DNA of 64,000 nt from Desulfobacteraceae bacterium (GTDB taxonomy: Bacteria > Desulfobacterota > Desulfobacteria > Desulfobacterales > Desulfosalsimonadaceae). The notes under the pieces are model-generated. The model saw only the letters and a list, made by a program, of their open reading frames with translations. It did not search any database and was not told the DNA's origin. The stretch covers positions 1-64,000 of the forward strand of contig JABZFM010000009.1 in assembly GCA_014237465.1 (NCBI GenBank), in the 5' to 3' direction. The position numbers and the translations under genes are program-made. Of this stretch, positions 1 to 64,000 are shown one piece after another (position 1 is the first letter of the stretch; every line of letters begins with the position of its first letter).

Positions 1-47
1 TGACGTTGGTAGAGTTTGTTAAAACGATTTACTTCTGATTCCTTCAT
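1..47 (-). CDS. Partial CDS, N-terminus of unidentified protein (possible recombinase)
   Basis: The first 15 codons of a minus-strand gene start at ATG 47-45 and run off the left edge (reads MKESEVNRFNKLYQR). A good AGGAG Shine-Dalgarno lies at 60-56. The fragment is too short to identify. Its divergent orientation from a cassette array on the plus strand is what an integron integrase gene would show, but the visible residues do not match the IntI N-terminus I know, so a different tyrosine recombinase or an unrelated gene is equally possible. Confidence 0.4.
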   Translation of the reverse strand, partial: MKESEVNRFNKLYQR

Positions 48-107
48 AGTGTATACTCCTTTTTTATAAATGCCCGAAATTGGACACATAAAGGGAGTAT
101 ACACTAT
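46..107 (-). promoter_or_regulatory. 14-bp perfect inverted repeat covering the SD and start codon
   Basis: Positions 46-59 and 94-107 are exact reverse complements (ATAGTGTATACTCC / GGAGTATACACTAT) separated by 34 bp. In minus-strand mRNA the 3' arm contains the AGGAG ribosome binding site and the first two bases of the ATG. The stem would therefore hide the translation start of the partial gene. It could instead be a DNA-level element (terminal repeat or dimer operator). Confidence 0.65.
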
Positions 108-134
108 TTTGATTTTTCCGCCGCGTAGCGGCTT

Positions 135-197
135 CGTTCAACCAGTCGCTTGAGTTGACGGCTGGAAAACGCCGCAACTCAGCTTAATCGTTGGGAC
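135..197 (+). other. attC-like / cassette boundary site
   Basis: The site begins with GTTCAAC (135-141, fits RYYYAAC) and ends with GTTGGGA (191-197, near GTTRRRY). Between them is an imperfect hairpin: TGAGTTG-CGGC pairs with GCCG-CAACTCA, with an extrahelical A. The total of 63 bp is in the attC size range. The TTGGG at the cassette start is complementary to the GCCCAAC box of the attC at 2673, as expected when both belong to one cassette. It could be an attI or a degenerate attC. Confidence 0.45.
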
Positions 198-425
198 GTA
201 AACATGTCGGCCTTAAATTGTGAATTAAGGGGTTGAGGATGATTGAAATGATTCATAATTCAAGCTTTGCCTTCCCCCGGCTTCTTTTAAATATCCAATG
301 CTATTGCAATTAAATCTTCATGTTCACGAGGCTATGGATAAAACCGAGGCGGTTGTTGAGGAAACAAGCTCTTCGTTACTTGACATTGTCTAACACCATC
401 TACGAACACCTGATGAGGGTCGAAA

Positions 426-1235
426 ATGTTTGATGAAGTCATCATTGATGTATCAACTGATAACAAGAAGGCTTATGGAGAAAGCTTTAATAAAAAAGAG
501 TATCGACTATATCCATTTCTATATCTTGTGGCTGGAAAAATTAAGGAGGCTGGTAATTATCAAGAAAGAGTGGATTATCGAGGGATAGACTTTGTCGAAA
601 GAGTCAATCACGTGTCCGAAGGTCGCCCTAACTTTATGGATTTAACAGTGAATAACGAAGGGATACTATTTACACCTCACTCCGGATGGAAAGCTCATGC
701 CTTAAAAAGCCAAGGCTTAACATCAGAGAATGCTGCACTTTTATTAGCTGCTGCGGGGCTTGAAATAACAGTTCCCAGCTTTACTTTTGATATTGCCAGA
801 TCTGAAGAGGTAATGATTGTAAGAAATAAACTTGCGGAAGAGCGAGAGAAATATTTGGCTTCAATCATAACTCTTACTGATGAAGCCTATGATCGAATTG
901 CCTCTGGCCTTTATAAGGACACTGTTGACTGGGCTTTGAATGAAGCGTTTTTAAAAATAAAACCTAAAGCTATGAAATTCGAAGTAGCCATGTCAAAATT
1001 AGATAGAAATATTCTTGAAAGGATACGGTACAATTTCATTTCCGATGGTATTCCTGCTATTGGAAGTGCGTTAGTTGATAAAGGATTTAAGGAAGCTGCA
1101 AAAGTTTCTATGGTAAAGCTCTTAGAAATTCTAAGTAAAAACTTGGTACGCAGTTTTGAAGAACGAGAATCCCCTGAAGTTGTATACGGATACAAAGTTA
1201 ACCAAATATGGCAATGCGCTAAAAAGCAAAGGTAG
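426..1235 (+). CDS. Hypothetical protein, first gene of a 2.5-kb integron cassette
   Basis: A 269-residue protein with no signal peptide or obvious membrane segment. I do not recognise the family. The N-terminal third is mixed alpha/beta. Residues from about 130 onward are predicted helical and rich in charged residues. The start ATG has a GAGGGT-like SD. It lies between two cassette boundary sites (191 and 2724) together with the HEPN-like gene at 1408, 172 bp downstream, so the two were probably acquired together. AT-rich codon use differs from the chromosomal genes to the right. A role as partner of the HEPN-like protein is inference only. Confidence 0.6.
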   Translation: MFDEVIIDVSTDNKKAYGESFNKKEYRLYPFLYLVAGKIKEAGNYQERVDYRGIDFVERVNHVSEGRPNFMDLTVNNEGILFTPHSGWKAHALKSQGLTSENAALLLAAAGLEITVPSFTFDIARSEEVMIVRNKLAEEREKYLASIITLTDEAYDRIASGLYKDTVDWALNEAFLKIKPKAMKFEVAMSKLDRNILERIRYNFISDGIPAIGSALVDKGFKEAAKVSMVKLLEILSKNLVRSFEERESPEVVYGYKVNQIWQCAKKQR

Positions 1236-1392
1236 CGAATGTTGATTATTTTCAAATCTTTTATGACAATATGTAAGCGCTTGGCCGGGAGTTTTGTTTT
1301 TTATTATGTTATGGCGCCTCTAAGTATATTTGACCTTTTTTCGTTGACCCCTTTTCACAGATATTCACCTTTTCATTTACTTAAAATTTGCG

Positions 1393-1407
1393 ATTTGTTG
1401 AACAAAT
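1393..1407. promoter_or_regulatory. 15-bp palindrome immediately before a start codon
   Basis: ATTTGTT and AACAAAT flank a single G and end at the base before the ATG at 1408, where a Shine-Dalgarno would normally be. It could be an operator for autoregulation or chance in AT-rich DNA. Confidence 0.35.
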
Positions 1408-2619
1408 ATGACGACTAAATTTGAAATCATAAAAAATCATATAAAGAAAGGTTCTTTTGCTGATTGTTTTGGGAAACCGAATATCAGATTCCTAAGTACT
1501 GCTGATTTGAAAAAAGATGTCTGGATGATACAGGGAGCAAAAGGCATATTGGCTTATCATGATTTGACCAAACAAATTTACAACAAGTTTGAACAAATAA
1601 AAAATAATTACACAATTAGGGATGTTGAGAAAGTCTTAGATTCTCTAATTCATGACAGCCTTGGCCAGGAAAAAGTATCTGAGAATGAAATCGTAAATAA
1701 AGCAAAGAGACAACTATCCCCAAAAGGAATAGAATCATTTGATATTTTGAGAAATATTTATGGAATAGTTCTTTCAAAAAAATATCGTAAAATTGGGCCG
1801 TTTACTTTTCAAAAAGGGGAAAATGCCTATAAACATTATTTTCGAGGAGAACGTCCTTGGAAAGGCTATGATATAAAAAAAAATATTTCCTCTTATGTTG
1901 TTAGATGTCATGTCAAATCTGCAACACAAGATCGTGCCCTTGAAATCGCTGATGAAACTTTTACAACCTTGGAATACCTTTTCGCATTTATCTTAGGAAA
2001 CAAGCATACTGGCTATGAAGTCAGGATTCTTCGTCAAACCAAAGAAAATAGATTGTTTCATCTTTCAAAAAGTGAAAGTGGCAATATTTTAGGGGGTAAC
2101 AGTCGGGAAAACAGTGTACATAACGAAATCGATTTAAATGATCCATTTTTTAAAAAGAAAAAAATCAGGAAACTATTTTCGATAGTACCGGCAAGAGGCC
2201 TGACTCAAATTGAAAGCAGGCTAAACAAAGCTGTTATTTGGATAGGTAAAGGTTTAGCTTCTTACTCCTCCATAGAGTCAATTATAAGTTACTGTTCTGC
2301 ATTAGAAGCTCTTCTCCTTAGAGATCCAAACGCTCCTATTTTTACCCCATCAAACGTAGCATCATTGTCTGAATGTTGTGCCTTTTTTCTTGGAAAAAAA
2401 TACAGCTCAAGAAAAGAAATAGCCAAAAAGGTTAACTTAATTTATAAGGAACGTTCAGCAGGGACTCATGGTGGAAAGGTTTTTGCTGATCCTCAACTCG
2501 AAAGTACTGCGCTCGAGATCAGCAGGCATATGGTTTTTCGTTTACTCGAACTATACCCCCAAAGGATTGAAACCGAAAAAGATCTCTTTGAATTTGTAGA
2601 TAGAATTAAATTTTCATAA
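1408..2619 (+). CDS. ApeA/HEPN-like protein (putative ribonuclease, cassette-borne)
   Basis: A 403-residue protein. The C-terminal portion (about residues 265-390) resembles ApeA-like HEPN domains: an aliphatic helix with AVIWIGKGL, then a CSALEALL segment, then a second helical pair with a helix-capping R-x4-H motif (R349...H354 in RSAGTH) followed by GG. R-x4-6-H is the catalytic signature of HEPN RNases, which often act in abortive phage defence. The N-terminal 260 residues are unfamiliar. The start ATG lacks a clear SD. Instead a 15-bp palindrome (ATTTGTT-g-AACAAAT, 1393-1407) abuts it. Low GC and the position inside a cassette suggest recent acquisition. HEPN assignment is by motif, not by search. 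Confidence 0.6.
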   Translation: MTTKFEIIKNHIKKGSFADCFGKPNIRFLSTADLKKDVWMIQGAKGILAYHDLTKQIYNKFEQIKNNYTIRDVEKVLDSLIHDSLGQEKVSENEIVNKAKRQLSPKGIESFDILRNIYGIVLSKKYRKIGPFTFQKGENAYKHYFRGERPWKGYDIKKNISSYVVRCHVKSATQDRALEIADETFTTLEYLFAFILGNKHTGYEVRILRQTKENRLFHLSKSESGNILGGNSRENSVHNEIDLNDPFFKKKKIRKLFSIVPARGLTQIESRLNKAVIWIGKGLASYSSIESIISYCSALEALLLRDPNAPIFTPSNVASLSECCAFFLGKKYSSRKEIAKKVNLIYKERSAGTHGGKVFADPQLESTALEISRHMVFRLLELYPQRIETEKDLFEFVDRIKFS

Positions 2620-2672
2620 GGTTGATTCCGGATAGGGTCGGGCCAAACTACAACAAGTCCTTTTAGAAAAAC

Positions 2673-2730
2673 GCCCAACAAAAAAATCCAGCGGACGTAA
2701 AAAGCTGCGCCGCTGATTTAAACGTTCGGT
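2673..2730 (+). other. attC recombination site
   Basis: R'' box GCCCAAC (2673-2679) and R' box GTTCGGT (2724-2730) enclose an imperfect hairpin with arms CAGCGG (2689-2694) and CCGCTG (2710-2715). Length is 58 bp. The R'' box pairs with the TTGGG start of the upstream cassette (191). The R' start of the next cassette (TTCGGTG) pairs with CACCGAAC at 3244-3251. This cross-matching is the diagnostic pattern of true integron cassettes. Confidence 0.75.
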
Positions 2731-2766
2731 GAGAGATGTTTTAACTTCAAATAAAGGCTGAACATA

Positions 2767-3021
2767 ATGGAGAAATACGAAAAATTAATATTTCAGATAC
2801 TTCGAGGTACAAGTGATGCCAATATTTCTTTCTTGGATTTAGTTAACCTTTTGCAGCATTTTGGATTTGAAATGCGTATCAAAGGAAGTCACCATATTTT
2901 TCGAAAAAAAAGTGTTGAAGAAAAACCCAATTTGCAGAAAGATGGAAATAAGGCCAAACCATATCAAGTCAAGCAGGTGCGTAACATTATTCTGAAATAT
3001 AGATTGGGAGGTAAAGAATGA
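2767..3021 (+). CDS. hicA: HicA-family toxin (mRNA interferase)
   Basis: An 84-residue protein with the HicA double-stranded-RNA-binding-like fold. A helix (LVNLLQHFGF) leads into a beta strand and the conserved KGSHHIF segment, whose His is the catalytic residue of HicA RNases. A final helix carries PYQVKQVRNIILKY. It overlaps the antitoxin gene by 4 bp (stop/ATG), giving the usual toxin-first hicAB order. The pair fills one integron cassette (2725 to about 3251), a common home for toxin-antitoxin systems that stabilise arrays. It has a short N-terminal extension relative to the minimal family. Confidence 0.85.
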   Translation: MEKYEKLIFQILRGTSDANISFLDLVNLLQHFGFEMRIKGSHHIFRKKSVEEKPNLQKDGNKAKPYQVKQVRNIILKYRLGGKE

Positions 3022-3233
3022 TAAATAGATATGAGATTATAATCTACTGGAGTGATGAAGACAAAGCTTTTATAGCTGATGTCCCTGAGCTTCCTGGATG
3101 TATGGCTCATGGAGACACATATGAGTCTGCCTTAGATAGCATCAAATCCGCAATGGATTTGTGGATTAATACGGCTAAGGAATTCAACGATCTAATCCCA
3201 CAACCTAAAGGTCGTCGGTTAGCCTTTGCATAA
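3018..3233 (+). CDS. hicB: HicB-family antitoxin
   Basis: A 71-residue protein matching the partial RNase-H fold of HicB. It contains the motif YWSDEDKAFIADVPELPGC, followed by the MAHGDTYESAL helix start. These are family hallmarks. The short C-terminal tail has no added ribbon-helix-helix or HTH domain, so DNA binding, and hence autoregulation, is not evident. It starts inside the last codons of hicA (ATG at 3018), implying translational coupling. It is expected to bind and neutralise HicA. Confidence 0.85.
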   Translation: MINRYEIIIYWSDEDKAFIADVPELPGCMAHGDTYESALDSIKSAMDLWINTAKEFNDLIPQPKGRRLAFA

Positions 3234-3243
3234 AAATGGTTTT

Positions 3244-3275
3244 CACCGAACAAGCCAGTACACCTGACGCCAAAA
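3244..3275 (+). other. Truncated attC at end of cassette array
   Basis: CACCGAAC (3244-3251) is the R'' box complementary to the TTCGGTG start of the hicAB cassette. No matching hairpin arm or R' box follows. The sequence passes into a G-rich tandem repeat, so the attC was cut off by insertion or deletion and the array ends here. Confidence 0.55.
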
Positions 3276-3531
3276 GCCGGGGGACGAAAAGAGGGGGGAC
3301 GAAAAGAGGGGGGACGTCCTTAAATATCTCAATAACTTATTTCAACAGGCTGTAGCCATAATGCCTGACAATCGATTCACCTCGTTGGACCGCGTACCCA
3401 CAACCCCTGCATAACAAAAATCGGTGTCAAAGATATGAAAATGGGGTCGCATCTTTAATCTTGAATTTTCTCATAGCAGGTGTTATCCGCCGTTGTTTTT
3501 CAGACTGCGGGTCGGGAACAAATAATAAAAT
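3276..3531. repeat. G-rich short tandem repeat and noncoding remainder
   Basis: The unit GAAAAGAGGGGGGAC is present about two and a half times at 3288-3325, followed by GTCCTTAAATA. Such G-rich blocks are often seen at the edges of REP/RAYT-type elements in related genomes. A related block (ATGGGGTCGCATCTTTAATC) is at 3440-3460. No gene is seen between 3326 and the histidine kinase stop. Confidence 0.45.
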
Positions 3532-5517
3532 TTATGGGTTCCTGATCGGCAGAAAGATTGAGATCGTACACCCCGGCCCTTTGTTATTTTTCGCTTCCAC
3601 CCGTCCGCCCATGGCTTTGACAAACTTATTCACCAGTGCCAGGCCGATGCCGGTGCCGCCGGTGGTCCGGGTCAGTTCATTGTCCACCCGGAAGAAATCA
3701 TCAAATACTTTTTTCAAGGCATGTTTTGGAATACCCGGCCCGGTATCGGAAAGACTGATTTTCATCTGACTGGCTTCCGGTTCCAGCACAAGTGCGATCT
3801 TTTTTTCCGCATTGTTTTTACCGAACTTCATGCTGTTTTCAATTAAATTAATCAGCACCTGAATCATTACTTCCCGGTCATACATAAAGGAAGTATGAGT
3901 GGTATTTTCAACATCAAACTCAAATCCCTCCTGTCGGAGTTTTTCGCACATAATGCCTTTGACTTCTGAAATCACATCATCAAATGCCCCTTCAGACAAC
4001 TCCAGGCGTCGATTTTTTTTCTCCAGCCTGGAATATTCCAGTACATTATTGATCAAACGGGACAAACGACTGCTTTCAGAACCCAGAATCCTGAAATAAT
4101 CCTGTTCCCGCTCAGGAGAAGACGCTATCTTCTGCTCCAGCATTTCAATATACATCCGGATATTAGTCAGCGGAGTTTTGAGTTCGTGCGTGACGGATGA
4201 AACAAATTGCGAGCGCCGTTCTGCGAGTCCGACAATGGCATAAACACTCCGGTAAATGGCAAACAGGCCCATGAGAATCACCAGGGCCATGATTGTCATC
4301 ATGATATTGAGCGTTTGTCTGCCTGGTGATCGGGGAATATTGTCACTGATCAGGCGGGCGTTTAAAAACGCAAACGGCCGGGGAAACGTATGGTTTAGAG
4401 AAAATTTCGGGTCTTTGGACCACGACCCTGTTTCAACAATTGTCTGCCGAATGCCGTCTTTCATAATCGACAGGTCAAGGCTTGTAAATTTTGACATAGG
4501 CTGATTGGTAAAATGAGATTTTGTTATATGATTTAAAAACCGGTGGATCAGAAGAACGAATCCCTGGCGGTACACCCGGTCGTTGATAACAATCCGACGA
4601 AAAAAAACAACGTTTTCATCCGAAACAAATACCGACTGCATCGGGTCCACTTCCACGCGGAACACGGATGTATCAAGGTCTCTACCGGTTACCTGTCTTG
4701 CATTGCTCTCCTTTAAAATGGCCGGTGCGGGTGCGGAGAATTCATCAGCTGTTTCAAGCCACGCATATTTTTCAAAATCCGAAACAGATTTACCGGAAGC
4801 CGCTGCATCATAGGCGTCCTTATCCGCGATTTCACCCGCCGGAATTTCCGGCTCAGCCCCCCGCTCTTTAGTCGTTTTAAATAACTCTGCAGGTACTTGT
4901 TCCTGTTTTGATAATTTTATGGCCTGGTCCGCGGTAATATTTTCCACCCGTTTTTTTTCCTGTCCAAGATAATCTTTTTTCTTTTTGGAACGAGACAAAT
5001 CGAGATACCGGCCGGCCAATGTGAATTCCTCTTCCTTTTCCGTTAATACTTTTTCCAGCAATACTTTTTCCGGCGGGGAAACTTCAAACGGCTCAGATAC
5101 ATCTGCCCGGCGGGTGTTAAAAATCCGGTTCACGTCTTCCAACTGGCTGATAACGTCTTTAATCTCTTCGTTTTTGGGGTCTGGCTTTTTTGAATCAGGC
5201 AGAGCGATTATATCCGATGCCAGCGGCGTCTGGAAAGAACCATCCGGATTATTCTGAAAATAACCCAGAATATAATTTTCTTCCGGCAGGGCCGATAATC
5301 CTGAAAAAGATGTATATTCTTCAATGGCCCGGCCCTCTTCTTTTAAGACCAGAGCAGAAAGTTCTTTTTCCATTTCATAAAAAAGAGTATCGGCAAAATA
5401 ACGAAGCTCCGCCATTTCCTCCTGGTCAAGACTCTGGTGGGTCCTTAGGATAAAATACCCCAGAGGAATGGAAAGACAGATAAAAAATATGATCATGAAA
5501 TATTTAATGCGTTTCAC
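3532..5517 (-). CDS. Membrane sensor histidine kinase
   Basis: A 661-residue protein. One N-terminal membrane segment (about residues 5-24) and a second near residue 405-428 bracket a large, charged extracytoplasmic sensor region of about 380 residues with no recognised domain. The kinase core follows: H-box with His444 (THELKTPLTN), N-box around Asn561 (NLIENSMKFG), G1 DTGPG at about 591, F-box, and G2 GGTGIGLAL. This gives HisKA plus HATPase. The GTG start overlaps the stop of the response regulator (GTGA), so the two are translationally coupled. The signal is unknown. The VWA/PspA operon diverges upstream and is a plausible target. Confidence 0.93.
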   Translation of the reverse strand: MKRIKYFMIIFFICLSIPLGYFILRTHQSLDQEEMAELRYFADTLFYEMEKELSALVLKEEGRAIEEYTSFSGLSALPEENYILGYFQNNPDGSFQTPLASDIIALPDSKKPDPKNEEIKDVISQLEDVNRIFNTRRADVSEPFEVSPPEKVLLEKVLTEKEEEFTLAGRYLDLSRSKKKKDYLGQEKKRVENITADQAIKLSKQEQVPAELFKTTKERGAEPEIPAGEIADKDAYDAAASGKSVSDFEKYAWLETADEFSAPAPAILKESNARQVTGRDLDTSVFRVEVDPMQSVFVSDENVVFFRRIVINDRVYRQGFVLLIHRFLNHITKSHFTNQPMSKFTSLDLSIMKDGIRQTIVETGSWSKDPKFSLNHTFPRPFAFLNARLISDNIPRSPGRQTLNIMMTIMALVILMGLFAIYRSVYAIVGLAERRSQFVSSVTHELKTPLTNIRMYIEMLEQKIASSPEREQDYFRILGSESSRLSRLINNVLEYSRLEKKNRRLELSEGAFDDVISEVKGIMCEKLRQEGFEFDVENTTHTSFMYDREVMIQVLINLIENSMKFGKNNAEKKIALVLEPEASQMKISLSDTGPGIPKHALKKVFDDFFRVDNELTRTTGGTGIGLALVNKFVKAMGGRVEAKNNKGPGCTISIFLPIRNP

Positions 5518-6221
5518 AGCCCTGCTCCACCCAAATCAAGACGATATCCTTCGCCCCGTATGGTTAAAAGAAAAGGCGTTTCTCCGATCAGTGACGCAAT
5601 CTTCTTGCGAAGCTTTTGAATATGAATATCAACCGTTCGTGTCTCAATTTCCGCGTCACTGTAATTCCAGACTTTTAAAAGAAGCTCTTTTTTTGAAACG
5701 ATCCGACTGCTGTGGTGATGCAGATAAACAATAATATCCATCTCCCGGCGGGTCAGTTCGATGGTTTGGATACCAAACGCTGCATTCAGATTGCTGCCGT
5801 CAAAAAATATGCCCTGTATGGTCAACTGTTCATCCCCCAGATTCTTGCCGGACCGCCGCAGCACCGCTTCAATTCTTACCATCAGTTCCCTTAAGGAAAA
5901 CGGTTTACTGATATAGTCATCAGCACCGGATTTAAATCCGGTGACAATGTCTGTTTCAGCGCCCTTGGCGGTAAGCATGATGATCGGCTGGTCCGGTTTT
6001 TTTCTGCGGATTTCCCTACAGATGGAAAAACCGTCCACCGTGGGCAGCATGACATCCAGCAGGATTAAATCAAACCGAACATCCAATGCTTTTGAAAGCC
6101 CCTCTCCCCCGTCATCACAACCGGTGGGCTGGTATCCGTTAAACACCAGCACATCCAGCAGCCCGTTTAATATCGCCGGATCATCTTCTACGATCAATAC
6201 ACTGGCTTTCGAATTTTTCAT
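5514..6221 (-). CDS. OmpR/PhoB-family response regulator
   Basis: A 235-residue protein. The receiver domain has the acidic pocket EDD at 12-14, phospho-acceptor Asp56 (LLDVMLP), Thr84 and Lys106 (SKPF). A winged-helix DNA-binding domain spans about 130-230, including the ELTRREMDII and VDIHIQKLRKKI segments typical of Trans_reg_C. It is the first gene of a two-gene operon with the histidine kinase. It is transcribed away from the VWA-protein gene across a 236-bp AT-rich intergenic region that should contain both promoters. Confidence 0.95.
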   Translation of the reverse strand: MKNSKASVLIVEDDPAILNGLLDVLVFNGYQPTGCDDGGEGLSKALDVRFDLILLDVMLPTVDGFSICREIRRKKPDQPIIMLTAKGAETDIVTGFKSGADDYISKPFSLRELMVRIEAVLRRSGKNLGDEQLTIQGIFFDGSNLNAAFGIQTIELTRREMDIIVYLHHHSSRIVSKKELLLKVWNYSDAEIETRTVDIHIQKLRKKIASLIGETPFLLTIRGEGYRLDLGGAGL

Positions 6222-6457
6222 GAATATTTTCCTTACGCAATATTTGAACCTAAATTCAGGATTTCAAAAAAAAAAAACAGTTTTCGTTCAGGCATTTCTA
6301 TTCTAAGCGATTTTAGTCCCATAGAAAAGTAAAAGTTATGTAAAAAAACCGCTGATTTTTTTTACATTTCTTTGAATTGCTTCTTTATTTCAAAGCGTTA
6401 GAATGGACCCAGTGTTAAATTCAACTTCAAAACGATCTTTTAAAAAAAGGAGGCATC
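6222..6457. promoter_or_regulatory. Divergent intergenic region between response regulator and VWA operon
   Basis: 236 bp of AT-rich sequence separates two divergently transcribed operons. No confident -35/-10 pair or operator was identified by eye. Runs of A and T at 6260-6275 and 6350-6370 stand out. A strong AAAGGAGG SD at 6446-6453 serves the rightward gene. Confidence 0.4.
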
Positions 6458-7906
6458 ATGAAATCAAAACAAATCAAACCGCTCATCCTTATCGGCTGCC
6501 TGATTGCCATAACCTGTATCGGTATGGCCAGCTCCGGAAACCTCAGCCAAAAAAATATCAGCCGGATAATTAGTCCCCCGACACAGACTGTCAGTAATAA
6601 AAACGGAATTGTTACGCTTTCCTGCAACCTGGTCCAGGACAAAATCGTTTCAGGCAGTGACGGGATTGTTTCACTTGGCCTGACAATGACGGCAGACAGC
6701 GTTCTCGATGGAAAGACGTTGGAGGATGCCAAAAATTTGAATAATGTAGATATGGTGATTGTATTAGACCGCAGCGGGTCCATGTCCGGACAAAAAATAA
6801 ATTACGCCAAAAATGCCGCTATAGAACTGATATCTAAGCTGACGGCATCCGACCGATTTGCCCTGGTCACATATTCAGACACCGCCCAAAGCCTTTCCGG
6901 GCTAATCAATGTCACACCTTCTGCGCAAAGACAATTGAATGCCATGATTGCCGACATAACCGTCGGCGGCGGCACCAATCTGAGTCAGGGGCTTCAGGTC
7001 GGGATCGACATTTTAACATCATCTAAAATGACTGGAAATTCCGGCCGGCTTATCCTGATATCCGATGGACTGACAAATAAAGGCATCACAAGCATAAACG
7101 CCTTGGGAAATATGGCATCTTTTGCCGTTAAAAATGAATTCTCCATATCAACAGCTGGTGTTGGAAATGATTTTAATGAGCAACTGATGACCGCCATTGC
7201 AGACCACGGAACCGGCAACTACTATTTTCTGGAAAATCCTTCCGCGTTTGCCGCTGTTTTCAATAATGAATTTGAACAAACCCGGACGTCTGCCGCAACT
7301 TGCGTCAAAATCAGCTTTCAAGGAAAAAACAGTATAAAACTGGTGAATGCCGGCGGTTATCCGATTGAGACGAAAAATAACACCGCTGTTTTTTTCCCGG
7401 GAGATCTGATGTCCGGTGAAACCCGAAAACTGTTTTTAAGCCTTAAATTTCCCACGGATCAGGTAGCCATATTTGATATTTCGGGAATCAGCCTCCAATA
7501 CCATTATAACGGCGATCCATATTGCGTCTCACTTTCAAGCCCCTTAAAACTGGCCTGCGTAAAGGATCCCCAGGCTGCCATTGCTTCTATTGATAAGGAA
7601 ACATGGGAACACAAAGTGCTGAAAGAAGATTACAGCCGATTAAAAGAAGCGGTTGCCGGCGATATCAGAAGCGGCCGCAAGCAAAATGCTCTTAAAAAAA
7701 TTGACCGGTATTATACTGATCAGCAGGCTATCAACGCCAGTGTTCAGTCGGATGCCGTTACAGACAACCTGGATCATGATCTCAAACAACTCCGGGAGAC
7801 GGTGGACGAGACATTTACCGGAAAGCCGGAAGCAGTGGCGGAAAAACAGAAAAAGAATGCAAAGGTGCTTCAATACGAGGGCTATAAGGAAAGAAGGAAG
7901 AATTAG
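6458..7906 (+). CDS. Exported von Willebrand factor A domain protein
   Basis: A 482-residue protein. An N-terminal signal peptide (hydrophobic stretch at about 8-23) is followed by a VWA domain with an intact MIDAS motif D104-x-S106-x-S108 (DRSGSMSG) and the downstream GGGTNL threonine. After the VWA (to about residue 275) comes a beta-rich region and then a charged, helical C-terminus. It resembles YfbK/CoxE-like batteries of Ca/Mg-dependent adhesion or scaffold proteins. It has a strong SD. It leads an operon with a PspA-like protein and a membrane protein, which suggests an envelope-stress or membrane-remodelling role (inference). Confidence 0.88.
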   Translation: MKSKQIKPLILIGCLIAITCIGMASSGNLSQKNISRIISPPTQTVSNKNGIVTLSCNLVQDKIVSGSDGIVSLGLTMTADSVLDGKTLEDAKNLNNVDMVIVLDRSGSMSGQKINYAKNAAIELISKLTASDRFALVTYSDTAQSLSGLINVTPSAQRQLNAMIADITVGGGTNLSQGLQVGIDILTSSKMTGNSGRLILISDGLTNKGITSINALGNMASFAVKNEFSISTAGVGNDFNEQLMTAIADHGTGNYYFLENPSAFAAVFNNEFEQTRTSAATCVKISFQGKNSIKLVNAGGYPIETKNNTAVFFPGDLMSGETRKLFLSLKFPTDQVAIFDISGISLQYHYNGDPYCVSLSSPLKLACVKDPQAAIASIDKETWEHKVLKEDYSRLKEAVAGDIRSGRKQNALKKIDRYYTDQQAINASVQSDAVTDNLDHDLKQLRETVDETFTGKPEAVAEKQKKNAKVLQYEGYKERRKN

Positions 7907-7968
7907 TTTTAAACTCAATTTCAGGTATAAGGTAAAATTTTGAAGGACTCCAATGTTTTTTTCCTTCA

Positions 7969-7992
7969 GTCTTCAGCCTTCTACCTTCAACC
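7969..7992. repeat. Heptad AAGGYDG-type dispersed repeat
   Basis: CTTCAGCCTTCTACCTTCAACC is the complement of AAGG-x3 heptads. An inverted, longer copy lies at 9197-9227, so the PspA/membrane gene pair is bracketed by inverted copies. Confidence 0.6.
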
Positions 7993-8012
7993 TGACGACG
8001 AAGGAGTCAATC

Positions 8013-8567
8013 ATGGGAATAATGACACGTTTTACGCGCTTGTGCAAAGCAGACATACACGGGGTAATGGATCAAATAGAAAGCAAAGAGCTGATATTAA
8101 AGCAGTGTCTGCGTGAGATGGAAGAGTCCTTAGGCAAAAAACAGAAAAAATTGAATCAGTTAAAGACCGCTTTAGATCAGGTCCGAAATGAAACCCTTCA
8201 GCTTAAACGGGAAATAGAAAAAAATGAACAGGATCTGGTGATTGCCATTGAAAAAGAAAAGGATGATATTGCAAGACTTCTGATTAAAAAACGCATGAAA
8301 ACAGATCAGCATATGGATGCTTCAGCCCGGCACGCAGAATCGATTGAAAAACAGATTAGGATGCTTACTGAAAACATCGAAGCACAAAAACACCAGTATG
8401 CTGAAATGCAGCTTCGATCAGAAATCTGGCTGCAGAGTGCCGAACATCGAAAATGGGAGGAAAACACATCCCGGATCATACCGCAAAATGGCTGGAATTC
8501 GATTTCAGACGAAGAAGTTGAACTGGAACTGATTAAACGCAAAGAAATAATAACAGGAGGCATATAA
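8013..8567 (+). CDS. PspA/IM30-like coiled-coil protein
   Basis: A 184-residue, almost entirely helical, charged protein. It begins MGIMTRFTRLCKADIHGVMD, as PspA/Vipp1 proteins do, followed by long coiled-coil heptads (residues about 15-140). It is shorter than typical PspA (about 222). I chose ATG 8013 because it has a perfect AAGGAG SD at 8001-8006. An upstream in-frame ATG at 7953 lies inside a dispersed repeat and would add nonsense residues. PspA-family proteins form membrane-bound ESCRT-III-like rods and stabilise damaged membranes. It is followed 1 bp later by a membrane-protein gene. Confidence 0.85.
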   Translation: MGIMTRFTRLCKADIHGVMDQIESKELILKQCLREMEESLGKKQKKLNQLKTALDQVRNETLQLKREIEKNEQDLVIAIEKEKDDIARLLIKKRMKTDQHMDASARHAESIEKQIRMLTENIEAQKHQYAEMQLRSEIWLQSAEHRKWEENTSRIIPQNGWNSISDEEVELELIKRKEIITGGI

Positions 8568-8568
8568 A

Positions 8569-9114
8569 ATGATTAATGCAAAACAGCCCGTTCGTACGAC
8601 AATTTTTTATGGACTTATCTGCGGACTGATATTTTTAGCCTTAGGCTTATTTTTTGAGCGCACGGTATTCTGGTCTGCTTTCTTCCGGCTGACGATATTT
8701 TCCTGCCTTGCGGCATACTCATTTATTCTGGCATCATGGGCAAATAAAAAACGAATTTCCGTGATTTTCCCTTTGCTGTTTTTGTTTTTCTTTATTTTCA
8801 GCCAAAATTCCAATTCCGCTTTTCTGCTTCTTTGCCTGGGAATGCTCAGCTGGATTCGAAGCGGTGTCTGCTTTCAAAATGCATTTTCCAAATCTCTGGG
8901 TGCTGAAATTATTTTCAGCATCGGCGGCGGTGCCCTGGTGGCTTACTTCAGCCCGTATTCAACGGTAACGTGGGCACTCGGCATCTGGATGTTCTTTTTA
9001 GTGCAATCCCTGTATTTCATTGTAATGACGGATTTTGTACCAGATGAAGAACACGTAAATGTGGATGCGTTTGAACAGGCACGGATGCGTGCAGAGGGTA
9101 TATTAAAAGCCTGA
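8569..9114 (+). CDS. Polytopic membrane protein of unknown function
   Basis: A 181-residue hydrophobic protein with about five predicted membrane helices (around residues 12-30, 35-52, 60-82, 105-125, 130-152) and an acidic cytoplasmic tail. It starts 1 bp after the PspA-like stop, with an AGGAGG SD at 8554-8559, so it is co-transcribed and likely coupled. I do not recognise the family. Context suggests a membrane anchor or partner for the PspA-like protein. Confidence 0.75.
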   Translation: MINAKQPVRTTIFYGLICGLIFLALGLFFERTVFWSAFFRLTIFSCLAAYSFILASWANKKRISVIFPLLFLFFFIFSQNSNSAFLLLCLGMLSWIRSGVCFQNAFSKSLGAEIIFSIGGGALVAYFSPYSTVTWALGIWMFFLVQSLYFIVMTDFVPDEEHVNVDAFEQARMRAEGILKA

Positions 9115-9196
9115 AACAAGTATATGCAATTCCCCCCCTGTTTCTATTTTTTTCAAAAATAACTTTTTATACGGATGGACCGGCATATTAAAAAAG

Positions 9197-9227
9197 GCTG
9201 AAGGTAGAAGGTAGAAGGCTGAAGGCA
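9197..9227. repeat. Heptad AAGGYDG tandem repeat
   Basis: Tandem 7-bp units AAGGCTG, AAGGTAG, AAGGTAG, AAGGCTG, AAGGCAG. Related copies in either orientation occur near 7969, 18788, 23876, 24150, 62737 and 62791. Confidence 0.65.
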
Positions 9228-9261
9228 GGTTAAAAGAACCAAAAAAAAACTTGCCCTCCCC

Positions 9262-9339
9262 CATCGCAATGACTTTCGTTGCGATGCGAACAAACGCGAA
9301 TCAATTCCATTATTAATGATGGAGTTGATTCGCATTTTT
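9262..9339 (+). terminator. Two tandem hairpins, second followed by T-run
   Basis: CATCGCAA (9262-9269) pairs with TTGCGATG (9279-9286). A second, longer stem has GCGAATCAATTCCAT at 9296-9310 pairing with ATGGAGTTGATTCGC at 9319-9333 (one G.T), followed by TTTTT at 9335-9339. It is a likely terminator for the VWA-PspA operon. Confidence 0.65.
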
Positions 9340-9502
9340 ATGTTGTGTATTTATCTTATATCATGGGATTATGTTGAGTAACGCACGATTATTTGATACT
9401 CAGATTACGATTATGAATTTTTCAAGGCATCGCCTAAAATCTCTGACCTGGCCCTGATGACCAGATTCTCTAAAATTTAATAAAGGAGAAAATATTTACA
9501 TT

Positions 9503-11140
9503 ATGAAGCGGTTTATTGAAGAATATAAAGATAAAACATTTGATCTGATTGTTATCGGGGGGGGAATTACCGGCGCGGCAGTGGCCTATGATGCGGCCAG
9601 TCGAGGCTTCAGCGTCGCCCTGGTTGAAAAAAAAGATTACGGGTGGGCCACATCTGCTGCCACGTCAAAACTCATCCATGGCGGACTCCGGTATCTTCAA
9701 AATGTGGAACTCGGCCTTGTTAGAGAATCCCTGCGTGAACGGCTGATTCTTGAAAATATTGCGTCAAACCTTGTTTACCCGATTCAGTTTCTGGTTCCCG
9801 GATACAGGGATTTGAAACGAAACAAATGGATACTCAGAGCCGGGCTGACCCTCTATGATATTCTTTCCTATGACCGGAACAGAACCTGGGATAAAAACAA
9901 ATATATCCCGCACCACTCCTGGCTGTCGAGATCAAAAATCATGGAACTGGAACCGGAAGTAAGATCAAATCAAATGACCGGCGGATCCATTTATTATGAC
10001 TGTCAGAGCATTTTCCCGGAAAGATTGACACTCGCTTTTATTAAATCCGCTGTCCGGCATGGGGCTGAAACCTCTAACTACGCAAAAGTAGTTGATTTTT
10101 CATTTTCAAATAACCGCAAAGTCAAAGGTGTCCGGGTCGAAGACACTTTAACCGGCAATACGGTGGATGTAAGAGGCGCACTTGTTATTAATTGCGCCGG
10201 TCCGTGGGCGGATATTGTCTTAAATCTTGCCGACAAGTCCGGAAATTCAAAACACCAGATCAAACGGTCCGAAGGGATTCATATTCTAACCAAAAAATTT
10301 AAAACCCGGCATGCGCTTGTGATGTGGACGCCTTCCGGACGGCATTTTTTTACGATCCCCTGGCGAGGTTATCAATTAATTGGGACAACCGACAAAGATT
10401 ATGAAGGGAATCCTGATGAATACAATGTCAGCAGACAAAGTGTTGAGGAACTGATTAAAGACACGAATGACTCCATCGGGGACGGAAACCTGAAATACGA
10501 AGATGTGGTATATGCCTGGGGCGGTCTGCGGCCCCTTGTTGACGACCAGACCGAAGGCACCTATGAATCCTCCCGCAAATATGAAATTTACGATAATGCG
10601 TCAGACGGCTTTGACGGCCTGATCACCGTGGAAGGCGGCAAATACACCACCAGCCGGCATCTGGCGGAAAGTGTAATGAAAATGGTTGAAAAAAAGTTCA
10701 ATCGTGTACCGAAAAAGGCCATCACGGATAAGGCCCTTCTGACCGGGTGTGAAATCAAAGACATGGAAACATTCATGTTGGATTTAAAAAAAGAATGCCA
10801 TGATTTCGATCCCATGACAGTTGATTTTCTGGGTAGAAATTACGGATCGGAAAGCAGATTTGTTTTTGAACTCGCCAGACAGAATCCGGAATTTTCAGAA
10901 ATCATATGTGAAGACGGCCAGATTATGGCTTCCGTCGTTTACGCCATTCGCAATGAATCGGCAAAAAATCTCAAAGACATTCTCATGCGACGAACCGGGG
11001 TCGGCAATATCGGTCATCCCGGCAAAAATATTCTTAAAAAAATTGCCGTTGTTGCGGCTAAAGAACTCAACTGGGACAAATCAAAAATTGAAGAGGAATT
11101 AAATATTGCCGATGCTTCCCTCCGTCTGCCGCAGGCATAA
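9503..11140 (+). CDS. glpD: FAD-dependent glycerol-3-phosphate dehydrogenase
   Basis: A 545-residue protein of usual length. It has an N-terminal dinucleotide-binding motif GGGITG (about 19-24) in a DAO-type FAD domain, and a family signature (TSKLIHGGLRYLQ) near residue 53. Further GlpD/GlpA features are a FAD-contact segment (FTIPWRGYQLIGTTD) and GGKYTTSRHLAE near 375. The C-terminal helical cap domain starts around 400. It oxidises sn-glycerol 3-phosphate to DHAP, passing electrons to the quinone pool at the membrane. AGGAG SD is 15 bp upstream. No glpF/glpK is adjacent. Confidence 0.93.
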   Translation: MKRFIEEYKDKTFDLIVIGGGITGAAVAYDAASRGFSVALVEKKDYGWATSAATSKLIHGGLRYLQNVELGLVRESLRERLILENIASNLVYPIQFLVPGYRDLKRNKWILRAGLTLYDILSYDRNRTWDKNKYIPHHSWLSRSKIMELEPEVRSNQMTGGSIYYDCQSIFPERLTLAFIKSAVRHGAETSNYAKVVDFSFSNNRKVKGVRVEDTLTGNTVDVRGALVINCAGPWADIVLNLADKSGNSKHQIKRSEGIHILTKKFKTRHALVMWTPSGRHFFTIPWRGYQLIGTTDKDYEGNPDEYNVSRQSVEELIKDTNDSIGDGNLKYEDVVYAWGGLRPLVDDQTEGTYESSRKYEIYDNASDGFDGLITVEGGKYTTSRHLAESVMKMVEKKFNRVPKKAITDKALLTGCEIKDMETFMLDLKKECHDFDPMTVDFLGRNYGSESRFVFELARQNPEFSEIICEDGQIMASVVYAIRNESAKNLKDILMRRTGVGNIGHPGKNILKKIAVVAAKELNWDKSKIEEELNIADASLRLPQA

Positions 11141-11196
11141 ATTTATAAGTTAAAAACGTTCAAACAAATAACCGATAAAATAAGGAGAGCAAATCA

Positions 11197-11838
11197 ATGA
11201 AAAAAATTATTCTAACATTGATTGTCATATTTCTATTTTCAGTGTCCGGGTGGGCATCGGAACAGGAAACACCTGAATCATCAGTTGAATCTTCTAGGGA
11301 ATCATCGATATCTGATCAGGAAATGATAGAATCAACACCTGAAACATCAGATATATCCCCTGATACAGCCACTGCTGACGAAGAAACAGCTCACGTGTCA
11401 ACTGATATTGAGCAAGAGAAACCAAAACACAGTTTCGGCCACAAGCTGCTTTTTTATATCCCCAACCGGATACTGGATATTTTTGATCCGATTCGACTGC
11501 GTTTACGCGTTGGTCCTGGTATCGCAGTCGGCGCCCGTGTGACAAAACCGATTTCAGCGTTCATTGGCGGTTATAGTTCGATATATGCAGGACTGCCCGG
11601 ACCTCGTATGGCGCCAATCGTAAAGCTGCCTGTCGGAATAGAAAATTACAGCGGTATGGGAGTCAGCTTTTTAGACACTACAGGTAACGGGAGCTTTTCT
11701 CCAAATTATTCCCCCACTGAAATCGGGGCGTCTTTCCAGCTTCTGATCGTCGGGGCTGACATTGGCGTGGATCCAGTCGAAGTACTGGATCTTGCAACCG
11801 GATTCATTTTTATTGATATTCGTGGTGATGATCTTTAA
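11197..11838 (+). CDS. Exported protein of unknown function with acidic Ser/Glu-rich linker
   Basis: A 213-residue protein. The signal peptide has a hydrophobic core at about 4-18 and cleaves after WAS. A low-complexity linker (about 22-78) is rich in Glu, Ser and Thr. The remaining 135 residues are glycine-rich and beta-like, with segments such as RVGPGIAVGARVTK and GVDPVEVLDLATGF, suggesting a small periplasmic or outer-membrane-associated barrel-like domain. I recall similar C-terminal domains in uncharacterised deltaproteobacterial proteins but cannot name a family. SD AAGGAG lies 10 bp upstream. It is 56 bp after glpD and may be co-transcribed. Confidence 0.7.
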   Translation: MKKIILTLIVIFLFSVSGWASEQETPESSVESSRESSISDQEMIESTPETSDISPDTATADEETAHVSTDIEQEKPKHSFGHKLLFYIPNRILDIFDPIRLRLRVGPGIAVGARVTKPISAFIGGYSSIYAGLPGPRMAPIVKLPVGIENYSGMGVSFLDTTGNGSFSPNYSPTEIGASFQLLIVGADIGVDPVEVLDLATGFIFIDIRGDDL

Positions 11839-11863
11839 AATTTTCATTCCCGTCAGTTAGTCG

Positions 11864-11894
11864 CTGCAGGGCGGAGAAAAACCCCGCTCTGCAG
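11864..11894 (+). terminator. 11-bp GC-rich hairpin after exported-protein gene
   Basis: CTGCAGGGCGG (11864-11874) pairs with CCGCTCTGCAG (11884-11894) with one G.T and a 9-nt loop. There is no clear T-run, so it may be an mRNA-end stabiliser rather than an intrinsic terminator. Confidence 0.45.
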
Positions 11895-12117
11895 AACATA
11901 TCCTGATCATATATTTTTGGAAACACTCCAGTCTTGTAAGACAAACTCCTACAAAAAAATCCGTAAAATACGGACAGATTATCTTATTTTTATTATTGTA
12001 ATAAATAAAAATTTTTTGATATAATCCTTTTAGTTAGATATCTCAAAAAACTCTCTTGCATTACGACCTCCACATAAAATTGACAGTAGAATAATTCCCT
12101 CAGGAGGATATATTGAT
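11895..12117. other. AT-rich intergenic region
   Basis: No gene is seen. The region is very AT-rich at 11935-12035 and probably carries the promoter of the PilZ-like gene. A CAGGAGG SD is at 12102-12107. Confidence 0.4.
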
Positions 12118-12498
12118 ATGAAAAAACGCAGATATACACGCAGTGGTGTCTGGCCGCACACCGATGCAACAATCAAAGTTCAGGAAAATATCAGCTATGA
12201 TAAAGTTCAGTATTTAACGGTCAAAGGAAAAGTCCAAAACTTAGGGTCAAGTGGCATATTTATCTTAACCGATAAGCTTGTACCCATACCTGCCACTGCC
12301 GAAATTACCATTAATTTTGATTCAACATCAAACATACCCGGACTGCTGATCAGTGCATCCGGCAAAACCGTTCGATTGACAAAACAAGGCGTGGGCATAG
12401 AATTCACTTCCATTGATTTAAAAAAACTTCAGACATGCATCATTAAAAAAATTAATAGTTCAGATATTTCTGAATGCAAGCTGGATACAGTTTTATAA
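12118..12498 (+). CDS. PilZ-like domain protein
   Basis: A 126-residue single-domain protein with a basic KKRRYTR N-terminus, then a VQNLGSSGIFI segment and a GVGIEFTSID segment. These are the positions of the RxxxR, D/NxSxxG and G-V-x-F elements of PilZ domains. The second motif is N-x-G-x-x-G rather than the canonical N-x-S-x-x-G, so c-di-GMP binding is uncertain. It is free-standing with its own SD (AGGAGG). Confidence 0.7.
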   Translation: MKKRRYTRSGVWPHTDATIKVQENISYDKVQYLTVKGKVQNLGSSGIFILTDKLVPIPATAEITINFDSTSNIPGLLISASGKTVRLTKQGVGIEFTSIDLKKLQTCIIKKINSSDISECKLDTVL

Positions 12499-12575
12499 TT
12501 TCGGCCGAATAAAAAAACATCTGATATCATCTCTGTTGTTTTTGACTTCTGATATTCAAGTCAATCATGAAGCCA

Positions 12576-13553
12576 TCAAATCAATTCTTCTTTAACCATC
12601 CATTGATAGCAGTCTTTGAGCATGGAGGAAAGCGATCGAGTTTGATAGCCAAGCTCATCTTCGGCTTTTTGAGTGCTGCAGACCAGATCAGATGAAACCA
12701 GCAACGCTTTTTCCGGTGTTAAATCCGGTTCGTTTTTCGTTACATAAGATCCCCATTGAGACAGCCTTCCGATTATTTTCAATACAAAGGCCGGTGTCGG
12801 CCGGGCCGGAACTTTTTTACCGAGAAGCTTTCCTATTTCTTGTGCAAGGACCTGGAATGTCGCATCAACACCACCAAGCAGATAATTATGCCCGCACTTT
12901 CCGTTTTCATATGCGGCGATATGTGCTTTGGCGACTTCTTTAGAATGACAGAATGACCCGCTTCCGGGCGGAACACCCGGCAACCGGTTTTCATTAATCA
13001 GATGAAATAGTCGGGACCAACCGGCTAAGTCATAAGGCCCGATGATATTTGACGGATTTAAAATCACGGCATCAAGGCCTTGTCGAATTCCTTTATGAAC
13101 TTCCAGTTCCGCCAGTCGCTTGGTCCTGAAATAACTAATCCAGAAATGTTCAGCGGTAGAAGGAGTGCTTTCCGTAACTCGGTGCGGTTGAAACCCATAA
13201 GCGGCAATACTGGACGTATAGATAAACCGATGAACATTTTTCTTTAATGAAGCATCGATCATATTGCGCGTGCCATCCACATTTACCTTAGTTTGAAGCG
13301 CATCGCCAGATTTCCAGTGACTGGTATTTCCGGCAACATGAAATACCGCATCCGTGTTTTCAGAAATTAACTTTTCACAGGACGCGGGATCCGTTATATC
13401 TCCGTCAACACATTGAACGCCTAATTTTTCAAGTGCTGTGGTACTTGATGATGCCAGATCCATACTCATGACTTCCCAGCTTGCTTCCACAAGACAATGA
13501 ATCAGATTCATGCCGAGAAATCCGGAACCACCGGTTACAAATGCGGTTTTCAT
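12576..13553 (-). CDS. NAD(P)-dependent epimerase/dehydratase (extended SDR)
   Basis: A 325-residue protein. It has a Rossmann GGSGFLG motif at the N-terminus, a TSSIAAYG strand and a catalytic Y-x3-K (YFRTK), as in the 3-beta-hydroxysteroid dehydrogenase / dihydroflavonol reductase branch of extended SDRs. I place the start at ATG 13553, 4-6 bp after GGAGGGG (13564-13558). An upstream in-frame ATG at 13568 would contain that SD. The nearby acyl-CoA genes suggest a hydroxyacyl or polyketide/lipid substrate, but this cannot be told from sequence. A paralogue is at 20943. Confidence 0.87.
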   Translation of the reverse strand: MKTAFVTGGSGFLGMNLIHCLVEASWEVMSMDLASSSTTALEKLGVQCVDGDITDPASCEKLISENTDAVFHVAGNTSHWKSGDALQTKVNVDGTRNMIDASLKKNVHRFIYTSSIAAYGFQPHRVTESTPSTAEHFWISYFRTKRLAELEVHKGIRQGLDAVILNPSNIIGPYDLAGWSRLFHLINENRLPGVPPGSGSFCHSKEVAKAHIAAYENGKCGHNYLLGGVDATFQVLAQEIGKLLGKKVPARPTPAFVLKIIGRLSQWGSYVTKNEPDLTPEKALLVSSDLVCSTQKAEDELGYQTRSLSSMLKDCYQWMVKEELI

Positions 13554-13578
13554 CATACCCCTCCTCATTATTTAATCA

Positions 13579-14178
13579 TTATTTGTAAAACCGACTATTC
13601 TTTGACGCCATATCCCGCAGCAACTGGGCGGGCATGAATCTCGGATTAAGGTTTTTGTTGAGTTTATCCATTTTATCCACGATGCTTGCGGCTCCCTTTG
13701 TGTCAATATAGCGGAATGGTCCGCCGCGGAAGGGAGGAAATCCAAGCCCAAGAATGGCACCCACATCCCCATCCTGTGGACTATCGATAATCCCTTCTTC
13801 CAGGCAAAGCACCGCTTCATTTAAAAGCGAGGCCAGTATCCGGGTAGTATAAAAACCGGGCCCGTCTTTAACCACAATGCACGTTTTGCCTTGTTTGATA
13901 CCAAAATCAAGGGCAGTGGCCGTCACCCATTCAGCGGTTTGATCGGTTGTGATAATTTCCAAAAGCGGTATACGGTGGACCGGAAAAAAATAATGCATGC
14001 CGATAACATTTTCAGGCCGCCGGCATCCTTCGGCAATGGCATGAATGGAAAGGGCCGAGGTATTGGAGGCAAAAATAGTCTGCTCATCCGTCGCATCTTC
14101 CACATCCTTTAAAATCTTCTTTTTCAGACCCAGATCCTCAAACACGGCTTCAATCACCTGGTCCGTATTTTTTATCAA
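13579..14178 (-). pseudogene. Remnant of fadJ/fadB-type 3-hydroxyacyl-CoA dehydrogenase
   Basis: About 195 codons match only the back of a multifunctional beta-oxidation alpha subunit: the second half of the NAD-binding 3HCDH domain (VIEAVFEDLGLKK, ASNTSALSIHAIAE, NVIGMHYFFPV) and the C-terminal domain with GFPPFRGGPFRYID. The enoyl-CoA hydratase half (about 300 residues) and the GxGxxG NAD loop are missing. It joins abruptly to a thiolase fragment at about 14165-14180, with no SD at the nominal ATG. It is therefore a deletion remnant, although the reading frame is still intact. Confidence 0.85.
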
Positions 14179-14636
14179 AGGCCGGTTTCAGCTTTCCCAG
14201 TTTTTCCGGATTTGTATCATCCCGGGGACCGTTATCTTCCTTAATGGGATTTTTCTCGCCAGGTAAAACCACGGGAATAATTTCATTTTTAACGGAACGG
14301 TTTTTAATCGCCGGAAGCGATCATACCGGCGCCATTGGTAACCGCCATGTTTGCGGATATGCAGGCAATCGTGCACGTATGCGCCGGTATGTTTTTGGGC
14401 AAACCAACCCCAAGAGCAATCTCTCTTGCCACATTGGTGGTGGCAATATCGGCAGCAACCGTGCCCATAATCACATGATCAACAGCTTCTGATTTAATAC
14501 CGCTTTTGGCCACAAGACCTTTGACTGCATAGCGGCCAAGCTCCCATTCCATGGCATCTCTAAAACCCGTACCGGACCTCATAAACGGTGTTCGACAACC
14601 GTCAACAACGGCTACTCTTCCATTCTTTTTCTTCAT
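14172..14636 (-). pseudogene. Remnant of fadI/fadA-type acetyl-CoA acyltransferase (thiolase)
   Basis: The N-terminal 110 codons (14636-14307) are a good thiolase start (GCRTPFMRSGTGF and the nucleophile region TIACISAN) up to MIASGD. Then the frame shifts by one base. The sequence resumes as a later thiolase segment (residues such as EIIPVVLPG and KEDNGPRDD, ending KLKPAFDKKYG) before running into the fadJ remnant. About 100 internal codons and the C-terminal third, with its His and Cys catalytic residues, are gone, so it is inactive. The order thiolase then fadJ fits a former fadIJ operon. Confidence 0.85.
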
Positions 14637-14717
14637 TCTTTTCTCCGTATAAATTCAATCAAAATCAAAAATCCGTCTCTCCGCAGGCGGATTTACCGTT
14701 TCAGCCATCACAATCCA

Positions 14718-14975
14718 TCAAATGATGGATATGAATACCTTGAAAAGGAGGCCAAGCCTCCCAAGGATAATAAACTGAGCCCAGTAAACGGCGGAAACCA
14801 ACAAGCCGCACTGGGTATCGGTCAGGCCCCATTCCTGTTTAATAAAAGGGAAAAGTGAGACGACCACCATCCGATCGATGTAGTCGAACATGAACAGGAT
14901 GAATAAGAGAACGAAAACGTAATAGGAATAGCCTTTGGAAAATAAATCGTATGGTGCATCGTTGTTTGTTTTCAT
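14718..14975 (-). pseudogene. Fragment of an MFS transporter (N-terminus)
   Basis: 85 codons. The first about 67 match the start of a major facilitator: TM1 (YVFVLLFILFMFDYIDRMVV) and the TM2 entry with GLLVSAVYWA. The frame then runs into unrelated sequence and stops, whereas MFS proteins have 12 membrane helices and about 400 residues. It starts 24 bp after the SDR stop, so it was once in the same operon. Confidence 0.75.
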
Positions 14976-14999
14976 GATTCACACTATGCTTTAAAAATA

Positions 15000-15830
15000 T
15001 TACTGATTATTTGGCTTTGCCTCATTCTCTTCTGCCTGCTTTCGATAGAATTCATACACACCGCCGATTTTATACAGCCAGTTTGCCATGCCCGGATGAA
15101 TGGCATCCAGTAACGGAATCAGCCATGTGGGTCCGGGGTTAACGGCTATTTCGCCAATGTCTTTTTTGATGGCCCGGATAACGGCTTCGGCTACTTTTTC
15201 TGGAGTTGTGGCATTGCTGATCCAAGGCGGTTTTTTATTGTACTCGGCAAACATGCCTGATTCGAAAACAAAGCCAGGACATATAACAGAAACACCGACA
15301 CCGCTGCCGGCAAGCTCCATTCTGAGCCCCTTTGTCCATTCGATCAATCCGGCTTTTGTGGCGCAGTACGTTCCGCCATAGGGATTACCCCTTTTGCCTC
15401 CCAGCGAAGACATGTTTACAATCTGGCCGCTTCTTTGTGCCAGCATATCCGGCAGCGCCAAACGCGTCAGAAGCATGGCGGCAATCAGATTGGTTTGAAT
15501 CATTTTTTCGATATAATCAGGTGTTAAAGCGGTATAAGAACTGACCCACTCCATTCCCGCATTATTGATCAGGATATCAAGCCGGCTGAAATCGTTTTTT
15601 ACGTCTTCAAGCAGTTTTTTACGGAAAGATTGATCAGTGATATCGCCAGGGTATACCTTTACGTTCACATTATAATTGGAAACGTCTTTGGCAGTATCTC
15701 TCAAGCCTTTCTCGGTCCTGGCTGTTAAGGCAAGGTTCACGCCTTCTTTAGCAAGAAAGCGCGCAATCTGGGGCCCGAGACCTTTTGACCCGCCGGTCAG
15801 TAACGCGTTTTTTCCTTTGAGGTCTTTCAT
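15000..15830 (-). CDS. Short-chain dehydrogenase/reductase
   Basis: A 276-residue classical SDR. Features are the TGGSKGLG cofactor loop (about 11-18), NNAG (about 88-91), catalytic Ser in VNMSS and Y-x3-K in YCATK. The length and a C-terminal extension (PTWLIPLLDAIHPGMANWLY) resemble membrane-associated SDRs of fatty-acid or sterol-like metabolism. It heads a broken minus-strand string of MFS, thiolase and fadJ remnants. Its substrate is not known. Confidence 0.9.
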   Translation of the reverse strand: MKDLKGKNALLTGGSKGLGPQIARFLAKEGVNLALTARTEKGLRDTAKDVSNYNVNVKVYPGDITDQSFRKKLLEDVKNDFSRLDILINNAGMEWVSSYTALTPDYIEKMIQTNLIAAMLLTRLALPDMLAQRSGQIVNMSSLGGKRGNPYGGTYCATKAGLIEWTKGLRMELAGSGVGVSVICPGFVFESGMFAEYNKKPPWISNATTPEKVAEAVIRAIKKDIGEIAVNPGPTWLIPLLDAIHPGMANWLYKIGGVYEFYRKQAEENEAKPNNQ

Positions 15831-15933
15831 GATTTATCTCCGATTGGTAAAAACAGGTTATCAATCAATTTCCGTATAAGTAACATTTTAATAAACCGGG
15901 GCAAAATATAGGCCCGGATTTCTGATGACACTA

Positions 15934-16010
15934 TGTAGCGGAGGTCTTTAGACCTCCATACCCACAGCCTAAAGGCAGTGGGGCATGGAAACCTGAAGGT
16001 TTCCGCTACA
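15934..16010. repeat. Palindromic TGTAGCGGA...TCCGCTACA repeat
   Basis: A 77-bp element with inverted ends TGTAGCGGA / TCCGCTACA. Each end forms its own hairpin (GGAGGTCTTTAGACCTCC and GGAAACCTGAAGGTTTCC). Related copies are at 24019-24082 (complete) and 60268-60292 (half). Confidence 0.75.
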
Positions 16011-16059
16011 TCGCATCCTAGTTGTAACCGAACTTTTTGAAAACATACCCGCATAAGCG

Positions 16060-17016
16060 TTAATGTGAAATTAACGGATTTAAAGATTCAACGATCGTTT
16101 TGGCTTCACTGATCATGTCATCAACAATTTGCCGGGCGCTTTTAATCTCTTTTACGGCGCCGCCGATCTGGCCGCAATACAGGGACCCTTCTTCGCAATT
16201 TCCTTCAATACAGGCCATGGCAGACCTGCCTTCTCCGATCATTTCAAAAAGTTCTTCCGGCTTGGCCCCTTCTTTTTCAGCATTGATAATCATTTCCGTT
16301 AACTGGTTATTAATGGCGCGGGTCGGACCAATAGTCGTTCTGCCGGTAATTGAGGTCCCCACATCCGTCATTTTCACTATGGCGTCTTTATAGTTTTGGT
16401 GAGCGGCAGCTTCGTGAGTTGCGAGAAATCGCGTTCCCATTTGAACCCCTTTAGCGCCCAAAGCCAGCGCTGCAACCAGCCCCCTACCGTCCGCAATGCC
16501 ACCGGCAGCGATAACCGGGATGTCAACTGCACTGGCCACCTGCGGGATCAACGCCATGGTGGTAATCTCGTCATGACCATTATGGCCTCCGGCCTCAAAT
16601 CCTTCCGCAGCCACAGCATCCACACCCGCGTCTTCACTTTTTTTTGCAAAAGTAACGTTGGCGACCACATGGATGACACGGCATCCCTGATCCTGTATCA
16701 TTTGTGTAAATTTTTTAGGACTGCCGGACGACGTTGCAATCACTGATGCGCCTTTTTTAATCGCAGCATTGATCATTTCGTCTGAATCCGGTCGAACCAA
16801 GGGGATATTGACGCCAAATGGTTTTTTTGTTTTTTCTGTTACATGGGCGCATTCTGATTCGATTTCTTCAATTGTCATGCCGCCGGCACCCATTAAGCCG
16901 AGTCCACCGGCTTCTGATACCGCTGCCACAAGATCTGATTTTCCGATCCAGAGCATACCGCCGAGAATAATCGGATATTGGATATTAAGTATTTCGCAAA
17001 TTTTAGTTTTAAACAT
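16060..17016 (-). CDS. NPD/nitronate monooxygenase-family flavoprotein (FabK-like)
   Basis: A 318-residue TIM-barrel FMN protein. It has a GMLWIGKSDLVAAVSEAGGLG start and an AEGFEAGGHNG phosphate/FMN segment followed by TTMALIPQV. GGIADGRGLVAALALGAKGVQMGTRFL is at about 175-201 in three adjoining motifs. This is the 2-nitropropane dioxygenase family, which includes nitronate monooxygenase and enoyl-ACP reductase II (FabK). The AGGHxG His is present. Sequence alone does not separate the two functions. Neighbouring acyl-CoA genes slightly favour an enoyl-thioester reductase role. SD AAGGAG lies just upstream. Confidence 0.85.
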   Translation of the reverse strand: MFKTKICEILNIQYPIILGGMLWIGKSDLVAAVSEAGGLGLMGAGGMTIEEIESECAHVTEKTKKPFGVNIPLVRPDSDEMINAAIKKGASVIATSSGSPKKFTQMIQDQGCRVIHVVANVTFAKKSEDAGVDAVAAEGFEAGGHNGHDEITTMALIPQVASAVDIPVIAAGGIADGRGLVAALALGAKGVQMGTRFLATHEAAAHQNYKDAIVKMTDVGTSITGRTTIGPTRAINNQLTEMIINAEKEGAKPEELFEMIGEGRSAMACIEGNCEEGSLYCGQIGGAVKEIKSARQIVDDMISEAKTIVESLNPLISH

Positions 17017-17057
17017 TTTTAACTCCTTAAATTATACAAATCCGTCAAAAGTACTGG

Positions 17058-17199
17058 GATGGCTAAGGTAAAAGTTCCACCAATACCATAAAATATGGCA
17101 AGACGTAGCGGTTTTTCAGACAAGAAATAATACATGTAGTATCTTGAGTGTCTGAAAAACCACTATAACGCAGTAGATGGGACTTTTAACGACGCCATC
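17058..17199. repeat. GATGGC...GCCATC palindromic repeat (copy 1)
   Basis: The ends are GATGGCTAAGGTAAAAGT and ACTTTTAACGACGCCATC. Inside is a strong hairpin, GTTTTTCAGACA pairing with TGTCTGAAAAAC. It lies 4 bp after the stop codon of the gene at 17204-18643. See copies at 20766, 41963 and 45174. Confidence 0.7.
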
Positions 17200-17203
17200 A
17201 TAA

Positions 17204-18643
17204 TTATACATTCAATCCAAGCACTTCCTTTGCTTTATCCTTATACATGTCCATGGGGGCTTCCGCGAAAAGCATCATCTTCTGCGCGGCAAACGATCCT
17301 TCACCATGAATGGTACAGACTTCATGCCACCCGGCAAAATCACTTGCCACCATGTGGTGCAGCATGCTCATCAGTTTTAATCTTTCTTCTGCATTATAGT
17401 TACCGGCTCCGCCCATGTATTTTTCAAGATATGGATGCAGTTCTTCATGTTTCCAGTCCTGGTAGGTCGGCTGAGTAACAAGCAACCCGCCGGCAATATC
17501 CTGAATGTCTCTCACAAATTCATGAAAGTTGGACGCAAAATGAAGCTTGGCCATGTTTGAATTCAGACGATTGGCAACATACAGACCGGAGTTGCCAAAG
17601 TCCTCGGGATTACTGTATGCAGCCATGGCCAAGGCTTTAGTGGTTTCAGTATATTTGATCATGTCGATGAAGCGTTCCCGTACGTTTGAGGTTTTTGCAA
17701 CCCCGTTGGCTTCAGCAACTAGCATGCCCAGACCGGTCATGTATTCTAAGATTGGAATCTTGTAAGTCACTGCCGTGTATCGGTGAAATGCAGAAAAGGC
17801 GTATGCCACATACTGGGCAAACTGCCATTCGCGTAGCATAAATACGCGCTCCTTGGGCACCTTAACATTGTCAAAAAATACCAGGGACTCCACATGACCA
17901 CGTTTGGGCTTGGGAGTGGGAAAATGATATTTGTCGTCATAACGAAAATTGGGTCTGCATATCTGGGTGATTCCCTTGGTATTGGCTGGTATGGCAAAAG
18001 CGACCGCATAATCCCCCTCACCTTCTTTCATGTTCCGGGTGGGAATCACCATAAACTCGTCCACATAAGGACCGGCGGTGATATGGGCCTTGGCGCCGGA
18101 AACCACAATTTCATTTTCAGTTTCATCCACAACTCGCAAATAATAATCCGGAGTTTTCTGATCACCCGGCCCCTTGCTGCGATCACCCTTGACATCGGTT
18201 ACAAGACCGGCCATGGAAAGGTCATTTCGCGCACAATGCCATCGGTAGTCATTGATTCGTTTAATATAATCTTCATTCCCCATAATTTTTGTCACGGCGG
18301 TTAAGCCATTAATAATATCCGTGCCGACATCCTTTACAAATGGAAGGGCGCCTTCGGCAAAATAACAGGCACTTTTAATAAGCTCATGCCGTTTACCCAC
18401 CGCTTCAGGATAATCCGGTATTTCAAAATAAGTGCTGATCGGCTCACCGGTTTCCGGATCTTTCATGACGGCGATTTCCTGAAGTTTTTCATCATGTCCC
18501 ATCAAAAAATCAAATGCCGCTGTTTCCACTCCCACCTTGATGTACGGATCTTCCGTCACATCCGGTACTTTTTGACCTAAAATAAAAACATTCCGGTTGT
18601 CTCTTAATCCTGCCTTGTATTCTTCTGCTGTTCGTAGTGCCAT
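17204..18643 (-). CDS. 4-hydroxybutyryl-CoA dehydratase / HpaB-family protein lacking cluster ligands
   Basis: A 479-residue protein, full length for AbfD (4-hydroxybutyryl-CoA dehydratase) and related to HpaB flavin hydroxylases. It has TAEEYKAGLR at the N-terminus, TDVKGDRSKGP, VVSGAKAHITAGP and EDIAGG-like DIAGGLLVTQP. AbfD binds a [4Fe-4S] cluster through Cys99, Cys103, His292 and Cys299. Here the first Cys (C93) and the His (in AFHRY) are present, but the C103 position is Glu97 and the C299 position is Tyr. It may therefore lack the cluster and be a flavin-only relative with another substrate. It sits between a FabK-like flavoprotein and an acyl-CoA synthetase. Confidence 0.8.
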   Translation of the reverse strand: MALRTAEEYKAGLRDNRNVFILGQKVPDVTEDPYIKVGVETAAFDFLMGHDEKLQEIAVMKDPETGEPISTYFEIPDYPEAVGKRHELIKSACYFAEGALPFVKDVGTDIINGLTAVTKIMGNEDYIKRINDYRWHCARNDLSMAGLVTDVKGDRSKGPGDQKTPDYYLRVVDETENEIVVSGAKAHITAGPYVDEFMVIPTRNMKEGEGDYAVAFAIPANTKGITQICRPNFRYDDKYHFPTPKPKRGHVESLVFFDNVKVPKERVFMLREWQFAQYVAYAFSAFHRYTAVTYKIPILEYMTGLGMLVAEANGVAKTSNVRERFIDMIKYTETTKALAMAAYSNPEDFGNSGLYVANRLNSNMAKLHFASNFHEFVRDIQDIAGGLLVTQPTYQDWKHEELHPYLEKYMGGAGNYNAEERLKLMSMLHHMVASDFAGWHEVCTIHGEGSFAAQKMMLFAEAPMDMYKDKAKEVLGLNV

Positions 18644-18797
18644 TTTTTTCTCTCCCTTTTATTCTCGATCCCTTAATTTTTATTTAGAATTTTTTATTTA
18701 TTTTAAAGTCCCACGGAGGACTGTGGGAACGAGCCGTAGAGACGATGCATGCATCGTCTCTACGGTTTTTAATTCGTAATTCCTACCTTCTCAGCCT

Positions 18798-20687
18798 TCA
18801 ACCTTCCACCTTTCCCATCGGCGCGAACATTTCACGAAAACTGGGCATAAAGTTTAAATCCCCTTCAATCTTCATTTTTCCGGTCACCACGGCGGTAATG
18901 CCGTCGAGTTTACCGGTCACAATGTCATGATATGAGCTGTCACGGGCAACCATAAAAACCGTCGGTGTTTTTAAGACCTCTTCGGTCAGTGTCATTGTCC
19001 CGTCTTTAATCGTGATTGTCCACTGGCCACCCCCTTTTCCGGTGATATGATAGCTGACAGTCGCATCCACGTCCTGGGCTTTTTCCGGGATAAATCGTTG
19101 CTTCATGCCTTCAAAAAAATGGGCCACCGGTACAGCCTCAGCTGTTTTTTCTTCTTCTATCTCTACCACCAAATCTTTTTTCAACACTTTGCCAACGGCA
19201 TTGGCCGGCAGACTGGGCCTGAATAAATAATATTCCGGGACTTTATATTCCGCCATTTTGCCTTTGCAGAACTGTCGGATTTCATCCTCCGTGCAGTCTT
19301 CCCCTCTTTTAAGAACAATACACGCCTTTGATACCTGACCGTATTTGTCGTGGGCTTCGGCAATGACAGCAACGGAATCCACGGCCGGATGGGTGGCGAT
19401 AACATTCTCTATTTCCTTTGGGTAGACGTTGACACCGCCCCGTATGATCATGTCTTTTTTCCGGTCAACAATAAACAGGAACCCTTCTTCATCCACGTAG
19501 CCGACATCGCCTGTAAACAGCCATTCGTCTTTAATGGTTTCGGCGGTTGCTTTCGGGTTGTTGAAATATCCTTTCATGACCGTATCCCCTTTTACCACGA
19601 TTTCACCGATCTCTCCTGCGTTAAGGGGTTTGTCCTGTTCATCAAAAATACACACTTCAATGCCATCAAAACCGGTACCAATGGAGCCGTATTTACGCTT
19701 GCCCTCCATATTGGCCGTAATTCCACCGGTGTTCTCAGTGGAACCGTATGCTTCAAGGATCGGAAGGTGAAACCGGCGTTCACATTCATCCAGCTGTTCG
19801 GGCGGTATGGGCGCGGCCCCGGAAACGCCGATGCGCAGCGAACTAGTATCCACCGTGTCGGCTTCAGGGGTTCTTAGAAGAATGTTCCACATGGTGGGAA
19901 CAATATAAAAACCATTGACTTTATATTTTCCCACGCATTCCCAAAATTCAGTGGCTGAAAAATTTCGCCGTAAAATCATGGTGCCCGCGCTGTACATGGT
20001 GGGAAACGCCAAATCATTCAAACCGCCGGAATGAAACAACGGCAACACACACAAAATCCGTTCACCTGGCTGTATTGGGATATGTTTTGTTTTAATATCA
20101 GCACCGAATACAATTCCCTTGTGTGTCAGCATCACCCCTTTGGGTTTGCCTGTGGTTCCGGACGTATACATCAACGATGCCACATCATCGGCTGACGGCG
20201 GATCGGAAAAATCCGTTTTTTGAGAATATTTTTCCAGGATATCCGGCAGATAATCATGTGGAAAACCCAGATCAATTGGGTCCGGCGAATTAATAATAAT
20301 TTTTTCAACAGATGGGATTTTATCTTTAATGACAGCCACGATTAAGGCATACTCCGGATCTACCACCAGCACCTTAGGCTTGCAGTCATTGACCAGGAAT
20401 TCGACTTCATCCGCCTGCCACCAGCAGCTGATGGGCCCTGCAGTTGCGCCGATTTTTTGAGCGCCTAGCAGGGTGTAGAAAAAATGCGGGGTATTGCCCA
20501 TTATAAATGAAACAATATCTCCTTTGCCAATGCCGTTTTCCTGTAAATAAGCGGCAAAAATGTCTGTCCGCAGGTCAAGGTTCTGATAAGTGACAATTTC
20601 ATCATAGAAATTCAAAAAAGGTGTATCCTGAAACTCTTTTGCGTTTTGTTTGACGAGATCAAACGTGGTAAAAATTTGTCTATCCAT
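18798..20687 (-). CDS. Acyl-CoA synthetase with C-terminal SCP2 domain
   Basis: A 629-residue protein. The AMP-binding domain has a P-loop-like MYTSGTTGKPKG (about 172-183), a AYGSTENTG motif, a GDVGYVDEEGF segment and a C-terminal K motif region (NAVGKVLKKDL, about 500). Residues about 520-629 form a sterol-carrier-protein-2 fold with FMVARDSSYHDIVTGKLDG. The ligase activates a fatty, aromatic or alicyclic acid to its CoA ester. The fused lipid-binding SCP2 suggests a hydrophobic substrate. Fusions of this kind are uncommon. It is probably co-transcribed with the AbfD-like gene 154 bp downstream. Confidence 0.9.
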   Translation of the reverse strand: MDRQIFTTFDLVKQNAKEFQDTPFLNFYDEIVTYQNLDLRTDIFAAYLQENGIGKGDIVSFIMGNTPHFFYTLLGAQKIGATAGPISCWWQADEVEFLVNDCKPKVLVVDPEYALIVAVIKDKIPSVEKIIINSPDPIDLGFPHDYLPDILEKYSQKTDFSDPPSADDVASLMYTSGTTGKPKGVMLTHKGIVFGADIKTKHIPIQPGERILCVLPLFHSGGLNDLAFPTMYSAGTMILRRNFSATEFWECVGKYKVNGFYIVPTMWNILLRTPEADTVDTSSLRIGVSGAAPIPPEQLDECERRFHLPILEAYGSTENTGGITANMEGKRKYGSIGTGFDGIEVCIFDEQDKPLNAGEIGEIVVKGDTVMKGYFNNPKATAETIKDEWLFTGDVGYVDEEGFLFIVDRKKDMIIRGGVNVYPKEIENVIATHPAVDSVAVIAEAHDKYGQVSKACIVLKRGEDCTEDEIRQFCKGKMAEYKVPEYYLFRPSLPANAVGKVLKKDLVVEIEEEKTAEAVPVAHFFEGMKQRFIPEKAQDVDATVSYHITGKGGGQWTITIKDGTMTLTEEVLKTPTVFMVARDSSYHDIVTGKLDGITAVVTGKMKIEGDLNFMPSFREMFAPMGKVEG

Positions 20688-20765
20688 TTTTTATGTCTCC
20701 TGAGAAAAAAATATTTGGTTTTCCAAAAAATTTAATAATGATGTTTCTGTAAAAAGTCAGATTCA

Positions 20766-20944
20766 GATGGCAAAGAAAAAAGCGCCGGTAAAATAAATCG
20801 TAAGTCGGGATTCCATTCCCGACAAATAAAATGTCATGTCAATCGGCAGATTTTGGCGCTGGGTAAGAAACCCGGCCTACTTATAAAACTATTTTTTGAT
20901 ACAATGTCGCGTAACTGTGTCACAAAGCTTTTCACGACGCCATC
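20766..20944. repeat. GATGGC...GCCATC palindromic repeat (copy 2)
   Basis: It begins GATGGCAAAGAAAAAAGC and ends GCTTTTCACGACGCCATC. The right end overlaps the TGA stop of the gene at 20943-21977. Inside, GTCGGGA pairs with TCCCGAC around 20803-20822. Confidence 0.7.
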
Positions 20945-21977
20945 ACATCTTGAACCATCCGTTTTCCTTGTACCACGCCAGGGTCTCTTTCATACCCTTT
21001 TCCATAATTGGATATTTGAATTTAAATCCTGTGCTTTTCAATTTGCTGTTATCCCAGATTTTGTTACAATTCACATAATCCAGGGTTGCCTTTTCAAGCA
21101 GGGGCTTGGTTTTCAGTCGCCGCGCAATAAATTGAGACGCAATCGCCAAAGGTTTTGCGACCGAGAGCGGGAGATGAAAAAAATCCTTTTCTCTGCCAAG
21201 AAGTTCCCGGCTCAGCAATTTGTAAAATTCAGCAGACGTCATATGCGTATCATCAGCGACGTTATATGCTTCACCGATCATCTCATCGTGATCATAGGCA
21301 TGGATTGCTGCCCGGCACATATCTTCCACATGCAGAAACGCTTCTATGGTGTCGCCTTTTCCCAAAATCAGTTTTTTCTTTTTATTTCGTTCATCATAGG
21401 TCATTTTCAGCACCAGATATAAACCATATTCAGACCGTGACCCGTAAATAGCTGCCGGCCGAAAAATTGTTGCTCGAAGTCCTTTTTCTTTAATGTATTT
21501 TTGAACAATCTTTTCGCCTTCCCATTTACTGACATTATAATTATTCAATGGCGGCGTAATTTTGGGATCATCTTCTTTTACAGGATTCCCGGGATTTGAA
21601 CTGTAACCGTATACACCAACAGATGATACATGCATAAATCGATTCACCCTGGCTTTAATAGAGGCATCGCAGAGGTTTTCCACCGCGTCCACGTTAACGG
21701 CAAAAATCACTTTGTCCGGCGTGGAATAATCATGAATACCGGCCACATGAATAACGCTGTCAACGCCCTTAAGAAGGTCGTCGAGTCCTTCCCGACGGGT
21801 CAGGTCCGAACACACAAATTCAACGCCCAATGCCTCAAACATAGCGCCATAATGACGACTGGACACATCGGTAGCCCTTACCTTAAACCCGGCTTTAACC
21901 GCTTCAGCGACCATATGGTGCCCGGTAAAACCGGATGCACCGGTAACCAGCACAAGCCCTTTGTCTTTTTCTGTCAT
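20943..21977 (-). CDS. NAD-dependent epimerase/dehydratase (3-beta-HSD-like extended SDR)
   Basis: A 344-residue protein. It has a Rossmann TGASGFTGHH motif (about 14-23), HVSSVGVYG, and catalytic Y-x3-K in YNVSK. The C-terminal substrate half has a YGSRSEYGLYL segment and a final tryptophan-rich WYKENGWF, giving an overall 3-beta-hydroxysteroid dehydrogenase-like profile. It is 13 bp downstream of the AOR gene and shares its operon. It is a paralogue of the protein at 12576. Confidence 0.88.
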   Translation of the reverse strand: MTEKDKGLVLVTGASGFTGHHMVAEAVKAGFKVRATDVSSRHYGAMFEALGVEFVCSDLTRREGLDDLLKGVDSVIHVAGIHDYSTPDKVIFAVNVDAVENLCDASIKARVNRFMHVSSVGVYGYSSNPGNPVKEDDPKITPPLNNYNVSKWEGEKIVQKYIKEKGLRATIFRPAAIYGSRSEYGLYLVLKMTYDERNKKKKLILGKGDTIEAFLHVEDMCRAAIHAYDHDEMIGEAYNVADDTHMTSAEFYKLLSRELLGREKDFFHLPLSVAKPLAIASQFIARRLKTKPLLEKATLDYVNCNKIWDNSKLKSTGFKFKYPIMEKGMKETLAWYKENGWFKM

Positions 21978-21990
21978 GATAAACCTCCTG

Positions 21991-23856
21991 TTAATATAGG
22001 ATACTTAATCTGTCCAATACCTTTGCCGTAGGACGGCCATTTTCATCCCATCCCCTTAAGCGGTAATATTTTTTCAACATCGTATCGAGTTCCACGGACG
22101 CCCAGCCGTTTTCACCCACATCCGTCAACATCCGGCGCGGCAGGGTATCATCCTTTTTACTGATTCCTTCGCGGCAGTTCATATACCGTTCCAGATTGAA
22201 AATTCGATCACCTACCTGATACAATTCTTTTCTGCCGATTTTATATCCCATCAACCCGGACATCAGGGCACAATAATCCGACAAATCAGTGGTGGCCAGG
22301 GCAATGACCGGAAGGTTACGCATAACAAACCGGAGTATGGGTTTGGGGGTATATTTGTATGCCGGATTTTCTTCTAAAAACGGATACTGGGTCTGGAGAC
22401 AGAAAATAGCGGAGTTCGTCATCTCCATGATATTTTGTAAAAACACGACAAAATGGGCTTTGGCTTTCGTGCCGTGGGGACTTAAATAAGATTTTTCACC
22501 ACCGCCCAGGGGATCCGTTTCCACGGCATGGGTTGCGCCGGAAAGATGAGTGGCCCCGCAGTTGGCAGTCGCGTATCCAAGCCCCTGACCGGAGCAACCC
22601 CGAGGGTCATAACCGGCTATCTCCAACCCTTTGACGTGATTGGCAAAATCCTCACCGCCGTATTTTTCTGAAAAACGCTTTACCCCTTCGGCCAGCTCAT
22701 CTCCAAGTCCCCGTCGATATGCGATATCTTCGATGGTCTTATCGATATTAACGGAATCCCCGAATTTCAGGTCACTTTTCAGCATCCCTTTTTCAGTCAA
22801 TTCCATGGCAAAACCGATGACACCGCCGGTGCTGATAGAGTCAAGTCCCAAACGATTTAAGCGATCATTCCACTCGGCTATTGTATTCAGATTTCCCACC
22901 ATCAGATTGGAACCCATGAGGGCGATGGTTTCATATTCCGGAGAAATCAATTCCCGGTTATTGAATTTTCCGATTCGACCGCATTGAATAGGACATCCGG
23001 GACAGCCATGATTCTTTACTTTGTGCTGATCACGAATTCTTTCCGCACTTATATCCTCCATGCCGGCAAACCGTGACTTACTAAAATTCCTCACCGGCAT
23101 GATGGATGCGCTTCCGAAAGCCCGAACATTCTGAGCGGTTCCCAATTCCCGAAGCCTCCTGCCTGTGTTGTCATGGGCGCGTACTTTCTTCCGGGCGATC
23201 TTAAGCGCTTTTTGAAACCGATCCGGATCAGCCACCACTACTTTGCGATTTCCTTGGGCCACGATCCCTTTTAAATTTTTAGAACCCATCACAGCGCCCA
23301 TACCGCATCTTCCTGCAACCCGTTTATCTGATGCGATCACTGAAAACTTGACAAGGTTCTCCCCTGCTGGTCCGATCACCACCCAGTCGCCTTCATCTTT
23401 CCGGGATTCCTGAAAATCAACCGTATCCATCCCCCAGGAATCTGATGCATCCCGAATTGTCACGTTTCCATTTTCAATGTGTATGGCCACCGGCATTGGT
23501 GATCGACCCCTGATCATAATGCCGTCATAGCCGGACTTTTTCAGACTGATACCAAACTTGCCCCCCACATAAGAGGCGGCAAAAATACCTGTTAACGGCG
23601 ACTTGCACATCACCGTAAATCGGTTGCCGGACGGGGCGGTCGTTCCAGCAGTCGGCCCGGTCATCATTACCAGGATATTGTCCGGCGAAAGCGGATCAAT
23701 GCGTGGTTTGATGTAATCATGCAAAAGCTTTAACGCCAAGCCTTTACCACCAATATATAAACGCCGAACTTTTGCTGAAATCTCACGAATACTGACACTT
23801 TGGGTCGTCAGATCTATGTCAAGAACCTTGTTGTTAAACGCTTTGATATCTGTCAT
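21991..23856 (-). CDS. aor: Aldehyde:ferredoxin oxidoreductase (tungsten)
   Basis: A 621-residue protein of usual AOR length. The N-terminal domain binds the bis-pterin cofactor (GPTAGTTAPSGNRFTV, YVGGKFG and RCGMGAVMGSKNLKGI). The domain-2/3 part has the C-x2-C-x3-C of the [4Fe-4S] site (CPGCPIQC, about 290) and a C-terminal Cys in SDYCALM. It oxidises an aldehyde to the acid, reducing ferredoxin, in the cytoplasm. It leads an operon with the epimerase-like SDR. It may work with the neighbouring acyl-CoA ligase in acid/aldehyde interconversion (inference). Confidence 0.95.
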   Translation of the reverse strand: MTDIKAFNNKVLDIDLTTQSVSIREISAKVRRLYIGGKGLALKLLHDYIKPRIDPLSPDNILVMMTGPTAGTTAPSGNRFTVMCKSPLTGIFAASYVGGKFGISLKKSGYDGIMIRGRSPMPVAIHIENGNVTIRDASDSWGMDTVDFQESRKDEGDWVVIGPAGENLVKFSVIASDKRVAGRCGMGAVMGSKNLKGIVAQGNRKVVVADPDRFQKALKIARKKVRAHDNTGRRLRELGTAQNVRAFGSASIMPVRNFSKSRFAGMEDISAERIRDQHKVKNHGCPGCPIQCGRIGKFNNRELISPEYETIALMGSNLMVGNLNTIAEWNDRLNRLGLDSISTGGVIGFAMELTEKGMLKSDLKFGDSVNIDKTIEDIAYRRGLGDELAEGVKRFSEKYGGEDFANHVKGLEIAGYDPRGCSGQGLGYATANCGATHLSGATHAVETDPLGGGEKSYLSPHGTKAKAHFVVFLQNIMEMTNSAIFCLQTQYPFLEENPAYKYTPKPILRFVMRNLPVIALATTDLSDYCALMSGLMGYKIGRKELYQVGDRIFNLERYMNCREGISKKDDTLPRRMLTDVGENGWASVELDTMLKKYYRLRGWDENGRPTAKVLDRLSILY

Positions 23857-23875
23857 AAAATGCCTCCGTTTTAAG

Positions 23876-24175
23876 AGGTTTAAGGTTAAAGGTATAAGGC
23901 TGAAGTTTCATAGTTAATTTTCAGTATCGCTAAACCGTTGTTCCTCACTTCGATATTTTCAATTTACCGAGCAACTTCTCAATAAGTCCGGCGATAAATG
24001 TGCGTTTACATAGAACCATGTAGCGGAAGCTTTAGCCTTCCATAAGTCAATTATATATAGAGGCCCAATGGCCTCCGCTACATCGTCCCGATTTATTGAG
24101 AACAAACTTTGCCGAAAGATAACACAGTGTTTTTACCTAAACGTCTTCTATCTTAAACCTTCTACCTTCTACTCT
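23876..24175. repeat. Intergenic repeats between AOR and TetR genes
   Basis: Heptad-type repeat AAGGTTAAAGGTATAAGG at 23880-23897, inverted relative at 24150-24172 (CCTTCTACCTTCTAC), and a palindromic TGTAGCGGA...TCCGCTACA element at 24019-24082. No gene is seen. Confidence 0.65.
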
Positions 24176-24859
24176 TCATTCTTTTGTAATCGTTATATTC
24201 AACGCCTGACATTTCAAATTCAGGCTTTCAGGATCGACATTTTTTAAAACCGCGCGCATGCACATATCAAAAATCTGGTCCCGGTATTGGGTGATTGATG
24301 CCGGGCGTTCCACCAACAGCCATTGAATCGTCAAATGCTCGATAAAACCCAGAACCATATTCCGGAACAAATAGGGATCAATGTCATCCCTGAAAATTCC
24401 CTTTTGCACCCCTTCACTGAATGTATCCACAATGGTCCGGGAGGCTTCACGAATAATCTTGTATGCATCTGACTTTAAAAAATTTCGATTTCCTTTCAAA
24501 GAAAGCATGACCACCGATGTATACAGCCGATTCTTCTCATAAAACTCAAGATAGGCCTGAATAATTCCCCGCATTCTTTCTTTTGGACATTGAATAAATC
24601 GACCGATCTCCTTGAGGCGGTCAAATTCACGTTGGGTATAAAACTTTGGTATGGAAAACAGGACTTCTTCCTTGGATGAAAAATACTCATAAATGGTTGC
24701 GTCAGATATTTTGGCTGCCTTGCTAATGGCGGAAATGGTTGTTTCCTCAAACCCTTTTTCTCCAAAAACCTTTAACGCACCTTCTATAATATTGATTTCT
24801 TTTTCCTTGCTCCGTCTTGTATGTTTCTTCAGAGTTTTTCCGTTTGTTTTTTTCTTCAT
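24176..24859 (-). CDS. TetR-family transcriptional regulator
   Basis: A 227-residue protein. The N-terminal HTH (about residues 20-65 from the chosen start) has the signature GALKVFGEKGFEETTISAISKAAKIS followed by YEYFSSKEEVL, given here in parts of one family motif. The rest is a helical ligand-binding domain resembling FadR/AcrR types. I chose ATG 24859 with AAAGGAGA just upstream. A longer in-frame start at 24922 would run into the palindrome. It diverges from enoyl-CoA hydratase across a 56-bp palindrome and probably represses both genes, with an acyl-CoA as likely effector (inference). Confidence 0.9.
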   Translation of the reverse strand: MKKKTNGKTLKKHTRRSKEKEINIIEGALKVFGEKGFEETTISAISKAAKISDATIYEYFSSKEEVLFSIPKFYTQREFDRLKEIGRFIQCPKERMRGIIQAYLEFYEKNRLYTSVVMLSLKGNRNFLKSDAYKIIREASRTIVDTFSEGVQKGIFRDDIDPYLFRNMVLGFIEHLTIQWLLVERPASITQYRDQIFDMCMRAVLKNVDPESLNLKCQALNITITKE

Positions 24860-24924
24860 CTGCTCTCCTTTAAAATAACGCTGATTTAATCGAAAAATAA
24901 CGAATTCAAATGCCCATGTCAAGA

Positions 24925-24980
24925 AAAATTATAACGTCATTATGATTTTTTTAAAAAAATCATAATGACGTTATAATTTT
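24925..24980. promoter_or_regulatory. 56-bp perfect palindrome, probable TetR operator
   Basis: 28-bp arms without a single mismatch and no spacer, centred between 24952 and 24953 (T7/A7 centre). Each arm contains ATAACGTCATTATGAT. It lies 65 bp upstream of the regulator start and 110 bp upstream of the enoyl-CoA hydratase start, placing it over the divergent promoters. Confidence 0.75.
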
Positions 24981-25089
24981 ATTGATTTATCAATAATAAT
25001 TATATAGGAAACAAGTATATTCATTTTGATACAAAATCAGATTTTGAATATAATACTTTGTCATTCATAAATAGAAATTGGAGGTTGCT

Positions 25090-25869
25090 ATGAATTTAAC
25101 TGTTTTGGATTTTGAGATAATTGAAAATGTTGCCGTCATTACAATGAACAACCCGCCGATCAATGCGCTCACGCCGGTTTTTCTAAAAGATTTTGATCAG
25201 GTCTTTCATTTAATAGACCGTTCAGATGATGCCAGAGCGGTACTGATTGCCAGCAAATGCCCGGATTTTTTTTCAGTCGGCGATGACGTGACCAAACTCA
25301 GGGAAATAGACGATGACCTGATTGCCTTGCAGCCCAAAGCCCAGGAAATGATGAATACTCTGGAAGCACTGCCACTGCCGGTAGTCGCTGCCATTAATGG
25401 TCATGCTTTAGGCGGCGGCCTGGAGCTTGCGCTGTGCTGTGATTTCAGGTTTATGGGAGAGGGTTCCGGCGTTATCGGGCTTCCGGAAGTACGCCTGGGA
25501 ATGATTCCAGCATTTGGCGGCACCCAGCGCCTGCCACAGATTATCGGCAAAACCAGGGCGTTTGAAATGATGGTCAAGGGGCTGCAAATAAAACCGGATG
25601 AAGCCAAAAATATCGGCCTGATTAATGATGTGTTTCCCAAAAATGAATTATATGAAAAATCATTGAATTATACAAAAAGACTTGCCCGGCAGGCGACCGG
25701 CGCCATTGCGAGCATTAAAAAATGTGTTAACACAGGACTGACCCAAGGATTTAAAAAAGGCCTTTTAATGGAGCAGAAACTTTTTAAGGAAAACATTGTC
25801 AAACCGGATGTCAAAGAAGGGATAGACGCGTTTTTAAACGGCCGCAAACCGGAATTTACGGGAAAATAA
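25090..25869 (+). CDS. Enoyl-CoA hydratase/isomerase family protein
   Basis: A 259-residue crotonase. It has an oxyanion-hole segment KCPDFFSVGDDV (about 58-69) and GHALGGGLELA, with the first catalytic Glu in GLELA. GLPEVRLGMIPAFGGTQRL carries the second Glu, so both acid residues of true hydratases are present. The C-terminal helix ends in FLNGRKPEF. I chose ATG 25090 with a GGAGG SD at 25080-25084. A TTG four codons earlier is less likely. It is a single gene with its own TetR-controlled promoter. Confidence 0.92.
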   Translation: MNLTVLDFEIIENVAVITMNNPPINALTPVFLKDFDQVFHLIDRSDDARAVLIASKCPDFFSVGDDVTKLREIDDDLIALQPKAQEMMNTLEALPLPVVAAINGHALGGGLELALCCDFRFMGEGSGVIGLPEVRLGMIPAFGGTQRLPQIIGKTRAFEMMVKGLQIKPDEAKNIGLINDVFPKNELYEKSLNYTKRLARQATGAIASIKKCVNTGLTQGFKKGLLMEQKLFKENIVKPDVKEGIDAFLNGRKPEFTGK

Positions 25870-26046
25870 ATGTTGCTTGCTATTTTTCATCCTTGACGCG
25901 GCACCAGCATGGCAAAGCGCGAGAAGTGCGAATCACTGTCTATTTAAACATCGCACAACACCGCCGGGGTTGGATTATGGACTCAACTATTACCTGAATA
26001 GGCGAAACAGATGTGATTGTCAATTTTGATGTATCACACGCTAAGA
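25870..26046. other. Convergent intergenic region
   Basis: 178 bp between two convergent genes. No clear terminator hairpin or gene is seen. Confidence 0.3.
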
Positions 26047-26916
26047 TTACTTGATTTTCGCCTTGACCGCTGCAATAAAATCAGGGTTGGTGCCGCAGCA
26101 CCCGCCGATAAAGTTTGCACCGGCATTAATGAGTTCGGGGACGAAATCGGCGAACTGGTCCGGGGTGGTATGATAGACGGTTTCGCCCTTGACGATTTCC
26201 GGAATTCCAGCGTTGGCTTTCATCCACAAGGGCAGATCGGTAGCGGCTCGCATCCGTTGACAGATCGGAACAAATCCTTCGATACCCTTTCCACAATTGG
26301 ACCCGATGACGTCCACACCGGCATTCGCAAACTTTTCCACCATCTCTTCGGGTGGATTGCCCATCATGGTTCGATCCTTGTCAATGCCGGCATCAAATAC
26401 CATATTGGCAACCACCGGCAGGCCGGTTTTTTTAGCGGCTGAAATGGCTGCCAGTGCTTCAGTTATATCGATCATGGTTTCAATGACAATGGCGTCAGCG
26501 CCTGCCTCTGCACAGGCTTGCGCCTGTTCGCTAAAGGCGTCTTCCAATTCATCTGCGCTGACCTGTTTCATAATAATTAACTTTCCGCTGGGGCCAATGG
26601 AGGCAAAAACACAGGCTTTATCACCGGCCGCTTTTTTTGAAATCCTGACTCCGGCTGCGTTTATTTCCCTTACTTTATCCGCAAGATCGTGCTTTTCAAG
26701 AATAAACCGGTTGGCGCCGAACGTGTTGGTTAATACAACCTGGCTGCCGGATGCAACGTACAGTCCGGGAATTTCCGCAACCCTGTCCGGATGCTTAATG
26801 TTCCAAAGCTCAGGGCATTCACGTTTTTTTAAACCGCGATTTATCAGTTCCGTACCCCATGCCCCATCTGTTATGACCGGTCCTTCTTCCATGAGTCGGG
26901 TGATTAATTCATGCAT
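26047..26916 (-). CDS. Homocysteine S-methyltransferase-family protein
   Basis: A 289-residue TIM barrel of the MetH-N/BHMT/MmuM family. It has TDGAWGTELI at the N-terminus and zinc-ligand cysteines in GSNCGKG (about 203-209) and GGCCGTNP (about 274-281). The three-Cys Zn site that activates homocysteine thiol is intact. I chose ATG 26916 (GGAG 6 bp upstream). It is the last gene of the corrinoid cluster, 20 bp after the HyuA-like gene. This suggests that methyl groups reach homocysteine from the stand-alone corrinoid protein at 29873. It corresponds to one domain of MetH without the folate module. Confidence 0.88.
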   Translation of the reverse strand: MHELITRLMEEGPVITDGAWGTELINRGLKKRECPELWNIKHPDRVAEIPGLYVASGSQVVLTNTFGANRFILEKHDLADKVREINAAGVRISKKAAGDKACVFASIGPSGKLIIMKQVSADELEDAFSEQAQACAEAGADAIVIETMIDITEALAAISAAKKTGLPVVANMVFDAGIDKDRTMMGNPPEEMVEKFANAGVDVIGSNCGKGIEGFVPICQRMRAATDLPLWMKANAGIPEIVKGETVYHTTPDQFADFVPELINAGANFIGGCCGTNPDFIAAVKAKIK

Positions 26917-26936
26917 GTTGATCTCCATTAATTTTT

Positions 26937-28925
26937 TTATGCTCCCATACGAGGCCTTCCCACGGCAGTGGCCCGTATTTCAGTCTGGATAAACGTTTCT
27001 GTTTCTCTGCCCGGCATTTTATTCTTAACGCCAAAGTTCTTTTTTATCAAATCGATTTCAAACATGTCTGCCCCGGCCGCGCGGACTTTTTCGATGGCGA
27101 TCCTGGCGGCTGTTTCACGGGCGTATTCTTCCGCATCCGTATAATGTTTGAAACTGTTTATGCCTTCAGTTGTGTGAACCCGAAAGGACATTCCGCCCTG
27201 TCTGGGTTTTATCAGGATATGAACGGACTGGGAAATTGTACCCGTAACAGCGCCGATGGCATTGGCGACCGCTGCATTTTCCGGTACTGATATTTCACAG
27301 TTAAACAGTGAAGCCATATCCGGCAGGTAGGTGCCTGCCGGAGCGCCAACGGCAACAATGGGACACGTAAGCGCAATTGAACAAGACAGCAACCCTTTCA
27401 TCTCGTTTTTTACGGCCTGATTGAAAAAAAAGGAATCAGCCGCCTGTTTTACAATTTTTCCGGAAGTAGTATCTGCACGGAGGGCACAGCAAACCATGGC
27501 GGCTGCAATCTCATATTGAACCTGCGCAATGACCATTTTACAAAATGCTTCCACTTCCATATCCAGGCAGGCGCTGATCAGCGCAGCCCCGTGATAGGCG
27601 GCTTGCGCAGAGCCGGTTTCATATAAACCAAGGACATTTACTGCGTCCGTTGGCGTAAATGAACTTGCATTGATCAGCCCTTCTTTTAGCAGATAATCGA
27701 TACTTTGGGCATAAACAGACGGATATTTAACCTCTTCCAGAACATGAGGGGTAAAGAGCGGGCCTTTGGCAACCCGATCAAGCATTTCATGGCAGGCGCT
27801 GGAAATTTCATTTTTGCGAACAGCAGATGATTTCTTTAAAATAAAAAACGGCAATTCAGCATATCGAAAATTATTCGGGCGGGTTTTCATTATCTCAATC
27901 ACAGCCGGCAAATGATTTCCCAGCACACACAACGGGACGACTCTTGTCGGTCCGATTTTAATATCACCCTTACTGCTCAAGCGGACTCCGCTGTCGCCGC
28001 CGATACCTTCCGTCAGGATATCGATAGACGCGACCATGGGGTGAAAGCCGTCAATCTCCGTCATTTTTTCACTAACCATTGCCGATCCGCCCTTCAGAAC
28101 AGCTATATCGGATGTGGTGCCGCCCATATCAATCACCAGGGCGTCGGGCCGGCCGGTCAGATATCCGGCGCCCACCACGCTGGCAGCCGGGCCGGACATG
28201 ATCGTTTCGATAGGCACATCAAGAGCTGCCTTTGCTGAAATCAGTGATCCATCTCCCTTGACGATCATCAGCGGCGCTTTGATTTCAAAATCAGCCAGAA
28301 CCTTTGTAACCGCGTTGATCAGGTTATATATCAGGGGAATGAGCCGGGCGTTGAGGAGTGTGGTTACAGCCCTACGAGGCGCATCAAGGCTGCTTGTTAA
28401 CTCGTGACCGCAGGTGATTGGAAGGTCAGTCAGTTTTCTGATAAGTGATTTGGCCGCAAGCTCATGGGAGGGATTCCTGACGCCGAAATATCCTGATACG
28501 GCAAAGGCCCTGACATTATCGGCATAGGCGTTGATCGCCGCCTTTATTGCTTTTTTATCAAGGGGGGCCTGTTCATCACCTGAAATCCGGTGGCCGCCCC
28601 GGACAAGAATAATCGGATTTTCTGGACGGATCTTTTTAAACACTTCGGTATCAAGAATATCCGGATCATAACCGATAAGGATCAGACCGGCAGAGCTGCC
28701 TCTGTCTTCAACCACTGCGTTGGTCGCCAGGGTGGTAGAAAGAGAAACCAGATTGATATGCGGCTGATCGGGTGAAAACAGTTTTTTTAAGGTATTTTTG
28801 ATGCCGACGGTCAAATCCTGGCAGGTTGTGGGTGATTTCGCGGTTGCGAGAATCCCGTTTTTTTCATCAAGCAGAACAGCGTCCGTAAATGTGCCGCCGG
28901 TATCAATTCCTAAAAGTATCGGCAT
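26937..28925 (-). CDS. HyuA-like hydantoinase/oxoprolinase (ASKHA) protein
   Basis: A 662-residue protein. The hydantoinase/oxoprolinase N-terminal domain begins GIDTGGTFTDAVLLDEKNG, an ATP phosphate-1 loop. The catalytic HyuA domain includes MSGPAASVVGAGY and VIDMGGTTSDIAVL (phosphate-2). C-terminal residues from 600 are a small extra domain. The family hydrolyses ATP to open cyclic amides, but no HyuB subunit is present. Here it sits inside a corrinoid methyltransferase operon, where ASKHA ATPases can serve in corrinoid activation. The true reaction is unknown. Confidence 0.82.
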   Translation of the reverse strand: MPILLGIDTGGTFTDAVLLDEKNGILATAKSPTTCQDLTVGIKNTLKKLFSPDQPHINLVSLSTTLATNAVVEDRGSSAGLILIGYDPDILDTEVFKKIRPENPIILVRGGHRISGDEQAPLDKKAIKAAINAYADNVRAFAVSGYFGVRNPSHELAAKSLIRKLTDLPITCGHELTSSLDAPRRAVTTLLNARLIPLIYNLINAVTKVLADFEIKAPLMIVKGDGSLISAKAALDVPIETIMSGPAASVVGAGYLTGRPDALVIDMGGTTSDIAVLKGGSAMVSEKMTEIDGFHPMVASIDILTEGIGGDSGVRLSSKGDIKIGPTRVVPLCVLGNHLPAVIEIMKTRPNNFRYAELPFFILKKSSAVRKNEISSACHEMLDRVAKGPLFTPHVLEEVKYPSVYAQSIDYLLKEGLINASSFTPTDAVNVLGLYETGSAQAAYHGAALISACLDMEVEAFCKMVIAQVQYEIAAAMVCCALRADTTSGKIVKQAADSFFFNQAVKNEMKGLLSCSIALTCPIVAVGAPAGTYLPDMASLFNCEISVPENAAVANAIGAVTGTISQSVHILIKPRQGGMSFRVHTTEGINSFKHYTDAEEYARETAARIAIEKVRAAGADMFEIDLIKKNFGVKNKMPGRETETFIQTEIRATAVGRPRMGA

Positions 28926-28953
28926 AAAAATCCCACTGAAGTAAAAGAAGTTT

Positions 28954-29117
28954 AAAGTGACTAAATTGATCTAAAGTGCCTAAAGTTAAGGACTGCGCTT
29001 ATAGCGCGGGCAATTTTTATTTAAATTTGATAATGCCGAAGGCGTTAACCATAATCACGCCCCGGCGTGACTCACTTTACACTTTAGTTCACTTTTAACT
29101 TTTCCGATTTATTCGGG
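28954..29117. repeat. Dispersed 160-bp repeat (copy 1)
   Basis: Imperfect terminal inverted repeats (AAAGTGACTAAA... / ...CACTTTAGTTCACTTTT) enclose GGACTGCGCT, AATGCCGAAGGCGTTAACCATAA and TTAACTTTTCCG. It is about 80 percent identical by eye to 54867-55024. No coding capacity. Confidence 0.75.
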
Positions 29118-29155
29118 TTAAGCTTCTCAAGACAAAATAAAGAACAGAGATTGGT

Positions 29156-29839
29156 CTAAGCATTATATTTAACGGCATACAGCTGTTCATCATAGGGTGC
29201 TCTGCGAGACGGGCACTTATCTCTTGGACAAAGTTGGCAGCTGTGAAATTTTTCGCCCGACTCAAATTCAATCCCTGACACAGATTTAAGCGGCACCATC
29301 ATGGCACTTTCGGTTAATTGCACACCGATTGTTTCACCGGCCGCATTCAGGATTGAAAATATCTTATGCTGTTCGGAAAGTGGCCAATCCTCTAAAGATC
29401 CCGGATTCATGGTCGATGTCATCCTGGTTTCAAACGTATCGGTCAGATGGCGTTTGAACGCTTCAAGTGCGGTACCCAAAGCCATCATATTAATTGTGTC
29501 CGCCCAGAAAATATCCAGTGTGTCGGTTAGGGTGCGGGACCATTTTTCCAGTTCCATACCACAGGTGGCAATAAACGGAAAGGCTCTGCGACAATCCTCA
29601 AAATTTACCTGCATCACACGGCTCATCAAACAAACCCCGTCAATAAGAACGGTGCCGTCGTTATCATATTCTACGGCCGCTAATTTGTAGGCAACTCTGG
29701 GACAGGCAATATTACGGGCCGATGCAAGAAGAATGTCCAGGCGTTCGGCATATTTGCGGTTGGATTCAATTTTTAAAATCGGATAAAGCTGTTTTGCCTG
29801 GATATCAAAAGGAATGTTTTCGATAATTATCGCGTCCAT
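29156..29839 (-). CDS. Stand-alone MetH-activation-domain-like protein
   Basis: A 227-residue protein resembling the C-terminal reactivation domain of B12-dependent methionine synthase as a free polypeptide. It has FIATCGMELEKWS (about 88-100), then a helical span with ALEAFKRHL, then a NPGSLEDWPLSEQ segment corresponding to the SAM-binding PGY region of MetH, and SAMMVPLKSVSGI. A C-terminal C-x2-C-x4-C (SCQLCPRDKCP) may hold a metal or Fe-S cluster. It probably reductively remethylates or reactivates cob(II)alamin on the neighbouring corrinoid protein, 33 bp upstream in the operon. Confidence 0.85.
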   Translation of the reverse strand: MDAIIIENIPFDIQAKQLYPILKIESNRKYAERLDILLASARNIACPRVAYKLAAVEYDNDGTVLIDGVCLMSRVMQVNFEDCRRAFPFIATCGMELEKWSRTLTDTLDIFWADTINMMALGTALEAFKRHLTDTFETRMTSTMNPGSLEDWPLSEQHKIFSILNAAGETIGVQLTESAMMVPLKSVSGIEFESGEKFHSCQLCPRDKCPSRRAPYDEQLYAVKYNA

Positions 29840-29872
29840 GTATTTCTTTACGTTTTGCTTTCAGAGGGTTAA

Positions 29873-30511
29873 TCATGTTGCTGAAAGTTTGTCGAAAATC
29901 TTAACCGCCTGCACGGCAGTTTCGCCATATCCGTCCGCGCCCATCTCCTCTTTTAATTGTTCAGAAGTACAGGCACCTCCGATGACAACTTTGACGTGGT
30001 CTTTTAAGCCTGCTTCGACAACGGAGTCGACGACCTCCTTGATACCGCCGATCATCGTGCTCAGCAAAGCGGAAAGTCCGATAAGCCGTGCGCCTGTTTC
30101 TTTTACCGCTGCCAGGATTTTTCCAGCGGATACATCCACGCCGAGATCGATAACTTCATACCCATTTACGTTTAAAAGCATTCCGACAATATTTTTTCCG
30201 ATTTCATGAATATCACCCTCAACGGTTGCCAGGACAATCTTGCCCTTCTGGCCGGCGGCGCCGGGATCCATTTTTTCTTCCAAAATCGGCATGGCCTCCT
30301 TGACAACTTCGCCGGCCATCACAAGATCTGCCAGAAAATAGGTTCCTGTTTCGAACTGTTCACCCACCAGTTCCAGCCCTTTGCTGATTCCCGCTTCAAT
30401 AATTTCAAGCGGTGGTATCCCTTCATCAAGACATGCGAAAACCAGGCCTTTGATTTCATCAAACATAAGTTCGTTAACGGCCTTCTGAACTGAGATAAGC
30501 GATTCTTTCAT
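29873..30511 (-). CDS. Corrinoid methyltransferase protein (MtaC/MtbC-like)
   Basis: A 212-residue protein of usual length. The N-terminal helical cap spans about 1-88. The B12-binding Rossmann domain has D100-x-H102-x-x-G105 (GDIHEIGKN; His is the lower cobalt ligand), a GLSALLSTM strand (the S-x-L motif), and GGACTSEQLKE. It carries the methyl group between the UroD-type methyltransferase encoded next to it and a methyl acceptor, and is served by activators at 29156 and 32166. Confidence 0.93.
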   Translation of the reverse strand: MKESLISVQKAVNELMFDEIKGLVFACLDEGIPPLEIIEAGISKGLELVGEQFETGTYFLADLVMAGEVVKEAMPILEEKMDPGAAGQKGKIVLATVEGDIHEIGKNIVGMLLNVNGYEVIDLGVDVSAGKILAAVKETGARLIGLSALLSTMIGGIKEVVDSVVEAGLKDHVKVVIGGACTSEQLKEEMGADGYGETAVQAVKIFDKLSAT

Positions 30512-30579
30512 ATATCACCTCTTTGTTATGTAAGATACTCCTGCTACTAGTGTCTCGTCATTTCATCCTTGACGCAACA

Positions 30580-31752
30580 TTATACTGAAATCGGGTATTT
30601 GCCGTATTTTTTAATCGCGTCAAGCATTACCCGCAATTTGTCTGCCGGTATTGAGCTCATGCTGTGAATGGGACCGATCATAAATCTGCCGCCGGGACCT
30701 AAATTCTTGATCAATTTTTTAACTTCATCAACTATTTCTTCGTCTTTTGAGCGGTCCGTGAGCAGATAGTCGATCCCCACACCGCCGATAATGGTCACCT
30801 GATCGCCATGAATCTCTTTTTCTTTAAAAATATCCACGTTGGAGGTATTTTCATAGGCATGCAGACCGTCGACTCCCCATTTAATAAAAATGTCAAAGAG
30901 CAGGGTATTATCCCCGCAGGAATGGAAAATTAATTTCCCGCCCCGGTCGTGTACTGCTTTGATAATCCTTTTGTATGAGGCGCCGAAAAGGCGGTCGATG
31001 AGTTTCGGATTCATCATGGGGCCGCTTTTAAAAGCGAAATCGTCGGATTGCAGAATAACAATGACGCCCGCATCCATCATCGCCATGATGGTCTTCATGC
31101 AGAGTTCCTCCGCCATATCAATATAGCGCTGCACCAGGTCCTTTTCCTTCATGAACCATATCGGCATCCGTTCGAATCCCAGGGCCCAGAGAAGGGATTC
31201 CTGGATACCGTAAGCGGATGCCTGGCCGCAGAGACACATTTTGCCGCCATATTTTTTCATCATCTTTTGAAAAAATTTATACCCCCGATGGGCGATTTCA
31301 TCGGAAACGGGCCAGTAGGGCCAGGCTTCAAATTCCTCCCGGGAGGTAATGCCGGGACCGCGATACATGTATGACGAGTTGCCGAATCCATCGTCGATGA
31401 TGTCATACACCGAACCCGAAAACCGGACCATGGTTTTTGAATCCCGGATGATAAACGTCTCTTCATACATGGACCAGGCCGCGTCAAAACCAAGGAGTTG
31501 TTGCGCTTTAATCCGCTTTTCCATGCCAATGTTTAAAATCGGCTGGAGAATCGGTTTTGTGAGCCGGGGCCCCCAGGTATCCATAAAAAAACGGGTGATG
31601 GGGTTATCTATGGCTTTGTGCGGAGGTATCAGCGGTTGTCCCAGCACTTCGTTAAAGGTTCTGTCCTCCACGAGTGGACAGAAAGTGGGAACCCGGTCAA
31701 CCGGTTTGCCTTCTAATGTTCGGATGATGCGTTCTGTTGGGTGCATAAACAT
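30580..31752 (-). CDS. Uroporphyrinogen decarboxylase-family methyltransferase (MtaA/MtbA-like)
   Basis: A 390-residue UroD-fold protein. The PTERIIRTLEGKPVDRVP start is typical of the methyltransferase branch. A His-x-Cys pair in FHSCGD near residue 275 matches the zinc-binding site of MtaA/MtbA/CmuA proteins. It is expected to move a methyl group to or from the corrinoid protein encoded 68 bp downstream. The substrate (methanol, methylamine, methoxy compound or thiol) cannot be predicted from sequence. The promoter is probably in the 220 bp upstream. Confidence 0.88.
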   Translation of the reverse strand: MFMHPTERIIRTLEGKPVDRVPTFCPLVEDRTFNEVLGQPLIPPHKAIDNPITRFFMDTWGPRLTKPILQPILNIGMEKRIKAQQLLGFDAAWSMYEETFIIRDSKTMVRFSGSVYDIIDDGFGNSSYMYRGPGITSREEFEAWPYWPVSDEIAHRGYKFFQKMMKKYGGKMCLCGQASAYGIQESLLWALGFERMPIWFMKEKDLVQRYIDMAEELCMKTIMAMMDAGVIVILQSDDFAFKSGPMMNPKLIDRLFGASYKRIIKAVHDRGGKLIFHSCGDNTLLFDIFIKWGVDGLHAYENTSNVDIFKEKEIHGDQVTIIGGVGIDYLLTDRSKDEEIVDEVKKLIKNLGPGGRFMIGPIHSMSSIPADKLRVMLDAIKKYGKYPISV

Positions 31753-31976
31753 CTCCTTTGAATTGAGATTCCTTTTTCAACAATCAATTTGCCGGCAGAA
31801 ATACCTGCCTGTTTGACGCCAGGCCGGTATCTGTTTCTGCCTTTATAAAAGGCCGGGAAAAATAAACCATGCAGGAATGTGCAAAAAAAATCATACCATA
31901 ATTTATATTATGAAAAACACGGAGTTGTCAATCTGCTTTGCAAAGTCGTTAGCAGTGACAGGGGGGATATATTTTT
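31753..31976. other. Intergenic region in corrinoid cluster
   Basis: About 220 bp with no ORF of note. Contains CCTGCCTG-type inverted sequences around 31790-31860 (GCCGGCAGAAATACCTGCC), possibly a leader or attenuator for the methyltransferase gene. I could not draw a convincing cobalamin riboswitch. Confidence 0.3.
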
Positions 31977-32144
31977 TTAAGTGGGCGTTAATACTATATC
32001 GAAGTCACGTATTAATTGATCATTTTCAAAAATAGGTTGAGTATAGTTTTTACCCGCGACAGAATCACGCGCATAAAAATCTGCACCAATTTTATCTAAA
32101 AATTGTTGCTTGGTGATGATCACGTTAAGCTTGATCTCTGGCAT
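31977..32144 (-). CDS. Small ORF, 55 aa, possible remnant of a methyl-transfer protein
   Basis: ATG 32144 to TAA 31977, 21 bp downstream of the RACE stop. The protein starts MPEIKLNVIITKQQFLDK and contains IGADFYARDSVAG, which loosely recalls the C-terminal IGAD-(F/Y)-A-x-D-A segment of corrinoid proteins. There is no strong SD. It may be a genuine small gene or a decayed C-terminus. Confidence 0.4.
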   Translation of the reverse strand: MPEIKLNVIITKQQFLDKIGADFYARDSVAGKNYTQPIFENDQLIRDFDIVLTPT

Positions 32145-32165
32145 GCATTGTCGACCCTGAGCGAC

Positions 32166-33995
32166 TCAAACCGGTCCTATTAACGTTGCCTTTGTAAAGA
32201 CCTCCATAAAATCGGTACTGGCGGCAAGTTCAATGTATTCCGTACGATCAGCAATATCCTGAGATTCCTTTCTATGTCTTTGGGAAACCAGGGCTGCTTT
32301 TGCACCGATTCCGGCGGCATTTCCCACCTGCTTAAAGCGCTGGATCGGCAGATCGGGCAACATTCCTATAGCCACGGCGCTTGCTACATCGATATACGAT
32401 CCAAAAGCGCCTGCGATGACTACTTCATCAATATCATTGTCGCTCAAGCCCTGACTTTCCAGAAGCATGGTAATCCCGGTGGCAATGGCGGCTTTTGCAA
32501 GTTGCAGAGCCCTTATATCCTTTTGAGTCAGCGTAATTTCCTTATGGTTATTGGTCTCCTCCTTGCCGGCAAGCACAAATTCAAGCTGACCATCATTATT
32601 TCTTATGCTGGGATGATCATCGCTTAAACGACCGCTATTGTTTATTATGCCTGCTTTGTATAATTGGGCCAGCGCGTCCAAAATGCCTGATCCACAAATG
32701 CCCACCGGTGGCATTTGGCCAATGGTCTGGTATTTGATACGGCCTTCTTCATAATGCACATGCTCGATGGCACCGTTTGATGCCCTCATGCCGTGTTTGA
32801 TATGACCACCCTCAAAAGCCGGGCCGGAAGCGCAGGATACGCTGGTCATTTTTTTATGATTTGTCTTTTTATTGTTTATGAGGCAAATTTCAGTGTTGGT
32901 GCCAATATCAATGGCCAGACATACGCCTTTTTTGTTGTGTGCATCTAATGCCAGCAACATACTGACATGATCGGCTCCTACAAATCCCGCTATATTGGGA
33001 AGCAAATGAACATATGCACCTTTACAAATATGAAGACCAATCTCCCTGGCCTTTACATCCAGGTGGGTATTTACTGCCGGAATATAAGGAGCCATCGCCA
33101 ACTGCTTTACCGGCAGGCGCAAAAAAAGATGATGCATGGCTGTGTTGCCCACGACAACCGCCTCGATAATTTCAGCAACATTTAAGTTTAGTTGATCGCA
33201 AAGTTCTTTTACAGACTGATTCAGAGCGTCCACAACCAGTTTTTGCAGCTTTAAGGCTTCAGAATGTTCCATGGCACGACCAATTCTTGCAATAACATCC
33301 TCGCCATAAGCGATCTGGGGATTCATAATCCCTTTAGCGGCCAATGTTCTGCCGGTTTCCATATCCACCAGATAACATGCGATTTTAGTTGTCCCGATAT
33401 CAACCGCCATTCCTATTTTCCGGGCATCAGACTTGTGAAATGAAATTATCTCATTGTCCCTCACAACAGCCATCGTTTGCCGGTTGCCGTCGTGCATAAG
33501 TGACGGTAGATCGCAGAGAGATTTGATATCAATGGATGTGGCTTTTATCTGATGTTGTTTATGAAGTGCTTCCATAAGCTGCTCTGTGTCGGAACGGAAA
33601 TCTTCAACAGATGCAGAGGATATTTTAAGGGAATAGAACCTGATCAAAGGATCGACAGGATATGTTAAGATTTCATCACCCTCGACTTGTGTGCGTTGAG
33701 GGGATGTTAAAGATTCAGGGGGCACATGAATTAAACAATCGCTTAACGGTAATGCCTGGCATGCCAGTCGAAAACCGCCGGCAATTTCCTCAGGGCTTAA
33801 AACTCCAAATTCATTTGTTGTGAGGGGCGAAGCATCTCCTGAAATAATCTGTACCTTACATTGACCACAGATTCCAGCGCCACCGCAGATATTAACCAGA
33901 TCAACACCCAGTTCCCTGGCATGATCAAGTATTAATTTTTCGGATGAAAGCCGACCGCGTTTTCCGATGGGCTCAAAGTCAATGTAATATTTCAT
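32166..33995 (-). CDS. RACE-type ATP-dependent reductive activator of corrinoid proteins (RamA-like)
   Basis: A 609-residue protein. An N-terminal [2Fe-2S] ferredoxin domain has C-x5-C-x2-C (NICGGAGICGQC, about 36-47) and a fourth Cys in RLACQ. A linker then leads to an ASKHA ATPase-like domain from about 195: AVDIGTTKIACYLVD, VVGNTAMHH, AIDIGTNTEICL, PVGICGSGILDAL, and VIAGAFGSYIDVASA near the end. This is the DUF4445/RACE architecture that reduces cob(II)alamin to cob(I)alamin using ATP. It is the first gene of the cluster and has probably its own promoter. Confidence 0.93.
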   Translation of the reverse strand: MKYYIDFEPIGKRGRLSSEKLILDHARELGVDLVNICGGAGICGQCKVQIISGDASPLTTNEFGVLSPEEIAGGFRLACQALPLSDCLIHVPPESLTSPQRTQVEGDEILTYPVDPLIRFYSLKISSASVEDFRSDTEQLMEALHKQHQIKATSIDIKSLCDLPSLMHDGNRQTMAVVRDNEIISFHKSDARKIGMAVDIGTTKIACYLVDMETGRTLAAKGIMNPQIAYGEDVIARIGRAMEHSEALKLQKLVVDALNQSVKELCDQLNLNVAEIIEAVVVGNTAMHHLFLRLPVKQLAMAPYIPAVNTHLDVKAREIGLHICKGAYVHLLPNIAGFVGADHVSMLLALDAHNKKGVCLAIDIGTNTEICLINNKKTNHKKMTSVSCASGPAFEGGHIKHGMRASNGAIEHVHYEEGRIKYQTIGQMPPVGICGSGILDALAQLYKAGIINNSGRLSDDHPSIRNNDGQLEFVLAGKEETNNHKEITLTQKDIRALQLAKAAIATGITMLLESQGLSDNDIDEVVIAGAFGSYIDVASAVAIGMLPDLPIQRFKQVGNAAGIGAKAALVSQRHRKESQDIADRTEYIELAASTDFMEVFTKATLIGPV

Positions 33996-34085
33996 TTTAG
34001 AATATTCTGCTGGCCGGGAAATAATTTGGCATCTGTTATCCCCTTATCCCACCTCATGAAATCAGCTCGATCATTCATCAATTTT

Positions 34086-34367
34086 TTAAATTTTTACTGT
34101 TTTTACTTGACCGATTTTTCCTTCTCTGAATGCCCGTGTATAACTTATACAATATTTATCTTTGCCCAGAACCAATACTGTTGTCAACAGGGTTTCCATT
34201 AAATCCCGATCCAAAGGGTCCAGTATGGCTGAATCCAGGCCGGACGCTAATGCAAGGGCCAAAAATATTTTGTTTACAACCGGCCGGGCGGGAAGTCCAG
34301 AAAAAATATCACAATATGTGGGGGTGCCCGAACTTTTTGAGAACATACCAGTTGCTGAATTAATCAT
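34086..34367 (-). pseudogene. C-terminal remnant of methyl-THF:corrinoid methyltransferase (AcsE/MtrH-type)
   Basis: A 93-codon reading frame whose last 65 residues match the end of a pterin-dependent methyltransferase: GLPARPVVNKIFLALAL, GLDSAILDPLDRDLMETL and KDKYCISYTRAFREGKIG. The pterin-binding barrel (about 200 residues) is missing, and the first 20 residues are unrelated. It lies just upstream of the RACE gene, so the ancestral cluster probably linked to folate C1 metabolism. Confidence 0.75.
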
Positions 34368-34635
34368 GAGATTTTTTTATAATTTTTTTGACAACTTTTG
34401 ATAAACAGAAATTTTGCCTTTAAAATACCAAACAACAAGTCTGCAACAACATCCACTCATGGCCATGTTTGAACAGCATATATTCACGTCACCTCACTTC
34501 CACACTTCGTGAACATCTTTTGATCAACCACCATATGTCATTGAATAAGTTAAATTATTGAGATTTATTTTATAAGCTGTATAATATAAAATTAAATCAA
34601 AAATCAGGACCATTAGTTATTTAAATGGAGACACA
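34368..34635. other. Intergenic promoter region of the symporter gene
   Basis: 268 bp, AT-rich toward 34540-34600. No gene or clear repeat. It should contain the promoter for the gene at 34636. No confident boxes are called. Confidence 0.35.
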
Positions 34636-36171
34636 ATGCAACACGACAACACCTCAGCAACTTACCGCCCCCAATGGCGGACCGGCGTTGGTTTTTTATT
34701 TGCCGCCATCGGATCAGCAGTGGGACTTGGGAATATCTGGCGGTTTCCCTATATTGCCTATAAAAACGGGGGCGGCGCGTTTTTAATTCCCTACCTGGTG
34801 GCCCTGGTCACTGCCGGAATTCCGATTCTCGTGCTGGAGTTTGCCCTGGGGCATCAGAAAAAAGGGTCTGCGCCCAAGGCATTTTCCATGATCAATCGAA
34901 AGTATGAATGGCTTGGCTGGTGGTCGGTCATTTTTATCATGTTCGGCATTATGGCATATTATACGGTGGTGATCGGCTGGTGCTTTAATTATCTGTGTTT
35001 TTCATTTGCCCAGTCATGGGGCAATGATCCCAACTCTTTTTTCTTTGATTCGTTTTTACATACCTCATCAGGTGTCTGGGACATCCAGGGCATGAACCCC
35101 ATGATCCTGACAGCAGTTGCCCTGATCTGGTTTATTAACTGGGCCATTACCTTTCAAGGCCTTGAAAAAGGGATTGAACGGGCCGTGAAATTCATGATGC
35201 CGGTGTTATTCATCATCACCGCAATTATCGTGATCTGGTCTTTATTTTTAGATGGCGCGGGCAGCGGCATCAAACTATATCTGACCCCTGATTTTTCAAA
35301 GATCACCAATGTGGATGTCTGGGTGGCAGCCTACGGGCAGATATTCTTTTCCCTGTCCCTTGGATTCGGCATTATGATTGCCTATGCATCGTATTTGCCG
35401 CAAAATGCCAATATTTTTAAAAACAGTATTATCGTGGCCTGCACCAATAGTTTTTATGAAATATTTGCCGGGTTTGGGGTGTTTGCCGTTTTGGGATACA
35501 TGGCATTCAAACAGAGTGTGCCGATTCAGGAAACCGTCACCAGCGGTATTGGCCTGGCGTTTGTCGCCTACCCCAAGGCCATTTCCATGCTTCCGTTCGG
35601 CACGGTTTTTGGAATTTTGTTTTTCTTCCTGCTGTGCATTGCCGGAATATCCTCTTCGATTTCCATTATCGAAGCTTTTTCTGCTGCCTTAAATGACAAG
35701 TTCGGGCTGCAACGCAATAAAATGATCACCCTGCTGTGTGGATTCGGATTTCTTGAGTCCATGCTGTTTACCACCCATGCCGGACTTTTCTGGCTGGATA
35801 TTGTGGACCATTTTATCAATCATTACGGGTTGATTACAGTGGGGTTACTTGAAGCCGTCATTGTCGGCTGGATTTATAAAACCGATACGTTAAAGGCGCA
35901 TATATTGTCCCGGATGGGAGCATCCGGGACACAATACAAATTTTTCAGGCAAACGATTCTGCGCGTGTGGGAATTTTGCATTCGATATATTACACCGGCA
36001 GCCCTTGGCATTGCCCTGATCAACAGCCTGATCACTGAATTTTCAGAATCCTATGAAGGGTATCCGGTTTCCGGAATCATCATACTCGGTGTGGGATGGC
36101 TGCTGGTAACGCACGGTGCGGCAGTCGTTGTTTCAGGACTGGCTTGGAAGAAACCGCCTGGAAATGAATAA
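34636..36171 (+). CDS. Sodium-dependent amino acid/neurotransmitter symporter (SNF/NSS family)
   Basis: A 511-residue membrane protein with about 11-12 helices. The family signature in TM1 (AIGSAVGLGNIWRFPYI, with unwound GLGNIWRFP) is at residues about 19-36 and is followed by GGGAFLIPYL in TM2. The NSS fold has a Na+ and substrate site formed by TM1 and TM6; SLSLGFGIMIAY matches TM6. The substrate is probably an amino acid or related amine. It imports into the cytoplasm. It is a single gene, and its SD is not strong. Confidence 0.93.
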   Translation: MQHDNTSATYRPQWRTGVGFLFAAIGSAVGLGNIWRFPYIAYKNGGGAFLIPYLVALVTAGIPILVLEFALGHQKKGSAPKAFSMINRKYEWLGWWSVIFIMFGIMAYYTVVIGWCFNYLCFSFAQSWGNDPNSFFFDSFLHTSSGVWDIQGMNPMILTAVALIWFINWAITFQGLEKGIERAVKFMMPVLFIITAIIVIWSLFLDGAGSGIKLYLTPDFSKITNVDVWVAAYGQIFFSLSLGFGIMIAYASYLPQNANIFKNSIIVACTNSFYEIFAGFGVFAVLGYMAFKQSVPIQETVTSGIGLAFVAYPKAISMLPFGTVFGILFFFLLCIAGISSSISIIEAFSAALNDKFGLQRNKMITLLCGFGFLESMLFTTHAGLFWLDIVDHFINHYGLITVGLLEAVIVGWIYKTDTLKAHILSRMGASGTQYKFFRQTILRVWEFCIRYITPAALGIALINSLITEFSESYEGYPVSGIIILGVGWLLVTHGAAVVVSGLAWKKPPGNE

Positions 36172-36508
36172 TTCAAGATGTGACAATAGATATCCCCTCG
36201 GCTGCGCTGAAATGGGAAACAACTTTCAGATCAGAGATTTTGATCCGGGCATAAGATACTGTATTTGTGTAATCTTATGAATGTTAAAAACGTGGACTGC
36301 ACGATCAATTCATATATGCACATTGATTAGTCCTCCCGATAAATAGCTTCTCCGTTAAAGAGCATTGAAAAATTTAACAAAATTTTATATAATACTTTAA
36401 TTGGAAAATCCGGCACAAAAGCAGGCGACTATTGAATATCTAATGGTAGCTTTCTCGACAACACCTCGCCAAAAACTAAACACATAAACACAAAAAAAGA
36501 GAGGTAAT
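36172..36508. other. Intergenic region
   Basis: 337 bp, AT-rich. No gene, hairpin terminator or repeat recognised. GAGAGG SD at 36499-36504 belongs to the lectin gene. Confidence 0.3.
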
Positions 36509-36814
36509 ATGTCAACAAGCATTCAGACAGGGCGCCTATACTTCGACAAAGAAGTCAGTGACTACCGACTCGACGAAGGTAATGGTAAGCGGACGTTTAG
36601 GCGCTACGTTAAATTTGAACCGGAGTTTCAAAGCGCTAATGTACATGTCATAGTGCAGTTAGCTGGAGCAGATGTCAGTAAAGACACCAACTTGAGAGTA
36701 AAGATTTTTCCAGAGCGGATCTCAAATAAGGGATTTGAAATCGTTGTTTATACGTGGTCTGACACGATACTTTACGGGGTTGGTGTATCCTTCCTATCGT
36801 TCATTGATGTTTGA
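36509..36814 (+). CDS. H-type lectin domain protein
   Basis: A 101-residue single-domain protein fitting the H-type lectin fold (discoidin C-terminal/Helix pomatia agglutinin type). It has FRRYVKFEPEFQSANVHVIVQL, then a DTNLRVKIFPERIS turn, and a terminal GFEIVVYTWSDTILYGVGVSF strand pair. The Trp-Ser-Asp-Thr element is characteristic of the GalNAc-binding family. There is no signal peptide. It is an orphan gene with its own SD, in a region of lower GC flanked by repeats and by the ATPase insertion. It could be a secreted or phage-derived carbohydrate-binding protein. Confidence 0.75.
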   Translation: MSTSIQTGRLYFDKEVSDYRLDEGNGKRTFRRYVKFEPEFQSANVHVIVQLAGADVSKDTNLRVKIFPERISNKGFEIVVYTWSDTILYGVGVSFLSFIDV

Positions 36815-37088
36815 TCCGCATTAAAGCTACCAAGTCAGTGGAGCCAAACGGGACTATCCGCTCGTATGAGTGACTTGCTTGGTGTTCACCGGCTAACCGG
36901 TCACGGTGGCTCACTTTAGCGTTCTGGATAGGGGGGTCAAGGGATAGGGGGGTCTGCCCTTGACTCATTAAGAAGTTCATCAATAGCCGAGAGCAACCAG
37001 AAACCTGAAATGACAATAATTTTGGAACAGATTTATTTGAAAATAATTGAAAAAGTTTTGGCTCTGTCGAATTTATCAGTCAGCCGTG
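36815..37088. other. Intergenic region with short G-rich repeat
   Basis: Contains GGATAGGGGGGTC repeated at 36928 and 36942 and the inverted pair CACCGGCTAACCGGT near 36888. No gene. Confidence 0.35.
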
Positions 37089-37174
37089 TAATAGCTTCTG
37101 TACCACTCAATCAACTTTTCGATCCCCTCTTAATGGATATCTCTGGTTAAATCCGACGGCATTGTATAGATCAA
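37089..37174 (-). pseudogene. Partial copy of the 3' end of the UDP-sugar epimerase gene
   Basis: About 86 bp closely matches 38418-38506, the last 28 codons of the epimerase at 38408, including AAATCCGACGGCATT and ACCACTCAAT-AACTTTTCGAT. One base is deleted and roughly one in six bases differs. It lies directly downstream of the ATPase gene, whose stop codon is at its edge. Confidence 0.8.
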
Positions 37175-38301
37175 ATGATCTCACCCTTCCAAAGCTTGTC
37201 TAAAAACACCTTCCATGGAAAAATAACAATATCATCCTGTGTTGTTCTTTCATTTTGATCACAACTAATCACAGCAAAGTTCTGAATATTTCCTTCTTCT
37301 TTTAAGGCTCTAATTCCTTTAAGATGTTTTCCATAAATTAATTTTGAACTTTTTATTTCTATTGCCCATTTATCGCCCAGAATCAGATCCACTTCAAATC
37401 GAGAAGTAGAACGCCAATAAAACATTTTAATGTTTTTTCTCGCATATGATAGGAATGCTCTTACTTCAAGAAGGATAAAATGTTCAAACGCTTTTCCAAA
37501 CAGTTCCGATCCTTCCAGAATTTCACCACGGTTTGCAAGTGAATTTGTAACGCCGATATCGAAAAAATAGAGCTTTGAACGTGAAATTGCTTTTCTTCTC
37601 TTTGTTTTGGTGAACGGTTTAAGAGGAAAAGCCAACAGAGTATCTTCTAATATCTGAATATAATTTTTAATGGAATTCGGAGAGACGCCACAATCTCCGG
37701 CAATAGATTGAAAGCTTATCTCTTCTCCATTGCTTAAAGCAATTAATTCGAGGAATTCAGAAAATTGCACGATTTTACGGGTTAATGCTTCATTTTGTAT
37801 TTCTTCTCTTAAATATAATGAAGTGTAAGCCCTAAGCTCTTCAACGTATTCATCGCTGGGATAAACGACCGGCAACCCACCCCGATTGAGATACGTCAGT
37901 AAATCAAAATCTGGAATTTCATATGAAGTAAGGGGAAATAGTTCAGCCCACCAGGCTCGTCCAGCCAGCAAATTAGCGCCGCCTCTTTTTAGTTTTCGGG
38001 AACTGCTTCCAGTCAGTAAAAAGGTCAATCTTTCCGATTCAATAAGACGATGAACCTCATCTAACAACTCAGGAAGTTTTTGGATTTCGTCTATAACAAC
38101 TATTGGTTTTAATTTTTGGTCAGAAAGGATTGATGGATTTCTTAGATAATTACGATAAGTTTTACTTTCCAGTAAATCAATTACTGTGGCATTTGACAGG
38201 GTGTGCTTTATTAAAGTTGTTTTTCCGGTTCCCCGGGGACCAAAAAGAAAAAAAGATTTTTTTTTCAATAAAGCTGTCAATCCAAGAGTTCTTTTATACA
38301 T
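37171..38301 (-). CDS. AAA+ ATPase with C-terminal DUF4143 nuclease-like domain
   Basis: A 376-residue protein. Walker A GPRGTGKT at 21-28, Walker B VVIDE (D71-E72), a sensor-1 LLTGSSSR, then a winged-helix-like middle. The C-terminal DUF4143 part has a PD-(D/E)xK-like pattern: D305 in FEVDLIL, E315 and K317 in IEIKSS. The family is widespread, horizontally mobile and often found as single-gene insertions. Some members act with toxins or in defence, but function is unknown. It sits between a complete epimerase gene and a partial copy of that gene's 3' end. Confidence 0.9.
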   Translation of the reverse strand: MYKRTLGLTALLKKKSFFLFGPRGTGKTTLIKHTLSNATVIDLLESKTYRNYLRNPSILSDQKLKPIVVIDEIQKLPELLDEVHRLIESERLTFLLTGSSSRKLKRGGANLLAGRAWWAELFPLTSYEIPDFDLLTYLNRGGLPVVYPSDEYVEELRAYTSLYLREEIQNEALTRKIVQFSEFLELIALSNGEEISFQSIAGDCGVSPNSIKNYIQILEDTLLAFPLKPFTKTKRRKAISRSKLYFFDIGVTNSLANRGEILEGSELFGKAFEHFILLEVRAFLSYARKNIKMFYWRSTSRFEVDLILGDKWAIEIKSSKLIYGKHLKGIRALKEEGNIQNFAVISCDQNERTTQDDIVIFPWKVFLDKLWKGEII

Positions 38302-38407
38302 TTTATACCTCGGAACTATTTCGGTTTATCATCATATTCCGCAATACAGTTTCAGTATATTACAAAAGAAACATTATTTCAACCCTGGATCGTGATAATT
38401 AAGTGAG

Positions 38408-39430
38408 TTACCCCTGGTAATACGACTTATACCACTCAATAAACTTTTCGATTCCCTCTTCAATGGATGTTTCCGGCTTAAATCCGACGGCATTATATAA
38501 ATCATCGATGTTTGCATAGGTTGCGGCAACATCTCCGGGCTGAATATCCATCAACTCTTTTTCAGCCTTCCGGCCCAGCGCTTTTTCAATGGCTTCAATA
38601 AACCGCATCAGTTCAACGGGATTGTTATTTCCAATGTTAAAAATCCGGTAGGGTTTATACGATGTCCCACAATCCGGCGCATCACCTGACCAGTTAAGAT
38701 TCGGTTCCGGCACTGCGTTGATAACGCGCACAACGCCTTCGACAATGTCATCAATGTAGGTAAAATCCCGCTGCATTTTGCCGTGGTTAAATACCTTGAT
38801 GGGCTTATTGTCTAAAATGGCTTTTGTGAACAGGAACAATGCCATGTCCGGTCGGCCCCAGGGACCGTATACGGTAAAAAAACGGAGACCGGTACAGGGC
38901 AGATTATATAAATGGCTGTACGTGTGGGCCATTAGTTCATTGGATTTTTTGGTTGCCGCATACAATGATACCGGGTGGTCCACATTATCATGGACGGAGA
39001 ACGGCATATTGGTGTTGGCGCCGTAAACAGAACTTGACGACGCAAACACCAGGTGTTTGACATGATTGTGGCGGCAGCACTCCAGGATATTAACAAATCC
39101 CACAAGGTTGGACTCGACATAGGCATGGGGGTTGATCAGCGAATACCGGACCCCGGCCTGGGCTGCGAGATTCACCACCACATCAACCGGATGGGCGTTG
39201 AAAATTTTCTTCAGCCCTTCAAGATCACACAGATCCGTCTGAAAAAAAGTAAACCGGGGATTTTGCGTCAGTAATTTTAAACGGTCTTTTTTCAAATTCA
39301 CATCATAATAATCATTTAAATTATCCACGCCAAAGACATTAAATCCATCGCCTAAAAGTCGCTTTGCCAGATGGAATCCGATAAAACCGGCCGCACCGGT
39401 GATCAATATATTTTTAAATTCTGAAGTCAT
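38408..39430 (-). CDS. UDP-glucuronate 4-epimerase-like NAD-dependent epimerase
   Basis: A 340-residue extended SDR. It has a Rossmann TGAAGFIG motif (about 10-17), then [18 protein letters not shown], which is typical of UDP-glucuronate 4-epimerases (CapI/LspL). Catalytic Ser in FASSSSVYG and Y-x3-K in [19 protein letters not shown] and an NIGNNNPV cofactor/substrate region complete the family pattern. It makes UDP-galacturonate for surface polysaccharide. The 3' 90 bp are duplicated downstream beyond the ATPase gene. UDP-sugar dehydrogenase at 55027 could be a pathway partner. Confidence 0.92.
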
Positions 39431-39475
39431 TTTTCCGCTCTACTTTTTATTATGATTCAAGTTTGATATCCATTG

Positions 39476-39617
39476 CCTGAACGAAAAACCCTCAATCATA
39501 ACTTTTCTGTCATTGAGTGAGGTACGACGTCAAGCAATCTCATTCAATCCAGGGGATTACTTCGTCGTTCGTTCCTCTCTCTCCGTAATGACAAATTGGA
39601 TTTAGAAGTTTTCGTTC
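39476..39617. repeat. TGTCATTG...GTAATGACA palindromic repeat (copy 1)
   Basis: Outer ends CCTGAACGAAAA and TTTTCGTTC are inverted. Inner TGTCATTG and CGTAATGACA are also inverted. GATTACTTCGTCGTTCGTTCC forms the middle. Copy 2 is at 59246-59427. This is a well-known type of repeat in many bacterial genomes. Confidence 0.75.
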
Positions 39618-39626
39618 TATTATTCA

Positions 39627-41114
39627 TTACATTCTGTTCAGCAAATCAATCAACAGCCTCACCCCAAAACCGGTCCCGCCGGCACCGCAATAGTCTCCGG
39701 CTTTTTTGGAATAAGCCGGACCGGCAATATCAATGTGAGCCCATCGTGTGTTTTCGACAAATTCAGACAAAAACAACGCCGCTGTAATCGCCCCGCCCCA
39801 CCGGTTACTGCTCATATTATTAATATCTGCAAATTCACTCTTCAACAGCTTCCTGTAATCCTCCGGCATGGGCATGGCCCAGCACCGTTCTGCTGTGGCC
39901 TCTCCTGATGCGACAATATCTTTTGCCAGTTCCATATCAGTAGAAAACACCCCGGCAATCTTTTCACCCAGTGCAACGACACAGGCGCCGGTCAATGTCG
40001 CCATATCAATCATTACATCCGGCTTAAACATTTTATTCGCGTAAGCCATGGCATCAATTAAAATCAGCCGGCCTTCGGCATCTGTATTCCCGATTTCAAT
40101 GGTTTTTCCGCTGTATGATTTGATGATATCCCCGGGACGTGTGGCATCCCCGGACGGCATATTCTCCACCACCGGAATAACGCCCACAACCCTGAATTTA
40201 TGTTTCAGCCGGGCCAGCGTAATCAGGGTTCCGGCAACCGATGCAGCCCCGGACATATCCATCTTCATTTCATCTAAAGATCCGGAAGGCTTTAAATTGA
40301 TACCGCCGGAGTCAAACGTCACTCCTTTGCCCACCAGCACAACCGTTTTTTTCTTTTTGGGTGATTTTTTATTTTTAAACGGATTATAGTCCAATATCAG
40401 CAGACGGGGTTTGCTACGACTGCCAGCCCCCACCGCCAGGATCGCGCCCATGCCGTTTTGTTTCAACGCTTTTTCGTCCAGAATAGAAAAAGACAAATCT
40501 TCTTTTTCAGCAGCTTTCACCATTGACCGGACAAAACGATCCGGTCGTTTATCATTGGGCGGCATACTGACCCACTCCCTGGCCAGATTGGTTCCCTTGC
40601 AAATTGTTTCAATCCGTGATGGCAGAAGCCTCTGCCTTTTTGCAATTTTTGAATCCGTAAAAACAGATACGGTTTTTAACGGTTTTTCCTTTTTATCCTT
40701 CTTGTATTTATCAAAGATATGATTGCCAAGAAAGGCACCTTCAAATATTGCACCCAAAGCCACGTCGTCTTTCAGGTCCAGCTTTTCAGTGCATGGCGCA
40801 CATAAGATAATTTCAGACAGCTCTTTTTTGATCAGCAGCTTCACGCTTTTACCGGCAAAAATCCGCATAGTTTCTTCGTCAATTTTTTCAAGCTTGCCGA
40901 GTCCGATGAATAAAATTCGATCCGACTTACTGTCCGCCGGATCGTACAGAACAACGGAATCACCGTTTTTCCCTTTAAACTCTTTTATCTTCCGGGCATT
41001 TTCAGTCAAACCGATAATTGCCGGATCATCATGAATCTCTGCGTCCTCGCATACCGGAACAACCAGGCATTCTGTCTTTTTTTTAAGTATTTCACCGGAT
41101 AACAATTTTAACAT
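39627..41114 (-). CDS. pepA: Leucyl aminopeptidase (cytosol aminopeptidase, M17)
   Basis: A 495-residue protein of usual length. The N-terminal macro-like domain is followed by the M17 catalytic domain. Metal and active-site segments are VGKGVTFDSGGINLKPS (Lys and Asp), MKMDMSGAA, and the PROSITE-type signature NTDAEGRLIL. It releases N-terminal residues from peptides using two metal ions; it forms hexamers in the cytoplasm. It is 12 bp downstream of the TerB-DnaJ gene, same operon. Confidence 0.95.
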   Translation of the reverse strand: MLKLLSGEILKKKTECLVVPVCEDAEIHDDPAIIGLTENARKIKEFKGKNGDSVVLYDPADSKSDRILFIGLGKLEKIDEETMRIFAGKSVKLLIKKELSEIILCAPCTEKLDLKDDVALGAIFEGAFLGNHIFDKYKKDKKEKPLKTVSVFTDSKIAKRQRLLPSRIETICKGTNLAREWVSMPPNDKRPDRFVRSMVKAAEKEDLSFSILDEKALKQNGMGAILAVGAGSRSKPRLLILDYNPFKNKKSPKKKKTVVLVGKGVTFDSGGINLKPSGSLDEMKMDMSGAASVAGTLITLARLKHKFRVVGVIPVVENMPSGDATRPGDIIKSYSGKTIEIGNTDAEGRLILIDAMAYANKMFKPDVMIDMATLTGACVVALGEKIAGVFSTDMELAKDIVASGEATAERCWAMPMPEDYRKLLKSEFADINNMSSNRWGGAITAALFLSEFVENTRWAHIDIAGPAYSKKAGDYCGAGGTGFGVRLLIDLLNRM

Positions 41115-41126
41115 GAGCGACCTCCT

Positions 41127-41885
41127 TTATAAACCCCGATCTTTTTTCACCATTTCATAGGCTTCCTGAATTTCCCTGAACTTTTCATGGGCAAACGTAA
41201 CAAATTCCTCGGGCAGCCCTTTTGAAGCAATGGTATCTGGATGATAATCCCTGACCAGCTTCCGGTATTGACTTTTTATCTTATCATCTGAATCACTGTT
41301 TGAACACCCCAGAATTTTATAATACTTGTCCGAATCAGGGGTATATCTTGATTTAAATTTCAGATACGCGTCATTGCTGAATTTAAAAATTTCGGCGGCA
41401 GACTTGATCAGTCGTTCTTCAACGGCATTCAACGCCCCGTCCGCCAGTGCAACACGAAACAGTATATCAATCATCAACTCCAAAAGCTGCGGCTGATGAT
41501 TAAAATGCTGAAAAAACTGTCCGGCAAAATTTTCAAAAGATTCCTTAGAATCCAATGCCGCCCGGAAAATATGTTCGGCCGCCAGCCTGCTTTGTGCGTT
41601 CAAATGAAGATCATCGACCATGAACTGCCTGACTGTTTGAATTTCAGGTTCAGTGACCTGACCGTCCGATCTGATCAATTTGGCCAGCATGGAAAAAGAC
41701 GCTACAAAAAAAGTCATTTGTGCTGTTTCACCATTCGACAGCCGGTTGCTATCTTTTCCGATGGCAACCGGTCCAATATTTTCAGCGTCAAACATATGAC
41801 CAAAGGCAGCGCCTGCGACTGCACCCACAGGACCGCCGATGGCAAACCCGATGGTTCCGCCGACTACTTTACCCAACCAGCTCAT
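41127..41885 (-). CDS. TerB-like/DnaJ-domain protein (DjlA-type)
   Basis: A 252-residue protein. A glycine-rich hydrophobic N-terminus (KVVGGTIGFAIGGPVGAVAGAA, written as part of a membrane-insertion motif of DjlA-like proteins) leads to a TerB-like helical domain (about 55-165) and a C-terminal J domain with YYKILGCSNSDSDDKIK and the HPD motif at 215-217. DjlA-type co-chaperones act at the inner membrane, stimulating DnaK. It is the first gene of an operon with pepA. Confidence 0.88.
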   Translation of the reverse strand: MSWLGKVVGGTIGFAIGGPVGAVAGAAFGHMFDAENIGPVAIGKDSNRLSNGETAQMTFFVASFSMLAKLIRSDGQVTEPEIQTVRQFMVDDLHLNAQSRLAAEHIFRAALDSKESFENFAGQFFQHFNHQPQLLELMIDILFRVALADGALNAVEERLIKSAAEIFKFSNDAYLKFKSRYTPDSDKYYKILGCSNSDSDDKIKSQYRKLVRDYHPDTIASKGLPEEFVTFAHEKFREIQEAYEMVKKDRGL

Positions 41886-41962
41886 GTATTATCCTTTTAT
41901 TAAAATCTTGCTGATATTTTTTATTATCATTTTGCCACTTTTAAAATAATGCATCATCGCCA

Positions 41963-42087
41963 TATGGCAAAGAAAAAAGCTTCAAATGCAAGGCGCACAA
42001 ATTCTGAGGAATGAGGCGTAGCTTGCCTACTCCGCAATGACGAAGAATGCAGTGTAACACAGGATTTGAGCTTTTTACGAAGCCATC
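41963..42087. repeat. GATGGC...GCCATC palindromic repeat (copy 3)
   Basis: From TATGGCAAAGAAAAAAGC to GCTTTTTACGAAGCCATC. The right end overlaps the 3' end of cinA and encodes its last three residues (Met-Ala-Ser) and stop. Copy 4 (45174) is in the opposite orientation. Confidence 0.8.
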
Positions 42088-43331
42088 AGTATTTGTTTTC
42101 GTAGAAGGTCAAGTGCACATATGGCAAAAATCTGCTTGTTTGACAAGCGCTCTTTAAACGGCGAGTGGAATCTGTATCCCAGGGTTTTATCTTTCATTGA
42201 AATACCGACACATACGGTTCCAACTGGCTTTTCGTCGGTTCCGCCGGTCGGCCCGGCGATCCCGCTGGTGGCAAGACCGCAAGTCGCGCCAGAAATTCTG
42301 CGCGCCCCATCCGCCATTTCCCTGACCGTTTCTTCAGAAACAGCCCCATATGTTTTCAATGTCTTTTCAGATACCCCCAGAATGCTTACCTTGGCCTCGT
42401 TTGAATAGGTAACGCCGGAAAACAGAAAATAATCGGAACTCCCGGCAATATTTGTCAGTAAGTGCGCAATTAGGCCACCGGTACAGCTTTCCGCAACCCC
42501 AATAGTGACCCTGCTTTTAATCAAAAGGGAAGCAATCTCCGCCTCCATTGATCTTCCTTCCAGAGAAAAGACCTTATCCCCGAGTTGTTCTGCGCTCCAC
42601 TTGCCTGCTTTTTCAATTTCATCCACAAGGCTTGCCCTGTCGGTACCAACAGCGGTCATTTTTACCGTGATAACCGGAAACCGTGCCAGCATTCCGAGTT
42701 TCACATTGGGAAATAATGATTCAAATCGATTGAGTTTTTCATTGACCAGCGCTTCCGGTAATCCGAAAAGAGATAGCTGTTTTCTCAAGGTGACGGTATC
42801 CTGCTGTTCGCCGAAAAATGCAAGAATATCCGGAACAACGGCTTCGGAAACCATTCTTTCCATTTCCTTTGGCACCCCGGGGAGAAAATAACACCGGCAT
42901 CTGCCGATATTGAATATAAATCCGGGTGCTGTTCCATATGCGTTCACGATGGGAGAAGCTCCGGCCGGCAGCATGGCCTGCTTGATGTCTGACCTGGACA
43001 TCTTACGGGAAAATTTTGCAAAATACGTTTTAATGGATTTTGCGGCATCCGGGTCAAGTTGAAGATCAACGCCAAAGGCTTTGGCCGCAGCTTCAGCCGA
43101 GAGGTCATCAATTGTTGGCCCAAGCCCGCCGGTTATAACAGCAATATCTGCACGGACAGCTATTTCTGAAAGCATGGATGCCAACTCGTCCATGTTATCA
43201 CCGACACAACTGTGCCGTGTCACATGAGCACCAATTTCGTTTAAAAGAACCGCTATGTGCGCTGAATTAGAATCAATAACAGATCCCTGACAAATCTCAT
43301 CACCGGTTGACAATATTTCAGCGATCATCAT
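42075..43331 (-). CDS. cinA: CinA-family competence/damage-inducible protein
   Basis: A 418-residue protein. The N-terminal MoCF/COG1058 domain (ILSTGDEICQG, VITGGLGPTIDDLSAEA, PAPGF-like GTAPGF) is followed by a linker and the C-terminal CinA domain (AESCTGGLIAHLL, GVTYSNEAK, SGIAGPTGGTDEKPVG) with nicotinamide-nucleotide amidase activity. CinA is a dual ADP-ribose pyrophosphatase/NMN deamidase for pyridine nucleotide salvage. I chose ATG 43331; a GTG at 43337 is in frame. The C-terminal MAS comes from a dispersed repeat. Confidence 0.93.
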   Translation of the reverse strand: MMIAEILSTGDEICQGSVIDSNSAHIAVLLNEIGAHVTRHSCVGDNMDELASMLSEIAVRADIAVITGGLGPTIDDLSAEAAAKAFGVDLQLDPDAAKSIKTYFAKFSRKMSRSDIKQAMLPAGASPIVNAYGTAPGFIFNIGRCRCYFLPGVPKEMERMVSEAVVPDILAFFGEQQDTVTLRKQLSLFGLPEALVNEKLNRFESLFPNVKLGMLARFPVITVKMTAVGTDRASLVDEIEKAGKWSAEQLGDKVFSLEGRSMEAEIASLLIKSRVTIGVAESCTGGLIAHLLTNIAGSSDYFLFSGVTYSNEAKVSILGVSEKTLKTYGAVSEETVREMADGARRISGATCGLATSGIAGPTGGTDEKPVGTVCVGISMKDKTLGYRFHSPFKERLSNKQIFAICALDLLRKQILMAS

Positions 43332-43435
43332 TTTCACCTTTAGATTCCATTTATATGTATTATAACTGAAGTAATTGTATATAATAAACTATTATAAAAA
43401 AATCAAAATTACCTTAATCAAATTTTAAAAACCGC

Positions 43436-43464
43436 TTGACAAAAAACCTGTATACATTTATCTG
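43436..43464 (+). promoter_or_regulatory. Putative trp operon promoter
   Basis: Perfect -35 TTGACA at 43436-43441 and, after 17 bp, a weak -10 TATCTG at 43459-43464. Predicted transcript start is near 43470, about 15 bp before the leader-peptide ATG. Upstream DNA is very AT-rich. No TrpR operator-like palindrome was recognised. Confidence 0.5.
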
Positions 43465-43485
43465 TAAAAAATTGGTATTAATATA

Positions 43486-43572
43486 ATGAATAAAAAAATT
43501 AAGCAAAATACTTACGCAGGAAATTACTTTTGGTGGTGGCAGGCTGACATAACGAGCCTTGCTGACGGATAG
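43486..43572 (+). CDS. trpL: trp leader peptide
   Basis: A 28-codon ORF (MNKKIKQNTYAGNYFWWWQA then DITSLADG, stop TAG). Three consecutive Trp codons at 43531-43539 sit directly before RNA region 1. Ribosome stalling there when charged tRNA-Trp is scarce would control the downstream terminator. The SD is weak. Confidence 0.9.
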   Translation: MNKKIKQNTYAGNYFWWWQADITSLADG

Positions 43573-43637
43573 ATACCTGTATCATAAAAATAAAAATACT
43601 TAAGACCGTGGGCAGCCTCAAACCCGCGGTTTTTTTA
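43538..43637 (+). terminator. trp attenuator with intrinsic terminator
   Basis: Region 1:2 hairpin: GGCAGGCT (43538-43545) with AGCCTTGC (43555-43562). Region 2:3 antiterminator: GCTGACGG (43561-43568) with CCGT-ggg-CAGC (43606-43616). Region 3:4 terminator: ACCGTGGG (43605-43612) with CCCGCGGT (43623-43630, one G.U), then seven T's. These mutually exclusive pairs are the classic attenuation design. Confidence 0.88.
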
Positions 43638-43648
43638 TCTGAATTAAA

Positions 43649-43680
43649 AGACCGTGGGAACTTCCCCGGTCTTTTTTTTT
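43649..43680 (+). terminator. Second intrinsic terminator in trp leader
   Basis: GACCG(t)GGG at 43650-43658 pairs with CCCCGGTC at 43664-43671 with a one-base bulge and a 5-nt loop, followed by a run of nine T's. It repeats AGACCGTGGG of the first terminator. Its 5' arm can also pair with CCCGCGGT of the first (43623-43630), which would disrupt both. Confidence 0.8.
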
Positions 43681-43707
43681 GAGGTAAAAATTTTAAAGGA
43701 GATGGAT

Positions 43708-45195
43708 ATGTTATTACGACAATTCCCGGATCAAAAAAAATTTTGTGATTTATTTGATCAACACAATGTGGTGCCGTTGTGCAGGGAAATTCTTGCGGAC
43801 ATGGATACACCGGTGACGGTTCTGAAAAAAATATATCCGGAAAACGGGCCGGCGTTTCTGTTTGAAAGTGTTGAAGGGGGTGAACGCTGGGGCCGTTACA
43901 GTTTTTTAAGCGTTTCCGCCCGCACCCATATCCGGATTTTTAAAAACCGGATCAAAATTGAAAAAAACGGTCATTGTGAAAATATTGCCCATAACAATGA
44001 TCCGTTTCCAATTATAAGGGACTTTATGAAGCGATATAACCCGGCAGTCCTTTCAAATTTGCCGCGGTTCTGGGGCGGTCTTGTGGGATACCTGACCTAT
44101 GAAACCGTATCTTTTTTTGAAAAAATTCCCAATAAATTCCCCGAGGACAAACCCCTGGCACATTTTATACTTTCGGATGAAATGCTGATTTTCGACAATA
44201 TCCGCAACACCTTGATGATCGTTGCCATTGCATTTAAAAATGATCATACCGACCCGGACAAATCATTTGAATCCGCTTCAAACCGGCTTGACACGCTTGA
44301 AGCCAAAATATCTGCAAGCCTTACCGAAACCCGAACAAAAAATAATTCAACTTATGAAATGAAGTCATTATGTACAGAAAATAATTTTCGCTTAAAAGTA
44401 GATAAAATAAAATCTTACATCATCAACGGGGACGTTATCCAGACGGTCATATCACAGCCGTTTGTTTGCGATGCGCCCAAAGACCTGCTTTCATTGTATA
44501 GGGCACAGCGTTATATCAATCCGTCACCGTATCTCTTTTTCATGCATCTGGATGAAACCACACTAGTCGGCTCCTCCCCGGAAACCATGGTCCGACTTGA
44601 AAACGGGGTGGCCACGCTTCGCCCTATTGCCGGAACCCGGCCGCGAGGCGCCACTGAGCAGGAAGACCGCGCCCTTGCCGATGAGTTGCTGGCGGATGAA
44701 AAAGAACGGGCGGAACATCTCATGCTGGTCGACCTCGGCCGCAACGATCTGGGACGGGTGGCGGAGACCGGAACAGTCCAGGTAACGGATTTAATGATGA
44801 TTGAACGATATTCCCATGTCATGCATATGGTTTCAAATATTACGTGTGATGTAAAATCCGATTACGATGCGTGGGATTTGATGTCCGCCAGTTTTCCCGC
44901 CGGGACCCTTTCCGGTGCGCCAAAAGTCCGGGCCATGGAAATTATCGCAGAACTCGAAGAATATCCCCGGGGCCCTTACGGCGGGGCCGTCGGCTATATT
45001 TCCTTTAACGGCAACATGGACCTTGCCATCACCATCCGCACGGCTTGTATTGAAAACGGAAGGCTGACCGTCAATGCCGGAGCCGGGATCGTTTATGATT
45101 CTGATCCGGAAAAAGAACGGATTGAAACCGTCAACAAGGCAATGGCTATACAAAAGGCACTCCAGTTACTTGAGATGGCTTCGCAAAAAGTCTAA
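43708..45195 (+). CDS. trpE: Anthranilate synthase component I
   Basis: A 495-residue protein of usual length. The N-terminal regulatory region (feedback Trp-binding LLES-like element FLFESVEGGERWGRYSF at about 49-65) is followed by the chorismate-binding domain with GDVIQTVISQPF, RPIAGTRPRG, DLGRNDLGRV, SASFPAGTLSGAPKVRAMEII and the final NAGAGIVYDSDPEKE. It converts chorismate to anthranilate with TrpG. I chose ATG 43708 (AAAGGAG 6 bp upstream). The last residues Met-Ala-Ser-Gln-Lys-Val are encoded by an inserted dispersed repeat. Confidence 0.95.
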   Translation: MLLRQFPDQKKFCDLFDQHNVVPLCREILADMDTPVTVLKKIYPENGPAFLFESVEGGERWGRYSFLSVSARTHIRIFKNRIKIEKNGHCENIAHNNDPFPIIRDFMKRYNPAVLSNLPRFWGGLVGYLTYETVSFFEKIPNKFPEDKPLAHFILSDEMLIFDNIRNTLMIVAIAFKNDHTDPDKSFESASNRLDTLEAKISASLTETRTKNNSTYEMKSLCTENNFRLKVDKIKSYIINGDVIQTVISQPFVCDAPKDLLSLYRAQRYINPSPYLFFMHLDETTLVGSSPETMVRLENGVATLRPIAGTRPRGATEQEDRALADELLADEKERAEHLMLVDLGRNDLGRVAETGTVQVTDLMMIERYSHVMHMVSNITCDVKSDYDAWDLMSASFPAGTLSGAPKVRAMEIIAELEEYPRGPYGGAVGYISFNGNMDLAITIRTACIENGRLTVNAGAGIVYDSDPEKERIETVNKAMAIQKALQLLEMASQKV

Positions 45196-45311
45196 TTTCT
45201 GCGTTGCGCTGCATTCTTCGCTTCTTCATCGTACGAAAAGTACGAATCATCACGAAGAACTTGCGCGGCTTGCCAATTTTATAAGAATGGTAGAGCTTTT
45301 TTCTTTGCCAT
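45174..45311. repeat. GATGGC...GCCATT palindromic repeat (copy 4)
   Basis: It begins GATGGCTTCGCAAAAAGTC, contains CTGCGTTGCGCTGCATTCTT, and ends GCTTTTTTCTTTGCCAT. It runs through the trpE stop codon and fills the trpE-trpG gap. Confidence 0.8.
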
Positions 45312-45370
45312 TAAAATATGACTTTAACGCCTTTGATAATTGAACAGCCAATTTTAAAAGGAGACATTTG

Positions 45371-45952
45371 ATGATTGTCATGATTGATAACTATGATTCA
45401 TTTACGTATAACCTGGTGCAGTATCTGCGGCAGCTGGGGGAAGAAATCCGTGTGTTTAGAAATAACGTATTTACCCTTGAAGAACTTGAAGAACTGGATA
45501 TGTCAGGAATAGTCATATCCCCCGGTCCCGGCAACCCGGAATCCGCTGGTTTATCCGTCCCTGTGATTAAAAAATTTTCAGGCAAAGTTCCCATTCTCGG
45601 GGTGTGTCTCGGACATCAATCCATCGCCGCTGCATTTGACGGGCATATCATAGCCGCCAGGAAAATCATGCATGGAAAAACATCGACTGTAACGGCTGAC
45701 GGGAAAAGACTGTTTCATAAAATCAATAAACCGTTTGTGGCCATGCGGTATCATTCTCTGGCCGTGTCCCGGGATAAATTGCCCGACTGTCTGGAGATCA
45801 CCGCTGAAACCGAAGACGGAGAAATCATGGGACTGCGGCATTGCACCCATCCCACCGAAGGAATCCAATTCCACCCGGAATCCATTATGACCCCTGTTGG
45901 AAAACGACTTTTACGAAATTTCATTAATTTAGAGGAGAACGCTGATGTTTAA
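45371..45952 (+). CDS. trpG: Anthranilate synthase glutamine amidotransferase subunit
   Basis: A 193-residue class I amidotransferase. Oxyanion GPGNPESAG, nucleophile Cys in ILGVCLGHQ, and the His/Glu pair in IQFHPES complete the catalytic triad. It supplies ammonia to TrpE. I chose ATG 45371 (AGGAGA 7 bp upstream); a TTG precedes it. The gap from trpE is filled by a repeat. It overlaps trpD by 8 bp. Confidence 0.95.
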   Translation: MIVMIDNYDSFTYNLVQYLRQLGEEIRVFRNNVFTLEELEELDMSGIVISPGPGNPESAGLSVPVIKKFSGKVPILGVCLGHQSIAAAFDGHIIAARKIMHGKTSTVTADGKRLFHKINKPFVAMRYHSLAVSRDKLPDCLEITAETEDGEIMGLRHCTHPTEGIQFHPESIMTPVGKRLLRNFINLEENADV

Positions 45953-46961
45953 GGAGCTTTTAAGTAAAATCATTCGAAAAGAAAATTTAAACGAAAATGA
46001 AATGTCGGCAATGATGATGGAAATATTTTCCGGTAATATTACCGATGCCCAGATAGGTGCATTTATGGGTTCTTTGGCCACCAAGGGTGAAACTTTTGAA
46101 GAGCTTGCCGGTGCGGCAACCGCTATGCGGAGAAAAGCGCATCGGATTGAAGCCATGGCATCCACGATTGTAGATACTTGCGGGACCGGCGGAGATGGCG
46201 CCAAAACCTTTAATATTTCGACAACCACCGCTTTTGTGGTTGCCGGATGCGGGGTTACCGTGGCAAAACACGGCAACCGTTCCATTTCCAGCCAGTGCGG
46301 CAGCGCGGATGTGCTTGAAGCCTTAGGAATGAAAATCGATATTGATCCGGAAATTGTGGAAGAAGCGATTGCTGAAATCGGCATCGGATTCCTGTTTGCA
46401 CCTATTTATCACAGCGCCATGCGGTTTGCGGCAAACGCGAGAAAAGAGATCGGTCTGCGCAGCATTTTTAACATGCTGGGTCCCCTGACCAACCCGGCAG
46501 CAGCCAACTGCCAGCTCCTCGGCGTTTTTGCGCCGGAATTAACCGAAATGTTTGCCCAGGCCCTTAAACTTCTGGGAACAAAGCGTGCTTTTGTGGTACA
46601 CGGCCATGACGGACTCGATGAAATATCCATTTGCGCGCCTACCCGCATTTCCGAACTGAAAGACAATCATGTCACCACTTATGATATCATGCCGGAACAG
46701 TATTTCGGACAGGCCGCGAATCCTGAAAATCTTGTAGGCGGTGCCCCTGAAGTGAATGCTGAAATTACGAAACTCATTTTAAACGGCGAAAAAAGCCCTA
46801 AACGGGATGTGGTTTTAATCAATGCGTCAGCAGCCCTGGTTGCTGCCGGAAAAGCAAATGATTTTAAAGACGGTATCCATTTGGCTGCAAATGCGATCGA
46901 TTCCGGGGAAGCCATTTCCAAACTCAACGCGTTGATTACGTTTACCCGGGAGAACGGATAA
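45945..46961 (+). CDS. trpD: Anthranilate phosphoribosyltransferase
   Basis: A 338-residue protein. It has an N-terminal helical domain and a PRPP-binding CGTGGDGAKTFNIST (about 80-94), KHGNRSISSQCGSADVLEALG (family signature, two parts) and MRFAANARKEIGLRSIFNMLGPLTNPA across adjacent motifs. It joins anthranilate to PRPP. The start lies inside the trpG end; the stop overlaps trpC by 1 bp (TAATG). Confidence 0.96.
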   Translation: MFKELLSKIIRKENLNENEMSAMMMEIFSGNITDAQIGAFMGSLATKGETFEELAGAATAMRRKAHRIEAMASTIVDTCGTGGDGAKTFNISTTTAFVVAGCGVTVAKHGNRSISSQCGSADVLEALGMKIDIDPEIVEEAIAEIGIGFLFAPIYHSAMRFAANARKEIGLRSIFNMLGPLTNPAAANCQLLGVFAPELTEMFAQALKLLGTKRAFVVHGHDGLDEISICAPTRISELKDNHVTTYDIMPEQYFGQAANPENLVGGAPEVNAEITKLILNGEKSPKRDVVLINASAALVAAGKANDFKDGIHLAANAIDSGEAISKLNALITFTRENG

Positions 46962-47764
46962 TGGGCACGGATTTTTTAAGCCAAATCATTGAATACAAGC
47001 AGCACTTGGTCACAAAACAGAAGCACTATCGCTCTGAAAGCAGTCTTCGTAATGATGCGGAAAAATGCCTTGCGCACAGACCGTTTATCAAACCCATGGA
47101 AAATATTGAAACTGATACCATTCATATCATCGCTGAAATCAAGCGCGCATCACCGTCTAAAGGGATGATTCAACCGGACCTGGTTGCTACAGATTATGCC
47201 GCGGCTTATGAACGGGGCGGTGCTTCCGCAATCTCCGTACTTACAGAAGACCACTGGTTTAAGGGAAACATAGATGATTTAACAGATGCCCGTGAGGCGA
47301 CAACACTGCCCATATTGCGAAAAGACTTTACCATATCCACCTACCAGATTTACGAATCCGCTGTCATCAACGCGGATGCAATACTGCTGATCGTTCGTAT
47401 TCTTTTCAAAAATCAGCTAAAGGACTACCTGGATCTTTGTACGGAATTAAACCTGGATGCTTTGGTTGAAATTCATACGCATGATGATATTCAAAAAATG
47501 AAAGATACCGGCGCCCGCCTGATCGGTATCAACAACCGGAACCTGAAATCATTTGATACGGATATTGACACGGCAATTGATCTAAAGGCCGGACTTGCCT
47601 ATGACCAGATACCGGTTGCAGCCAGCGGCATTCAGACAAAAGACGATATAAAAAAAACACGGACAGCTGGTATAAGTCATTTTTTAATTGGGGAAAGTAT
47701 TGTACGATCAACCGATCCTGAAAACTTTATAAAATCACTCAAAAATGAGGAAACCGCATTTTAA
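46961..47764 (+). CDS. trpC: Indole-3-glycerol phosphate synthase
   Basis: A 267-residue TIM barrel. The catalytic lysine is in IAEIKRASPSKGMI (about residue 60). Other motifs are GGASAISVLTE, LRKDFTISTYQI, LVEIHTHDD, and GINNRNLKSF, with the final IGESIVRS. It closes the ring of CdRP to indole-3-glycerol phosphate. Single-base overlaps link it to trpD and trpF. Confidence 0.96.
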   Translation: MGTDFLSQIIEYKQHLVTKQKHYRSESSLRNDAEKCLAHRPFIKPMENIETDTIHIIAEIKRASPSKGMIQPDLVATDYAAAYERGGASAISVLTEDHWFKGNIDDLTDAREATTLPILRKDFTISTYQIYESAVINADAILLIVRILFKNQLKDYLDLCTELNLDALVEIHTHDDIQKMKDTGARLIGINNRNLKSFDTDIDTAIDLKAGLAYDQIPVAASGIQTKDDIKKTRTAGISHFLIGESIVRSTDPENFIKSLKNEETAF

Positions 47765-48438
47765 TGGAAACCTGTTTACAATCGAAATTGCCGCAAATAA
47801 AAATTTGCGGCCTGACCTGTACCGAAGAGGCATTAAAGTGCGCATCAGCCGGCGCAGATGCCATTGGTCTTGTATTTTTCAAAAAAAGCCCCCGATATAT
47901 AAAACCTGAAAAAGCAAAAACAATTTGTGCCGCCCTTCCTGATAATTGTACTACGGTGGGCGTCTTTGTTAATGAACCGTTTAATTCCATCATGGATATT
48001 GTCATAACCAGCGATTTAGGTGCGGTTCAGCTCCACGGGAATGAACCCCCGAAGTTTGTAAGAGATCTGATGGACCAGGGGCTTTCTGTTATCAAGGGCT
48101 TATATTTGGAAAGCCAGCCGTCCATTGCCCAGGTTTCAACATATACTGCTTCTGCGTATCTTGTTGAATGCGCCAAGGGCATCCTTCCGGGCGGCAATGC
48201 CATGACATGGAACTGGGAGAATGCGGCCGGGTTTGGCGAAAACCATCCCATGGTGCTGGCCGGGGGCCTGTCACCGAAAAATGTTGCTTCCGCAATAAAT
48301 AAAGCCATGCCGGATGCCGTGGATGTCAGTTCCGGTGTTGAAAGCGCTCCCGGAAAAAAAGATATTCATCGGGTTAAACAATTTATTAAAGCTGTTCGGG
48401 GATGTACCCCGCAAAGAGAATTACGGAGGATTTTTTAG
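47764..48438 (+). CDS. trpF: Phosphoribosylanthranilate isomerase
   Basis: A 224-residue TIM barrel. Catalytic Cys in KICGLT (about 15-20), GLVFFKKSPRYI, TTVGVFVNEP, VQLHGNE, and the final LAGGLSPKNV and DVSSGVESAPGKKD that hold the phosphate. It performs the Amadori rearrangement of PRA to CdRP. It abuts trpB directly. Confidence 0.95.
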   Translation: METCLQSKLPQIKICGLTCTEEALKCASAGADAIGLVFFKKSPRYIKPEKAKTICAALPDNCTTVGVFVNEPFNSIMDIVITSDLGAVQLHGNEPPKFVRDLMDQGLSVIKGLYLESQPSIAQVSTYTASAYLVECAKGILPGGNAMTWNWENAAGFGENHPMVLAGGLSPKNVASAINKAMPDAVDVSSGVESAPGKKDIHRVKQFIKAVRGCTPQRELRRIF

Positions 48439-49644
48439 ATGAATCCAGACACACATTTTAATTCACAAATGTATCCGGATGCCGACGGGCACTTTGGACC
48501 TTATGGCGGCCGTTACGTGGCTGAAACCCTGATGCCCGCTCTGATCGAACTGGAGGAAGCCTATAAAAAATATCTTCCAGATCCTAAATTTCAAAAGGCT
48601 TTAAACAATCTGTTAAAAAATTATACCGGCCGGCCCACCCCGATCTTTTTTGCCGAGCGGTTAACCAATTCCATTGGCGGTGCATCCATCTATTTAAAAC
48701 GGGAAGACCTGACCCATACCGGGGCGCACAAAATCAACAACACCCTCGGCCAGACCCTGCTCGCCAAATGGATGGGCAAAAAGAAAGTAATTGCTGAAAC
48801 CGGTGCCGGTCAGCATGGCGTTGCCACCGCTACCACGGCGGCATTGTTCGGCATGGAATGCAAAATTTTCATGGGCGTGGAAGATATACAGCGCCAGGCC
48901 CCGAACGTTAAACGCATGGAACTTCTGGGCGCGGAAGTAGTCCCGGTGGAATCCGGCACAGGAACTCTGAAAGACGCAATGAACGAAGCCCTGCGATACT
49001 GGGTGTCTGCGATTCGGGATACCTTTTATGTCATCGGGTCCGTTGCCGGTCCGCACCCTTACCCGGTCATGGTCCGGGAATTCCAGAAAATAATCGGCGA
49101 AGAAGCCAGAGAACAGATTCAGGAAATCACCGGCCGCCTGCCGGACCTGCTGGTGGCCTGCGTGGGCGGCGGCAGCAATGCCATGGGTCTTTTCTTTCCA
49201 TTTCTTGAAGACCAGGCAGTACAAATGATCGGTGTTGAGGCTGCCGGTACGGGTATTGAAACCGGGAAACATGCGGCGACATTATGTACCGGATCCGTGG
49301 GCGTTCTTCACGGCTCAAAGTCATATCTCCTTCAAGACAAAAACGGACAAATTAACGAAGCACATTCCATTTCTGCCGGCCTGGATTATCCCGGTGTCGG
49401 GCCGGAACATTCCCTTTTCAGGGATATCGACCGGGTTCAGTATGTGGCGGTTACTGATCAGCAGGCTCTCGATGCATTTTCCGCACTTTGCCGCCTGGAA
49501 GGAATCATTCCGGCCCTGGAAAGCTCCCATGCGCTGGCGGCGACCATGTTTGAAGCAAAAAACAGGTCCAAAGAAAATATTATTCTCGTTAATCTTTCCG
49601 GCCGCGGAGACAAGGATTTGGGAATCGTAAGCCCATTATTATAA
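48439..49644 (+). CDS. trpB: Tryptophan synthase beta chain
   Basis: A 401-residue TrpB1-type protein. PLP lysine in HTGAHKINN (about 88-96), [21 protein letters not shown] (phosphate), and the monovalent-cation and C-terminal [11 protein letters not shown]. It begins with [13 protein letters not shown]. It condenses indole with serine. GGAGG in the end of trpF is its SD. Confidence 0.97.
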
Positions 49645-49676
49645 TGACCTAAATTGAGCGAAGGAATTTTTAACAT

Positions 49677-50471
49677 ATGAACCGTTTGAAAAATTTATTT
49701 GAAACATTAAAAAAAAATAATGACAGGGCGCTGGTCGGGTTTGTCACTGCCGGTGATCCGAATATCGACACATCGCTTAAAATCATTTCCGCCATGTGTG
49801 AAAATGGAATGGATATCCTTGAACTCGGCGTGCCTTTTTCCGATCCGTCCGCAGACGGTCCGGTCATTCAGCGGTCATCGTCACGAGCCTTAGAACATAA
49901 TGTGTCGCTGAAAACCGTCATGGAAATGATTCGTGAAATTAGAAAAATCACATCCATTCCGATTATTATTTTCAGTTACTACAACCCGATCATGGCTTAC
50001 GGAATTGAAAATTTTCAACCGGATGCCATTGAAGCCGGGGCCGACGGCCTCCTGGTGGTCGATCTGCCTTTGGAAGAATCGCCGGAACTGACGTCTGTCT
50101 GGAAAGACACTGACTTTTCCCTCATCAATCTGGTGGCTCCCACAACGCCGAAACAAAGAATGGCCAAAATCGCATCAGCGTCATCAGGTTTTTTATACCT
50201 GGTTTCCAAAACCGGTGTAACCGGCAGCGACGGACTCGATACGTCTGAAATCGCGTCTCAAATGAGCATCCTGCATTCCGTGACAGATCTTCCCGTGTGT
50301 GTGGGATTCGGCATTTCCACCACGGACGATGTGGCTGCGGTAGCATCCATGGCCGACGGTGTTGTCATCGGCAGTGCGTTTGAACGGTTAATCGAGGAAA
50401 ATATTGACAACCCGGAGCTGGTTTCCATCATCGGCCGGCGAACCGCTGAATATAAGGCCGCCACAAAATAA
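49677..50471 (+). CDS. trpA: Tryptophan synthase alpha chain
   Basis: A 264-residue TIM barrel. Catalytic Glu in LELGVPFSDPSADGPVIQ (about residue 50) and Asp in GADGLLVVDLP, plus the phosphate motifs GVTGSDGLDT-like and GFGISTTDDV, and VIGSAFERLI. It cleaves indole-3-glycerol phosphate to indole. It is the last trp gene; a nuclease-like gene follows 14 bp later in the same direction. Confidence 0.96.
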   Translation: MNRLKNLFETLKKNNDRALVGFVTAGDPNIDTSLKIISAMCENGMDILELGVPFSDPSADGPVIQRSSSRALEHNVSLKTVMEMIREIRKITSIPIIIFSYYNPIMAYGIENFQPDAIEAGADGLLVVDLPLEESPELTSVWKDTDFSLINLVAPTTPKQRMAKIASASSGFLYLVSKTGVTGSDGLDTSEIASQMSILHSVTDLPVCVGFGISTTDDVAAVASMADGVVIGSAFERLIEENIDNPELVSIIGRRTAEYKAATK

Positions 50472-50485
50472 AAGGGAAACAACAA

Positions 50486-51169
50486 ATGAAAATTAAATCG
50501 TCAAATTTCTTTTTTTACGCGCTAATCCTGTCAATTCTCTTTTGGAATACCGCCATCGCCAAAGAAGACACCAAATGCGATGAACAGACGTTTACCTTGT
50601 CCACCAAACAGATCATGGCGGATGTTGCCGAAACACCTGAGGTTTTTCCCAAATACACGACCCAGCTGATAAACCTGGCCAACCAGAATTCCCAAGCCAC
50701 CCGCCCATGTTACGTGGGGCAGATGTCGGAACTGATCCAGGAATTTCCCGGCAACTCCTATTCGCTATGGGTGCAGTGGTATATTGCAAAATATCCGGAT
50801 GCCATTGACCAGGCGACGGATAGGACCTACACCATGATCCGGAAAATGCAGCAGGCCATGGCGGAAATTGACAGGGATATGGTCAGGCAATGGGTGCAGG
50901 AACTGATTTTATCCAAAACATATGCCGGTCTTCGATTTCAGGAATCCATCTTAAAAGCCATCGCAGAAAAAAAAAGCACCACTTATCGGCTGGCACGACC
51001 GGAGGAGGAGTCTAAGGGGATTGACGGATTCATCGGCATGAAACCGGTTTCCATCAAACCCGTATCATATCAGTCAAAAACTTTCTTGACGGAAACAATC
51101 GATGCAACAATTATTTATTATGAAAAAGTAAGGGGTGGAATTAAGGTTTTTTACGGATCATGTTTTTAA
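50486..51169 (+). CDS. MjaI-family restriction endonuclease-like protein with signal peptide
   Basis: A 227-residue protein. The body (about 50-227) matches what I know of the MjaI type II endonuclease family (CTAG specificity in the prototype): FPKYTTQLINLANQN, TRPCYVGQMSELIQEFPG, DAIDQATDRTY, then GIDGFIGMKPVSIKP. D180 and S189-I-K191 form a D-x(8)-(S)xK active site. Residues 1-25 look like a Sec signal peptide (two Lys, hydrophobic core FFFYALILSILFW, cleavage after AIA). No modification methylase is present in the window. It shares the trp transcript by position. Export of such a nuclease is unexpected. Confidence 0.6.
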   Translation: MKIKSSNFFFYALILSILFWNTAIAKEDTKCDEQTFTLSTKQIMADVAETPEVFPKYTTQLINLANQNSQATRPCYVGQMSELIQEFPGNSYSLWVQWYIAKYPDAIDQATDRTYTMIRKMQQAMAEIDRDMVRQWVQELILSKTYAGLRFQESILKAIAEKKSTTYRLARPEEESKGIDGFIGMKPVSIKPVSYQSKTFLTETIDATIIYYEKVRGGIKVFYGSCF

Positions 51170-51229
51170 TACTTAAACACAAATTCTATAACAATTTGAT
51201 CCAAGATCTGATTTCACAAAAAAAATTAA

Positions 51230-52702
51230 TTAAAAACCCGGCGGCGGCTGGAATCCGCCGATAATCTCTTCGATCAGACCGGCAAAATGAATCGGCGTTC
51301 TGTCTTCGAGAAACGGCCCGACAATCTGAACACCCACCGGCAAACCGTTTGCCGCAAGCCCGGCGGGGGCGACCGTGGCAGGCAGATAGGACACACATGT
51401 TAACCCCGCCCATCCGGACATAGTATCGAAATACGGTCTTTGCGTGTTGTCTACTTCCAATGTACGTTCGAAAAAGTCCCCATGGTCGTGGGGAAAAGCG
51501 GTCACCGGAACCGCAGGACATAACATTACATCAACATCTTTAAAACAATCCGCCCATTTCTGGCGCATCATTAAACGCATAAAATCAAGAAAAATCCAGT
51601 CACGATGCCCTAGCGTGGTCCCTCGGATTAATTGCGCCCTGAAACTTTTGTCATCTTCCGCCAGTTTCGGCGCTTCTTCAAGAAAATGTTTTAAGACCTC
51701 TTTAGACAACCCGGCATTGGGAACTGCGGTCAAGAGCTTGGTATAGATATCATGACAATCCGTAAAGCTGATATCCGGATGTTTTTCTTCGATGAAAACG
51801 CCGGCCGCTGAAAGTTTATCCACCAGGTGCTGGATGCAGTCGGCCACAACCGTGTCGACCGGAAAATCCGGGTCATTGAGCCACACGCCGACCCGGTACT
51901 CCTTTACGCTTTCTTTTCGCGGGGGCGGCAGTTCAAGTTTCCAAGCCACACGCTGCGGTTTAGCAGGTTTTGTAATAATACCCATTACCAGATCCAGGTC
52001 TTCAGCACTTCTGGCCAGGGGACCAATAACCGCGATATCGCCGCTCATTGAATAATCACCCGAAAAGAGACCGGGAAACGGCGGAATATGTCCTTTAAAT
52101 GAAATGATATCATAGGTCGGTTTATGACCGTAAACACCGCAGAAATGCGCCGGGGTACGAATTGATCCGCCAATATCACTGCCGATTTCCAATCCTGTCA
52201 GCCCGGCGGTCAGAGCTGCTGCCGAACCGCCGGAAGAACCCCCCGGCACCCGGGTAACATCCCAAGGATTGTTTGTCTGCCCGTAGACCTCATTAAAGCT
52301 TTGGAAGTCCTGCCCGAACACGGGCAGGTTGGATTTTCCGAAGATTATTGCACCGGCATCCACCAGGGATTCAACCACATCGGCATTTTTCTGAGGGAAA
52401 TGATCTTTCAGACCGGGAAACCCTGACGTGCAGGGCATTCCGATCACCTCAATGGAATCTTTGACAGTCATGGGAAGACCATGCAGAGGCCCCCAAATTT
52501 CCCCTTTCGCAAGTGCTTCATCCGCCGCCCTGGCCCGTTTTTCAGCCCCATCAAAATCAGCTGCTACAATCGCGTTAATCCCTGGATTCAGCTGCTTGAT
52601 CCTTTCTTTAAAATAATTCAGCAATTCAACCGAGCTGATTCGTTTGTCTAAAATGGCCTTTACCAGTTTCGTGGCAGATAAAAATTCCAAATTATCCCCC
52701 AA
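51230..52702 (-). CDS. Amidase-signature family amidase
   Basis: A 490-residue protein. The Ser-cisSer-Lys triad is visible: Lys81 in MTVKDS, Ser156 in GGSSGGSAAAL, nucleophile Ser180 in GSDIGGSIR. The family ranges from GatA-like and fatty-acid amide hydrolases to simple amidases. There is no adjacent gatB or gatC, so a free amidase is likely. Substrate unknown. It is convergent with the MjaI-like gene. Confidence 0.9.
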   Translation of the reverse strand: MGDNLEFLSATKLVKAILDKRISSVELLNYFKERIKQLNPGINAIVAADFDGAEKRARAADEALAKGEIWGPLHGLPMTVKDSIEVIGMPCTSGFPGLKDHFPQKNADVVESLVDAGAIIFGKSNLPVFGQDFQSFNEVYGQTNNPWDVTRVPGGSSGGSAAALTAGLTGLEIGSDIGGSIRTPAHFCGVYGHKPTYDIISFKGHIPPFPGLFSGDYSMSGDIAVIGPLARSAEDLDLVMGIITKPAKPQRVAWKLELPPPRKESVKEYRVGVWLNDPDFPVDTVVADCIQHLVDKLSAAGVFIEEKHPDISFTDCHDIYTKLLTAVPNAGLSKEVLKHFLEEAPKLAEDDKSFRAQLIRGTTLGHRDWIFLDFMRLMMRQKWADCFKDVDVMLCPAVPVTAFPHDHGDFFERTLEVDNTQRPYFDTMSGWAGLTCVSYLPATVAPAGLAANGLPVGVQIVGPFLEDRTPIHFAGLIEEIIGGFQPPPGF

Positions 52703-52732
52703 ATCACCCGTTGGTTCTCCCGTTGGTTGGTT

Positions 52733-52776
52733 TAAAAAAACTCACCCGGATTTTTCCACTGAAAAACCCGGGTGAG
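52733..52776 (-). terminator. Intrinsic terminator after long-chain acyl-CoA ligase
   Basis: 9-bp stem, CTCACCCGG (52741-52749) with CCGGGTGAG (52768-52776). On the minus strand it is followed by TTTTTTT (52740-52734). It terminates the gene at 52827-54599. Confidence 0.85.
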
Positions 52777-52826
52777 AATCACATCTTTATACAGACAGAT
52801 TTTCTAATATGCTAAATTTATACATT

Positions 52827-54599
52827 CTAATACATGCTTTCAATATCCTTAGCATATTTTTCATTGACGATTCTGCGTTTCAACTTCATGGTAGGCGTCA
52901 GCTCTTCACCTTCAATTGAAAGCTCTTGCGGGAGAATAACGAACTTCTTAATTGTCTGGACACGGGCCAGGGTCTTGTTTATTTCATCAACTTTACCCTG
53001 AATATAGGCATTAAACTTTTCACATTTCGCAGCGGACGCAGAATCTTTAGCAGGACTCCCGGCTTCATCTGCCGCCACCTGAGCAACTTTTTCAGGATCA
53101 AGGGTAAACAGCGCGGTCATATACTTTCGTTTATCTCCAATGACCACCACCTGGCTTAATACCGGAATCGCTTTTAATTTTCCTTCCAAAACCTGCGGCG
53201 GAATATTTTCACCCCCGGCTGTGATAATGAGCTCTTTTTTCCGATCCGTAATTTTTAAAAATCCCCTGTTATCAATGATGCCAACGTCACCTGAATGGAG
53301 CCATCCCTCCTCGTCGATACTTTCCTTTGTGGCTTCTTCATTTTTAAAATACCCTTTAAATACATGACGGCCGCGCATGAGCACTTCTCCGTCTTCCGCA
53401 ATTTTCATTTCTGTTCCTGGAACAGCCGGACCGGCCCATCCGGTTTCGTATTTAAAGGGTTCCGGAATAGATGCCGTGCCAGGGCCCGTGCATTCACTCA
53501 TACCGTATACTTCAGTCATTGGAAAACCCAGACTTACAAAAAACTCCAATGTATCTAAGGAAATCGGCGCTGCAGTGGAAACAAAGAACCTGCATCGGTC
53601 AAGACCCAGTTTTTCACGAACCTTTGAAAAAACCAGTTTATTGGCCAATCCATAGAGAAACGGCATGGGCTGGCCTTTCTGATGCGCATAGCCGCCTTCA
53701 AGTCCCTTTTTTCTTGCCCAGGCAGCAATCTTTTTCTTTAACGGCGGATTCTGAGCGCCGGCCGTCATCATTTTTGCCTGGATCTTTTCCCATACGCGGG
53801 GAACCCCGACAAAAACAGTCGGCCGGGCTTCGGTTAGGTTCTCTCCTAATTGATCGATACTTTCAGCAAACCAGACCGTACATCCCAGAGTATAGGGGCC
53901 ATGAAGACTGACAGCCTGTTCAGCAATATGACTTAACGGCAGGTAGCTAATAATCTGCTCTTCATCGGTGGCATCAAGAAGATCCAGCAATTGCCGGACG
54001 ACCCAGGTCAAATTGTCATGACTGATCATAACCCCTTTGGGATTGCCGGTGGTGCCGGAAGTATAAATCAGCGTGCAGGTATCATCCGGTTTCTGGGCTT
54101 TGATGCGTTCCTCAAGTTCACCTTCAGAAACCTTTTCAGCCAATTTCGACAAATCCTCCCAGGAATAGACATTATCGTCAGGATCAGACCCGTTCATCAA
54201 AACAATTGCTTTTAAATCCGGGAGCTGATCACGAATCTGTTTAAATTTTGCCAGCTGTTCTGCATTTTCAACTACGGCGATATTTGCTTCACTGTGTTCC
54301 GCAATGTACTTGCATTGCTCGGGACTGTTTGTCGTATAAATACCCCCCGGAACTGCGCCGGCAAAAATCCCGGCAAGGTCACTGATAAACCACTGGGGGC
54401 AATTATTTCCCAGAATACTGACCGCCTTGCCTTTTTCGAGGCCAAGGGCAATAAACGCCCTTGCAGTGATTCTCACCTGATTATAATATTCACCCCAGGT
54501 CATTTCTTTCCATTCACCGTTAATCTTTGTTTTCAATGCAACTTTGTTTCCAAATTTATCAACGGTGCTTTTCATAACTTCCATGATCGTTTTTTTCAT
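52827..54599 (-). CDS. Long-chain fatty acid--CoA ligase (FAA1/AMP-binding)
   Basis: A 590-residue protein of the long FadD15/FAA1 subgroup. AMP-binding P-loop-like IYTSGTTGNPKG (about 178-189), EVYGMSECTGPGT, WLHSGDVGIIDNRGFLKITDRKKE, and the catalytic lysine region LTPTMKLKRR near the C-terminus. It activates fatty acids to acyl-CoA at the inner membrane. Single gene with its own terminator. The region 54600-54866 upstream is AT-rich with no gene. Confidence 0.93.
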   Translation of the reverse strand: MKKTIMEVMKSTVDKFGNKVALKTKINGEWKEMTWGEYYNQVRITARAFIALGLEKGKAVSILGNNCPQWFISDLAGIFAGAVPGGIYTTNSPEQCKYIAEHSEANIAVVENAEQLAKFKQIRDQLPDLKAIVLMNGSDPDDNVYSWEDLSKLAEKVSEGELEERIKAQKPDDTCTLIYTSGTTGNPKGVMISHDNLTWVVRQLLDLLDATDEEQIISYLPLSHIAEQAVSLHGPYTLGCTVWFAESIDQLGENLTEARPTVFVGVPRVWEKIQAKMMTAGAQNPPLKKKIAAWARKKGLEGGYAHQKGQPMPFLYGLANKLVFSKVREKLGLDRCRFFVSTAAPISLDTLEFFVSLGFPMTEVYGMSECTGPGTASIPEPFKYETGWAGPAVPGTEMKIAEDGEVLMRGRHVFKGYFKNEEATKESIDEEGWLHSGDVGIIDNRGFLKITDRKKELIITAGGENIPPQVLEGKLKAIPVLSQVVVIGDKRKYMTALFTLDPEKVAQVAADEAGSPAKDSASAAKCEKFNAYIQGKVDEINKTLARVQTIKKFVILPQELSIEGEELTPTMKLKRRIVNEKYAKDIESMY

Positions 54600-54866
54600 A
54601 TCCCCTCCTTAAGTTTAAAAAGATGCCGGTAAATGGTTGAAACAATCCAATCAAAGTATGCCGTCATATATGGGAATGCGTTGATTGTCCGAAATGAAAA
54701 TATTATATTTATTGAAAGTACTCGATTTAATATAGTGCTCCTGAAAATTGGAATAAGAAAAGGTTCTGTTTCGACTTTGATATCTCTATAACCTATTTTA
54801 TTTTAAAATTCAAATAAAATAGCAAGTTGTTATCAATGACAAAAAATTTCAAAACTCAAAAAGTGT
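54600..54866. other. AT-rich intergenic region
   Basis: About 270 bp of AT-rich DNA upstream of the acyl-CoA ligase, presumed to hold its promoter. No ORF, hairpin or clear promoter boxes recognised. Confidence 0.35.
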
Positions 54867-55024
54867 AAAGTGACTAAAGTGAGCTAAATTGCCTAAAATT
54901 GTGGACTGCGCTAAACGCGCGATCATTTTTATTATAAAAATTGGCAATGCCGGAGGCATTAACCATAACTTTAGATCACTTCAAACTTTAGATCACTTTT
55001 AACTTTTCCGGTTTATCCGGGTCA
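54867..55024. repeat. Dispersed 160-bp repeat (copy 2)
   Basis: Second copy of the element at 28954. Shared blocks: AAAGTGACTAAA, GGACTGCGCT, AATGCCGGAGGCATTAACCATAA, CTTTAGATCACTTTTAAC, TTTTCCGGTTTATCCGGGT. It ends 3 bp before the stop codon of the UDP-sugar dehydrogenase gene. Confidence 0.75.
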
Positions 55025-55026
55025 GG

Positions 55027-56319
55027 TTACAATCGCCAATAATTGATGTTGGATTTTTTCACCTCGGAAACATCAAGTATAGATTTAATATCTACAATAC
55101 AACCATTTGATTTTAAACGAATTGACAATTTATTAAGTGGTATGTTTTTATATAATTTGTGACCCACGGCGATTATAACGGCATCAAGCTCCGTCATTTC
55201 TTCCAGGGGGCTTAAATTGATATTGAAAAAACTTTTTGCTTCACCGGCGTCGGCCATCGGGTCATGAACAATGGGATGGATGGCATAAGATTCCAATTCC
55301 TCTATGATATCAGTTACCCTTGAATTTCTTAAATCCGCACAGTCCTCCTTAAATGTCAGTCCGAGAATTCCGACTCTGGCGCCCTTAATATTCAAACCGG
55401 AGCGAGTCATTAACTTGATGGTCTGCTCCACAACAAATTTTCCCATATTATCATTAATTCTGCGTCCGGCCAGAATCACCTCCGGATGATATCCCGAGGT
55501 TTCCGCTTTATAGGTCAGGTAATACGGATCTACGCCGATACAGTGTCCACCCACCAGGCCGGGCCGAAACGGCAGAAAATTCCACTTGGTGGCGGCAGCT
55601 TCAAGCACATCAACTGTATCAATGTTTAATTTATCAAATATTACGGCCAGCTCGTTCATCAACGCAATATTAAGATCCCGCTGTGTATTTTCGATGACTT
55701 TTGCGGCTTCTGCGGTTTTAATACTCGGGGCACGATAAACTCCGGCTTTGATAATCGAAGCATAAAGATCGGCCACACGATCAAGAATTTGATCCGTGTC
55801 CCCGGAAACTACTTTTACAATGTTCGTCAGCGTATGTTCCTTGTCACCGGGATTGATCCGTTCCGGTGAATACCCCACATTAAATCCCTGTTTCCATGTC
55901 AGGCCGGAAATTTTTTCCAGAATCGGAACACAGACTTCCTCGGTAGTTCCCGGATAAACCGTTGATTCGTAAATCACCACCGCGCCTTTTTTCATAAACC
56001 GTCCAGCGGATTCAGTCGCACTTTTTAAAGGCGTCAGGTCCGGTTGACGGGCATCATCAATGGGGGTGGGAACCGCCACAATAATGTAGTCTGCTTTTGA
56101 AATATTTTCAGGATCTGTGGTATATTCAATCTCGGTTGCGGCCTTTAGTTCCTCTTCAGATATCTCGCCGGTCGGATCCACATTTTTTTTATAGGCTTCG
56201 ATACTCTGTGTTTTTAAATCATACCCGATAGTCGGATATTTCTTTCCAAATTCAATGGCTACCGGCAGTCCCACATATCCAAGTCCGATTACTGCAATGG
56301 TCGGTTTTCCTGAAATCAT
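55027..56319 (-). CDS. Nucleotide sugar dehydrogenase (UDP-GlcNAc/UDP-hexuronate type)
   Basis: A 430-residue UDP-glucose/GDP-mannose dehydrogenase. The N-terminal NAD loop GLGYVGLPVAIEFG (about 13-26) is followed by the middle dimerisation helix and the catalytic Cys in GGHCIGVDPYYL (about 256-267). The C-terminal domain spans about 305-425. The TviB/WbpA-like subgroup oxidises UDP-N-acetylhexosamines. It makes a UDP-uronic acid for a surface polysaccharide. It starts 2 bp after the sulfurylase/kinase gene and is co-transcribed. Confidence 0.92.
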   Translation of the reverse strand: MISGKPTIAVIGLGYVGLPVAIEFGKKYPTIGYDLKTQSIEAYKKNVDPTGEISEEELKAATEIEYTTDPENISKADYIIVAVPTPIDDARQPDLTPLKSATESAGRFMKKGAVVIYESTVYPGTTEEVCVPILEKISGLTWKQGFNVGYSPERINPGDKEHTLTNIVKVVSGDTDQILDRVADLYASIIKAGVYRAPSIKTAEAAKVIENTQRDLNIALMNELAVIFDKLNIDTVDVLEAAATKWNFLPFRPGLVGGHCIGVDPYYLTYKAETSGYHPEVILAGRRINDNMGKFVVEQTIKLMTRSGLNIKGARVGILGLTFKEDCADLRNSRVTDIIEELESYAIHPIVHDPMADAGEAKSFFNINLSPLEEMTELDAVIIAVGHKLYKNIPLNKLSIRLKSNGCIVDIKSILDVSEVKKSNINYWRL

Positions 56320-56321
56320 CT

Positions 56322-58034
56322 CTATATATACCCTTTCTTTCCGAGAAACAGTAGAATTTCCTGGGCTGCCTCTACCGGCGTCAATTCCGTCGTATTGATC
56401 CGGAGTTCCGGTGATACCGGAGATTCATAAGGATCATCCACGCCGGTAAAGCCTTTGATTAACCCTGCCCTGGCCTTGGCATACATGCCTTTGCGGTCAC
56501 GTCGTTCACACTCTTCAATGGGTGTTGACACATAGACCTCGATAAATCCACCGTATTGCTCAATTACCTGACGGGTCTCCTGACGTGTATTTTCATAAGG
56601 TGCAATGGGGGCGCAAATGGCGATTCCCCTGTTTTTGGTGATCTCGCTGGCAACAAAGCCGATTCGCCGAACATTGATATCCCGGTGTTCTTTACTGAAA
56701 TTGAGCTCATTGGACAGGTTCTGACGAACAATATCGCCGTCAAGAAGCGTAACAGGCCGGTCCCCGATTTCAAGAAACATGGAATACAACACCTTGGCAA
56801 CTGTTGATTTGCCGGCCCCGGACAACCCGGTCAGAAAAACGGTAAATCCCTGGTGCCTGGGGGGGGGGTATGCTTTCCGGAGCTCTTCCACAATTTCTTG
56901 AAATGTCGCCCACTCCGGAATACGGCGGCCTTCACGGATACGTTTTCTGATGTCTGATCCGGTCATTGAAATTGTCTGGGTACCTTCCGGCACCTGATCG
57001 ATGGAATGATATTCATCTTCAAATGGCAAATAAACAAATTTTTCAAATGAAACAATCTCCACCCCCATCTCGGAGCTGTATTCAGCGGCAAGTTTTCTTG
57101 CCCGATCGCTTTCATAAAAAGAATCGCCATTTACATCACAGCCCGGACTGGCATGATCATGGCCGACGATAAAATGCGAGCAACCATAGTTTTTGGCAAT
57201 AATGGCATCCAGGATCGCGTCACGGGGACCTGACAAGCGCATAGCCAGGGGAAGTAAAGACATGATATGAGAATTCGGCGGAAAATGACCGGATACCGCC
57301 TGATAACACCGCACCTGGGTGTAATGATCAAAATCACCGGGGCGGGTCATGCCGACAGCCGGCATCAGCAATAGATTTGCCCGGGCCTCCCGCATGGCCC
57401 GGGTCGTCATTTCAAACAAAAACCGGTGAAGGGGATTACGGGTCTGGAACCCGACAATCCGGTGCCAACCGAGCTTGGCATATATCGCCCTTACTTCTGC
57501 CGGTGTCTGGCGAAGCTGTTTAAAATCAAAATGAAGCGGCAGACTGATGACTTCCAGGCTACCGCCTACATAATAATCCCCGGACTTATTATTCAGATAC
57601 CACACCCCCGGGTGATTCGTATCCTGTGTTTCAAAAATTTGCTGCGCTTCTTTTTTACGATCCACCGGCCAGACATCCTCCACATGCATGACGGCCAGCA
57701 GAAACCCTTCCGGATCCCTCAGGGCAACCGATTGTCCGGATTCCAGGTTTTTGGCAAAAGATTCCGACACATCCAGGCAGATGGGAACCGACCAGAGAAC
57801 ATCATTCTGCAGCCGCATCCGATCCAGAACCGACTCATAGTCCGAGCGAACCATAAATCCTTTTAGCGGTGAAAAAACACCGGTGGCCAGCAGCTCCAGG
57901 TCGCAGAGCTGGCGGTCGTTTAAGGCAATGTCAGGTATATTTAATGCGATTTCCTTTAAAAGCCGGGCGCGTTCTTCATTGACCAGCAGATTTACCAGAA
58001 GACCGCCATGAGCATCATTGATTGAATCTGTCAT
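56322..58034 (-). CDS. Bifunctional sulfate adenylyltransferase / APS kinase
   Basis: A 570-residue fusion in the order ATP sulfurylase (about 1-390) then APS kinase (402-570), as in fungi and Aquifex-like enzymes. Sulfurylase motifs: GFQTRNPLHR (QxRN) and IVGHDHASPG. Kinase: Walker A GLSGAGKS at 403-410, LDGDIVRQNL, and FTGVDDPYE. The segment CAPIAPYE replaces the SPFISPYR type. It makes APS and PAPS. Dissimilatory sulfate reducers use a separate single-domain Sat, so PAPS here is likely for assimilation or sulfation. It is adjacent to UDP-sugar dehydrogenase and CysQ. Confidence 0.94.
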   Translation of the reverse strand: MTDSINDAHGGLLVNLLVNEERARLLKEIALNIPDIALNDRQLCDLELLATGVFSPLKGFMVRSDYESVLDRMRLQNDVLWSVPICLDVSESFAKNLESGQSVALRDPEGFLLAVMHVEDVWPVDRKKEAQQIFETQDTNHPGVWYLNNKSGDYYVGGSLEVISLPLHFDFKQLRQTPAEVRAIYAKLGWHRIVGFQTRNPLHRFLFEMTTRAMREARANLLLMPAVGMTRPGDFDHYTQVRCYQAVSGHFPPNSHIMSLLPLAMRLSGPRDAILDAIIAKNYGCSHFIVGHDHASPGCDVNGDSFYESDRARKLAAEYSSEMGVEIVSFEKFVYLPFEDEYHSIDQVPEGTQTISMTGSDIRKRIREGRRIPEWATFQEIVEELRKAYPPPRHQGFTVFLTGLSGAGKSTVAKVLYSMFLEIGDRPVTLLDGDIVRQNLSNELNFSKEHRDINVRRIGFVASEITKNRGIAICAPIAPYENTRQETRQVIEQYGGFIEVYVSTPIEECERRDRKGMYAKARAGLIKGFTGVDDPYESPVSPELRINTTELTPVEAAQEILLFLGKKGYI

Positions 58035-58066
58035 ATAATTTTCACCTGTGAAATTAAGGCTTACTC

Positions 58067-58203
58067 AAAAATAACTTCACATTTTGGAAGCCGATGCATC
58101 CCGCCTGGCTGTGTTGCTCGTCGGTTGAATACATAAAGTATTTGTCCTCCTCGCGCCTGGCCAGCCGGGAGCCTCAATTCCCAAAATTATGAACTTATTA
58201 TTT
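58067..58203. repeat. Long inverted-end repeat (AATAACTTCACATTTTGG type)
   Basis: The ends AAAATAACTTCACATTTTGG and CCAAAATTATGAACTTATTATT are imperfect inverted repeats. The interior has CATCCCGCCTGGCTG and CGCGCCTGGCCAGCCGGGAG, also inverted. It fills the gap between cysQ and the sulfurylase gene. Confidence 0.7.
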
Positions 58204-58212
58204 CGTGACCCC

Positions 58213-59031
58213 TTAGTGTTTGCCGTTAGACACAAAAAACCATGGGTTTAATAAATTTTCTTTATTGTATAATAAAGGCTCTCCAGTATCGGCTCTGAAT
58301 ACCGAAGCACCGGCGCATTCGGCGATTATATGACCAGCCGCCGTGTCCCATTCCATTGTGGGCCCCAGTCTTGGATATACATCCGCGCTGCCTTCCGCCA
58401 CCCGGCACAATTTCAATGAACTGCCGGCGGAAATAAAATCCACCGTGCCATGTTCGATTCTTTTCTGTTCCACATATTCTTCAAGTTCCCTGGTGGCATG
58501 GGAGCGGCTGCCGACAATTGTAAACGGACGCGTTTTCCCGGGAGCGATATCGATGGGTAAAGATTTGTTAACAATCTGAGTCAGCGGTATATCCATAAAG
58601 TCAAAATCAGAATCTAATACCATAAGATACGCCCCAAAATCTTTGGCGGCAAAGTACAGCTGTTTGAGTACCGGCACATAGATAACGCCCATGACCGGCG
58701 TGTTCTCTTTCACCAGTGCGATATTGACCGTGAACTCATCATTTTTCTTGATAAATTCCTTGGTTCCGTCCAGCGGATCGACAATCCAAAGGTATTCCCA
58801 CTGCTTTCTGACATGGTAATCAATGCGCTTGCCTTCTTCACTCAATACGGGAATGTCAAGCGGTGCTAAATGAGACATGATAATTTCATGGGATCGTTTA
58901 TCCGCCATTGTCAGGGGGGACTTATCTTCTTTTTCCTCAACAGCAAAATCCTGATTGTATACTTCTAAAATGGCGAAACCCGCTTCCACGGCGGCAACTA
59001 TTGCCGGTAATATTAAATTCTTTATGTTCAT
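58213..59031 (-). CDS. cysQ: 3'(2'),5'-bisphosphate nucleotidase
   Basis: A 272-residue inositol-monophosphatase-fold protein. Metal sites: EEGKR (about 67), WIVDPLDGTKEF (about 90-101) and MEWDTAAGHII near the C-terminus, the CysQ pattern. It degrades the PAP left when PAPS is used and so fits with the PAPS-making fusion 178 bp downstream. I chose ATG 59031; a TTG two codons earlier is also in frame. SD weak. Confidence 0.92.
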   Translation of the reverse strand: MNIKNLILPAIVAAVEAGFAILEVYNQDFAVEEKEDKSPLTMADKRSHEIIMSHLAPLDIPVLSEEGKRIDYHVRKQWEYLWIVDPLDGTKEFIKKNDEFTVNIALVKENTPVMGVIYVPVLKQLYFAAKDFGAYLMVLDSDFDFMDIPLTQIVNKSLPIDIAPGKTRPFTIVGSRSHATRELEEYVEQKRIEHGTVDFISAGSSLKLCRVAEGSADVYPRLGPTMEWDTAAGHIIAECAGASVFRADTGEPLLYNKENLLNPWFFVSNGKH

Positions 59032-59037
59032 AACCAA

Positions 59038-59245
59038 TGATTTCTTTTTTATGAGAATAAATTAAGCGATTGAAACCAAACTGTACCTGCAATATAATAG
59101 TTATTTGATTTTATGAAAATTTTTTCTACATAGAGCCGTAAACATTGACAAATTAAACAATCACATGATCTAAGTCAATATATAAATCTCGCTTGCAACT
59201 GCAAAATAAGCATTGACGAAGTAATTTATGCTTTTATAATTAGTA
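59038..59245. other. AT-rich intergenic region before divergent methyltransferase
   Basis: About 200 bp, AT-rich. No gene. It probably contains the promoter for the leftward cysQ operon. Confidence 0.3.
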
Positions 59246-59427
59246 CCTGAACGGAAAGTGCCTCAAATATAACTTTTCTGTCATTGCGAGCCACGCCGCT
59301 GGCGTCGCAGGGACGGACACGACCAAAGCAATCTCATAAAAGAGGGGGTTACTTCGTCGTTCGTTCCCTCCCTGCCAAGCCGAAGGCATGGCTCGTAATG
59401 ACAACTTGGATTTAGAGGTTTTCGTTC
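59246..59427. repeat. TGTCATTG...CGTAATGACA palindromic repeat (copy 2)
   Basis: Same outer ends (CCTGAACGGAAA / TTTTCGTTC) and inner inverted TGTCATTGCGAGCC / GGCTCGTAATGACA as 39476-39617, with about 40 bp extra interior sequence. Confidence 0.75.
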
Positions 59428-59549
59428 AATCTCTAATTAAATTAAATCTATTGAAAAGGATTCCGCAAATTTTTCATGACTCGATACAAAAACGATTGCT
59501 CTTTCTCTTCGTATCAACTCCTATTAACCTTCTGTTACCAAGGTGATCC

Positions 59550-60221
59550 ATGAAAGATGCCTATATTAAAAAATTTGATTCAGTCTATGAATCCAATGAC
59601 AGTTATTATGGTTTTGAACTTCGAAAAGAATTTACGGATTATTTTAAAGAAAAAACAGTTACCGGTCAAACGGTCCTTGATCTTGGATGCGGAGAAGGCA
59701 GGTATTCCCTGTTCATGGCACAGAAAGGATGCGACACACTTGCGGTTGACCGGTCAACCGCCGGAATTGAAAAACTGAAAAAAATGGCTGAAACTCACCG
59801 GCTGCCCATTTCTGCTAAAGTCATTGATATTGAAGACTTTGTTTTTGAAGAGAATAAATTTGATATTATTATTGTTGCAACAGTTCTTGATCATCTTTGC
59901 CGCGAATTACGATACAATACCATCAATGGCATCAAAAAAGCGCTGAAACCCGAAGGAACACTTTATGTCAATGTTTTTACCGTATCTGACCCCGGTTACA
60001 TCACAAGACAAAATGCCGTATCTGAAATAAATTCAGAAACCATCAGTGATACTGCGGAATGCATGGAATATTATTTTGATTCAAATGAACTCAAATCGCT
60101 TTTCTACGATTTTAATATTCTTTACTACTATGAAGGAATTGAACCGGACCTTTCCCACGGCCGGCCCCATGATCATGGATGGGCCTGTCTTCTGGCCCGG
60201 AAACCGGGCGGGGGGTTTTAA
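59550..60221 (+). CDS. SAM-dependent methyltransferase (class I)
   Basis: A 223-residue Rossmann methyltransferase. Motif I VLDLGCGEGRYSLFMA (about 44-59), motif II LAVDRS, and a post-motif IIVATVLDHLC strand. No subfamily signature is clear. The fold includes a TehB-like pattern. It may be linked to tellurite or small-molecule methylation, but this is speculative. Weak AGGTGAT SD. Single gene. Confidence 0.82.
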   Translation: MKDAYIKKFDSVYESNDSYYGFELRKEFTDYFKEKTVTGQTVLDLGCGEGRYSLFMAQKGCDTLAVDRSTAGIEKLKKMAETHRLPISAKVIDIEDFVFEENKFDIIIVATVLDHLCRELRYNTINGIKKALKPEGTLYVNVFTVSDPGYITRQNAVSEINSETISDTAECMEYYFDSNELKSLFYDFNILYYYEGIEPDLSHGRPHDHGWACLLARKPGGGF

Positions 60222-60267
60222 ACAACATCATGTATCATGCCTCTGCCTGATATAAGTCAGTTACAAA

Positions 60268-60292
60268 TGGAGGTCTAAAGACCTCCGCTACA
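60268..60292. repeat. Half copy of TGTAGCGGA palindromic repeat
   Basis: TGGAGGTCTAAAGACCTCC followed by GCTACA matches one half of the element at 15934-16010. Confidence 0.6.
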
Positions 60293-60380
60293 TCGTTAAA
60301 CCCGTAGGCCGGGTTTCTTATCCGGCAAGCTTATCCCCAATAAATCCCGAACCAACGTTTTGCTCTGGTTTATTGAGATA

Positions 60381-62102
60381 TTACTCCGTTTTATCCGTCT
60401 CAAAATCCATACCGCTCTGTTTTAATCCCGCAACACCGGCACCGACACTGACGGTATCCTCAAATCCATGTACCCTGAGATTGATCTGGGCTTCATAAGA
60501 CCGGACGCCGGTATTACAGATCAATACCAGTTTCTTGCCTTTGGGCACTTCATCGATGCGCTGTGCAAGTTCATTATGGGGAATACTTTTCCATATTTCC
60601 GGATATTTTTCTTCAAATACCCGGGCATCTGCATAAGCACGGCAATCCAGATAGACACAGTCATCTTTGTCACGTTTTTCCCAACATACCTCGAATTCAT
60701 CCAACTCCATCGGCATATAACGGCCATCTAAAAAATTTTCCGCTGCATTGCCCAATGCATTGATGATATCCATTGCAGAAGCAAACGGCGGGGAATAAGC
60801 AAGCTCAAGATTACTGATGGCGTCGACAGTAGGATGATACTGCAAAATCGATGCAACGGCATTGACACGTGCGAACATCCCGCTATTCTCCGCGCCAAAT
60901 CCCTGAATCCCAAGAACCCGTCGGGTTTTCCGGTCCACCACCAGTTCCAGATAAATAATTTCTTTTTCCGGATAAAAATGCGCCCGGTCAAACTGGGACA
61001 CCTGAATCCCGACGGCATCAAACCCTTCTTTTAAAGCGGATTCAACAGATAGCCCCGCGCCCGCAAGGGCCATATCAAAAGTTTTTACCACAAAACTTCC
61101 CACCGCACCTTTGAAAACAGCATTTCCACCAGCCAAATTCGTACCGATCACTCGTCCCTGGCGATTGGCCATGGACCCTAATGGGAAATATCCGGGTTTT
61201 CCGGTCACCAGATTCAAAATCTGAACACAGTCTCCGCCGGCGTATATATCCGGGTCCGACGTCTGCATATGGTCATTCACCACAATAAAACCGCCCGGGG
61301 CGATCTCAAGCCCCGCCTCTTTGGCAAGATCGGTATTCGGACCGATTCCGACCGCCATTATCACAAGATCCGCAGAAAGGCTGCGCTTGTTTGTTTTTAC
61401 TGATTCAACCGCATTCGTTCCTTCAATCGCTTCCACGGATTCCCCCAGATAAAATGACACCCCCTCCTCTTCCATTCGATGCCGGGCCATGCGAGACAGG
61501 TTCTTGCTGACAAACCCGGGCATGATCTGGTCGCAGTATTCCACCACGGATGTTTCAATCTGCCACATATCCGCCAGGGATTCCGCCATTTCCAGGCCAA
61601 TGAATCCGGCGCCGATCACAACAGCCTTTTCAACCTTCCCTGAGGTCACCATCTTTTTTATTTGGATGGCATCATGAAGGTTGCCGACACTATACACATT
61701 TTTTAAAGAGGTGCCGGGAATATTGAGCTCCCTTGGTTTGGTGCCGACACCGATCACCAGTTTGTCATATGAAAGATCTTTTTCCTTCCCGTCTCTTGAC
61801 TCCACTCTGACCGCCTTGTTCTTCCGGTCAATCTTTACGGCTTTTGTTGCAGGCAATGCAATAACGCCCTTATCATCTTGAAAAAAACGTTCATCTCTGA
61901 CCATATGAAAACTCGTAGATCTGAGTTCTGATTCATCGCTCACATCTCCGGAGATAAAGTACGGAATGCCGCACCCGCCGTATGAGATTATTTCATCCTG
62001 ATCAATTAATGTGACGTTGGCATCCTGACGGAGCCTTTTAAAACGGCAGCCTGCTTTCGGCCCAACCGCCACGGCACCAATTATTAATATATTTTCAGAC
62101 AT
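60381..62102 (-). CDS. FAD-dependent CoA-disulfide reductase-like protein with rhodanese domain
   Basis: A 573-residue protein. An N-terminal FAD domain has a divergent loop (IIGAVAVGPKAG in place of GGxxGG), with the CoADR/Nox active-site Cys in YGGCGIPYFISGD (about 43). The NADH loop is VVIGAGFIGLEMAES, and the second FAD loop has DIYAGGDC. The dimerisation domain follows, then a rhodanese domain (about 480-573) with active Cys in ICNTGVRSYEA. The family reduces CoA persulfide/disulfide or polysulfide. In an anaerobe it may handle sulfane sulfur. I chose ATG 62102 (TAGGAG upstream). Confidence 0.9.
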   Translation of the reverse strand: MSENILIIGAVAVGPKAGCRFKRLRQDANVTLIDQDEIISYGGCGIPYFISGDVSDESELRSTSFHMVRDERFFQDDKGVIALPATKAVKIDRKNKAVRVESRDGKEKDLSYDKLVIGVGTKPRELNIPGTSLKNVYSVGNLHDAIQIKKMVTSGKVEKAVVIGAGFIGLEMAESLADMWQIETSVVEYCDQIMPGFVSKNLSRMARHRMEEEGVSFYLGESVEAIEGTNAVESVKTNKRSLSADLVIMAVGIGPNTDLAKEAGLEIAPGGFIVVNDHMQTSDPDIYAGGDCVQILNLVTGKPGYFPLGSMANRQGRVIGTNLAGGNAVFKGAVGSFVVKTFDMALAGAGLSVESALKEGFDAVGIQVSQFDRAHFYPEKEIIYLELVVDRKTRRVLGIQGFGAENSGMFARVNAVASILQYHPTVDAISNLELAYSPPFASAMDIINALGNAAENFLDGRYMPMELDEFEVCWEKRDKDDCVYLDCRAYADARVFEEKYPEIWKSIPHNELAQRIDEVPKGKKLVLICNTGVRSYEAQINLRVHGFEDTVSVGAGVAGLKQSGMDFETDKTE

Positions 62103-62251
62103 ATAATCGCTCCTATATTTTCTTTTGATTAGAACCAATTGTAAAAGAAAAAACCTAAACCTATTATTACATCTGTGCAAGGAAATTTAACAAAAAAATA
62201 AAAAAGCACATTAAGCACAATTTCCAGACATGAGTATTTGTTCAATTTGAG

Positions 62252-62728
62252 TCAAAATTTTTCCGCCAGACGCACCTTTCGTCTGGCCTGGGCATCCTGG
62301 TTTCGCTTTTTTCCCTTATCGGTTTCAAAAATTAAACCGGGAACCGCTACCGGCTTTAAATTATCGCCTAATGAAACGAACGTCAGGTAGGCAGAAGCAA
62401 TATGACGGGTTTTACCGGTCAGCAGGTTTTCCGATTCCACCCGGGCGCCGATCTCCATGGATGTTTTTCCCACCAGATTCAAGCTGGCTTTGATAGTCAG
62501 AAGGTCGCCGATAAAGGCCGGATAATGAAAATTTATCTGGTCCACCGAAGCGGTGACGGAGTTGCACCGTGAGTGCCTGAACGCGACCACCCCTGCAGCA
62601 TTATCGATGAGTTTCATGATGGTGCCGCCATGGACATTGCCGGCAGGATTTGCATCCGCCGGCTGCATAACCTGTGAAACAATCACGCGGCTATCTTTTA
62701 CAGTTTTTTCATTCATTTCAACAACCAT
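62252..62728 (-). CDS. Hotdog-fold acyl-CoA thioesterase (YciA/ACOT-like)
   Basis: A 158-residue hotdog-fold protein. It has N-terminal VMQPADANPAGNVHGG with the catalytic Asn/Asp region and GGTIMKLID helix, then ASVDQINFHYP, RVESENLLTG and a final HIASAYLTFVSLG strand. The 4HBT family YciA/ACOT7 branch hydrolyses short to long acyl-CoA. The next gene (alpha/beta hydrolase) is 100 bp upstream and separated by an inverted heptad repeat. Confidence 0.9.
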   Translation of the reverse strand: MVVEMNEKTVKDSRVIVSQVMQPADANPAGNVHGGTIMKLIDNAAGVVAFRHSRCNSVTASVDQINFHYPAFIGDLLTIKASLNLVGKTSMEIGARVESENLLTGKTRHIASAYLTFVSLGDNLKPVAVPGLIFETDKGKKRNQDAQARRKVRLAEKF

Positions 62729-62736
62729 TCTGGTTG

Positions 62737-62807
62737 AGGTTGAAGGTATAAGGCTGAAGGCTGAACGTTAAAACAGGACTCGTTTTTTTACCTTATACCT
62801 TCAACCT
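62737..62807. repeat. Inverted heptad repeat
   Basis: AGGTTGAAGGTATAAGG (62737-62753) and CCTTATACCTTCAACCT (62791-62807) are perfect 17-bp inverted repeats separated by 37 bp. They form a hairpin between two minus-strand genes. Confidence 0.75.
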
Positions 62808-62827
62808 GCCAGATATAACCGTACAAA

Positions 62828-63682
62828 CTACTCTTCAAAAAATTCCCGTATAATCAATGCAGTCTCTTTGGGTTTTTCCATGGGAATCAGATGCCCGACG
62901 TCTTTTACCAGTCGATATTTTCCATCCGGAAAAGCGCGGACTGCTTTTTTCTGGTTAATAAAGCCCTTATTTTCCGTGTGCTCACCTTCTAAAACAAGAA
63001 CCGGGCATTTGACTTCAGGAAGCACCGGCCAGGGATCATATCCCATGCTCCCCATAAAAAGAGAAGCTTCTTTTCTTGGATGACAGGCCAGCTCCAAACC
63101 GCCGTCTACAGAGGGCATCATTCCGTATTCCACATACAGATCAAACATCTCATCATCCCATGCTTGAAAGAGTTGTTTTGATTTTAAATACGTTTTTGCC
63201 TCATTAGTGTCCTTCCAGAAATTTCTTCGATGAATGGATTTCCCGGCCAGCGGATGGTCTTCAACCCGCATTTGAATATTATATAGTTCCCGGGGAAGAA
63301 AAATGGGTTCAATCAGCAATAATTTTTTAACGTTCAGACCAAAGCGTCCACATGCGATAGACATGATTGCCCCCCCCATTGAATGACCAACCATGTAAGG
63401 GGATGTTATATTCAGACACTCGCAGAAATTCTTAAGGTCCTGTGCCAGAAGCAGCCAGTTAAATCCGCCCTTTTCAGGATCTGTCGTTCGATGATCACAA
63501 TAATAAGGTGCAATAATCCGGTAAGAACCTTTCAGCTGCCGGGCAATAGGGTGCCACAGCCACGGTAAAAAACCGGTGGCATGCAAAAAAACAATTGTGG
63601 GCCCGTTCCCGGCATAAGACAAATACGGAATCGACGTCTCCCCAATATGCACCGCCTTCAGAGCCATTTCATTGTCGCGCAT
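62828..63682 (-). CDS. Alpha/beta hydrolase
   Basis: A 284-residue protein. It has an oxyanion HG-like IVFLHATGFLPW, nucleophile elbow GHSMGGAIM (Ser about 102), and a catalytic His in DVGHLIPMEKP near the C-terminus, with Asp/Glu in VLEGEHTENK. Likely esterase or lipase-like; substrate unknown. It may belong with the thioesterase in acyl metabolism. Confidence 0.87.
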   Translation of the reverse strand: MRDNEMALKAVHIGETSIPYLSYAGNGPTIVFLHATGFLPWLWHPIARQLKGSYRIIAPYYCDHRTTDPEKGGFNWLLLAQDLKNFCECLNITSPYMVGHSMGGAIMSIACGRFGLNVKKLLLIEPIFLPRELYNIQMRVEDHPLAGKSIHRRNFWKDTNEAKTYLKSKQLFQAWDDEMFDLYVEYGMMPSVDGGLELACHPRKEASLFMGSMGYDPWPVLPEVKCPVLVLEGEHTENKGFINQKKAVRAFPDGKYRLVKDVGHLIPMEKPKETALIIREFFEE

Positions 63683-63700
63683 AATAACCCTTAATTCTAC

Positions 63701-64000
63701 TTAAAACAGCATCTTTTCAGGCGGTCGTCTTTCCGGGATATATTGCTTTTCAATTTTTCCTTCATTCCAGTCCGCTGAAACATACAAACTGCAATAACAA
63801 CTCCCGAATTCTTCGACATCCGGGGCTCTGTATTCACACGGACAAAAAATATCCTTATCATTGTCCCGGTCACCGGATGCCAGCCGGCAGGGACATGCCA
63901 TGTAACCGTACCGCTCCTTGTTGGTCAGCAGCGCGCCTAGAAGGTCAAGCACAAGTTCTTTGTCCGTATTAAAAAAATACCCTTTGGGTTCCTGTACTTT
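63701..64000 (-). CDS. Ferredoxin:thioredoxin reductase catalytic (beta) chain, 5' end beyond window
   Basis: The frame is open to the right edge (about 99 codons seen, ending at 63701). Conserved cysteines: CPCRLASGDRDNDKDIFCPC in two parts of the cluster/disulfide motif, then a final GSCYC. This pattern holds a [4Fe-4S] cluster next to a redox disulfide in FTR beta. It reduces a thioredoxin with ferredoxin electrons. Present in many anaerobes without the variable chain. Confidence 0.9.
   Translation of the reverse strand, partial: KVQEPKGYFFNTDKELVLDLLGALLTNKERYGYMACPCRLASGDRDNDKDIFCPCEYRAPDVEEFGSCYCSLYVSADWNEGKIEKQYIPERRPPEKMLF

Follow-up and report, generated by a model that had tools for sequence, protein, structure and literature searches.

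The window, by which we mean the whole stretch of 64,000 nucleotides of Desulfobacteraceae DNA that was analysed, carries directly behind trpA a gene for an MjaI-type endonuclease that begins with a predicted signal peptide. The features of this locus are the following.

49677..50471, plus strand: trpA, an open reading frame directly upstream of the nuclease gene and on the same strand.
50472..50477, plus strand: AAGGGA, a probable ribosome binding site 5' of the signal-peptide start, from reading of the sequence.
50486..51169, plus strand: gene of a putatively exported MjaI-type endonuclease (PF09568, 206.7 bits; PADLOC REase_II, 211 bits), 227 amino acids, stop codon included in the coordinates.
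50486..50560, plus strand: predicted signal peptide, residues 1-25, cut by rule between AIA and K; the same type is found in 17/17 rows of its clade.
50561..51166, plus strand: predicted mature nuclease, residues 26-227 (profile match at residues 59-221; pLDDT of the whole-chain model 87.9).
51005..51058, plus strand: active-site block E174-E175 ... D180 ... S189-x-K191, from an alignment of 80 rows.

The nuclease gene starts with an ATG 14 bases past the trpA stop codon, so that its place behind trpA, as given in the preliminary description, is correct. Its product resembles MjaI over the whole PF09568 (RE_MjaI) profile, matching positions 1-164 of 164 with 206.7 bits (E-value 2.5e-61; curated cut-off 22.7 bits), and it also matches the PADLOC type II REase model (E-value 4.2e-63), which bears out the MjaI-type assignment first made from the letters of the sequence. 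A search of the ORF against the NCBIfam profiles gave none above cut-off. In a whole-genome profile search, this gene was the sole PF09568 match of the 5.09-Mb genome. MjaI itself has been produced from its cloned gene and characterised (PMC4752239), and no paper was found in the open literature for the Pfam name RE_MjaI. The AlphaFold2 model of the chain, which is a confident one, was compared by Foldseek with solved structures, and none was retrieved at E <= 0.001; the best E-value was 1.0, the second match was a restriction endonuclease (3ndh, E 1.2, TM ~0.2) and nothing was convincing. Solved relatives sought by sequence were likewise not credible (best E-values 0.61 and 0.36).

Residues E175, D180, S189 and K191 are invariant in the 80 aligned rows (17/17 signal-bearing and 63/63 others), and E174 is present in 78 of them (17/17 and 61/63, respectively); the D180...S189-x-K191 site noticed at the outset is thus kept in every row. 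The dN/dS ratio of the mature part is ~0.13 with L043, ~0.18 with L044 and ~0.10 with L045, several other pairs having yielded no value and the signal region having yielded one from 1/7 pairs only. In the same analysis, trpA gave ~0.05-0.07. As judged from these comparisons, the nuclease is under purifying selection with its catalytic residues intact, and the enzyme looks alive. Two divergent MjaI relatives without signal peptide, L191 in G580 (44% identity) and L192 in G496 (40%), have an arginine at the position of the catalytic lysine and are perhaps inactive.

The predicted signal peptide reads MKIKSSNFFFYALILSILFWNTAIA, with the cut directly before KED, and its best 11-residue hydropathy is 2.59. 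The call is based on hydropathy, charge, a cleavage-site rule and conservation. The best 11-residue hydropathy ranges from 1.95 to 3.66 in the 17 signal-bearing rows and is at most 1.40 in the 62 scored relatives without signal. All 17 rows combine a hydrophobic core with at least one cleavage candidate, and 15 of them have a positive charge up to the core, which L052 and L053 lack with the start chosen for them. The N-terminal stretch before the conserved core comprises 46-65 residues in the signal-bearing rows vs 20-33 in the others. Within the bacterial family, the N-terminus consists of a hydrophobic stretch and an AxA-like site in all 13 carriers of the nuclease, our genome included, and this start is mostly preceded by a purine-rich stretch. 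It is therefore unlikely that translation begins only after the hydrophobic segment, an objection that had been raised against the Sec-type signal peptide, and a misplaced start codon was ruled out since the type of N-terminus is kept across the clade. By these rule-based features the N-terminus of the nuclease is of the export type, a trait conserved throughout one clade, and the protein is probably exported and cleaved. It could also be that the hydrophobic N-terminus is no export signal in practice, and that the enzyme stays in the cytoplasm as half of an ordinary restriction-modification system with unlinked genes. The genome does contain a methylase of the right family (see below), but the signal-type N-termini and cleavage candidates in 17/17 rows and the length of the stretch before the core argue against this reading, which we regard as distinctly improbable.

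A scan of the GTDB contigs found 276 relatives, and the best 80 of these 276 were analysed. Among these best 80, a signal-type N-terminus was found in 15 (L042-L056) and was not seen in the other 65, a few frames of which are cut or misread. The titles of the 15 name Desulfobacteraceae, Desulfococcaceae, Desulfobacterales, Desulfonema and, once, 'Deltaproteobacteria', and several of the loci come from genomes that also belong to a sample of 36 from the bacterial family. In this sample, the nuclease is carried by 13/36 genomes, our own included (9/18 good genomes; 8/11 in the genus), and the other 12 carriers have nucleases 54-80% identical to that of the window. In a sample across the phylum, PF09568 was matched in 22/297 genomes. 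One relative, L015 in G068, lies in an unusually long frame of 297 amino acids with extra sequence N-terminal to the nuclease part.

We then built a tree of 80 proteins, namely those of 78 of the best-80 loci (L063 and L065 left out), the window and L033. The 17 signal-bearing rows form one clade (support 100/98) that was present in all 200 bootstrap trees, with one label change. A second tree, to which L190 and one clean piece of L063 (paired relatives of the same order) were added and from which 18 near-copies were removed, left this result unchanged. A common ancestry is shown, and we propose that an MjaI-family nuclease acquired a Sec signal peptide once. The clade is to be counted as one event, and the numbers of loci are numbers of related loci, not of independent events. 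Among viral contigs, nine short relatives (L122-L130) were found, none with a clear signal-type N-terminus, though in L128-L130 the region ahead of the likely start is partly hydrophobic. The frames of these nine overlap or abut a methylase-like frame with a weaker similarity (139-163 bits) to the partner-methylase profile described below.

The position behind trpA is shared by several members of the clade. We observed trpA upstream of the nuclease on the same strand in 10 loci (the window, L043-L048, L050, L051 and G319), a set including 8/15 of L042-L056, at distances from ~15 bases to ~1.4 kb (L047). In several of them ugd follows further downstream. Within the available DNA, L049 and L055 have ugd and no trpA, and L042, L052, L053, L054 and L056 have neither. 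The trpA position points to vertical inheritance of the nuclease in these 10 loci, for which a recent horizontal arrival was ruled out. It could be proposed that the gene is a bystander of the trp operon that does little at present and was kept by chance, as its absence from 23/36 family genomes might suggest. The low dN/dS, the site intact in 17/17 rows and the same place retained in 10 loci make this hardly credible. Just downstream of the exported-type nuclease, L043:8222-8956 encodes a protein with a Cro/C1-type HTH and a PilZ domain, with homologues in L045, L047, L049 and L050 and no match in the window.

The relatives without signal have a different neighbourhood. They are adjoined, at a median distance of 40 bases, by a DNA methylase with the motif TSPPY, and a partner-methylase profile was built from these methylases. 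With this profile, a methylase was detected at most 600 bases away in 59/65 signal-less loci; five of the six others end within ~720 bases at a contig end, and L065 has DNA on both sides. In contrast, the profile had no match in the window or in any signal-bearing locus, L042, L048 and L053 being short on one side. The preliminary description had stated that the nuclease has no partner methylase; this holds for the neighbourhood but not for the genome. Since the compartment is new and the linkage to a methylase was lost, one could suppose that the exported protein was exapted, losing its nuclease function for DNA binding or another role in the envelope. However, the catalytic residues are present in 17/17 rows, the mature part evolves at a dN/dS of 0.10-0.18, and conservation of the site is all-or-none, unlike in L191 and L192 where the lysine is replaced. 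We thus consider exaptation improbable.

A homologue of the partner methylases lies elsewhere in the same genome.

G000:C18:14671-15813: unlinked partner-family methylase (L131), 533.9 bits to the partner-methylase profile.

It is 60% identical to the partner methylase in L063 and 50% identical (178/355) to the methylase of plasmid pFZ1. A methylase elsewhere in the genome is what the preliminary description had set against its own reading, and its further suggestion that such a nuclease would not need host methylation is weakened, because a homologue of the MjaI/MthZI partner family is present in our genome and in 31/36 genomes of the family (16/18 good ones). The nuclease is not thereby an ordinary one; a self/non-self check becomes possible as a mechanism, and likelier than an unselective secreted nuclease. 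In the order, the unlinked methylase was found in 189/291 genomes (124/173 good ones). The synteny is well kept in the family, where a LOG-type gene lies beside 27/30 loci and a membrane-protein gene beside 26/30, both names being our own reading of the sequence. The order has an intact nuclease-methylase pair (L182/L190), a broken one (L063) and others in which only a fragment of the nuclease is left (L174/L193, L194), and the partnered methylases of L063 and L182 nest among the unlinked ones. L193 (G493) and L194 (G385) are short MjaI fragments adjoining a methylase, an apparent loss of the nuclease that leaves the methylase alone.

Does this methylase go together with the exported-type nuclease? 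In the family, it was found in 11/13 nuclease carriers, and the assemblies of the two misses, G325 and G303, also have no LOG gene, which makes an assembly gap likely. Across the order, it was found in 11/13 carriers of the exported-type nuclease vs 178/278 other genomes (Fisher p 0.15), one of the 11, G364, having a weak match (2.9e-44). The association is not significant, and the statistics do not separate a pair split between compartments from a nuclease that is protected by its compartment only. G383 has the nuclease and no methylase was found in this genome, which is 80% complete; a different gene follows its LOG gene, presumably one resembling an apolipoprotein N-acyltransferase. As most methylase-bearing genomes have no nuclease, the methylase must either do something else or be without use.

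These data bear on the chief rival explanation, in which an active nuclease is exported and cellular DNA is protected only by the nuclease being outside the cytoplasm, while the unlinked methylase serves another purpose. The enzyme could then turn over DNA in the periplasm or in biofilms, or defend against DNA in transit. The absence of a linked methylase from all signal-bearing loci fits this explanation, and so do G383, the order-wide p of 0.15 and the frequency of the methylase in genomes without nuclease. However, the methylase belongs to the very partner family of this nuclease, it accompanies the nuclease in the family with two misses that lack the LOG neighbour as well, and CTAG, the probable target, is rare in this DNA, which would make a CTAG cutter a poor feeding nuclease. 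We therefore hold protection by compartment only to be rather unlikely, although it is the alternative to be taken most seriously.

The target site was deduced from the best-known relatives. Over residues 54-214, the window nuclease shares 54.9% identity with the MjaI-family REase of plasmid pFZ1, which has the same active-site block. The pFZ1 record names an 'MjaI family restriction endonuclease' and a 'site-specific DNA-methyltransferase', which we take to be the CTAG-specific MthZI system of Methanothermobacter. This fits the title of a 1992 paper by Nolling and de Vos, according to which MthZI reportedly recognises CTAG and its methylase is plasmid-encoded. Unlike in the window, the nuclease and methylase genes of pFZ1 lie side by side in convergent orientation, and the REase lacks a signal peptide. 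M.MthZI is described as an experimentally characterised 4mC CTAG methylase (PMC5867850). From this family likeness, we infer that the window nuclease and the unlinked methylase probably both recognise CTAG. This tetranucleotide occurs 9 times in the 64 kb of the window vs 27.2 expected. In small samples of each genome, its observed/expected ratio is 0.26 in our genome's own DNA (84 kb), 0.16 in signal-bearing relatives (130 kb), 0.24 in methylase-only genomes (198 kb) and 0.31 where neither gene was found (111 kb). The depletion is similar with and without the genes, and CTAG avoidance is thus uninformative as a footprint of the system. With so rare a site the enzyme would make few cuts, and it would serve to keep out long foreign DNA rather than to feed the cell. 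If the site is indeed CTAG, bulk degradation of outside DNA, one of the uses first imagined for the enzyme, becomes less likely.

Altogether, we consider it about an even chance that the gene encodes a type II enzyme of the CTAG (MjaI/MthZI) kind that gained a Sec signal once, is separated by the membrane from a cytoplasmic methylase and is vertically inherited. In this reading, the nuclease would have lost its linkage to the methylase and become a vertically inherited chromosomal gene, which in most carriers follows the trp operon. Once mature, the enzyme would act in the periplasm or outside, and the partner-family methylase would remain in the cytoplasm and mark the genome at the same site. 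DNA of the cell and its kin, released or taken up, would be spared, and unmarked foreign double-stranded DNA would be cut before reaching the cytoplasm. The nuclease activity, its blocking by methylation and the biological role are putative. Slightly more tentatively, the two proteins may form a restriction-modification system with the inner membrane between its halves, in which the widely conserved cytoplasmic CTAG-type methylase would write a self mark and the exported endonuclease would read it in the periplasm or outside, before uptake. The genome has a ComEC-type gene, which makes DNA uptake possible; such a gene is likewise found in 10/14 control genomes.

Restriction enzymes are taken to act in the cytoplasm, together with a methylase encoded by a linked gene. 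A signal-bearing clade whose partner-family methylase is encoded at a distant place of the genome fits neither this location nor this linkage. If true, the proposed arrangement would show a toxic gene tamed by a move to another compartment. No restriction enzyme bearing an export signal of its own was found among open-access papers. EndA, staphylococcal Nuc and YokF are not restriction enzymes and are not known to be sequence-specific. They are exported DNA-cutting enzymes like the proposed nuclease. In H. pylori cultures, restriction enzymes were reported to accumulate outside the cells (PMC3145789).

A precedent for the reading of marks on outside DNA comes from Haloferax volcanii, in which such DNA is likewise reported to be distinguished by methylation (PMC3929857). 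The gene implicated there is another nuclease, a putative thermonuclease-type lipoprotein, and the cells used conspecific or unmethylated DNA (PMC3929857), so that the pattern is not just the one to be expected from our proposal. Haloarchaea also have orphan CTAG methyltransferases (HVO_0794, cHG U) of the M.MthZI/M.MjaI family that, as in our case, are widely conserved and have no linked REase (PMC5867850, PMC6471742). In H. volcanii, the authors report that they found no cognate REase (PMC5867850), whereas here a family-matched REase with an export signal is present. The role of CTAG methylation in Haloarchaea is called an open question (PMC6471742). If true, the proposed arrangement would explain what one lineage of CTAG methylases without linked nuclease is for, and the purpose of conserved unlinked CTAG methylases becomes testable in bacteria. 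Apart from the nuclease, the wide conservation of the unlinked MthZI/MjaI partner-family methylase, with its synteny kept in the family, makes it a candidate Dam-like mark.
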